From assembly GCF_964204645.1 (NCBI RefSeq), contig NC_134025.1, forward strand, positions 6,639,001 through 6,703,000: 64,000 nt of DNA, given 5' to 3'. The first letter of the stretch is position 1, and each line of letters starts with the position of its first letter. Of this stretch, positions 1 to 64,000 are shown one piece after another. The DNA is from Tubulanus polymorphus. Lineage: Eukaryota; Nemertea; Palaeonemertea; Tubulaniformes; Tubulanidae. The translations under genes were made by a program, and so were the position numbers. The notes below the pieces were generated by a model that was not told the origin of the DNA, searched no databases, and saw only the letters and a list, made by a program, of their open reading frames with translations.

Positions 1-891
1 TGCCAGAGCCTACGTCTAGAACAAATTCAAAATTGTGATTATGGTACGTCTACCCGGTATCTCCGGGTGTCTCCTGATGTTAGGCAGTTTTGGATCATTT
101 CATATACGATTGATGACACATCAATAAAAGAGCGAGATTTACTCAGAAATATACCTTGAACCAGATGTATGAATATGATATCAAAGCTACTATAATGCAA
201 ATAAGCAATACAAGATGCTATTATGGTCGCGCAAAAACAATCCGATATTTAATCAAGTTTCTCCATCTTGTGATGACCTCAACGGTGGTAAAAAGATGGA
301 AAAACCTAGGAGTACATATATACTTTCATTTATATAATACCAGTACATACGGTAGTTCAGTTAGCAAGAATTTGTCAAGGACGACGAGTGCATCAAGATT
401 TAGCAATAACTATGACACGATGATATGTGGTAAATGACTATCAGTAAATCATTTCCTCGCTTCCTGTTTCCAGCCAAATACTTTCAAATTAATAATTAGT
501 ATCGAGAAGCAAAATATCGAAAAATAACTGTATATATGTAACTCTTATAAAACAAAAGAATCAAAAATAAATCAAATATGGCTTCACTTTTTCCATTTGA
601 TTGATAAAACATTTTATAACTATACGAAATTTGAAACTATTGGTGGATAATTCCTCTACATGACTGAATGCTCTGTTATACTTCTTGACTGATGGTTCAA
701 TAAAAAAACATTCAGCTAAATGATTTTTAAAATCCATTAGGATTTGCAAAGAAAATTCTCATCGAAGATTTACATTCACATAAAAAGTTCATATGCGATA
801 ACTAGACGGCGCCAATGGTAGTCCTCACAAATCTACACACAATGCGACTGACAAGTACCAATCTGCGTTCCTCTTCAACGGATGTATGAAC
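1..891. other. Flank downstream of calpain, no gene seen
   Basis: This AT-rich stretch lies 3' of the calpain stop codon on the minus strand and presumably includes its 3' UTR. No canonical AATAAA was seen on the minus strand, only an ATTAAA-type hexamer near 248-253. Short open frames on both strands look like chance frames: they lack splice context and family resemblance. Confidence 0.5.
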
Positions 892-16190
<15,299 letters not shown>

Positions 16191-16731
16191 GATTATTCCG
16201 TACTCTTCTACTGACTGTGTTGTGTAATAAAATCAATTCAATTCCAACCACTCAGACAAAATATAAACAAACTAGTGTTTTCAGTATCAGCGCCGAACAC
16301 AGAATGCGACAACAACGCAATCAGCTTTCGAAATAAAGGTTTATATACGATCTTTAAAACATGCTCAAATACGACCGGTCTCTGGGTTGATTATGTTTGT
16401 AAAACGCCAATTTGTTGTCATAGAATCCGTCCAAGCCCCGGTGCACGTCAAGGCGTGGTCAATGAATAGTTCCTGCTGCAGCCACTACGAGTCGCCACCG
16501 TCCGCCCCAACTATGCCATAAGCGCGCTATTTCACGGATCGACGAATCTTTGCTTGGCCCACACAGTTAATGCTACTTCTTTGAAAAATTGTTGATTTTA
16601 TTGTTGTTTTCTCTCCTTTAATCTCTGTATAGACTCTGTCATACGCTTTCCGCCGTGAAATACATTTGCAACTTGAAAACTTAAATGCAGTGATCCATAA
16701 TCAAGACGAAGATGAGATTTTTTGGTTATCA

Positions 16732-16844
16732 CACAGGGACTTGACACAAAAGGATACCCCAGTATCCTGTACTATATATAAAAAGTCTTTTTATATAGTA
16801 CCTAGGATACTGGAGTCAAAATCCTTTTGTGTCAAGTCCCTGTG
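16732..16844. mobile_element. hAT-like MITE with 8-bp target duplication
   Basis: A 113-bp near-complete palindrome. Both ends are cacagggacttgacac in inverted orientation, and the arms pair almost to the centre. It is flanked on both sides by the same octamer ggttatca (16724-16731 and 16845-16852). An 8-bp target duplication plus CAGGG-type termini is the hAT superfamily signature. It lies between the two candidate first exons of calpain (16190-15970 and 17149-17136), so it may sit in promoter or intron sequence. No coding capacity. Confidence 0.8.
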
Positions 16845-17135
16845 GGTTATCACCGGTAATTAAAAACATTTATTTGCTACTCAGAGCCTCAGCGTCATTT
16901 TCTCGTAGGCCTGATAATCAGTCAAAATCGGTCTGAAAAACTGGCTTTTTCTATTGTCCAATCATTACCGGGTATAAAAATAAAGATAAATCGAAACAAG
17001 AATTCGCATTCGAAGAATCGTATCGTCGTCAAGTAAAGAGAAAGTTCTAGCCAAAATACTTTGGAGAGAGATAGATTAAAGAAAAAATTTAGGATATATA
17101 TAATTAATGTTTTTGCTCTTGATATTGTAACTTAC

Positions 17136-17149
17136 CTTTTTTCGGACAT
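17136..17149 (-). CDS. Candidate alternative first coding exon of calpain
   Basis: On the minus strand an ATG opens M-S-E-K followed by AG and a consensus donor (gtaagt). It ends in phase 2, exactly as the glycine-rich first exon (16190-15970) does, so it can splice to exon 15453-15252 in frame. The product would lack the roughly 74-residue Gly/Thr/Tyr-rich N-terminus. The phase match and perfect donor are visible; use as a second promoter is inference. Confidence 0.45.
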
Positions 17150-20100
17150 ATTGTATGGGCAATAATTTTTCTTGTTGATCCAGAATAACGTAATAACTAT
17201 TTCTGAAAATATTCCATGGAAAGTGCTGAGTCTGGAGAGTTCGCGTAATTCCCGCTCTTCGCACTAATGAGAGAACTGAGACTGATGAGAGAGCTCGTGT
17301 CCCGGTTTATGTATTTTATGAGGTGAAGGTCTAACTACCCTAAACCAAACTGTTTTTATGTTGCTCGTAAAATGAGAAACGGGTGAATAGTAAGAAAAGC
17401 GGCCAACCGTAATAAGATAAAATGAGAAGCGAAATGAATAATGCGTCTTACTAGAGAGACGAAATGTTAATAAGGAATAGGTCGAACGACGATCAAACGG
17501 GCAAATAAGCCTTAAAGAAAGCGTCAAAAAGTCCATAGGCGATGAGTGGTGCATAAGTCCAGCTCTCGGAACCATTTTCACTGTTTTAATAATGGGGCTC
17601 ACAAATCAATCGCCTCAGGTCGATTAAATAGATATACCGTTAAAATCTAAATTTTATAGTCGTGAACATCTACAATTGGTTTTGGACCCCACATCCTGCT
17701 TTTTCCAACACTGAAGTTGGAATTCCATAGAATAAAACAAGCTCATAAAAAAGTTCGTAATCAGACGGACATCTGAGTATCGGGGCTTTCGATTTCTCTA
17801 CTGTGTAAATACTAGCACAAAATTGTCACAGCTTTTCGTCGACCTTGAATTCGTCCATTTGAACTGACGTCGTCCCGAAAGAAAACTGGGCGCGTATCCG
17901 AGTCTTAAAACTAGGCTACCCGATAGTTCACTATCAGTAGGCCCTACCTAAAAGTGTCGAGAAAGGAACAATACGAAACCCGCCCTCTCGTACCTGCTTG
18001 AAATGCAATCTTCCAGAGAGGGAATTCATATTTCCATCACTTACAGTTTAAGGAATTATCGTACCTGTTTGAATATGCCCTTATTCTGTAAACTGTCCTT
18101 TTTATGGGAATTACTTCCAAAGGTTGTCGGGTCTCCATCGCTATACCTGGGGTGTCGGTCATTATTGGGGTGTATAAAACGGAATACAACACTAAATTTA
18201 CTGTATATGTATATTCCTTGTTATCTTATCACGCAAAAGCCAGTTCAAAGTCTGATAAGTTCCGTCCAATATATATTTGACATGGATCATTGAACAGTTC
18301 ACCTTTTGTTTATGTATTTGTTTATTATACGTCTATCAAATCTACAATTTATTGCTATCTATTACCAGTAAATAAGTAATAAAGGCAACAGATTTCATTT
18401 TTTTGCAAAACAAAGTCTCGTGTGCAGCCATTTTTGGAAGTGTATTTTGCCTTCTCTTGAAACCAAAATCAAGATGGCATCCATTAAGTTCACAGCGTTC
18501 ATATCGCGGTGTATATGAAAGAGAAAATGTCATCGTAAAACAACAGTTGCGGAATGGCGGCACTTCTGATGTAATTTCTACAACAGATGTTGGTTATTCT
18601 CGGCGCAAGAGATGCATTTTGTTCATCCTAAATTTCCTCCCTCGACGGGACCGAAGTACGCGGAATAAAATCTTTAAAAAAATCAGCAATAAAAAATTAT
18701 GATGCTATTATCAATTAAATATAGTTTCCCATTATTTCTAAATGAGTACATGGAAAAAGACAATACATGTACAGAATCACATGCACGAACTGATTGTTAG
18801 CCGGTACCAATGATTTAGTATCATGCGGACAATTTCTTACTACATAGTTCCATTGGCGACATGGATTAATGCGACTCATTAGTTGGTCATAAATTATTAC
18901 TGATTATTGAAACAATAGTTATCATGCAACAGGGGATTCGAAATGGGTCCTCTATCCTTTTAGAGACATCTCTAGAAAAACAAATGAATAATGGACAAAC
19001 GTTATTTATTAGAATGAATATATTTGATATATTTATTTACACCTAAACATATGATACGTAAATCTTTCATCAAAAAGAAAAGCTTTAGCGGTAAGCTACA
19101 AGTAGCAAGTGATCATTATGTGATGATGTAGTCTTAAATAGTCAAACTTAACTAAAATATTAACAGATAACTCTAACAGAATATTCAGAAGAATCCACAG
19201 CACCATTGTGAAATACACAGATATTTTGGAAACGATGAGAACCCATTATCTTTTAGAAAATCACACTCTTTATGAGAAAATAAATATCAAAATATTTTTG
19301 TGATTGGAACATATATAGATTTGATATGAAAAATATGAAATCTTATGACTTTAATAAGCCACCATTCTGTTAAGGTACCGAGAACCCAGTCATATAAATT
19401 TTTCTTAAAACCACCTTTCGTTGAACCCAGTCTTTCGATTTTAGATGCAATCTAGAAATCAGAATATCATGTCTCTACCAGCACTAAATAATTGCTATCT
19501 AGAGTTGAAACTCAAGAGTGGAGGCGGATATATTCTTAGAAATTCCCCCCCCCCCCGAGACTTTTCATATGCAGAAACAAATGCATGTAGATCAAGGTCA
19601 AGGTTGCTGGTACCTAGTGGAAACTCGTTTCTCACTGCATATTTTAGAGGACCAGAACATGTGCTCATTAAAACCTATACCGCATAGTCCATCATTACAT
19701 CCAGTATGAAACTATGGCATTGGAGAAATATTATTTTCATGAAACTACAGCATCTTATTTTCTCCTTCGGGTCACAGCTCTTAGTTTACTATATCCGGTT
19801 AATCATTATATCTGATTCTTACTGTAAAACCTACACTAAATGTATTTTCTTAAACGAAATTTCGGAAACTTAATGTGACTAAAGTATAACATGCACAGCG
19901 TGATTCCTCTGTAGAATGGACAATAATATGTTGTATGCAGCGTGTACACAGCATATAATTAATAATAGCTTTAGAGTATTAATCCCAAATGTAAAATAAA
20001 TTCTAAATTCTCCATAAACCGACATACTTTATTTTATCGTTTTATCACATTACAGTTTCTACGCAACTCAAAATAAAGAATTGAAGCAGCAACCTTTGAA

Positions 20101-20287
20101 TATACAAACTAACAAATGAACAAATGAGAAATTCAAAGCTATTAGTATTATCGTGAATACTGCAAAAATATAGCTTCATTCAAATGACACTTGTTAAAAG
20201 CTAAAGATAGCAGGATTAATACATGGCCGATGACTTCATGCTGTTTTTTGAACGTTGTTTCTCAAAAAACTGCAGTTTTTCTGTCGA
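17150..20287. other. Intergenic region between calpain and RAB3GAP2
   Basis: This holds the upstream region of calpain and, at the right, the 3' UTR of RAB3GAP2 (both minus strand). An AATAAA on the minus strand at 20028-20033, about 260 bp beyond the RAB3GAP2 stop, is the best polyadenylation candidate. A poly-C run lies near 19546-19556. Open frames of up to about 110 codons occur on both strands, but none resembles a known family or shows convincing splice sites. Confidence 0.5.
20028..20033 (-). terminator. Possible RAB3GAP2 polyadenylation signal
   Basis: AATAAA on the minus strand, about 260 bp downstream of the RAB3GAP2 stop codon. Position and motif fit, but no transcript evidence is available. 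Confidence 0.35.
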
Positions 20288-23200
20288 TCATAGAAATTTT
20301 TGCACAAGATCTACTAATGATATCGCTAATTGGTATTCGTTATGTCCTTCCGCTAACTGGTTGACTACTTGTCCAATCAACGTAGCAGTGTCCTTGATTG
20401 CTACATTAGGGAATTTCAACTGAGTTGAATCCTGAAAATAAAATGAAAGGAAAAAAGATATTAATGCATCTTATTGTGGGTATTTATCAAAGAAGCAATA
20501 AGATTTGATAATGCTCAGTGGATCTAGTTGCACAGTCCTGAGTTAAATTTGTTAAAACAATGAAAATGAACTGATTTTAACTCAGAGTTAAGCAACTCAC
20601 AACTGTGAAACTAGGCCCAGGATACCATGAGATTTTGTTAATCTATCAACAGTTATAACAGGGAAATATATAAGTAGACAAATGTTTCCTAACAAAAAAA
20701 GTAGGTAAGCAGTTTGGAGCAACCACTTTGACTGACAGGTATCCCACTGACATGGTTTTTTTAAAGAAACCAACTACTACAGCTATTTCTAACATGAACT
20801 GCTCAATAGTTTTGTTAGTAATCGGAACATAAATGCTGCTGAGACACAGTTGCTATAGCTACCTATGCTATGGTTAGTTTAAACAATAGTAGATCATTAT
20901 CAGGGAAATTTTAAAAAAAGATGTAAATGGAAAAAAAATTCTAGGATTCATTATTACTTAAAAAGCCTCTGTTCAATGTTCCGATAGGTGAGAAATTAAA
21001 ACTTCAAAATTCTGGAGCACTTTAAACCCTACTATTGTAGGTATTTAAGCATTTCACTTAATCTATTCACCTATACTGGTAGCATACATAACATATAAAC
21101 ATATTGAATAACATTTTTTAGCCTAAACATTTGCTATTCTGGCAATACGTTTTTTTGTCAATCAGTTGTCAGGGAGAAAAACAAGAACAATGTTTTTGCA
21201 TTAAAATAAAACACTAAACGAATGGCTTTGGTGCTACTTTCCATAAAATTGCTACCATTATCAGCCGGAAGGCTGTTTGGTATCATCATCTTTGATACAA
21301 ATGCAACTGCATTGGAGAAGTTCCAACAAGCTTCAGCAAAGACCTTTTTCATCTTTTTATTAGTGGGAAATTATACGAAGGTACCATATAATACGTTGAA
21401 AGAATACTTTGTTATTTGGTATATTACGAGTATGATTTCACCCATTAAACTCTAAGCTCTGACATCAAAGAGATGCCAGCATGAACTGTTTATTCATAAT
21501 TCACTCTCATATATTCTGACTGCTTTTACACCTCACCAGCTGCTACCAGCGTAGAATTAAAACAGCCTTCTTTAAGACAAAAATGCAGCATAATCCAAGT
21601 GCAAATATTTATATAAATTCAATATTCTTCCATCTTTTTAAACTTCCCTTTAAAAACTATCTACGAATATATTTATCAAAAAGAGGCTCAGTGCAGCCAT
21701 CAGAACCCAGTTCCACAGTTGTGAGTTAGAGTTAACTCTGAGTTTAAGTTAGTTCATTTTCAATGAGTTAACTCCAAGTCAAATCTTAACTCGGAACTGT
21801 GGAACTGGACTCTTGGGTACTTAAGTTAACCACCATTGGCTTAAATCTTTAACCTATCAAAACTCTTTTAACTTCCCTGTTAAGAATGAGATCGGGGGCA
21901 AGTTAAAAATAATATCTGCCAATGTAACTAAGTGCGCCTGGGCATTAAGCCCTAACACGTTCCTAGGAACTAATCCTAATTTGCATAATCTGTTACAAAG
22001 GTAGAAAAAAAATTGAAACATATTTCAACATGTTGCCAGGGAGTTTGGCATTATGTACAAACTAAATATGACTTTTCAGCATTTAGAAATTTCAGTCGAA
22101 AATTCCATGAGGTAGCCAATGCTTTTTCTCTGTGCAATATCCATTCATATATCTCCATGAAATAAGTCTGGACTTGTAATATCATATGCAAATAGGGTTA
22201 ATGAAATTACTCAATTGTACATATCTTAAAAATTCACAGAAGCATAAAGACAATAATAGTCATTTTCAAATGAGTAAGCAAGGATAACATATTTGTATTT
22301 TTACACAGGCACACCACACGCATGATTCCTTGATAATTTCATACTATTAAAATTACAAACTGATTAAATAGAAACTAAATATTAGAACACAATTAGACTA
22401 ATTATACATTAGCTATTTAAATCATATTCAAAATGAAGGAATAACCAAGTTCAAAAACTTGGTGGTTAAGAAACAGTTTCTGGACCTTGATGAATAAAGT
22501 CTCCCTAATTTTACTTTGTCTAGAATTATGAATATGCCTCACTGAAATTATTATAATATGTCATGACAAATTGTGAGATGTTACCCAATTGCCGATGTGT
22601 TTGATTGTCGAGTAGTTTATGTACATATCTCCATACAGAAAACTACTCTCAACAATACTGAATATTGGTTATTTATGTAGTTTACTTGATTAGACAAGGT
22701 CAGTTGTCACATTCCTGATATAATGCCAACAGCAGTAAAAGTAATATTCAACTCAGGGATTATCGTCTTGCATGGCATATCATTCTTAGGGCACAAGTCT
22801 GTTTAACGATCCACAACAATTTGTAATGCTAATTACGCTGTAGTAGAGCTGGACTGGTGGTAACAAGAGAACTGGTAAAGCTTGACACGTATATTCTAAT
22901 TAAACGAATGAGACATACCAATGATTTCAGCCAGGTGGATAAAGTAGTGGATAGTTTACTGAGATGTTGTATCCCACCTTCTGGATCTGACTGTATAATA
23001 TAATGCGATAATCGTTGTCCAGCAATCAGTATTAACTGTGAACCCATAACTGCATGGTCATTCACTGTAAGCAAAACCTACAAATGAAGATTTTAACATC
23101 TTTTTAACTGATTAAAACGTTATGAGAATAATGAACAATAGCATACAAAAGTTAAGCTAACCTCTTCTCCTAGTTTGTCAAATCCGTAAGAATATAATTC

Positions 23201-26200
23201 GCAAACATGTTGTCGTTTAATTTCGTCCACATCAACACCCATTTCCTGCGTGATTGACAGTATTAATGGCGGCCATTTTGTATATTTCGTACATGTGGTA
23301 AATTCACTTTCCGAATTTTCAGTTACAGTCTCCGATAAGTATTGGACAGCACCACCTATAATCCGATGAAAGAACTGCTGCCGGTATTTGATCACACCGA
23401 TATCAATATTTTTCGCGGGAAGCAATGGATATGAATTTAGGTCTTTGAAAAAACAACTTTTTCCCTGGAACGAAAACAAAAGTTGATTCAACTGCTGAAG
23501 TGGTGAAGATTATTAGGAAGATGTTTGCGTTCATATGATACTTACTCGGGTATCAAATAAAGACAGCACCTTGATTGACTTCATACTGAAATCTAGCACC
23601 GCGTATACACATACAGCTAACAGATAATGATGTCTTATTAAGCCGTAATTAGTCATCGGTTGATCTATAGCTAATTGCACTAAAGACGTCGGTCCTGTAA
23701 TCTCTTGCCACAATTCCTCAATATTATAGACACCGACATCTTCTATATCACAGTTAGCCTACGTATATAGATAACGAAATTCAAGTCAACATCATCTTCG
23801 TTTTGCAGAAAGCTAACTTCGAAAGTTGTGAGTTAACAGAAAAGTATAACAAAATGTACAAGAAAGAATTTGGAAGCTGGCGACAAAGCAAAGCCAAAAT
23901 GAGGGAAACTATACCCCATCAATGGGAAAGAAATTCAAACATATCTATAAATATTTTCAAATAGAGAAAGCTGCATTACCTGCATTAGAATGTCCAGTAG
24001 ATCACAGACTAGTTGAGCGAATGAACTTATACTTTTGTCACTCATTCCAACATCCTGTAATATGATAATAGTACGATGATCTGCAAAGAACTATTAAAGA
24101 TAAGATACCAGACATTTGTCACGTTTTATTGAGCACACTCACTCTCCTGCACAAACGGTCTTTAGGCACTTTTCCAACTTTTTCGATCAGTTGAGCTAAG
24201 GCTGACCATTTCTTCGCAATGAATGTATTCCACATCATTATGCATATACCTGAAGAGAAGTTAGAATCCAGTAAAATTAACCAATACAAAATAAATTAAT
24301 GTTTGACAGATAATAGCGAAGAAACTGACCGTGTTTTAAAGCAGCATTCTGAACACACTGGAGAAAATCTAAACTATTTTTCAAATGATCCATCATCTTA
24401 AAATTGAACATAATTAACATTCATTAGTGAAGAATTTGGATGATTTCAAAAAATGAGACTAACTGATGTAACAAAACCATGCAGACCTCAGGATCTTTGT
24501 TCCATTGCACGACATGCTCCCACGAACAATTAGCCGTTAGCACATCACTGTTTAAACTCTGGCCTAATCTTTCAGTTAGTCTGTTCATTAAATCTGAAAT
24601 AATCAGCAAAACTAGAATTAAAGTAGATTTCTAAAATAAATACTTTGTAATATATTCAGCAAGATAGTGATGTGCCTCACTTTCTACATTAGATTTCCTA
24701 GTATGGACTGGTTCCTCAACAGCTGGTATATCACCCCCGACATCTTCTGTTTCCATTGATGTCTCTCTGCTATCCATCACTTGTTTTTGAGAAATGACAC
24801 TTATAGGTAAACATCGTTTGACTATCCATCTAGAAACTAATTCAGCAAAAACTCCTGCAACAAAGCAACATTTTGGTGGATATTCCGACACGTTCAAACG
24901 TACTTCATGATGTTATTCAAGTTTAAAAATAGTGATTTTCATCACTTACCTTTACCACCCTCTAATAACCTAGCAACAGAGACACGCAATGATTCACTTG
25001 TAACAGTAACCTGTCCATCAGTTGGTTCACATGTGGATTGTAGTAAACAGCTCAGAGCGAGCACATCTTCCAACTGTTTGACTAGAATATTCCATTGTTC
25101 TATATCAATGGAAACTGATTCCCATTCATTCATATCCATTTTAGAGCTGTCATTAGATGTCACTGATATGGCATCCTACAAATTCAAAAACCAATTACAT
25201 CATAGACAATACCAATCAATCTTGTTTGGAAATGTATCTATTCAGTTCTACTTACTTTGTCCTTAGTTGAGAACAGTTCAGATGATACAAATCTTGATAC
25301 TATACTGGCCAATAAACTGGATGCTATGTTCGTAGTTTGGCTACATTTCAATCTCAGTTGTTGCCACCAGGGGGAAATAGTGATGGAATCGACAGTTATA
25401 TCTACGACAAAGGATATGCGGGTAGAAAAAATTTACAAGATACATGGTAGGCACTAGAATGATTGACAAAAAATGATAAAAACTTCATATACCTTTCATT
25501 TTAGTGATAATTTTTAGTAGTTTATACATTTGAGGTAAGGAATTAACGTCTAGTCTTTCTTCATTCAACCAAACTTGGAACAGTAGAGACTAGGAACAGA
25601 AATACGCTACAAGTTACAGGAGATATATTACATACTTAAAGCTGGAGCAGTTCATTGTGAAAATGCTTACCACTAGATCATCAGGTGGTAATATACTGAC
25701 TTGAAGCAATGTAATCAAATCTTCTACTAAACTTGTGCCGTTCAGAGACGTTTTGAATACAAAATTTCCAAGCGCGAGAAGTTTATCCTCGGGTAAGCCC
25801 GGTTTCAACGATACCCCGGTCTGCGCATGCTCTTCCAAGTGCAACGTATGACATTCAAAACAACCAAGAAATGCAGCCAAATTCAACAAAACGTCAGATG
25901 CAAACCGAACACGAGGCTCGGTAAATATCTTCTTGGCAATGTTCAATTGATCTAAACAGTTGTTGGCATCAGCTTCATTCAAACCCAAAATTTTCACTAA
26001 TATCTGAAAGGTAATAAGTTGTAATTCTAAAATCAGAAAACAATTTGCAATGGTTGAGTTTTCAAAAATATCTGACGCTAAGGTGATAATACCTGTGTTG
26101 GGTCTAAGATTTGTCCAGTTTCAGCCTTTTGACTGTTCACTTTCTCTAAAGCGCAGTAAGTATGAATCAGTTGTTGCTGTAACTGGCAATATTTAATCAG

Positions 26201-29200
26201 TCTCTTCGTTTCTGTATCCAAGGTTGCAGCCTCTTCTTTAGCTTTCTCTGCTGTAAAAGATTATAGAACCCATTCAACGTCAGAAACTTGCAACAAACTT
26301 CTTCTTCAAATGAAAGATCTGTACCTTGTATGTGATAATGTTGAAGAATAGCTTGAATAACTGTATCCATAAACTGACTAGACAAATACTTGGTAGATAG
26401 CACACGCTCTAAACCCTACAATTCAAATTAATCAAAAACATTTTGAAAAACTTTTGAAAATAGATATGTTTTGATGTTCATCAAAATAGAATAGCAAGAG
26501 ACTAGAACTTTACCTGTATTTTCATTCCAGCAGTCCGCATCTCAGAGAAAATAGCCAATATTTCTGATTCAAGTAAATCTAAAAAAATCGGATATGAATC
26601 AGAATTCAATGGATTATGTTTCATGTCGAATACGGTGGGTTCAAACTTACCTGATTCCTCCTTGTTTTCTCTTAGAGATAATTTCAGTTTCTTCAATAGA
26701 TGCATATCTCTGGCTCTTTTACTGTTCTTATCACTAAAATATCATGAATTAATTCCATATTCAATAAATACAACAAACAATCAAATCATCAGCTCAATGA
26801 AGAATCCCTGTGAAATATACCATCTGTTTCACAATTCAGTTACCTCAGCGCTAAATGGAACGGAACATCGACAACTTTGATTGTTCCATCAACATCTAGC
26901 AGACAACATTGAAATACTTGTCCTTTTCCTTCACGATATGTTACATTATTCAAACCCATCATTCCAAATCCTGGATATGTCAGCGTACACCATTTACCCA
27001 CGTTAAAGGCAGATACTCTCATACCCTGCTGAGCGGTCCAAACCTTAAACACAAAGTAATGACATTGATAATCAATGTTAGTCCTTCATCTTATAGAAAA
27101 TCTAACCATATCAGGGGGAAATAAACAGGTGATTTTATTACCTCTAATATTCCCCTACGTGGTGCGTATATGATGAGAAATAAGGCAGTACGGACTACTT
27201 TTTTGGAACGACTTGAATCTTCTTTCACTTCAACCCAGGCTACTTGCGCGTCGCGATAACCTAAACTAAGGAAAAGAGAGATTTAACCATTTTGATACAC
27301 GTACATCCATCCAACAAAATCTAGAACTTTCAAGTGGTTTGAAGCGGTTCAATATCATGTCGTCTGTAACGATTATACCAACCCTTCCACATTCTGATGG
27401 CTATTCCTTTATCGACATCGATTAGAACAATTCTACCATAACTATCAGTGGTTACAGCTAGCTTATTATTAGGTGATAGCTGTATGGATTCACCCTGGCG
27501 ACGTTTATCAGGCAAACCAAATCTATATGAAAATACGACGCAAAACAAATATCTGTCAGTTATGGGTGAGGCGAGTGGGAATAGACGCTTTAAAACAAAC
27601 ATTGTTACCTGATAGGGAGAGGAGTTGCCGGCTCAACTTTTGGTTTCTTCCTTTTTTCATCTTCACTATTATTTTTACCCCCAATACCAAACCAACCACT
27701 AAAATCCAGATGGTTAAAAGAAAATAATCACTTATCAGTCTTCAATTCAACGATGATATTTCAATGTAGAATGGTGGTGATTACTTACCTAGCTGCAGTG
27801 AATATAGCACTTTTCAACTTGTTAGCCACTGCCAAAGCAACATCTGATAACAGTGGCTGAGCACTTCCCTAAAACAAGCAGACTTGTATAGATCTTTTCT
27901 TATGCATTCTTAATACGGAAAAATTAGGATTTTTTTTTAATTTCAATAATAAAACGTACCTCAACTGCATAAAAGAATCCAACATATGGACCAATACCGG
28001 CAGTGATATACTGAGAAGCAACTGGAGGAGTTGGTTTAATGGAAGCCGAAAATCCACCGAGTAATGAAGCTGCTTTCATTTGATCAAACGGATTTGGATT
28101 TACTATACCTATAATAAGAGATCAATGTCAGATAAAAGTAAAACACGTGCTCACTTAGGATACAACACACAAATACAAGAAATGATTACCATACGTACCT
28201 ACACTAACTTGATCAGTTATAAAATCTTGTTCTTGTAATCCAAACTTTCTATATGCTAGAGGTGGGGGCTGGATACTGTCTGAACCACTAGCGGCAGCTA
28301 CAAATATAGTCGGATATTGGGATAAAATGTAACTGTCAAAAGACATCGTTCACCAGACATCACCTTCATACAAGACATGTCTATCTGTGGAAGATGGATT
28401 CATACTTCTCGGACCTGTAAACACAATCGCATAGTCTGCAGACTTTTACCTCTTGCAACTTGGTTTCGACAAGCTCGCAATGTCTGAAACAAACTAAATC
28501 CATCAATAGAAACCAATGCGTGTGGATAAAGTATCGTCAGTTCTTCGTGTTGTTCGGAATCACCGGTGTATCGGGCAGGTGCGTACGAGCGGCTTTTTAA
28601 CTTCACAACTGGTTCCTCGTGTAACAACTGCGAAATGAGCAGTGTCCCATTCTCGGTGTACATCCTTACATAACCCGTAGAGAAACCAATGATAAAGCAT
28701 GTCCAATCAGCCGCACCTTGTGAGCTGCGCTTCTGACTCGACAATGGTAGGCATATGATGCTCGAAATTATTTCTCTGAAATAAATACGATCAACTCATG
28801 AATAAGAGTAACCAGAAAATAATGATTCTGAATTTTACACAGGGTTTGTTTGATTCATCCGCACGAATAACATTACAAGATAACCAATGACATACATAAA
28901 ACATATAGCTTTTTCATATTTTACACAGGGTTTGTTAATACATCAAATCCATAGGCCCTATATTACAAATATCGTCACAAAATTATCAAATCCTCAATGA
29001 TATACAAATAATAGGTAGCTTTTTTGACACACAAGAATATCAGCTTACCCATCTTCTTCTCCTAGAACACTTTCAGTTGTTACAACAAACTTAGAAACAT
29101 CGTCATCAGAGTCCCACTTTTCTAAAAGAAGGAAACAACACAAATTCTCAATAGCCTATACCTATGAAGAATGTTACCCATATGGGGCCAATTACTCAAA

Positions 29201-32200
29201 AGTTGGTCCAAGATAACTGGCGGATAAATATCATAGTAAAAATTAACTTTTAATAGTCACTATGTCAACAATCCACTGGTTAAGTCTGACCAATTTTTGA
29301 GCGACTGGCCGATGGATGAAATCGAAAAGATCAAAGATACGCACGACTGAGAATTACTATTTTCTTATCATACGCAATCGCCACGTTATCCAACATAGGT
29401 GAAACAGACACGAGACAATTCTGTAACCACGATGACGCTAGGTCGGCATTTTCTTGTTGTTCAGTAGTTTCATCATCAACCTGCCAACCCCAATCCAGAT
29501 CATCTCCCCACCCTCCTGAATCATCATCTATTTATAAGACAGATAGGTACAATTAGCATTAAATGTAAAATGGCAATGTCGTGAAAGGTTCGATTCGACC
29601 AGAGGGGACAGATCCGAGAGAAAGAAGCAACACGTCTGGTTACTACGAAACCTTGGAAGTGACTGATTTTATTTCACATAGATGGAGAATAAACATAAAC
29701 AAGATGTCATCCACAGTAAATATATAAACACAAACCAGATGAGCGGCTTAGTAACCGAACTTTCGAAACACTCCCGGCGGCGGGAAGAAAAGATAGGATG
29801 TATAATGCCTATGTGCTATTAGGAATACCTATGAGGTTAATAAGCCTACGTAAAAAATGAGAAATTAATCAATTTCCAATTTCATATCAGAATCACTAAA
29901 TCTTCGATACATTAAGTTTGCATTACTCTTAATCTTCATTTAACACAAAACTGAGATTGCTTTGACATTAAACATTGACATTAAGCTTTGACGTTAAACT
30001 TTGACATTGCGTTTTCACTACAGAATTTAAGATGAATGGTGAGCTAGTGGACCCGAAAAGTACTGATTTGAAACGATAGACCTTGAAGGGACTATCGGGA
30101 TCCGTAGGATCTGATAGCCATAGAAATTTTGTGAAATTTCTATCGTTTTCACCGAGTTTTACATTTAAAAATGCCTTTTCAATATCACTTGTAAATGCGA
30201 CGTTTTTCGTGCGAAAGCGGATTAATATCTGCACAAGATCATTTATTAATGAAGGACCGCTTTCCAGACAGTCGTTCAAACTAGGATTATCCCCTTGTTT
30301 ACAACTACAATCATAAACAATTCTAATCGGTGTTGTGATTGATTCCTTTTTAACCGAGTGGTGGGGTATGTAATGGCCCTGGCTCTTGTCATCATTTTCT
30401 ACTATCTCAATAAATTCGCGTGAAAGTTGCTCTGCTATTATCGCATTATATGTCTGCCTCAGTTCTGGAGACAAGCGTTTAACCATAGATCTAGTTCTAG
30501 CGGTACAAATATCAAAATTGGTAGGGAGCGGTGGATAATCTTCTTTCCAAGGTAAATTCGCTATATATTTACCACTGGTATCGCGTTTAAGGTAATTGTC
30601 TCGATACGTTTCAAAATTCATTGTTTCAGATTTAATCGTTTCCTTGATGCCAATTACTTCAAGATCCCAGTAGTTAGATAATTTTGAGAATTCATCGTTT
30701 GAATGTATAGTATTCAAAAGACAGGTAGTATGGAGTACCGATGTATTCGCATTCAAATTGATGGGTCCTGATAGAAGGAACCCGAGTTTGGAACTGACAG
30801 CTGTCGGGCCAGCTCCTCTAACCACTTCATTCTCTACGATCGACCAGTAATAATCAGCACCGATTAATAGATTAATTTCACAATTGCTGGTGTTGACGTA
30901 CGGTGCTAATGGTAAATTTCGAAGGTACGGGTGATTTGTCACAGCAAGTTTTACATTGTTCTGAATTGGTGGACATATTTCCGGTACAACTAATGCACGT
31001 AAACCAATTTCGCCTTTACGCGTACGAAGTTTTAAATCTATACTCCGTAGAGTACGTGCCCCAGGCGAATTGTCACCAAAGGTGGAAATATTTACATCTT
31101 GCTTTTCAAATTTGTCCAATCGGACACCTAATTCATTTACCGACTTTTTAGTGATGAATGAGCACTGCGCTCCTTCGTCAAACAAGATATTTACCGTGGT
31201 CGAATTCGAACCATAATTTATTTGACCAATAGCCGATTTCAAGAGAACAGGACTTGAAGTTGGAGCTATATTGACATGAATATTTTTTGATTCAATATGC
31301 GTATCAGTATTTCGATCTATATGAATAGCAGTGTGGTGTTTGCCTTTGCAAACCTTACAACGATATTTCGATTGGCAAGCTGTTACCATGTGATTGCCAA
31401 AACAGTTATAACACTTACGATTTGCCTTTATGATGTCTTGTCGCTTTTTTGGGTTAACGATTATATCGCATGAGAACGCCGTATGTGGACCCTTGCAGAA
31501 CGCGCAACTGTTGTTTTTCGAGGCCGGATTTTTCCTCGTTTTAGTGCTTATATGAAGAGCGGATAATTTTTCATTATCGAAGTTGACGCAGCTCGCTCCT
31601 GCCTGTGTAGCTTGTATTTCCTTTCGGATCGCGTCGCGTAGTTCTTTAAGTGTCCAGGCGCGGTCTCCGTGCTCCCGTGAAATTTGTGTTTTGACGGGAC
31701 TCGGTAGCTTATCGAAGACTACCGGAACGAGTATGTCACCGAACGCATCTTCCGATTTCCCGAGCGCGCGCAATCCTCGAATATATGTTTCCAAAGAATC
31801 GTAAAATTCGCGTAGACTCTCGTGATCCTGCGGTGGCTGCAAATCTAATAAAGCTCTGATGTACGCGTTCACGATCTTGTGAGGTTGACCGTATCTTTCT
31901 ACTAAGATCGTCAGAGCTTCTTTGTAGTTAGCGCTAGTTATTTGCAGACCTTCTATGGTACGCGCTGCTTCGTCAGTGAGTTGTGCGACCAAATATTGAA
32001 ACTTCTGGATATCGTCCAAATGCGGATCGCTATCGACGGCTGAGATGAAATTATCGTAGAAAGTAGACCATTTCAAAATGTCACCATCGAAATTTGGGAG
32101 AGCCAATTTTGGTAGATTGACTTTTTTACTGCCGGTTGAGGTAGTACTGCTTCGATTGATGGTACTTACAGATTCGTTTAGCGATTGTGGTTTTGGTATC

Positions 32201-33178
32201 TTCGCTAGTAGATTATCCAAGTTCAGTTTGAATCGACCGAGTTTGATTTGTATCTCAGTGAGATAATCATCTGATTCAACTATAGTGTTAGTTAACTCGG
32301 TTTCATCAACGATTTCATCCATTAATTGTTGGTCTAATTGTCGTAAATATTCGAATTTTGTGAACAGCGCGTCGATTAAAGTGGAGAACGGTTGAACAGT
32401 TTCCAGAGTTCTTGAACTTTCATCGACGAGTAGAATCTCTGCTAGTTTTTCTTCCGTTTTTCCGAAAATCTTCGTCATTTGGCCCCGTTGGGCCCTTCTG
32501 ATTGCCGTTAGCCTTCCTTCTGACCCCATCCTGGTCACGGCACCAAAATGTCGTGAAAGGTTCGATTCGACCAGAGGGGACAGATCCGAGAGAAAGAAGC
32601 AACACGTCTGGTTACTACGAAACCTTGGAAGTGACTGATTTTATTTCACATAGATGGAGAATAAACATAAACAAGATGTCATCCACAGTAAATATATAAA
32701 CACAAACCAGATGAGCGGCTTAGTAACCGAACTTTCGAAACAGGCAACTATAGACAAAGAGGACTTAGTAGAAGTCTTAGGTTACAAGTAATGACTACTA
32801 TACTACTCTGGATGGAGTGTCCACTGATGACTGCACAAGGGCTTATCGATGGGCTTGTTGGACCATAATGATCTACTAACTATCAGTGATAATGTTCATT
32901 TTCTTATTAAACTGTTAAAGGAAATTATCCAAATCATGGATACAATTGATTTCAAATTATTCTAATGAAAAAAAATCATTTTTCTTAATTGAAGCCACCA
33001 TTAAAAAAATAAACACTATGGAAGCCCATCCTGTTCTGTCCAGCTGTGCTGTCAGTCAGTGTCTGTCCAGTCAGTGTGACTTACCAACTTGGTTTTCACT
33101 TTTTAAATGAGGAAATAAGTAATTTCTAACGTTCGTTATATCGTGAAAATTGGCGATAATGCTCAGTTGACACGCCAT
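20288..33178 (-). CDS. RAB3GAP2: Rab3 GTPase-activating protein non-catalytic subunit
   Basis: Regulatory partner of RAB3GAP1; the complex acts as a GAP for Rab3 and a GEF for Rab18. Exons, minus strand: 33178-33085, 29527-29348, 29121-29049, 28775-28450, 28297-28199, 28108-27960, 27868-27789, 27698-27609, 27522-27383, 27260-27142, 27043-26844, 26733-26651, 26578-26514, 26415-26325, 26250-26093, 26003-25671, 25589-25493, 25401-25256, 25175-24950, 24854-24681, 24593-24487, 24396-24330, 24249-24143, 24054-23980, 23758-23546, 23464-23162, 23077-22919, 20431-20288. They total 4098 nt (1365 aa; human is about 1390). Signatures: [77 protein letters not shown]. The first exon (MACQLSI...YLFPHL) matches the family N-terminus and joins exon 2 in phase 1. 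The donor at 29348 (gtcgtg) is weak but required by frame. Intron 1 carries a BEL/Pao insertion. Confidence 0.95.
20521..20620. mobile_element. Palindromic MITE, copy 3 (RAB3GAP2 last intron)
   Basis: Same family as 7149-7260: a slightly mutated left terminus (ctagttgcacagt), a central TGAAAATGAACT block, then ACTCAGAGTTAA and the right terminus aactgtgaaactag. It sits about 90 bp upstream, in RAB3GAP2 orientation, of the acceptor of the last coding exon (20431-20288). Confidence 0.7.
21703..21810. mobile_element. Palindromic MITE, copy 4 (RAB3GAP2 last intron)
   Basis: Same family as 7149-7260. The left terminus is cccagttccacagttgtgag, the right terminus ctcggaactgtggaactgg, and the centre is the reverse complement of the core of copy 1 (AGTTCATTTTCA). 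The family therefore inserts in both orientations. Confidence 0.75.
28835..28960. repeat. Diverged short tandem duplication in RAB3GAP2 intron
   Basis: The motif ttttacacagggtttgtt occurs near 28836 and again about 80 bp further on, each followed by related AT-rich sequence. It lies in the intron between exons 29121-29049 and 28775-28450. Confidence 0.5.
29577..29770 (-). repeat. BEL/Pao 3' LTR (194 bp)
   Basis: Element-downstream LTR, same length as and apparently identical to 32549-32742. A GC-rich stretch (ccggcggcggg) immediately flanks it on the internal side, with only a short purine run (GGGAG in element sense) as a weak polypurine-tract candidate. Confidence 0.92.
29968..32529 (-). 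CDS. BEL/Pao gag-protease-partial RT polyprotein
   Basis: The first ATG is at 32529, giving 853 residues. The open frame extends three codons further upstream, and the positions here count from that upstream codon. A coiled-coil-prone N-terminus is followed by a DUF1759-type gag region (about 140-290). Three CCHC-like zinc knuckles follow ([26 protein letters not shown], and a CX2CX3HX4H variant; about 345-406). Next is a retropepsin-like DUF1758 segment with FDEGAQ (about 453-458), then the start of a reverse transcriptase with motif A ([12 protein letters not shown], about 784-795) and a FGSTSSPF block. It terminates shortly after, before the catalytic YxDD, so no active RT, RNase H or integrase can be made. 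The remaining frame is intact, which fits a young deletion derivative mobilised in trans. Confidence 0.88.
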   Translation of the reverse strand: MGSEGRLTAIRRAQRGQMTKIFGKTEEKLAEILLVDESSRTLETVQPFSTLIDALFTKFEYLRQLDQQLMDEIVDETELTNTIVESDDYLTEIQIKLGRFKLNLDNLLAKIPKPQSLNESVSTINRSSTTSTGSKKVNLPKLALPNFDGDILKWSTFYDNFISAVDSDPHLDDIQKFQYLVAQLTDEAARTIEGLQITSANYKEALTILVERYGQPHKIVNAYIRALLDLQPPQDHESLREFYDSLETYIRGLRALGKSEDAFGDILVPVVFDKLPSPVKTQISREHGDRAWTLKELRDAIRKEIQATQAGASCVNFDNEKLSALHISTKTRKNPASKNNSCAFCKGPHTAFSCDIIVNPKKRQDIIKANRKCYNCFGNHMVTACQSKYRCKVCKGKHHTAIHIDRNTDTHIESKNIHVNIAPTSSPVLLKSAIGQINYGSNSTTVNILFDEGAQCSFITKKSVNELGVRLDKFEKQDVNISTFGDNSPGARTLRSIDLKLRTRKGEIGLRALVVPEICPPIQNNVKLAVTNHPYLRNLPLAPYVNTSNCEINLLIGADYYWSIVENEVVRGAGPTAVSSKLGFLLSGPINLNANTSVLHTTCLLNTIHSNDEFSKLSNYWDLEVIGIKETIKSETMNFETYRDNYLKRDTSGKYIANLPWKEDYPPLPTNFDICTARTRSMVKRLSPELRQTYNAIIAEQLSREFIEIVENDDKSQGHYIPHHSVKKESITTPIRIVYDCSCKQGDNPSLNDCLESGPSLINDLVQILIRFRTKNVAFTSDIEKAFLNVKLGENDRNFTKFLWLSDPTDPDSPFKVYRFKSVLFGSTSSPFILNSVVKTQCQSLTSKLNVNV
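32535..32545 (-). other. Primer-binding site, tRNA-His type
   Basis: In element orientation TGGTGCCGTGA begins 3-4 nt after the 5' LTR. It is complementary to the 3' end (including CCA) of a typical animal tRNA-His acceptor. Assignment rests on recalled tRNA sequence. Confidence 0.6.
32549..32742 (-). repeat. BEL/Pao 5' LTR (194 bp)
   Basis: Element-upstream LTR, reading identically to 29577-29770, with the right-hand copy of the ggcaa target duplication at 32743-32747. Confidence 0.92.
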
Positions 33179-33472
33179 TGTCACAATCAGCGGTCAAATC
33201 AACTACCAGCAACCCATACGCGAATTAATCACGCAAAATATCAGTTATTTTCTACAAAACTGCCAAGTTGTCAACCATGATGGATAGCAGTTCTGCGCAT
33301 GCCCAATGTCGGAGCATTCCTTAAATGTAAAACATGAAAGAGAAATTTTTCTCGGTATCAACAAGCCCCGCGCGATACGCACTTAGTGTGGAGAATGGTG
33401 CATATTACGAAATGTCGAAGAAATTACAAGAAATTCAATAGTTTAGCTATAATAGCTTAAACTTTGCTAATT
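33179..33472. promoter_or_regulatory. Bidirectional promoter of RAB3GAP2 and XRCC3
   Basis: 294 bp separate the two divergent start codons. The interval contains an NRF-1-like palindromic core (ctgcgcatgcc, 33294-33304), an isolated GC-rich patch (ccccgcgcgat near 33365) and no obvious TATA box at a fixed distance. NRF-1-type motifs are common in housekeeping bidirectional promoters. Shared regulation is inference. Confidence 0.6.
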
Positions 33473-35482
33473 ATGAATAATTTAGACTTGAATCCTAAAA
33501 TAATTAATACTCTTAATAAGTGTGAGTATTTTATTTTATTATTGGCTTATTTGGCTAATATAATCATTTTCCTTGACCTTAATAAACGTCACTCAACAAG
33601 TCAAAACCTAGCTAGTCCTATCGACCGTGGTGGTAAGCTTTTATAATCGGATGGGCTTATACCAATGTGGTTTGTTTTGTGAAAATATCCGATCGTGAAA
33701 CTAAACCACAGACAGGTAACTGACTAAGCCTGTAGTAAATAGAGCCGTATTTAATACCCTACTACTTCAATGACAGACTTCGCTGTACTCGATTACTCGA
33801 AGGCTTTACTATTCAATTCTTGTTCATCCATATTTCTCTTGTCTTTGACTTTTTTGCAGTCAAGTTGACCAGTCCAAGTCACATTCTAAGCTTATCTGCT
33901 CCTGACCTTGAAAGAAAGACCAAGTTGTCATCAAATGATGTCGCGATATTACAAAAAACTGTTGCCAATTCTGTATTGATATCAAAACCAATGACTACTG
34001 GTAGGTAAGATGTAAAAAACTCTTTGATGATGAAAGTGGTGATATTTTGTGAATGATAGACTGTGTATAATCTTTGATGTTCAAATGTTTGAATAATTTC
34101 AGCACATGAAATATTTCATACAGAGTCTGATACTGACGGAAACCGATTAAATGTAGGTTGTCCTATTCTCAATGCATTTCTTGAAGGTAAAAGCGATATA
34201 CCGGTACATGAACCATTATTTTACTCAGTCAAACTTGCTAAACTTAGCATTATTCTCATAAATAATTCTTCTGATATTTTCAGGTGGAATTTTAAGACAA
34301 GGTATCACTGAAATAGTAGGAGAAAGTGCTAGTGGCAAGACGCAACTATGCATGCAGTTATGTTTGACAGTACAGTTACCAGTAAAACAGGGAGGACTTG
34401 ATGGAGGTACCAGCCCTAAGGACCTGATTTGAAAAATTATTTGACCATGGGATTTAGGCTTGTTTTATCTATGGCACAGAAAAGGCTTTAAATTGTAGTC
34501 CAACAATGAGAAATATTTACAGAAAAACAACCTTATAAATATAAGTGTTTGATATTTTCCTGCTGTTGGTTTTCTTTTTAGGAGCGGTTTATTTATGCAC
34601 AGAAGATGCCTTCCCAAACAAACGTCTTCATCAATTAATTCATTACTTTCAAAATAAAGACCTGTTCTCAACTATTGATTTCGGTGATCATATCTATATA
34701 GAACACGCTGCTGATTTGGTAGGTTAGCAACAAAACTTACAGATTTCTTCTTCATTACAAAAATAGCAATCAATCATTTCATTTGACTGAACTAAGCAGC
34801 CGTACAGATTCTGGCAAAAAGATAAACTGATTTGCATATTATCATTTTCAGGAAGGATTACTGTATTGTATAGAGAAGAGAATTCCGTTGCTGTTGGCTC
34901 GAGGTGCGATTAAACTGATTGTCATAGATTCAATAGCTGCTCTATTCAGAGTTGAATATTCGATTAATGAAACTGTGCAGCGAGCAAAACATCTCAATAC
35001 ATTAGGTTCCATATTGCACAGAATGAATAACCGGTATAACATACCTATTGTATGTGTTAATCAGGTACGTTTACGAGTGGTATTCCATCTTTAATATCCG
35101 TCTATAGATATGTATTCAAAAAGGGGCATCTACGTTATTATCACTAGTTTTCATTTTCTTTGAACTGTTCTTATAAACAAACTATTTGGGGCTTGTATCA
35201 ACTTGGTGAAGTATTGATATATTTTCGATTACATATATTATATTACAGGTGACGGCATCATTTACTGATAGATCAAAGAAGTGCGTTCCAGCTCTTGGTT
35301 TGACTTGGGCAAACTTGGTAACTACGCGAATTCAACTGAGTCGAACAACACGTCATGTAACGACTTCACCCGTTCAGATGGAAACTTGTCTACGAACTAT
35401 AGAAGTATTATTTGCCCCACATTTACCTAATAGGCTTTGTCATTATGTGATAAACGACAGGGGAGTCGAAGGCTTGTCGTGA
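33473..35482 (+). CDS. XRCC3: RAD51 paralogue XRCC3
   Basis: ATPase of the RAD51C-XRCC3 complex in homologous recombination. Exons: 33473-33521, 33860-34000, 34103-34186, 34284-34406, 34582-34718, 34852-35064, 35249-35482. They total 981 nt (326 aa; human is 346). The start MNNLDLNPKIINTL aligns with the family N-terminus. Walker A is GESASGKT (104-111) and Walker B is LIVID (200-204). Other signatures are YLCTEDAFPNKRL, VCVNQV, PALGLTWAN and APHLPN. The loop between CVNQV and ALGLTWAN is shorter than I recall in vertebrates, explaining most of the length difference. The exon 2 donor must be at 34001: the stronger-looking site four bases on would bring in a stop. Divergent from RAB3GAP2. Confidence 0.95.
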
Positions 35483-37843
35483 CCTGCCCTTCATTCGCAT
35501 GTGCACATGAACGGAACTTCTCCCTCGAGAGCAAAATTGAGATGATAGATGGCAACAAACGCCTAAGTTCTCATCCTTATATTCGTTTCCATTGTCTGAA
35601 AATGAGAACTGAAACTGACTGAAACATCTGAGGACGGACAATACTCAGATGTAGTTGATAAGTTATTGCTAGTCTAATTCATTGTGACTCAGTGATTTTC
35701 TCATAGGATTTATGAACACCGTTCTTCGTCATAATGTGAATACCTAGTTGAAAGGCTGTTTATTGATATTAATTATGCAAGGTTCATGAAGTCGGGTAAA
35801 TGTCACTATTCTGAGAATATACCAAAACGTAAACAGCAATGAAATGTTACATCATGCAGGATATTAAATGTAGTAGAAACAGATCTTGACTTGCGTTACG
35901 TAAAGAATAAAATTTGAGAACATTTTGAAATAATCAACAAGTGTTGAATTATTTTATTTTCATTTTAGTTTATCCTGAATTTGTACTGCGTGTTTGAAAA
36001 AAATGTGATACACCAAGTGACCTGCTTTTTCGTTTGGAATTTCTACATAATTAAGAGGATATCCTTGCTCACTCGCGTCATATTGGATGATACACTGTGA
36101 GATGAGGTGCATCACAAATATTGGAGAATTCGCTAGAATTGCAAGTTGACAAATCTTCAGAGAATTAATTTAAGCTCAGCCATGCGCGAAGAAAGCGTGA
36201 CCACAATCACGTGGCATGGAATGGACGTTATAAACTTTATTATTTAGAAATTACAAAAACAAAAGCACATGTAAAAAATCACATTTTCTGAGATGTTGAA
36301 CAATATAAATTCAATGAATTCGTACGTGAATTTCATACATGCATTGTCTGGAGTGATTCGATTGGTGTTTATGGAAAGCGAAGAAATTACCAAAAATTAA
36401 TTAATTTTTTGAAGTGATTAGATTATAGACGGTGACGAAATGCACTAATCTCGGCATTACTCGGTACTTTTATTTTCGAGTTGACCCTCATGCCGAAGTG
36501 TACCAGTCTGAATGGTTGCCCGCCTTGGTGGTGCCGCGTAGGAAGAGTATCAAAATGGTACATTGGTCATCGAACGTAACGGCGCGAGTTCGGCTTCCCC
36601 AACTGTTGCAGTGAGGTTTGAGAAAAGTTTCAACTGGTTAATCCTTGGTAGATAGAAAGATAACTTTACTTCATCTTGAAAATGATAGTTTTATAAGGAT
36701 ATCTACATTAAACATGATACAACTGAGTATTTCAACATATATATCTATATTTTTGGCCAACAACATCGGGTCTTCAGTGAGTGTATTCACCTGAATGGAG
36801 ATCGCTAGCGCTAGGCCTAGGCTAATCTCGCAATCTGTGAACCATGTGTTTTTCCGAATCGAAAAACATCATGGATATTGATTCATGGGTTCTAATTCGT
36901 TTTAGAGTCCGTGATTGATTCAAACGATGATGCAGTATTTCGCACCCAATGAAGCATCGCATCAAACACTTTAAGAAAATCGTTTTCCATTTCAGATATG
37001 ATGGTCCAGTGGCGGGAACATTTGCAGTTCAATGTCTATTGACTCATCAAAGGTGTGTCCGCGACTGACCACGGACATCCATCACGACTATCAATTTATT
37101 GCTTGAAGCAAATAAATATCGAACGCGTGTAAGTAAAATTAATACCTAGGCGGTTTGCACTTTGCGGATATTTAGTCAGCTGTCATATGAAATGCATTTA
37201 AGGTTATATTTAAACAGTTAAGAAGCTTTCACGTGTCACATACAGATTCTCGTCTTCACTCGTGGAGATAATCGGAGTTGGGTTTCAACTAGAAGTTCCG
37301 TGCATGAGTTTCCCCTGAAACAACTACATATATGATGTATATACATCAAAGTGAAATTCTAAAATCAATCTCCTAAAACTGCAAACATTCGCACATGTGA
37401 AAGTACCCCAAAATGCAATTGCCAGCTTACGTAATTGAGTTCATAATTCAGGACCTGGTGAGCGGGCTACGGTTGCTATTTGCGAGGTACGTACCAGCTG
37501 AGCACGTCCCAAACCGACCGGAATATTGTGAAATACAAAAGATAAAGTGTTAATTTTGACGTCAAACGATTCGATCCATGCATTAGACTTTATCAAATAT
37601 TCATAGCAACCAGTAAACTGGAGGACTGCACAACCGTCCTATACGATACTGCAGCAAGCCACATGAATAATGTATTCGTTTCTTGACAACGGGACGATGG
37701 AAATCATGCAGCGAGTCCGTAACTGTCAAGCGAGACACACATAAACGTGATGATATCTACAATAATTGTGCCATATGTACGCTGAAATATCGCCAATATG
37801 ACAGATTCTTAACTGTTTTTATATATCAAGACAAAGACGAAAA
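35483..37843. other. XRCC3 3' flank and upstream region of WDR86-like gene
   Basis: A canonical AATAAA at 35906-35911 (plus), about 425 bp past the XRCC3 stop, is a plausible polyadenylation signal. The rest is AT-rich and presumably contains the promoter and any 5' UTR exons of the WD40 gene. No further coding exon was recognised. Confidence 0.5.
35906..35911 (+). terminator. Possible XRCC3 polyadenylation signal
   Basis: AATAAA in the expected orientation, 424 bp downstream of the XRCC3 stop. Confidence 0.4.
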
Positions 37844-40800
37844 ATGGGACTTTGTGGAAGTAAGGACGGTGTCGATTCAACACTGACATATCATTTGCAA
37901 ACGTGTCACGAACATGAAGCTGGAGTAAACTGTATGGCTGTGAGCGAAGATGGCTCGGTGATAGCGACAGGGAGCGAAGACCGAACCGCCAGACTGTGGA
38001 GTAGTAAGACCGAACGATGCGAGTGTATAGGTATACTGACCGGGCATCAGGATTACATCAACTGTATCCTGATCGAAGACAATTACGTCGTGACCGGTTC
38101 GGCCGATAAAACTATCCGAAAATGGGACATGGGTACATGCGAATGTGTGCTTGTCTTCAGTGGTCACAAGTCGCTTATTAATCGAATCATATGCAACGGA
38201 GATTTTATATTTAGCAGCTCGTACGACCGATCCGCCAGATGCTGGGATTTCGAGTCGGGGGAATGTATTCGGGTATTTAATGGACATAAACGAGGGGTCT
38301 ATCCCTTGATATTCATTCCCGGGGAAGAAGAAGAAGAGCCTGTAGACGAATACGACTGGGACGCTACGAAAGACATCCTCATCACCGGAGCGGCTGACTT
38401 CATGGCCAAATCATGGTCATTTGAAACCGGAAAATGCCTGAAAACTTACAAGGGACACACGGGTGCAATCACTTGTATGGCGACTGACGCTCTGGGCAAA
38501 GTGTTATTTACTGGAGGGTCAGATCAGTCGGTCCGTAGCTGGGACATAGCCAAAGGTGACCAGCTCAAACTATTCGAGGGCCACCAGGGAGCAATTATAT
38601 GTTTACAGGTAAAGGTACCAGCTGTCCACGCTCTCCAGCTGCACTCACGTCTCTCACTTTCTCTTCTTCCGGTGTCAATACCAAACACTCCCTTCATTTC
38701 TTCACTCTCCAACTTAAATTCCGTGTACCCAAAATGTAGATATCTCAAAATATAAACGCCTGATTTAAAGAACCTGCAATTGCCGATAAAAGAGATGGAA
38801 AAGAACATATCATAGAGGTCTTGCACGTGACGTCATGGTTTGTTTGCCAACCAGTGTTGAGATCTGCCATACATAACACAAGATAATAAAAAGCGGATTC
38901 ACAAATTTTGAGGGTCTGTCATGTAATTGAGTTATTGCGTTTGCTAACCAATACGGCGTAATCGCGTCAAAAATGACATTACTGCAAGACCTCTTACTCT
39001 ACTTCAGCATTGATTCCTTGAGCCGCAAAATGCGAAGAGGCCGTAAGAATTTTTTTCGAATCACAGCTACCTGCGTGTGGTTTACACGGCACCACGCACC
39101 TCTATCATGCTCCCAGCTTGAAGTAATTATAATAGTAACGCCTAGCTACCAGCTTTTGTTTTCCGTCACTATTTTGAGATCATGAGGCCACATCAAAACG
39201 ATAGCAATGTCTACTTTTAGAAATAGGGAAATTACTTTGAATGATCATCATTTGGATTTGTAATGAATATTGTATCTACAAATTCATTAATAAATACACT
39301 AACTCGTAATTTGAAAACGCCCATTCTAAATTTTGTTTCCCAATGGATTATATAATATTGCAATCAAAAGCGTCATCGCCATAGTCATCGTCAGCGGGCG
39401 CAACTTTCATGAAATGAAACTGATAATTGCCTGTTCAGCGTGCACCATTTCAAGGCTCGATGAGACAAAACTCAATGATGAGAATGTATATAATATATTA
39501 TGCCACTGTGTTTCATGTTAGCGCGCAGAAATATCTATTTTTCTCTTGTAAAAGTAATTGTTCATGTATCGGACTTCACATTAAGTGCCATTCGTTTCCC
39601 CTAGTTACAATATTTTGTTTATAGCTATAATTAAAAAAGAAACCACACCGACGTGATAATTGTTTATAGACTATTCACGTTGTTTCTAATTTCAATGTTA
39701 TTTTGAAAATATCAATTACGAAACCTTGTGGGTGTCCATATCAAAACAGTATACGATAAGTTGATCGTCAATCAATGGGACCAAAATGGACACTTACCAA
39801 TTCCAGATTTTTGCAGAAATTTCAAGTTTGATTCCTCGCCGTGTGTTGTTTTTCAATATTTACCTAAAATATTACGGCGATTATTAATCTATATGCATTT
39901 ACCACAACCAATGGTCTAAAATCCATAAGTAGGACACAATAAATAGTTTCCTTGCTATCTAAACGGACACGCGGCGTAATAAGTTTATGATCTAAAACGT
40001 GTTCATCAGCATCCTCTTCAGATAAAACAAATTCCTTATCAATCTGCTCTCTTTTCTCAAAATCATGTCGTTATTTGAGCGGATTCATAAAAGCTTTTAT
40101 AATCGCCATGTTTTTACGATTAGTATTAATTTCCCCCACAATAAGCACATGAATAAGGTAATAATCACAGTCTTTACTGAATTTTGATTTCTATATATCT
40201 GCCATATTATGATACGTTACAAAAATCAGCTGATTATTTCTACCCTAAATCAAATTGGATTTGACGATACCGTACTACAATAGATTGTGCACCAATCTAA
40301 TTATGCATTTAATGTTCTCGGACATGTGCAGTCGTAATAAATGTAGAAAAAAATACCAGAAAATTCTACATAAAAGAATATGGCTTCATCCAAATATGGA
40401 TCGATTCGACTGCAGTCTTTCCAACATTCAATTGAGATAAGAACCCCGTAAACACCACTTCTAAACAGCAATTTCAACAGGCACATCCGCTTCCGCTTCA
40501 CTCGAAATACGCCAGAAACTGTCAAACCGACGCAGAAAGTTTGTGATACTTTTTTGACGTTTAATTAAAATATCATTTCTTCGAGTCTTGTTGGGAATTT
40601 TTGACGTGAGTGAAAACGATAAGAATTTTTATTTTGAACCCGTTCTCTCTCTCCAATCTTCGACTCGTCGATAAAGATGTTCGTGATGTTTGCTCGCGCT
40701 CGTGAATAAATAATATTTAACTGATACAGAAATAACTGGTCAAAATATCGAGTCAATTCAATTCGCTAGATGATAGTTGATATGTTACGCCCTATTTACA

Positions 40801-43800
40801 ACCTGACATTTAATCCACATCGTTTCCACTCTTAATTTCAGAAATTGATTACATTCTATTCAGATAGCCGCAGTTGAAATGTATCGATCTTGCAGATTGC
40901 CTCACAGCCGCCCTACTGATTTCATTTGAAATCTTTATTGAAAAAAAAAATCATTATTGGTTTTCACTTGAACGAGATCGCAGTAACACCTTCACTCAAT
41001 GGTCTCTATAGCAACTGGGGTTTTGTCAAATCAAATAAATAAATGCCGGACCGGTTTCTTTTCTAAATTCAATGTAGGTTTAGGAATATTTCTTAATTTT
41101 CTGTTTCGATTGGTGGGTTAGTGGCATAGGTCATAATGATTAACTCCTAGGTGCACTGCGATTATCATAGGAATTAGGGTTTGTAAAGGGTTTTTGGAAC
41201 GTCGAAAAATGACTATCCGAATCTATTTGATACGAATTATCAATCAGTTTTCATCGAGCTAAAATGTAAAGCATACCAATTTAAGTAGTCGAATAAACAC
41301 TCTAATCCGTATACACTGTGGATAATTGAAGAAGTCCTACAATTTTCATATGATAGAAATCATTGAAACCACAACGTTTCGGCGGTTGACTAACAGCAAA
41401 ATTACATTTTATCTATTTTTGCTTACAATCATCATCAGGTGGAATGACCAGAGACAAAAGTAACAAAGTATATGATATAGATATATCTACTATACTTTAA
41501 ACTCACAGGACGAAAATAGAAGATACATCATAATAAATTCTAACAATTAAAAGTTCGAATTGTGGGACTTCTTCAATTATCATACCCAATTTATGCGCAA
41601 ATATACATTTACCATGGCAAAAACTATTTCATCTTTTATCGAGCCGACATGCAAGGTTTGTCTAGATAAAATTGGTAACCACAACCTATGAAAACAATTT
41701 CCATGTACAATTTCTATCATCTCGTTGTTGTATTCGATGTCTGAGAAGATGTCGAGGTGTGAAATAATTATGATGTTTTATTCCTGGTCAGATATTAAGC
41801 AGGAATAATGAAAACTATGTGCCGAGAAAGATCCTTTAAAGTATCATCATTACTTTTTCTGACTTTGTACTTACCTCTCAATTCACTGACATGATATTTC
41901 GTTCATCACCCACCTATCAGGGCGATAATTATGTGTCCAGGGATCATAAAGAGTAGAATATCGCTACCTGGCGCCGGGGTACAGTGACAGATAACTGTTT
42001 ATTGCGGTGTAAATGGCCTTTAAATACAGGAATATGCTCAAATAACGCCATGCCTAAAGCCGATAAGAACTGGCAAGTGCGTATCATCGGCGAATATCAA
42101 TTAACCTTACCACGGACTTATTCCTGGGCAGACGATCGTCTAATTTGAATACGAACTCAATCGGCTCTCAGTAAATGCACGCTTTATAAAACTGAGTTTC
42201 CGTGACACACGTATACCTTCGAAAAAAACGCATTCGGTCGCAACGTACGGTAATTACTGCAAACAACAGTCATCGGTGGCTTTTGATTTTCCGCCGTTTT
42301 ACATTTGGAATCTGTTTGTCTTCACATCCGCTTTGACGTCATCGACAACAGCAACCGGCGTGATAGATGTTTTTCTAGGTGTTACTGATTCATATTGTAT
42401 CATCTTCTCTTCCATCGTTTCATTCGATTTACGTGAATATTCAAACAACCACAACCCGTATTACCTTACGCTTGAAAAGACTACTGTTTCATCATGCATA
42501 TTTGAAATATTCTAGATTGAAATCGAAAATCCAATCAAATCATGCTATTTTATTTTTCATGGACTAATTTAGGATGCGTGATTTCATTGCGTTTGAAAAT
42601 CAAAATTTTGAAGATTTTACTCCGATGTGTTTCGTCAGAATCTATAATTCTAAATCTTGAACAGTCTTTTTGCCCAAAAATGATTAAAATGAATAACAAA
42701 AATAGAGAAAATCTGTGCGCATATGCCAGTACCAAATGTATACATGTGAGGCATTTGGCTACCTCTACAGGCTATTGGGAAGACGATATCAATGTTTATA
42801 ACCTCACCAGCGCTTATTGCTGCATTGAATATATGAATGAGTAATATCATTAAAAAAGTTAATTATCAGCTGGTTTGATCGATATTTTCACTTTGTTTCT
42901 ATATTATTCCAATCCAGAGATATGAACGAATGAAAAAAAAATTAAATGGGGAAAAATATTGAGAAAAAAATCAACAACGCGGACCGAGTGGGTACCCAAA
43001 AACATGGCGCCTAGAAACTGTAAAAAGGCTTGTGTGATGATGATAGTAGGGTGTCTGTAGATGTTCCTCCAAAATGAGACACGTGTATGGTGGTGATAGA
43101 TTGGTGGTACCAGGGATGATAGTATAATTGATTTAAAAGGAGATTTACTATCATTTTGTTTGACGATAGTTCGTGATTCAATGTCACCAAAAACTGCGAA
43201 GAATCAGAGCTCCCTGTTTCAAGAAGAAGCAACTCCATTGTTATACGCCCATCTTTCAATGATTTTAGATGTCTGATATGTCTGGAAATTATACGATATC
43301 GTATGTTGAAACACCCCTATTCGCAAATAATGTTCTTTTACATCATTTTCATCTCGTCATCTGCCTGATTTTCACGTAGTATTTATTCACGCCGCGAGAG
43401 CATATATACCTCTGAAATGAAGTACGATTTCCTGATCAAATAACCATCATTATTAGACAAATAGACTGTCTCTCGGGGCTGCACTGCAGCCATTTCAATC
43501 ATCACCATTATAGTCGGTCGGTCAGTCATGTCAGTCACTTCAGGGGATTTTTGATATTCGTCTCTTTGGATCTGGAAAGCATTTCCCTCAACTGTAAGAA
43601 AAAAGGCCATCGGTTCGTTAACAGGGAAGCGCTGGAAGTTGCACAATGTTCTGAAAATGAACCCTTTAGAAATGACCATAAAGTAATGAGACAATGCCTT
43701 AGTGTCGCTCCATGATTATCAGTGGCATCAAACCTATTAACACGAAATCTCATGAAAACCGGGCAACAAATATCAATTTATGAGAATTGGACGGTTTCGC

Positions 43801-46800
43801 ACCATTAAACAAGCATATAACGTGTATCATAGAGCATCATTAGCAAATTGACATTTTACGTAGTTATTGGCGCTTATATTCATGTAACTGGCAGCCACAA
43901 TTCACCTAGAAATATCAGACGGGATTGTAAATACACCCGGGGCTCGTGGGAAGGGAAGAAAAGCACTTCATCGGCCGCAACTCTCGTGTCAACTGCTGTA
44001 GTATTAAAACCGGAATTCAACGCCGTATTTAGTCGACTCGTACGTTGTGTCAAGTACATGTGTGACGCTGGAGTGCCGTCATTTAAATGGCAATTTTGAC
44101 GTTTGAAATTAGTTTTTGAATGCAAAATGGCCATTTTACTAATAGATTGGTCGGTTCGATGACGGGCACCGCCCGTCGATCAGCTGCAGATTGACGTTGT
44201 TACAATGCGCAGCGTTAATTACGGTTTACCCATCTCAATCGAGTACAATCAAAACAATTAGTAAAATTTCATGACTGAATATCAGCTATATGCCATTAAG
44301 TTTCAAGAGTGATTTGATGAACGAATTTTCGTTTTCACAAGCCTGCAAAAGGTTCCGCAAAATTTCGGCCAAGTCGAAAGTAGACTCTTGAAAATATGTG
44401 AGTAGTGTACCAATGGCGTACTCGGCGTGCATGAAGTACAAAATTGAAAATGCGCAAAATGATGATAAAAATGCTAGTTCGAGACACGTCGATAACAAAA
44501 TTATTTTCTACCATCGGCCTTCATAATATGTGTGTAGGCTTTAGCCTCATTATATTTTTTTTCAATTTTGCAATTCTGCTATTTGGAATAGAGGATTGGA
44601 AGCTTTTTCATGTAGGTGTACTCGTCGGCGGGCAATTACTTAATTCGTATCTCTCCCAGAATAAACCATGCAAATTGAACATTCACCTCAAATCAACTTT
44701 TTCATTTTCCATTATCTTTTCATATCAAATTCTTATTCCTCATAAGTGAAAATATGCAAATAAACCTGTAAATTCATATCTTTTATTCCTCAAAAGTGAA
44801 AATATGCAAATAAGCCTACATTTTTGTAAATTCAAATTTTATAGGTGGTGAATAAGATCATGTACACAGGTAGCAGTGACCATACCGGTCGCTCGTGGGT
44901 TACAGAATTCGGAGATTGTACCAGAATATATCGAGGCCATAAGCATACTGTTAGTACAATCAGACTTCATGAAGGACTAGGTAAGTTTGTTCCTAATATA
45001 AAGCTTATACATCTAATTCTGACAAATCTAAGTTGACAAGTAAAAAAAAAAAGAACATAGAGAAACGGAAAAGTCAAAAGAGAAACGGAAAAGTAAGGGA
45101 ATCACCTGCTTACATTCGTATACATAAGACCTGTAACTATCCGCTTTGTATTCTGGTCTGGTATCAATTCGGCTCTTATCTCCGTATACAGACCAATGCA
45201 GTACCATCAAAAACATGATTGCAATCCTTTTTATATATGATTTATTGCTGCTATTTGCACATGCAATTGACCAGAATTAACAAGTTTACCCACCACCCTA
45301 ATCCAGTCCCTATATGAGCCTCTCCTCGCTGAGGTTTGCGGGGTTGGGGGATGGGGTTGGGGTGTTTACGAAACAGGTCTTTTTACTTTTCCCATAGTGT
45401 GGCGATTTGAACCACATCTGAAGGATAAAGATTAGATTTAAATTACGTGAATATATTTTTCAGTTATAACAGGATGTGGTGACGGTATGGCGCGGTGTTT
45501 TAACGCCAAGTCCGGTTCGTTGAAGCGTGTCCTCCGAGGTCACGAGTCCGCTGTCAACACACTAGAGGTCGCTACTAGTCACATAAAAAATGTTGTGTAG
45601 ATTATTATCATGTAAATACAACGAGAACTTCAAAATTACATGAAGGAATCTATAGCAGAGGCTATTCGAGTGCCGTCACAATGGCCATAAAGCGCGCTAA
45701 GCGGAAGTAAAAAGTTTTTGACGTATGAAACACGTGACGTGACTAAACCGCAATTTGTGATTCACTTCATCATTTTCCAGTTTCCAATTAAAGGTCTCAA
45801 CGTTATAAACAGTTTCTCATTTGAAGTTCTCGTTAGATAGCTGGAAATATATTGAGCGACTTTCCAATTTTTCAAATAATTCGCCAGTCTCGAAAGAAAA
45901 TATGTGTACGTATTTATGGAAAAGAATATTTGGGCGATATCCAAAAAGCTTTATCTGAATTTGAAATCATATGGTGAATTGTTTGTACATTGGATTGTTG
46001 TTCGCGTATGGTTTAAATGGTATAGCCCACACGTGCCAGTCGGGAACTACATCCTTTAGCCCAGACTGGACTTTCTGGTCAAGGAGCCCACCTTATAGAC
46101 CCCCTTCTAGAATAGTCGTAATCCGCACTTAACAGCACCAGCGTCTCATGTATATATACATTATCCCGTTATTTACTATCGTAATTCTTTTTGTTTTATC
46201 CATTAGTATTCACAACATCAGGGGACGCTATCGCCCGCTGTTTCGATGCCAAGTCGGGCTCACTGAAACGAACGTTTAAGGGACACGAATTATCCGTAAA
46301 TTGCCAACAGGTTAGATCTATTTATACGTTGAGATTACGAGGAGGGATTGTCGCCACTTGTTGCGGTTTTCCAGGTCCTGCGTTGTGAGAAATCCTTCAA
46401 ATCAAATTCGAGTTTTATATACTCTTGCGTCAATAATGATTTGTATTTTGTCTCGTCTCGGTCTTGTGTGCTATACGTATAGGGGTGCATGCCATGGCTG
46501 TATCCGGCATAGATATGGATCTAAACATCATGTCCTCGACAAAATAACCTGTTCGCTTCACACGCCTCACATTTGCCTGACTGGTATCTTCATCAAATAT
46601 AATGATATCATTTAAACTTCAAGCACAAACACAAATATATTCTCACACTCATGTGATTTCGATCATTCGAAATATTCGGAAACGATCATTTACAAATGCG
46701 ATATTTCATTCGTTAAATAGCAATATTGACGTCGTTGCCACTAACATTTTGTGCTTGTTATCTAGATGAAGCTTGAATGAACCAATAGAGTTTCTATGCG

Positions 46801-49029
46801 TTGCTTAGCAATTATTGAATGCCTCAACTTCACCAGCATTAGAATCAATGTTTTAGCACTCAACATTCTTCCTATTTATGTGTTCTATGTAACTTGTCTT
46901 GTCTTGATGTGTTGTGTTATTCGTATCACGTATTTGTTTGTGCTTTTCTTCGTGATGCACGTGTTACATGAGCTCGGTGCTTGTAGTTCGTGAATGTACA
47001 TATTACCATCTTCCGCGCCATTATAGTTTATCAGAACCCATCTAATCGCGTGAGGATATCCGATGTCAAAACGAGCATTAGCAACACAAACAATCGTTAA
47101 TGGTTGAATTAAAAAGCTTTTACGGTCTAAAAAGTTTGTCTCGGATTGCGGCCTTTTAGATTTGTTGAAATTGCGGTTTTAGCTTTCGATGAACTCCACG
47201 AAATCAGAAGCGCGTTACAAAAACATTCATAATGTTTCCAAAGGTCAATTTAAAGAAATCGTACTCCATTTGATAATGTTTCCGTAATCATACATATTTT
47301 TGGTGATGTAAGGCTTATTTTTAAGGAATTATACCACTATACTCGTAGATCATTTTATCGTTTTATTTTCGGCAACCTTTTACAATTCGTTTGAACGCAT
47401 TTCGCGTGAACGTATAGGTTCCAGAGCAATTATATAATTATTTCTCAGTCGCTCATCTCACTGTCTGTTGTCTAGTTCGAAATCATTCGTGTATTTGATT
47501 AAACATGCACACAGCACGATAATCCAACTAATTGCCCTTCCCCAAGTCACGATCGCCTTTTCACCATCGGCTTACCAACGATCGTTGCTATGAAATAGAA
47601 ATTATCGTTCAAAAGCTTCGACCAAATAGTTTGTACTAACCATATCAAAATGGTTAATACGTAACTCAAGGTTAAACTAGAAGTGTTTACATCACAGAAG
47701 ACTATTTAGTGATATCATGATATCATGATTTGAACTATATGAATTGAAACCATGCAGCTTTTCGCTGTATTTTGGGCGGTTCTCGGCTAACCCTGATAGC
47801 AAATTGGCTAAAAGTACTTTTGAAATTGCGACGCCGGATATGTGACAGACATCGCAATCGCTTCGTGGAACGGTTATTGTAGAATCGTCTACGTTGATAT
47901 AAACCAGACTAAGCTACCGATATATCTTAGGCCTACATGGCATAATTCCAGCGCAAACTTTCGAGAGGATTTTGTTCCAGCGGCGCTCTACTTTAGAATG
48001 AGAATTGATCTTCGATTGAATATGAATGTGAATTCCATTCATAACTAAACACAATAGAAATGTAAAGAGTTGCGTGATGTTATTAACAAATCAAACTAAC
48101 ACCGAGTTGTATATACCCCATAGTTTCGGCAATATTAGTTTCCTCTATTGCGATGAAATGCTCCACTTTCAATAAATTTCATGGCAATTTCGTGATTTTT
48201 AAGACTTGGTGGACCGTATCCTGTTATATAATAAATATAAAATTATGTATTCGAAAGATTTACGGATGAAACATCTGAAAACTTCTGAATGTTACCTTGA
48301 AAAACAATTAAATAGAACGCATAATGGCGATCCGTTTGGAAGCCTTGTTCCATTCGACGTTATTCCTCAAACATTTCTTATTTTTGGACATCGATTTATT
48401 TTCGTAACCTTTTTGTTGAACATGCCCTCCTTCAGCGGAATATCATGCTCACCTCGAAAATGGAGGGGGGATGCGATTAATTCTACTGACATTTTGAAAC
48501 GAGGACCGACTGTTGTGGTTATGATTCCCTCCACACTTCACGCAATTCAGTTATCGTAAAAATGGCTTTAAATGACGTCGGAAAACTTTAAATAATTCAC
48601 TGTATATCCAATTGCTACAGAATATTGTTTGAAATTTATCAATTTTGTCAATACTGTGTATCTATTCGAGCCGAATAACTTACAAAACATATACATTTGT
48701 TGATGTTGCAGATAGTCGATGGAAGACTTTTCACCGGTTCGCATGACGGAAGTGTCCGCGTCTGGGATATCACGGGTATGAAGGATGACGTCACTTTCGG
48801 ACGGGCAGACGACAAGAAAAACTCCGAGCAAAAGAAAGAGATCGAAAAACTGAGCGGGATGAAAACTGTCGATGGTAACCAGAATGGAATTAAAAATGGT
48901 GACAGTAAAATCATGATCGGAGATGAATACGCGGAGAGTAATATGCAGAACGGAAATACTGAACACCTTATTGCTACTTCAGATATGACGTCACAAAACA
49001 GAGAGAAAGGTCCTAGAGATAGATTCTAA
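37844..49029 (+). CDS. WDR86: WDR86-like WD40-repeat protein with exclusive exons
   Basis: Exons: 37844-38608, 44845-44980, then either 45464-45567 or 46207-46310, then 48712-49029. With one alternative exon this gives 1323 nt (440 aa). The first exon alone encodes 255 residues and five full blades. Eight WD repeats can be counted, with typical GH...GS.D...W.D spacing (for example HQDYINCILIED, TGSADKTIRKWD, SSSYDRSARCWD). The start MGLCGSK fits an N-myristoylation/palmitoylation signal. The C-terminal tail (about 80 residues) is charged and low in complexity. Similarity to vertebrate WDR86 is seen across the blades, including the SSYDR.AR.W segment. The molecular role of WDR86 is poorly known. 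Orthology is likely but judged from memory. Confidence 0.85.
41321..41581. mobile_element. Non-autonomous element with 17-25-bp terminal inverted repeats
   Basis: 261 bp bounded by gataattgaagaagtcc and its exact inverse; the match continues imperfectly for about eight more bases. The interior contains an acgtttcggcggttgacta block and a catcatcaggtgg block, which are seen in dispersed repeats of many marine invertebrates. No coding capacity, and the target duplication is unclear. It lies in WDR86-like intron 1. Confidence 0.65.
44731..44830. repeat. 50-bp tandem duplication carrying octamer motifs
   Basis: Two adjacent units with a 50-bp period (ttattcctc.taagtgaaaatatgcaaata...) end just before exon 44845-44980. 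Each holds ATGCAAAT (44754-44761 and 44804-44811), the consensus POU-domain octamer. Confidence 0.8.
45340..45362 (+). other. G-quadruplex-type tract upstream of exon 3a
   Basis: Four runs of four or five G separated by TT, AT and TT, on the transcribed-sense strand of WDR86-like intron 2, ending about 100 bp before the exon 3a acceptor. It satisfies the usual G3+N1-7 pattern and could fold in the pre-mRNA. Confidence 0.7.
45464..45567 (+). CDS. WDR86: WDR86-like alternative exon 3a
   Basis: 104 nt entering in phase 1 and leaving in phase 0. It encodes the last strands of WD blade 7 and the start of blade 8 (VITGCGDGMARCFNAKSG...GHESAVNTLE). About 21 of 35 residues are identical to exon 3b at 46207-46310. 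The acceptor is tttttcag and the donor GAG/gtcgct is relatively weak. A G-rich tract lies about 100 bp upstream. Including 3a and 3b together, or skipping both, shifts the frame. Confidence 0.85.
46207..46310 (+). CDS. WDR86: WDR86-like alternative exon 3b
   Basis: 104 nt, same phases as exon 3a, encoding VFTTSGDAIARCFDAKSG...GHELSVNCQQ. FDA and the NC.Q ending are closer to the vertebrate WDR86 segment as I recall it, so 3b may be the ancestral copy. Donor is CAG/gttaga and acceptor is cattag. The exons are 639 bp apart. Confidence 0.88.
46311..48711 (+). other. WDR86-like last intron, 2.4 kb
   Basis: AT-rich intron between exon 3b and the last coding exon. I looked for a third copy of the alternative exon here and in the preceding introns and did not see one. 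Confidence 0.5.
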
Positions 49030-49248
49030 CTTTGATTCTGTCCATATTTCTTAGGATTCGGCTCTATTGATAGTTTTCTTAGGTGTAACTAGTCTCGTAG
49101 CTGCGTTGATATCATTCCAATCTACCAAATCAGGAGAATCTAATCTCCCGATTACTTCTCTCCTTTTCTATTGAAAATTAGGAAAAAGAAATCCGCAAAA
49201 TTCTAAGATAAAACAAATCCCTTTAGAATTAAAGCTTAGATACGTTAT

Positions 49249-49342
49249 TACAGCCAACCCCCGATAAATACAACCCCTTTACAACCACCACCCCCCACCT
49301 TGCACCAGGTTTCCGGGGGTGGTATATCGGGGGTTGACTGTA
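49249..49342. mobile_element. Short pogo-like MITE in WDR86-like 3' UTR
   Basis: 94 bp including flanking TA on each side. The left end is cagccaacccccgata and the right end is its inverse (tatcgggggttgactg). It is related to the longer element at 2648-3361. It lies between the WDR86-like stop codon (49029) and the likely poly(A) signal (49772), so the transcript would carry this inverted repeat. Confidence 0.75.
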
Positions 49343-49771
49343 CTCCCGCAATACACTTTATTTCTACAGAAAATACAATCTGTTATCTATTTTTCTCCAA
49401 ATCTCTACTCTCACAAATTGAAATATGGGTAAACCTAAGAAGCCCTCATATCTTAGTTTTGGAAATATGTTACAGATTATCCCTAGCTCACAAAATTTCT
49501 GAAAAATAAGCACTTCTTAATGGTGCATGTAACCTTGAAATGAGATAAACTCATTAATGACTCATTACATTCACCTTATTTTCACCTATGCCGGGTATAC
49601 AATCTGTGTTTCCCCAGCAGGGTGTGAATGTGTTTTTAGAAATGTATTGGTTTGGTGAATTTTGTAATATAAATCAACTACGATTTCATCTTAATAGATT
49701 TATTCGTTTAATCGTCTAATATACGTAATACAAGCACCATATTATCCATAAAAATGTAAATATAGTACCCA

Positions 49772-49777
49772 AATAAA
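49772..49777 (+). terminator. Possible WDR86-like polyadenylation signal
   Basis: AATAAA in sense, 743 bp beyond the stop codon. A closer canonical signal was not noticed. Confidence 0.4.
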
Positions 49778-52700
49778 GTGGAATCAGTTGGAAAATGGTT
49801 CTTTTGGGCCAGCTCCGCAGACTTACCAAGTCCAAAATGGGCTGAATGTGTATGTTAAGACTGGTATATGTTAAGATTCATTTCGCTGAAGGTTAGTTAT
49901 AGCAAAAAAGTTGATCGCCCGGCGTTATTTTGGTATTTCGATCGCGGAAAAGATCTCTGGTTAGACTGACTTCGGGGTTCATTATAACCACATAGACTAG
50001 TATCGATACCGCTAATCAGATTATGGATAGATAAAGAGAGTATTCATCGATAATCGTCGGCAGTCTCTACTCTGACAAGAAAGGTTACATGTGTGTAGTC
50101 GTCCATTACGAACGATGTTGGATGATTTATTTTCCGTGTAAACCATCTATCTACGACAGCTGACGTTGCATCCCTCGCTCTCACGAATGCAAAAACAACA
50201 TGCGCGCCAACAATATGTCCAACGTTAAAAGCCACATTTTCAGCTTGTTGAAAAGTAAAAAAGCGGCTCTCAACGACGTCCATTACTTGACATCGAAGCG
50301 TAAAAACATTATCTGTGTAGAAATTTGTTGCGCATTCGAATCATGATCTGTGAAACCATGGAGTCCATGGTAAAAACAGACAGGAATATTGATTATTCTG
50401 TTCGGTAATCTCTTAACTTTTTTTTGTAAAATCAGAGGTGTTGGTCATGATGCGTGTAAGATACGTCTTCGCACAAAAAACTGAAATAGCGAAGAATCGT
50501 CGCTTCTCGCCATGAAATATTGATCAGGTTTTCGTGCACCGTCATCGCACTTTCCTTAAAGAAAAACATCAACAAAAAGCCCCGATGCAGGCATATGATT
50601 AATGACGTTAGAAAAAGATAGACATCAGATCGTGTGATCGTGTTGCTAAACATTTTCGAATTTAACCAATTACGCAGAAAGTAACATTCGCGCGGCTTAT
50701 GTAATAATAATGTTACGCGATTTAAGACGTTAGACGTTCGAACAATTACACCTTTCATTTGCTGTATCATCAGTCAAGCGTAGGCAGGCGAAGTGAAGTA
50801 ATATATCAAACTGTCAGTAACCATCGCTCTAATCGCATGAAAAGGATTATTTGACATACCGATCATTTATCACGAACTTTCGTTTTTGCTCGCACCCGCA
50901 GCTCTTCGTCGTTGCTTATCGGTCCCCATATTTGCTTAACATCAATTGAATTACGGCAATTGCTTGAAGCGGTTGAAATTAAATTTGTTCTTCGAAAGTT
51001 AAACCCGCATTCGCGCCGGGAATTGACGACATCGTCAACTGTCGCCGAAAAGATTAAACGATGGTGTATGTGAACGACTATTTTTAGCAAAACATTGTTA
51101 GATTAAATGTATATCATTTTGTCATGACGATATTATTGCTTATGGCAAATCCATTTATCCATTTCATTACACGAATTGCGCCCAGACTGTTAGAGTAAAA
51201 GGTCCGACACCTAGAATTGAACATTCAAACGTATTTATGATATACAGTTTAGGCCTAATACCATCCGCCCCGGCAGGGATTCGAACCTGATGGCATCGAG
51301 ATTGCCACGGCACGAAACCCTGCCATAATCGACCGTGCGCGCAGATACATGCGCAGTTCAGATGATGTGATTTTTAGCCAATCAGAAATCCCGTTTTATT
51401 TTAGCCCGGGTTTTCCCATTTATAGTTCTTCCTTGAATTTTTCCTCAACGATTATACAACGAGCAATCTGATTGGTGCCGCCAGTTTTCGTTCGGAAAGC
51501 TGCGCATGTACCTGCGCACCCGGTCTACTGATGCAGGGGTTCGTGCCGTGGCTGAGTGTAGCGATGCCATCAGGTTCGAGTCCCTGCAGAGGGAGGATGG
51601 CCTAATACGTGAATGGAGACTTGCATGTCTCACATGTTTATGTCTATATGACCTTTGTGTTATTATATACTTTTCTCATCTATGGTGAAGTTGTGATATA
51701 TATGATAATTATACTGCTGACTAATAAAGCACCTTTGGAGAGAAAAAATATACTGGACTTTACTGTGTATCAATCTTCGAACACATCCGTCCGTATCTTT
51801 GCTATACGTATTTCAAGCAAAAATATTGAAGATCCGTCCCACAGCTTTTCTGTTCGAGCCGTCCTTTCAACGTCAAATAATCATCGCCATGATTTTGGAC
51901 CGCATTTCAACCGTGTATCGTTTTTAAGTGAGTTGAATGCGAATGGTAATGATAATCTATTGTCATCAACGTGTCCAAGTCAAGAGCCAATCAATCGACT
52001 TTGATTTTTCTCATAATTTTGACGAATTATTTCCAGCGATAGGTGTGTGTATTGTCGGTTCGAGAAAATTGACAATTGATAATTCATTCCATTTCGCTAA
52101 TCCCAGTAGTGTAAAATATATACTATATTCTTAGGAGATCCACTTCGTGAAAAGGATTTCCGTGTATACATTGCATTGAGAATTGAATAAGATGTAATTT
52201 AGATGTAAAACAAACTGCTTAATATACGTTTGAGTTTTTCTGTAATTCACCTGCATAAATAATCAAATTGAAGGTCATACTGCTACGTAAGCCTAAAAAT
52301 CGGTGGTTGCTGAAATTCAATGAACGCTTATGATGTTATGATGTTATAATGTACGTATTTAAAATACAAATACTGCAAATAAAATAATTTTCAAAGATTT
52401 CTGATAAGTATCTTGTGTTGTGTGGTCATTTGGTTCGTTCCTTGTTTACTTTCTTACAACAAAATTGTTTCGACGCGAAATGTCCCGATGATTTTTTCGA
52501 TGCTAGAAAATAGAAGATAATGACGATCAAGATGCACTCGCAAAATATTTCATGGTTCATAGATTCGAAACGTGCTATGGCGAACACACCGAAAGTACAT
52601 ATTTGGATTTTCGACGAAGTTTGAAAGTTTGAAAACATCGTTGTACCGAATTACTGGGTTGATAGGTAGAAAAAGTTATATTCATCCTTATCTTCAATAC

Positions 52701-53590
52701 CTTTGAATAATCATTTTTTGTCAGAATGATAAACTTTGAACAGTGAAAACTTTCCTCATACTTTGACGAAGTTTCTTGTTTTGGTTTATTAAAATATAAT
52801 CAATCAAGCACCTGAATAGTGAAAGTGGCCGGGAGCACTAGGGCTGAAACAACAAATCTTTACTGTCGACCGATTTGAATTCGATCAATTTGATTACATG
52901 AAAATTTCTGTGCATCTTTTCCACAGACACCTGCGGCTCAGTTGTTAAGAATCACTCACAAGAAACGCAAGAAATATAGAGACCTTTAAATCTAAAGACA
53001 AATAAAAGAAAACTTCTGATTCTGAAGAAGCTCTGCGTTCTAAATTGTCACAACGATACATCTAATTATCCCCGGAAAATTTTTGAAAGTACATATTTCG
53101 AGTTGTTAGTTTTAGCTTCTTCGAAGTGGAAGATCGGGCGAAAACATAGGCAATTGAGATTTTACGATACCCAACTGCTGCATATAATACTTTAAAAGGT
53201 GTAAATTTAACTCACATGCATGTGTGCTTTTTTATTGTCGGTATTAATTTGAGTTCCATATTCTTTTGTACATACATAAATGACAACCAAAGTCAAAGTA
53301 TTTTCACAGCAAGTTTTAAACAAAAAATGCGATGTTCAACTACGAAGAAAATGCTGGGTCTCACAAACTTCTTAGCGATAGACGTATAGAAATCCATTTT
53401 TCTCGGATCACTAAAACCAGAAATTGGTTCCAAATAAAACAGTAAACATTATTCAAACTGTTTATATCCATTTGAATGGCTGATAATTCCTTGGTAACCG
53501 GGAAATGTGTTTCGTCAGAGATAGTTCTCGATAAGTAGCATCATCCAACGATGACCAAAACGTCTGTCGGGCGGTGTAGAGTAATCGTTC
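49778..53590. other. Non-coding region with a foldback repeat
   Basis: No recognised gene. On the minus strand, open frames at 50044-50283 (79 codons), 50432-50770 (112) and 50863-51090 (75) start with ATG and lie close together. None resembles a known family and no splice linkage was evident. A foldback element with Pol III-like boxes lies at 51253-51610. The remainder is AT-rich. Confidence 0.5.
51253..51610. repeat. Foldback repeat with tRNA-like A/B boxes
   Basis: Two inverted arms, about 51253-51380 and 51470-51610, share several blocks: gtgccgtggc, gatgccatcaggttcga, tgcgcatgta.ctgcgc, and tctgattgg. On the plus strand the right arm contains tggctgagtgt (A-box-like) and, 13 bp later, ggttcgagtcc (a good B box). 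The left arm carries a B box (ggttcgaatcc) on the minus strand. The box spacing is too short for a working tRNA. It is either a palindromic MITE or two inverted tRNA-derived SINE heads. Confidence 0.65.
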
Positions 53591-53920
53591 TCAGCGTAGC
53601 GCATCGGCTGCCCAGCGAGGGGCACGTTTTCCTATTCCTCGTTTACAGGCAGGCCCTTGAAATCTAATCGGACACAAACATACGCATAAAAGGCCCCTGC
53701 CTGTGTTCTTGACTCGAGGGCCTCGGCCTCCATTTTGGCAACGAATACTCGAATCGAAAGGTGAACAGCGATAAACGACCGCCTTTAATTCCATCTGTTC
53801 CACGGACCGACCAGTTCCTTGCTTTGATTCTGGTAATAAGCTTTCATGTGTCCTGCCGATTAGAAGAATATAAAGCTGCAAAAGCGGCAGAACCATTGAG
53901 AACAATTTGTGATGATGCAT
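53591..53920 (-). CDS. Possible small secreted EGF-like protein
   Basis: An intact single-exon frame of 109 codons. It opens with a signal-peptide-like segment (basic start, then hydrophobic LFSMVLPLLQLYILLIG, residues 7-23). It contains exactly six cysteines (52, 61, 79, 81, 83, 92), including CQNGG and C-x-C-PIRFQGPA-C; the NGG and FxGxxC features are EGF-like. The C3-C4 spacing (CVCLC) is unusual. After the last cysteine come KR and GKR, possible basic cleavage and amidation sites. No named family recognised, no TATA box or poly(A) signal checked convincingly, and a chance frame cannot be excluded. Confidence 0.4.
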   Translation of the reverse strand: MHHHKLFSMVLPLLQLYILLIGRTHESLLPESKQGTGRSVEQMELKAVVYRCSPFDSSIRCQNGGRGPRVKNTGRGLLCVCLCPIRFQGPACKRGIGKRAPRWAADALR

Positions 53921-56900
53921 GTGGACTATTGAGAGAGTGTGTCAATGATCATGTGGCATCGTCGACTGGCGAAGTTTGAGGCACACCTTTAAGCCAGCTA
54001 CCTATCAATGGTAAGATATCTGATTATGTATGACATCGGTAAGAAACTCCCAACGGAGCTGCGGTAATTGCGTTGAGCACATGTGCGTGTAAAATCGTTG
54101 AATAATTGTTCGACGAAAGGGTTCATAGGTGCATGTAGTATATTTGAGATACTTTATAGGGTTTTTAAGTTAAGAAATCGTATTTCCCTTTCAGAGAAGC
54201 CCTTAGTACATTCAAAAACCTTAATCCATGATTTATGACTTTATTTTGTTGGAAAAGTGCTTACTCGTTTTCCTGTATTACGTGAATCATCATTTTACAC
54301 TGGAAAATTCAAAAATGACGAATTAAGAAATTTACATCTGGATGTTCAATCAAGGATTGAGCCATCGTTTTTCAGTATCAGTTCAATATCGGTGTGCAAA
54401 TTTGGTATTGTTTTTTAACTATCTGGCTTATCATGTTATTGTGATCACATTCCGTGTTACTATCTCACGATATTTCATAATTGTCTCTTCGTTTAAATCT
54501 ATTAATTTGTACCTTATCTTCACGAGTAATTTCGTTGAGCTGGATTATGCTGATTTAAATCAACTGTCGCCTCTGTTCATATGTTCTGAGATAATCGAGG
54601 CATCATATTGTTCCATGCGTTCTCGAAGGTACAAGTATGCGTCAAATTTATTATTCCATGATTAACTAATCATGGGGAAATGATAACGATTGGCCATTTT
54701 TGCAATATACTCGTTAGAACCGAGTTTGTTTTGTAGGGGGCTTCAATACACGGGAATTTATAGATTGATATAGATGATATTCAACTCGATTCAAAGTTGC
54801 TTTGAGCAAAACGTTAGATTACCGAAGTTACAACGAAATACGCGGCAAAGTTGACTTAAATAATGTCTTTGAAACGAATATCAGTGCGACGACGATAACA
54901 ATGCTTTACCGGGTATAAGGGATGAATTAGCCTGACTGTGTTCTCGATGAGAAAAGCGATCACTTAGTGCAATCTCAGAAACGCGTAGTTTATGGTCTCC
55001 GGGAGTAATAACCATCGCAATCGCATACGTTAACTGTTAAAGACAAACTATGGTCTACAGTCTCTGGTCCACTGAGGTTACCTACAGAGAGCTATTAACG
55101 TTTCCATTACTCACCATTTCTCCTCAGACAAAAACAACTTCACTCATCGAACGGCGCTTGTTCATCGACCCCTGAGGTTTTATCAATTATCCCTGAACAT
55201 TTACACTTCACCCTGATAATCAAATAGATGTCTCTTAATGTGCCGCTAGCTTTCTGAGTGCTTTGACAGCCACTAGTATCAGTATATTTGGTACTTCCAA
55301 GACGCTCACTGGACCTCATCTTCTTGGGACTCCATTTATTCAAGTCTTTTATTAGATAACCCAATTTCCCACTTTCAGCAGGTGACTGTATCAAATGATT
55401 TTGACGTTGGCTATTGTAAATCAGGTCTTTTTCTAAGAGACCACTATACCGGGTGCTTGTTGTCTGGTGTACCCTTGGTTTCCCCGGACGCGCTCGCGCG
55501 GTATTCATCGGCCCTCAATTCAAAAGTTCAAAGATTTTCATCGCTATCAACTAAACTCTGTAACCGCCTAAATGGGTTAAAAAAATCCTGATGCCGAAGG
55601 CGTACGGTAGTTTACTGTACTACTACAAACATTTCTATTTGCCTATTTCTCAGAAGGAGTTTTTGAAGGAGTTTCAAGCATTCTGTTTAAATTAAAGGAG
55701 TTTCAAGCACATTAAAAGCATTTTCTGTCTTGTGATATAGTCATTTAAAAAATATCGATGTACTAAATTAGTCAGCCAACATATTAATCCACACTTCAGT
55801 CGTCGGTCTAGGATGGATGGAAGATTGTTTGAATGTACGGTACCGGAACCCAAATTCCGCCAATTATGTACTGCGATTTAAACAAAAAATGTTGTAAATT
55901 CGACCGTTGATCACACGAATGTATCTGTACTTCGATTTCCGATTTCAAATCCAAACCCCCTGGTTTACTCTCGGCCGAGAGGTCGTGGCCGGGTCTATGG
56001 GGAAAAATCAAAACGGAGGAATCAGACGACATTTAACCAGGGCAATCCATATCTTAAAATAAAAAATAAAAAGTTTTTAAGGTATAAAGAAGTCGTAGGG
56101 ACCCTGGGCAAGTATCAACAACACTCGGCTGGTACATTTCATTCTACGAAAAAAATGATTTACTCACTTGCTGGTCGCTGCTCGCCGATGGAGGCACCCG
56201 CACACCAACTGCTATCAAGGTATACTCCGAATAATCATCTGTGGCAAGTGACCTATTATAGTAAAGCACTTCTATATTTTGATATGTCCTACAGTTCTAC
56301 CCGATTTAATTTTCGAGCGGCAAATTAACATGAAATTCTCTACAGCTTTTCGCCGTCATATCATCTATGTCAACTACTTGTTTGTTACTGAAAATTTCAA
56401 GGAAGCTCAAAGGAAGCTTATTGAATTTAATTGCAATGACATCAATGATTTGAATCGGAAAGAAGACGACGACGTAGATCTAAGAATAAGATGTAGTAAA
56501 GGACTTTGCCCTTTCTTATTATCTGATTGATTAAGGCCTACACTCTTACAAGAAACACAGTTTTATCTTTTTGCAATTATTCGCTACCGTGATCAATTAA
56601 TAATTACCAGTTCGCTGCCAGTTCATTAATCATTGGTTTTACTAAATCATAATCGATTAATGATCATTCATTTTTTTCATACCCATTTTCCCTGAATTTC
56701 TATTTGGTGTGATTGATTCCTTCAGAGGACAGGGCTATTAATTTCCAGAAATAAGAAGATTAGACTTATAAAATTTCATTTGTATATTTCCAAATACGAT
56801 AGGTCCCATGGGTTTTTTTAATTGAAAATTACTTGGGTAGGCCTACTGATAACTATCAGGGTTAGATATAACTTCTGGGTTCACATCATGACCTGGTTTT

Positions 56901-58142
56901 TTCATTATATGAAACTGGTTTCTTTACATGCGTTGTCACCACTTGTTGAAGTGTTCTTGCGCGTTGCCTATGTAATTGTTATTGCGCTGATAATGACCCT
57001 TATAGCTAGCAGTTTCGTAATTTCTATTTGCAAAATGGGTTTGGTTGTTAAAAATAACTTCAATGTAAAAGCTTATACTTAGTACATGTATGTATTAAGA
57101 TAATTCACCAAACCCTAAAATTGATTGTTTTCTGTTTGTTTTGACTGACAAATGATAACCCACATTTGATAATATACATTTCCTTGCAATATTTGGTTGA
57201 TAAGATACACTGGGTTTTCGTTCCTAAGAGTCAGTTTCATGTGACGGCATTGAGAACAGGTATGTTGTGTGTTGAGTCTCATGAATTTCTGGTAGCCTCA
57301 ACTTCCTTTCGTATGGCTTGGATCGGTTTCTATTGTAAGATTTGACCGAACATCTAGGCCTACAAAGTGTGTACCTACCATAGTCAGTGGTTAACCTGGT
57401 TGGAGTTCTCACAAATTGACATTGATGAACTAAAATGGATAGGAATAAAATGAATGAATGGTATGAAAGGCATAATATTTTAAATCATTGATATAAATTC
57501 ATTTATTTTAGTTGTAAAAGACTTAATGTTTATGCATGCTGTGTAATGACATATTATGTATGTCTAATTAGCGCAATTATGCACAGGTATATATGCCATC
57601 AGGCTTCCTTTGGAAAGGTAACACGATGTCCTTGGCCCATACTTGGTGTGTTTGTCTCTCCAGAAATCTAATTAAAGTCTATGGGCCTACAATCAATATA
57701 TCCAAAAAACCTGATATTACCTTGAATTGGAATGAACTATTCAAACTCTAGGGTCAAAACTAAGTCAACTTTTAAGCTGGGTCTGAACATCCTCATTGAC
57801 TTATGTCGATTCAATTGATTTTTTTTACAGATCAAGTGGCTGAAATGGTGAAAGCATCATGAGAATTCTTCACGTAATGTTTTACGCATCAATATGATCA
57901 TACCCAAAAGCTCCTTTAATTATTCCAGCAGGTGTACATGATATAGAAGCATGGATAATTCATTGGAAAAAGACATTATCAAGATATGTTGCTTGCATCA
58001 ATTATTCAAATTGACTACGCTTGATAAATGATCATAGTAACTGAATCAATTATTCCTCCATGTAGTCACTCAAAGAAACTGATCCTTCAATGATTCATAT
58101 CTTGATTCTCTGTTTTACTGTTTCTGAATAGAAGATTTCAAA
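53921..58142. other. Upstream region of the ankyrin gene, mostly non-coding
   Basis: AT-rich. Unrecognised frames: 55140-55508 minus (122 codons, Lys/Ser/Arg-rich, no signal peptide) and 56279-56530 plus (83 codons, preceded by an acceptor-like cctacag, containing a helical NFKEAQRKLIEFN stretch). Just before the ankyrin start codon, tttctgaatag at 58121-58131 looks like a real splice acceptor, so a 5' UTR exon probably lies somewhere in this interval. Confidence 0.45.
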
Positions 58143-61100
58143 ATGATTTACGTAAATCCGCGTGTAATTGGTAATTTCTGTGTCAATCCAAATCAGCCAT
58201 CAATGAACAGAATCAGCTGCAATCATACGACTGAATCAATAGATGATACGTCCGGGAGTGGTTGTAGCGATGATTTCTCTATTGTAGAAATAAACAATGC
58301 AGATATCGGAGATCAGTTCGAAAGTTCGATGAAAATTGAGGATATTACGAATTCGCTACGACGAATTCGCCGTGGAAGACAACAGCAGATGCAGCAGCAG
58401 CAGCTGAATGAAAATGTCTCATCACGCGATATTGAGAAATCGTCGAACGGTCATCAGGATGGATTTTTCAAACAAGCTCGGAAAACCCTTTCGACGTTCG
58501 TTTCTCAAATCATCACACCAGATGCGGATGTTAACAAAAATGTCAACGAACCTTCTGCTTCACCAATTCTGCGATCTAAACCCACGCCTCAAATAGCTGC
58601 CCCATTGATGGCAGAACCGCGCCACATTTTTGAGCACTCCGAAAGTAGCAGCACAAATGTTTATTTACTCGATCACCATTCAGAAGAAAGTGCATCAGCT
58701 ATATGTAATACATTCTGGCGACCGAGTTTAACGTTTAACACGTATAGCCATGGTGATGACTTAATCAAATTTACATCACTATGGCCAAAAGAAAATGTAC
58801 TGCCAGCATTGTTATTGGAGGCGTATCATTCAACATCATTGAGAAAATCGATTCTAGAAATTAGTAAATTAGTGATACGCTGTGGTCCGGTGTCCGTCTT
58901 AAAATCATTGTTGGATCTTCATATTATTGGTAAGTACGATTCATCTTATAGTGTAGAAGTTTCTTTTTGTGTTTGGATTAAAGATCTAGATTTTTTGAGG
59001 TAAGTTAGATAGTTGTTGTTTCTTTTCTGGTATAGTAAAATATATTACAGCGATTTATTTTTTCCTGTCAATATCAGTTGCCCTTTCATGTAAGCGATTG
59101 TAGGTTTTCATGCTCCTAAGAGCATTTTTGTATGTGAAAAAAATTCTCAATTGTTTTTTTAATGCTTATTATGGTTGTTCATTTAATATGCTGCTGTGTT
59201 ATTCCAGGGAGGTGAGAGGGCTATTCCTGGTTATTCATTCCAAAATATGCTTCTGAGAGCACCTGGACTTGGATTGCTATAAGGACTTATAAGGAATAAA
59301 AATAAATCCTGGAGCAGACTTTCAATAGACCTATGTGCTTATTACTTTGATAAAATAGAGAACAGTCTGGAGAGTTCTTGCATAATTTCTTTTCTTTCCA
59401 AATTTTTAAGGTTTGGATCAAAGGTTTGAGGATGGTTATACTATGTTACATTTGGCATGTATTGCCAGAAATGACGAATGTGTGTCATATTTGTGTTCAT
59501 CAGGAATATCAATGAAATTGCAGGACAAATATGGTAAGCCATTCGAGGCAAAAACTGCAATAGATTTTGCGACTTGGTGTATACATGTCTCTGTAGATTA
59601 CTTGGTGGGTTCAAATATCATCTCAAAATCTTGCTTCACTTACTTTGCTGATCCAATGGGCTGAGTAAAGGAGGAAACACTTTTCACTAATGAACTGGTT
59701 TCAATTCACTGATATTTTCGAATACCCGTATATAGCTTGGCAAAAGAATATCTTTGAAAGTTAGCAGGGGTGAAATTTCACGATACAATACTTGGGATTA
59801 GATTGATTTAGCTGACTATTTGGGTAATAAATCATTTAAGGAAATAATAAGGAAAAATTGTTGGTAAAGAAAAACAGAAAAACCAGTTTGGCACTTTCAA
59901 TTCACTTTACTTGCACTGTATTAAATCTTGAGTTTTATTATCAATGCATTCATTTTATTTCTTTTATCGATGACTATGATAGGTTGTAACTGATTGTCAA
60001 GATAAATTATAATTCTTTTTGATCGGTTTCCTTTGGGGCCTCAACAACTGAATGATATTCTGGTTTTTCTAGGAATTAGAGTCATTCAGTGACTGGTTGT
60101 GTTTCAGGTAGAACAGCTGACCAGGTATGCAATGATTCTAAAACCCGCCGTTTGTTGCCATCACGATCGATGAAATCGCAAAGATTTTCAATAAAACCTG
60201 TCAGTTTGCACGAGAAAGAGGCGATGTTTCAGACAGTATTGAATCCTCGGAGTTACAACAATTTACAAATCAGACTGCAGACTTCCGCATTCGATGTCAA
60301 CAAAGAGGTTGATTGTCATGGAGACTTCTTGATTCATATTGTTGCCAGGGGAGGTTTGTGTTTTATACCAGTATCATCATCGCTGTAGAAATTGCGTGAA
60401 TTCCATTCAGTTTGTTTTAATGAATTAAATTTATTCTTTTCTAGGACTCTCATTGATGCCGCTCTTGTTATCTCTGGTCCGAATTCAAGGAGCAGACATT
60501 GAGCTCTCTGGTAATGAAGGTTTGACACCATTAATGATTGCAGCCTGTCAAGGAAATGCTGTGATATTAGATGTATGTTCAAGTCACTTATAACCTGGTT
60601 GGAAAATCAATTAGTTATGCAAGTACATTATCAATCGATTCCGTGTTTTTCTATAATTCTTTACTAGGTTATGTTATGTATATTAGGCGCAAATCCTAAT
60701 ACACCAAACCCAATCAATGGACGTTGTGCTTTACATTATGCAGCCCAACATAATCATGCTGATATTGTCAAGTGAGTTGAAAATGAATACTTTTCTGATA
60801 GATCTTTAAAATCATTCCATCATTCCATAGGACTAAACTGGTAGTTGCTGATTTTATCTCACATTACAGTAAAATCTCTATCTATTCAGTTGCCTCATAA
60901 AACGTGGAGCTGATTATAATTTGGAGGATTATTATGGCCGACTACCCGATGATCATTGTGGCATGGATTGCAGAGAGATCATATCTTCTCACAGACAACA
61001 ACGGATCGAATGCTTACGCGAATTACTGAAGACGGTAAATCAATTGGCCATTTTAGAGATGATAAAAAAATATGGATACCTTTTTTTCAGGTTTCAAAAA

Positions 61101-63905
61101 GATTCCTCATTTGAACTACTGGTATATTATATGATAGCGTTTAAAATACTAATAGAATAAACCATTATTTTTAGAGAGACATGAAGTCTGCTAATTTGAG
61201 AGTAACTGACCTGTACTGTGTTGATAATCTTGGGAATACACTCATAATGACAGCTGCTTTAAACAACAAGTAAGTCATCGAAAAAGCAGATGAATAACAA
61301 CAATAATTGAAGTCGCACAATTTGTATTAAGAAATGAAGAAAACGATTTTTTTAACCAAAAAGGATGAAGTTAATGAAAACTTATTTAGATGGGTAGTAA
61401 AGACACATGTCGAGTAGGCCGAGATTGAATCATGAAGTATTATCCACCCTTTTCTTATTCAGCGTGGAAGATTTATGTCTCTTGATTGAATATGAAGGTT
61501 GCCCGATCAATGCGCAACATGAAAAAAGTGGCCGTACAGCACTGTCTATGGCTTGTATGGTTGGGCACCCAGATATTGTTCGTGAATTACTGAGGTAGTG
61601 CTGCATGAAAAAAACGTAATAGAACTGTGGTTACATAAAGTATTGAATAGCCCTACAATTTGACTCGACCTGGATATTTTGAATTGATCAACCCAAATAC
61701 TATAGTCAAGGTTGATTCTTATGTAAGGACTAAATATTTAAAAATCTAAATCTAAATATTTTAGACATGATGCTGAGGCTGGTATACCAGACATATTTAA
61801 GAAGCTGGCAGTACATTATGCAGTTGAAAATAATCATTATGATGTATTAGAACAACTACTTTCCTGTCGAAGAGGTCTTGTGGTGAGTAGAGGCATGATC
61901 ATCTGTACACCAAAAATTGTGTTTCTTTGAGACAATTGATCGTAATGTTCCAGGGCCTTCCTCAAGCATTAACTATTTGTTCAAATCAACGCATTCGAGA
62001 CCTGCTTCTAAGAGCTAAATACAGGTATGGGTTCATCTTACTGTAAGAAACCAATTCCTGAAAGTTCTTTTTGACATTGAATTTGCATAATATTTTACAG
62101 CCGCCAAGTGGAAATAGTAAATAGTGAACTATTTGAATGTGCTCTCACAGGTGATGCCAGTAAACTATACACAATATTGGAAGATGGTGACGATGTTAAC
62201 AATACAGTGAGTAGCTATATTGATTCGCATGCTAGTTCCAAACTCATTCAATGTGGTGAAGAACAAGTATGATCTTGTGAACAGATACTTGGGTTACAAC
62301 CTATTTACACCTATGAATACAAATAACTTTTTACTAAATGATTACAGAGTGGAGTGGGCGATTGGCCAATCTACCTGGCTGGTGAAAATGGTAATTTAGA
62401 AGTTGTTTCTTTGCTTTATGAGGTATTGTATTAAATTCTTATTTTAATTTTCTAATTCTTATCATAAGATTTGAACTTTATAAGTATAATTTTATTAAAA
62501 GGTAGATACATATCATTATCTACATACAAAATTCGTTTATTTGATGGTTTCATGTTTGTTTACTTTTTAGTTTGGTGGAAATGTTTCCAAAAAACATCCA
62601 AATTCTGGTAATACATTACTGCATGTATTATGTGAAAGAGGACATTTAGAAATTGTTCAGTACTTGTTACAGTTTAGTCGTGCTCAGGTTGTTAAGCGTA
62701 ATGAAACTAAACCTAACTTAGTGTATGTGAATGCTGTAAATAACCAAGGTAAAACTAGTCTCCAAATCGCTGCGGAAAGAGGTATGACTTGATCTTCTTC
62801 TAGTTTCTCAATTTATTTTGATTGAAGATCATAACGTTCGGTTGATTTTGATATTGTCTGTAGGTTTGAGTAAGATAGTGAATCTACTGCTAAAACATGG
62901 GGCAACAACAGCACTTGTGGATCAGACAGGAAATTTATTCCAGTGTCCCGAATACCAAGGCATACAAGTTCTATTAGAGACACATAGAGATGAAAGAATT
63001 CGACAGATTATTAACTTCATCGATGACAAACGGAAGCTCAATAGTTTGAAGTGCATATGGCAGCCACGGTTTGATCACAATTTACGTGATAGATGGGGTG
63101 ACACACCATTAATGATAGCGTGTAGACTAGGACGGATAGATGCAGTGAAGTTTTTACTACAGTCAGCGCTTTATGATTTAATTGATGAAAGTGACACTGA
63201 CAATGAAGACAGTGGGGCAGATTCTGATGAAGGTTCATTCTTGGCATCAAGCACATTCAGTCGTCAATCAACTAGGCTATCAGCAGCTGGTACAGGTAAC
63301 ATGTGCTATCTGTATGAAGCATAAAAATTCTTATGAAAAATTTATACATGTAACCAAATAGCAATAAACCCTTCTGAAATGATGCTTATTGAAGTTACAG
63401 GAAGTTTTAGGTGACTTTATTGTTTTAGCATTAAGGAGTGCAAGTAATTTTCGATATGAAGACCTCCGAAATGATCTTATGACACCAGTATCGACGTACA
63501 CTGTGACAACAGAAATCAACCAAAATCATGTGAACAGAATGCTCCAGACACCGAGATCGCGGATGAATACAGAAGAGACGATAGCAGATCTTACACAAAG
63601 TTATGATAGTTCATCAGATTACATAAGAAGAAGAAGAGAACGAACTGCATCTGAAGCAGAACTCCCTGCACATCATTCCTCAAACCTTCGGTAAATAAAC
63701 TTCAGGAATTTGGTTCATTTTTGTGCGCGGTTTTTCTAAAATGATGTCTTTTTATTTAGAAGAGTAATATCAGCTGAAGATATCGATTCGATGAAAGGAA
63801 ACGGAAAGACGTTTCTTGACCTTCACAATGAGAAATCAGAATCCAGCCAACAATTGGACTCATATCTGCAGAATCTTACATTGCACAAAGCTTCAATATT
63901 CACAG
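58143..63905 (+). CDS. Large ankyrin-repeat protein, partial at 3' end
   Basis: Exons: 58143-58929, 59411-59533, 60108-60353, 60445-60572, 60668-60771, 60890-61034, 61175-61269, 61463-61594, 61765-61882, 61954-62024, 62101-62206, 62348-62422, 62571-62781, 62864-63295, 63411-63690, 63760-63905. About 1066 codons, phases compatible throughout; it continues past the window (last donor phase 1). The first about 200 residues are Ser/Gln-rich and probably disordered. From about residue 265, ankyrin units recur in two clusters: DGYTMLHLACIARND, EGLTPLMIAACQGN, GRCALHYAAQHNHADIV, GRTALSMACMVGHPDIV, NTLLHVLCERGHLEIV, KTSLQIAAERG, DTPLMIACRLGRIDAV. An acidic linker and a basic Ser/Thr-rich region (RRRRERT) follow. 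I could not name the family. A multidomain protein with an N-terminal ankyrin array (for example ROCO/LRRK-like) is one possibility. Confidence 0.85.
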
Positions 63906-64000
63906 GTGAGCTGTAAGTTTATTAAATAGGTTTATACCAGCTGTTTATGTAATACGTGATTCTTATTGAAATTCATGCATTCATATCCATGGAAATATGC

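Follow-up and report, generated by a model that had tools for sequence, protein, structure and literature searches.

We analysed a 64,000-nucleotide window of the genome of the nemertean Tubulanus polymorphus (NCBI RefSeq assembly GCF_964204645.1, contig NC_134025.1, positions 6,639,001 to 6,703,000), which carries on its plus strand a WD40 gene in which two of the coding exons, designated A and B, encode equivalent segments of the protein. The parts of the gene are as follows.

37844..38608, plus strand: coding exon 1, 765 nt, encoding blades 1-5 and the first strand of blade 6, with the start MGLCGSK
44845..44980, plus strand: coding exon 2, 136 nt, entered in phase 0 and left in phase 1
45464..45567, plus strand: exon A, 104 nt, version VITGCGDGMARCFNAKSGSLKRVLRGHESAVNTLE
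46207..46310, plus strand: exon B, 104 nt, version VFTTSGDAIARCFDAKSGSLKRTFKGHELSVNCQQ, the segment equivalent to that of exon A
48712..49029, plus strand: last coding exon, 318 nt including the stop

The start of exon 1 is the first in-frame ATG past a stop at 37799-37801, with the frame open from 37802, and the exon ends at 38608 with the donor CAG/GTAAAG. Exon 2, preceded by AG and followed by GTAAGT, encodes the remainder of blade 6 and the first strand of blade 7. Exons A and B are each preceded by AG and followed by GT, and both are entered in phase 1 and left in phase 0. In the last exon, 22 residues close blade 8 and are followed by a polar tail of 83 residues; taken alone, this exon reaches 21 bits against the WD40 model, below the cut-off of 27. 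When exons 1 and 2 are joined to either A or B and then to the last exon, the frame is open and encodes 440 residues either way. The original prediction, which was made from the DNA and described a mutually exclusive exon pair in a WDR86-like gene, had the exon coordinates, the two lengths of 104 nt and the phases exactly right.

Several other features lie in the window. On the minus strand there are exons of a calpain family cysteine protease (8741-9727; Peptidase_C2, 136.7 and 63.7 bits) and an exon with the RAB3GAP2 N-terminal domain (28400-28795; 129.8 bits), and on the plus strand there are Rad51-family exons (34262-35094; 44.9 and 36.7 bits) and an ankyrin-repeat exon (62788-63324; Ank, 34.5 bits), perhaps from a larger gene. 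An open frame of 890 residues on the minus strand (29968-32640) resembles, by eye, a retrotransposon polyprotein, and it is flanked by short frames (29528-29668 and about 32600) that appear nearly identical by eye, as if they were terminal repeats. A long trinucleotide tract at 10949-11209 reads as poly-Asp on the plus strand and as poly-Ile or poly-His on the minus strand.

The propeller and its putatively exchanged segment

Against the Pfam WD40 model (PF00400), the protein scores 171.6 bits with A and 166.7 bits with B, both above the cut-off of 27, and thus neither isoform looks decayed. Eight WD40 repeats, seven of them with GH, were counted by eye in the translation, and the protein is probably eight-bladed. 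In other WD40 proteins the N-terminal stretch ahead of the first repeat can complete the last blade, and the corresponding stretch could do the same here. The N-terminus itself (MGLCGSK, encoded by 37844-37864) fits the motifs for N-myristoylation (Gly2, Ser6) and palmitoylation (Cys4), and the protein may be anchored to membranes by this means.

Among the best 60 of 573 matches to solved chains, the best match of the B isoform is Tako8. Version B aligns to this chain without gaps over blades 7-8 (residues 1-69 of 71), and for version A the matches cover residues 30-71 with Tako8 and residues 1-69 with Ika8. Tako8 and Ika8 (PDB 6g6m and 6g6o) are designed symmetric eight-bladed WD40 propellers, and as symmetric designed proteins they are not orthologues of the gene described here. 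The name 'WDR86-like' reflects a putative resemblance; WDR86 is absent from the best 60 of 573 matches to solved chains and from the best 25 of 41 and of 39 Pfam rows, and no family of NCBIfam, a prokaryote library, was matched. Hints as to which copy is the older conflict: exon B appears to be nearer vertebrate WDR86, but the isoform with A has the higher WD40 profile score.

The segment that A and B encode takes in three strands of blade 7 (B, C and D) and, from blade 8, the first strand. By a motif-based assignment of its 35 residues to strands and loops, A and B differ at 3 of 5 residues in strand B, 2 of 4 in the BC turn, 1 of 5 in strand C, none of 5 in the CD turn, 3 of 6 in strand D, 2 of 5 in the DA loop and 3 of 5 in the strand that follows. 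The differences had been said to cluster in the loops, but this is not what the counts give, as 10 of the 21 strand positions differ versus 4 of the 14 in loops and turns (Fisher p 0.31). The BC and DA elements share one side of such propellers. Variation in these elements, together with an invariant CD turn, would fit an altered binding face, for which it is weak evidence.

Kinship and history of exons A and B

The two exons are identical at 62 of 104 nucleotides and encode segments that align without a gap, with exactly 21 of 35 residues identical, where about 21 had been reported. When the window was searched by tblastn, the peptide of A found B at 47.4 bits, versus 26.9 bits for the best other blade of the same protein with A as the query and 32.7 bits with B. 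Chance or a generic resemblance among blades can be ruled out, because no other blade exceeds 32.7 bits. These scores, together with the equal lengths and phases, indicate that A and B are a duplicated exon rather than two members of a repeat family that happen to be alike, and the claim that they are tandem duplicates encoding two versions of one propeller piece is therefore well supported. An artefact of assembly or haplotype separation can also be set aside, given that only 62 of 104 nucleotides are shared, that the flanks are unlike, and that the 639-nt spacer between the copies matches the genome once. There is no third copy in the window, where the best tblastn match beyond the exons of the gene has an E value of 0.089 when B is the query and 0.87 when A is.

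The 42 nucleotide differences fall 10, 8 and 24 at codon positions 1, 2 and 3, with an excess at third positions (p 0.0013). By a Nei-Gojobori count, pS is 0.89, which is above saturation, and pN is 0.24. The 100-nt flanks, compared without gaps, are 26% identical on each side, which is the chance level, and a gapped blastn comparison of 44981-45886 with 45887-48711 matched, at E < 1, only a 50-nt core of the exon. These values and the dissimilar flanks indicate that the duplication is old and that both copies have been under constraint over the greater part of their history.

Simulations under a simple model, with the ancestor drawn from A or B, lead to the same view. A run was counted as a match if it gave at least 24 third-position differences, at most 14 residue differences and no stop. 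If A was neutral since the duplication, none of 4000 runs matched at each of eight divergences. If both copies were constrained (omega 0.12), there were no matches at the three lowest divergences, where the third positions were still too alike, and 0.5 to 13.6% of runs matched at the other five. Hence, constraint acted on both copies for most of the time since they arose, and the model as simulated excludes unbroken neutrality of A. A recent loss of constraint on exon A is possible. With compatibility defined as at most 14 residue differences and no stop, the most permissive setting that was run (omega 0.05, T 1.0) gave P 0.64 in 1500 runs when A was neutral for the last 10% of its history, P 0.21 when it was neutral for the last 20%, and 0.1% compatible runs when it was neutral for the last half. 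At omega 0.1 and T 1.0, the values for the last 10% and 20% were P 0.30 and 0.06. Divergence by codon position can in this way help to tell whether an alternative exon is still live or is a duplicate that died long ago.

Splice sites, reading frame and the choice between exons

The donor sites that bear on the choice are listed here, with scores taken from a generic weight matrix; percentiles are among the 3377 GTs scored in the window.

45485..45490, plus strand: donor-like site inside exon A, ACG/GTATGG, score 3.1, which would yield a 21-nt form of A (45464-45484)
45568..45573, plus strand: 5' splice site of exon A, GAG/GTCGCT, weak, score -1.21, percentile 82.4
46311..46316, plus strand: 5' splice site of exon B, CAG/GTTAGA, score 3.01, percentile 97.5

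On the same generic matrix the donor of exon 2 scores 6.33. Of the 18 nucleotides counted before each acceptor, pyrimidines make up 11 for A and 15 for B; the counts are 10 for exon 2 and 11 for the last exon. On account of its stronger donor and the greater number of pyrimidines ahead of its acceptor, B is probably the default form and A the regulated form, which would need activation.

We consider it likely, from the sequence, that A and B form a two-exon mutually exclusive cluster within one WD40 gene. The two copies would descend from one 104-nt exon that was duplicated in tandem long ago, and exon 2, which ends at 44980, would be joined to either A or B and then to 48712. Two 440-residue proteins would result, differing at 14 residues, which lie in blade 7 and in the first strand of blade 8, the closing blade. 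Both exons would be spliced into mRNA, always in exclusive fashion, and the exchange would tune the binding of partners rather than the fold. Only tentatively would we go further and propose that the blade switch is old and conserved across the class or phylum, and that the protein is a membrane-anchored WD40 adaptor that changes partners by tissue, with A as a specialised form dependent on an activator; this fuller scenario is possible, though we regard it as rather doubtful.

Joint use or skipping of the exons would be unproductive mainly through frameshift. When full A is followed by full B, a stop is reached after 354 residues, 44 nt upstream of the last junction, and when both exons are skipped a stop is reached after 311 residues, within the last exon. 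The usual decay rule sets a distance of 50-55 nt, and neither product clearly satisfies it, so the frame renders these products faulty but does not make their destruction certain. The assertion that exactly one exon must be chosen thus holds in part: use of both full exons or of neither does shift the frame, but the 21-nt form of A, ending at 45484, can be joined to full B with the frame remaining open. Enforcement of exclusivity by the frame is for this reason not airtight.

There was no indication of a steric, U2/U12 or paired-intron mechanism. The spacer between A and B is 639 nt long, which makes steric blocking unlikely. For competing pairing between introns, the best ungapped score of the three intron pairs was attained in 8, 18 and 26 of 60 shuffles, though gapped or short pairings may exist. 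No U12-type sites are apparent by eye in the donors that follow exon 2, A and B, judged against the U12 consensus. The nearest AG upstream of the acceptor of B is 65 nt off, and hence no distant branch point is implied for this exon.

The low donor score of A beside that of B could also mean that A is a once-used duplicate whose 5' splice site was lately lost, with B now constitutive and A skipped, and a recent neutral phase does fit the divergence in simulations. We think this unlikely. Exon A is free of stops and retains its AG and GT, its isoform lies slightly above that of B on the WD40 profile, and the simulated model excludes neutrality ever since the duplication. Moreover, weak splice sites are common in alternative exons.

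Two further explanations draw on details of exon A itself, and both seem to us more improbable still. A and B might be neighbouring cassettes, with the 21-nt form of A spliced to B in frame, or with both exons included in a regulated unproductive mRNA. The internal donor at 45484 does outscore the one at A's own end, and the frame through short A and B is open; however, a strand of blade 7 would occur twice in the hybrid (VITGCGD VFTTSGD), and a propeller would be expected to tolerate this poorly; moreover, residue conservation between A and B extends across all 104 nt of A rather than the first 21 alone. This makes the hybrid very unlikely in our estimation. We assign the lowest probability of all, and a slight one, to the idea that A is an alternative last exon, in which read-through beyond the weak donor would add VATSHIKNVV, stop at 45600 and leave a truncated propeller. 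The frame 45451-45600 is open and the nearest downstream poly(A)-like hexamer is an ATTAAA at 45787, but the AATAAA hexamers within 44981-49600 lie at 48171 and 48230, the product would be without its closing blade, and in the alignment A ends exactly where B is spliced.

Related systems and genome context

The arrangement is not unprecedented, since a blade exchange has been published for coronin and since many human clusters contain frame-breaking exons. According to excerpts of the report on tetrapod CORO6 (coronin-1D), exons 5a and 5b are mutually exclusive and swap almost a whole WD40 repeat, a stretch that runs from within a strand of one blade through the next; 5b is nearer the fish exon, and the pair was found by genome comparison (PMC3203266). 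As in CORO6, a tandem-duplicated exon pair would exchange a WD40 segment in the gene described here; unlike this gene, CORO6, as described in those excerpts, is a vertebrate gene with a seven-bladed coronin domain and a role in actin binding. In abalone ITGA8, exon 5 lies within the integrin propeller and is mutually exclusive by RT-PCR and sequencing, and on the basis of structure predictions its authors propose that the exon choice alters ligand binding (PMC13170236). This case shares with ours an invertebrate host and a part of a beta-propeller varied by exon choice, although the integrin propeller, unlike that of this gene, is not of the WD40 kind.

Among human mutually exclusive clusters, the sections consulted of a survey give 377 of 629 (60%) as containing exons that are not divisible by three, and report joint-inclusion reads for 83 of those 377 (PMC5740500). 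Like the clusters described in those sections, A and B are homologous, of similar length and in the same phase, with ends mostly inside secondary structure; unlike them, the A/B cluster is predicted from DNA, whereas the human ones were validated by RNA-seq (PMC5740500). In the main text of that survey, 'WD40', 'propeller' and 'WDR' are absent. In Dscam, excerpts of the literature describe docking-site and selector splicing, by which one of several tandem duplicated exons is chosen (PMC6071210). By comparison with that system as described in those excerpts, ungapped intron pairing here is no better than in shuffles and the introns of the two copies are dissimilar (PMC6071210).

The A/B pair would be a further example of this known arrangement, and another WD40 propeller gene, beside coronin, with a blade exchanged through splicing. 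Among the titles and abstract openings of the matches listed, no propeller exon swaps appeared beyond those of PMC3203266 and PMC13170236; the main text of PMC9741552 has no occurrence of 'WD40', 'WDR' or 'propeller', and nothing relevant was found in the available parts of PMC9013439. The view that no such pair had been described for WDR86 was upheld to the extent that no report was found, and that in the literature searched WDR86 is mentioned together with 'mutually exclusive' in unrelated senses. WDR86 is mostly a name in expression and methylation lists, as judged from titles and abstract openings among the matches listed. If both forms prove to be expressed according to tissue, a comparison of their partners would indicate the binding surface and the function of the protein.

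The gene looks single-copy: the scored matches in the genome, which is 267.8 Mb in size (267,791,593 bases in 77 contigs), include one such locus. The B isoform has at least 29 matches in the genome, 5 of them in the exons of the gene itself and 24 elsewhere, at 52.1 bits or less. In two genome searches, 2 of at least 6 and these 24 of at least 29 matches fall outside the window, at 20-47% identity, and a retrocopy was rejected as no contiguous spliced copy occurs among the matches of either search. One of the outside matches is a WD40 gene on another contig (C5; L012, 1-2096) that is FBXW7-like by eye and that apparently uses the non-consensus donor CAAG/GTTCGT at L012:1714.
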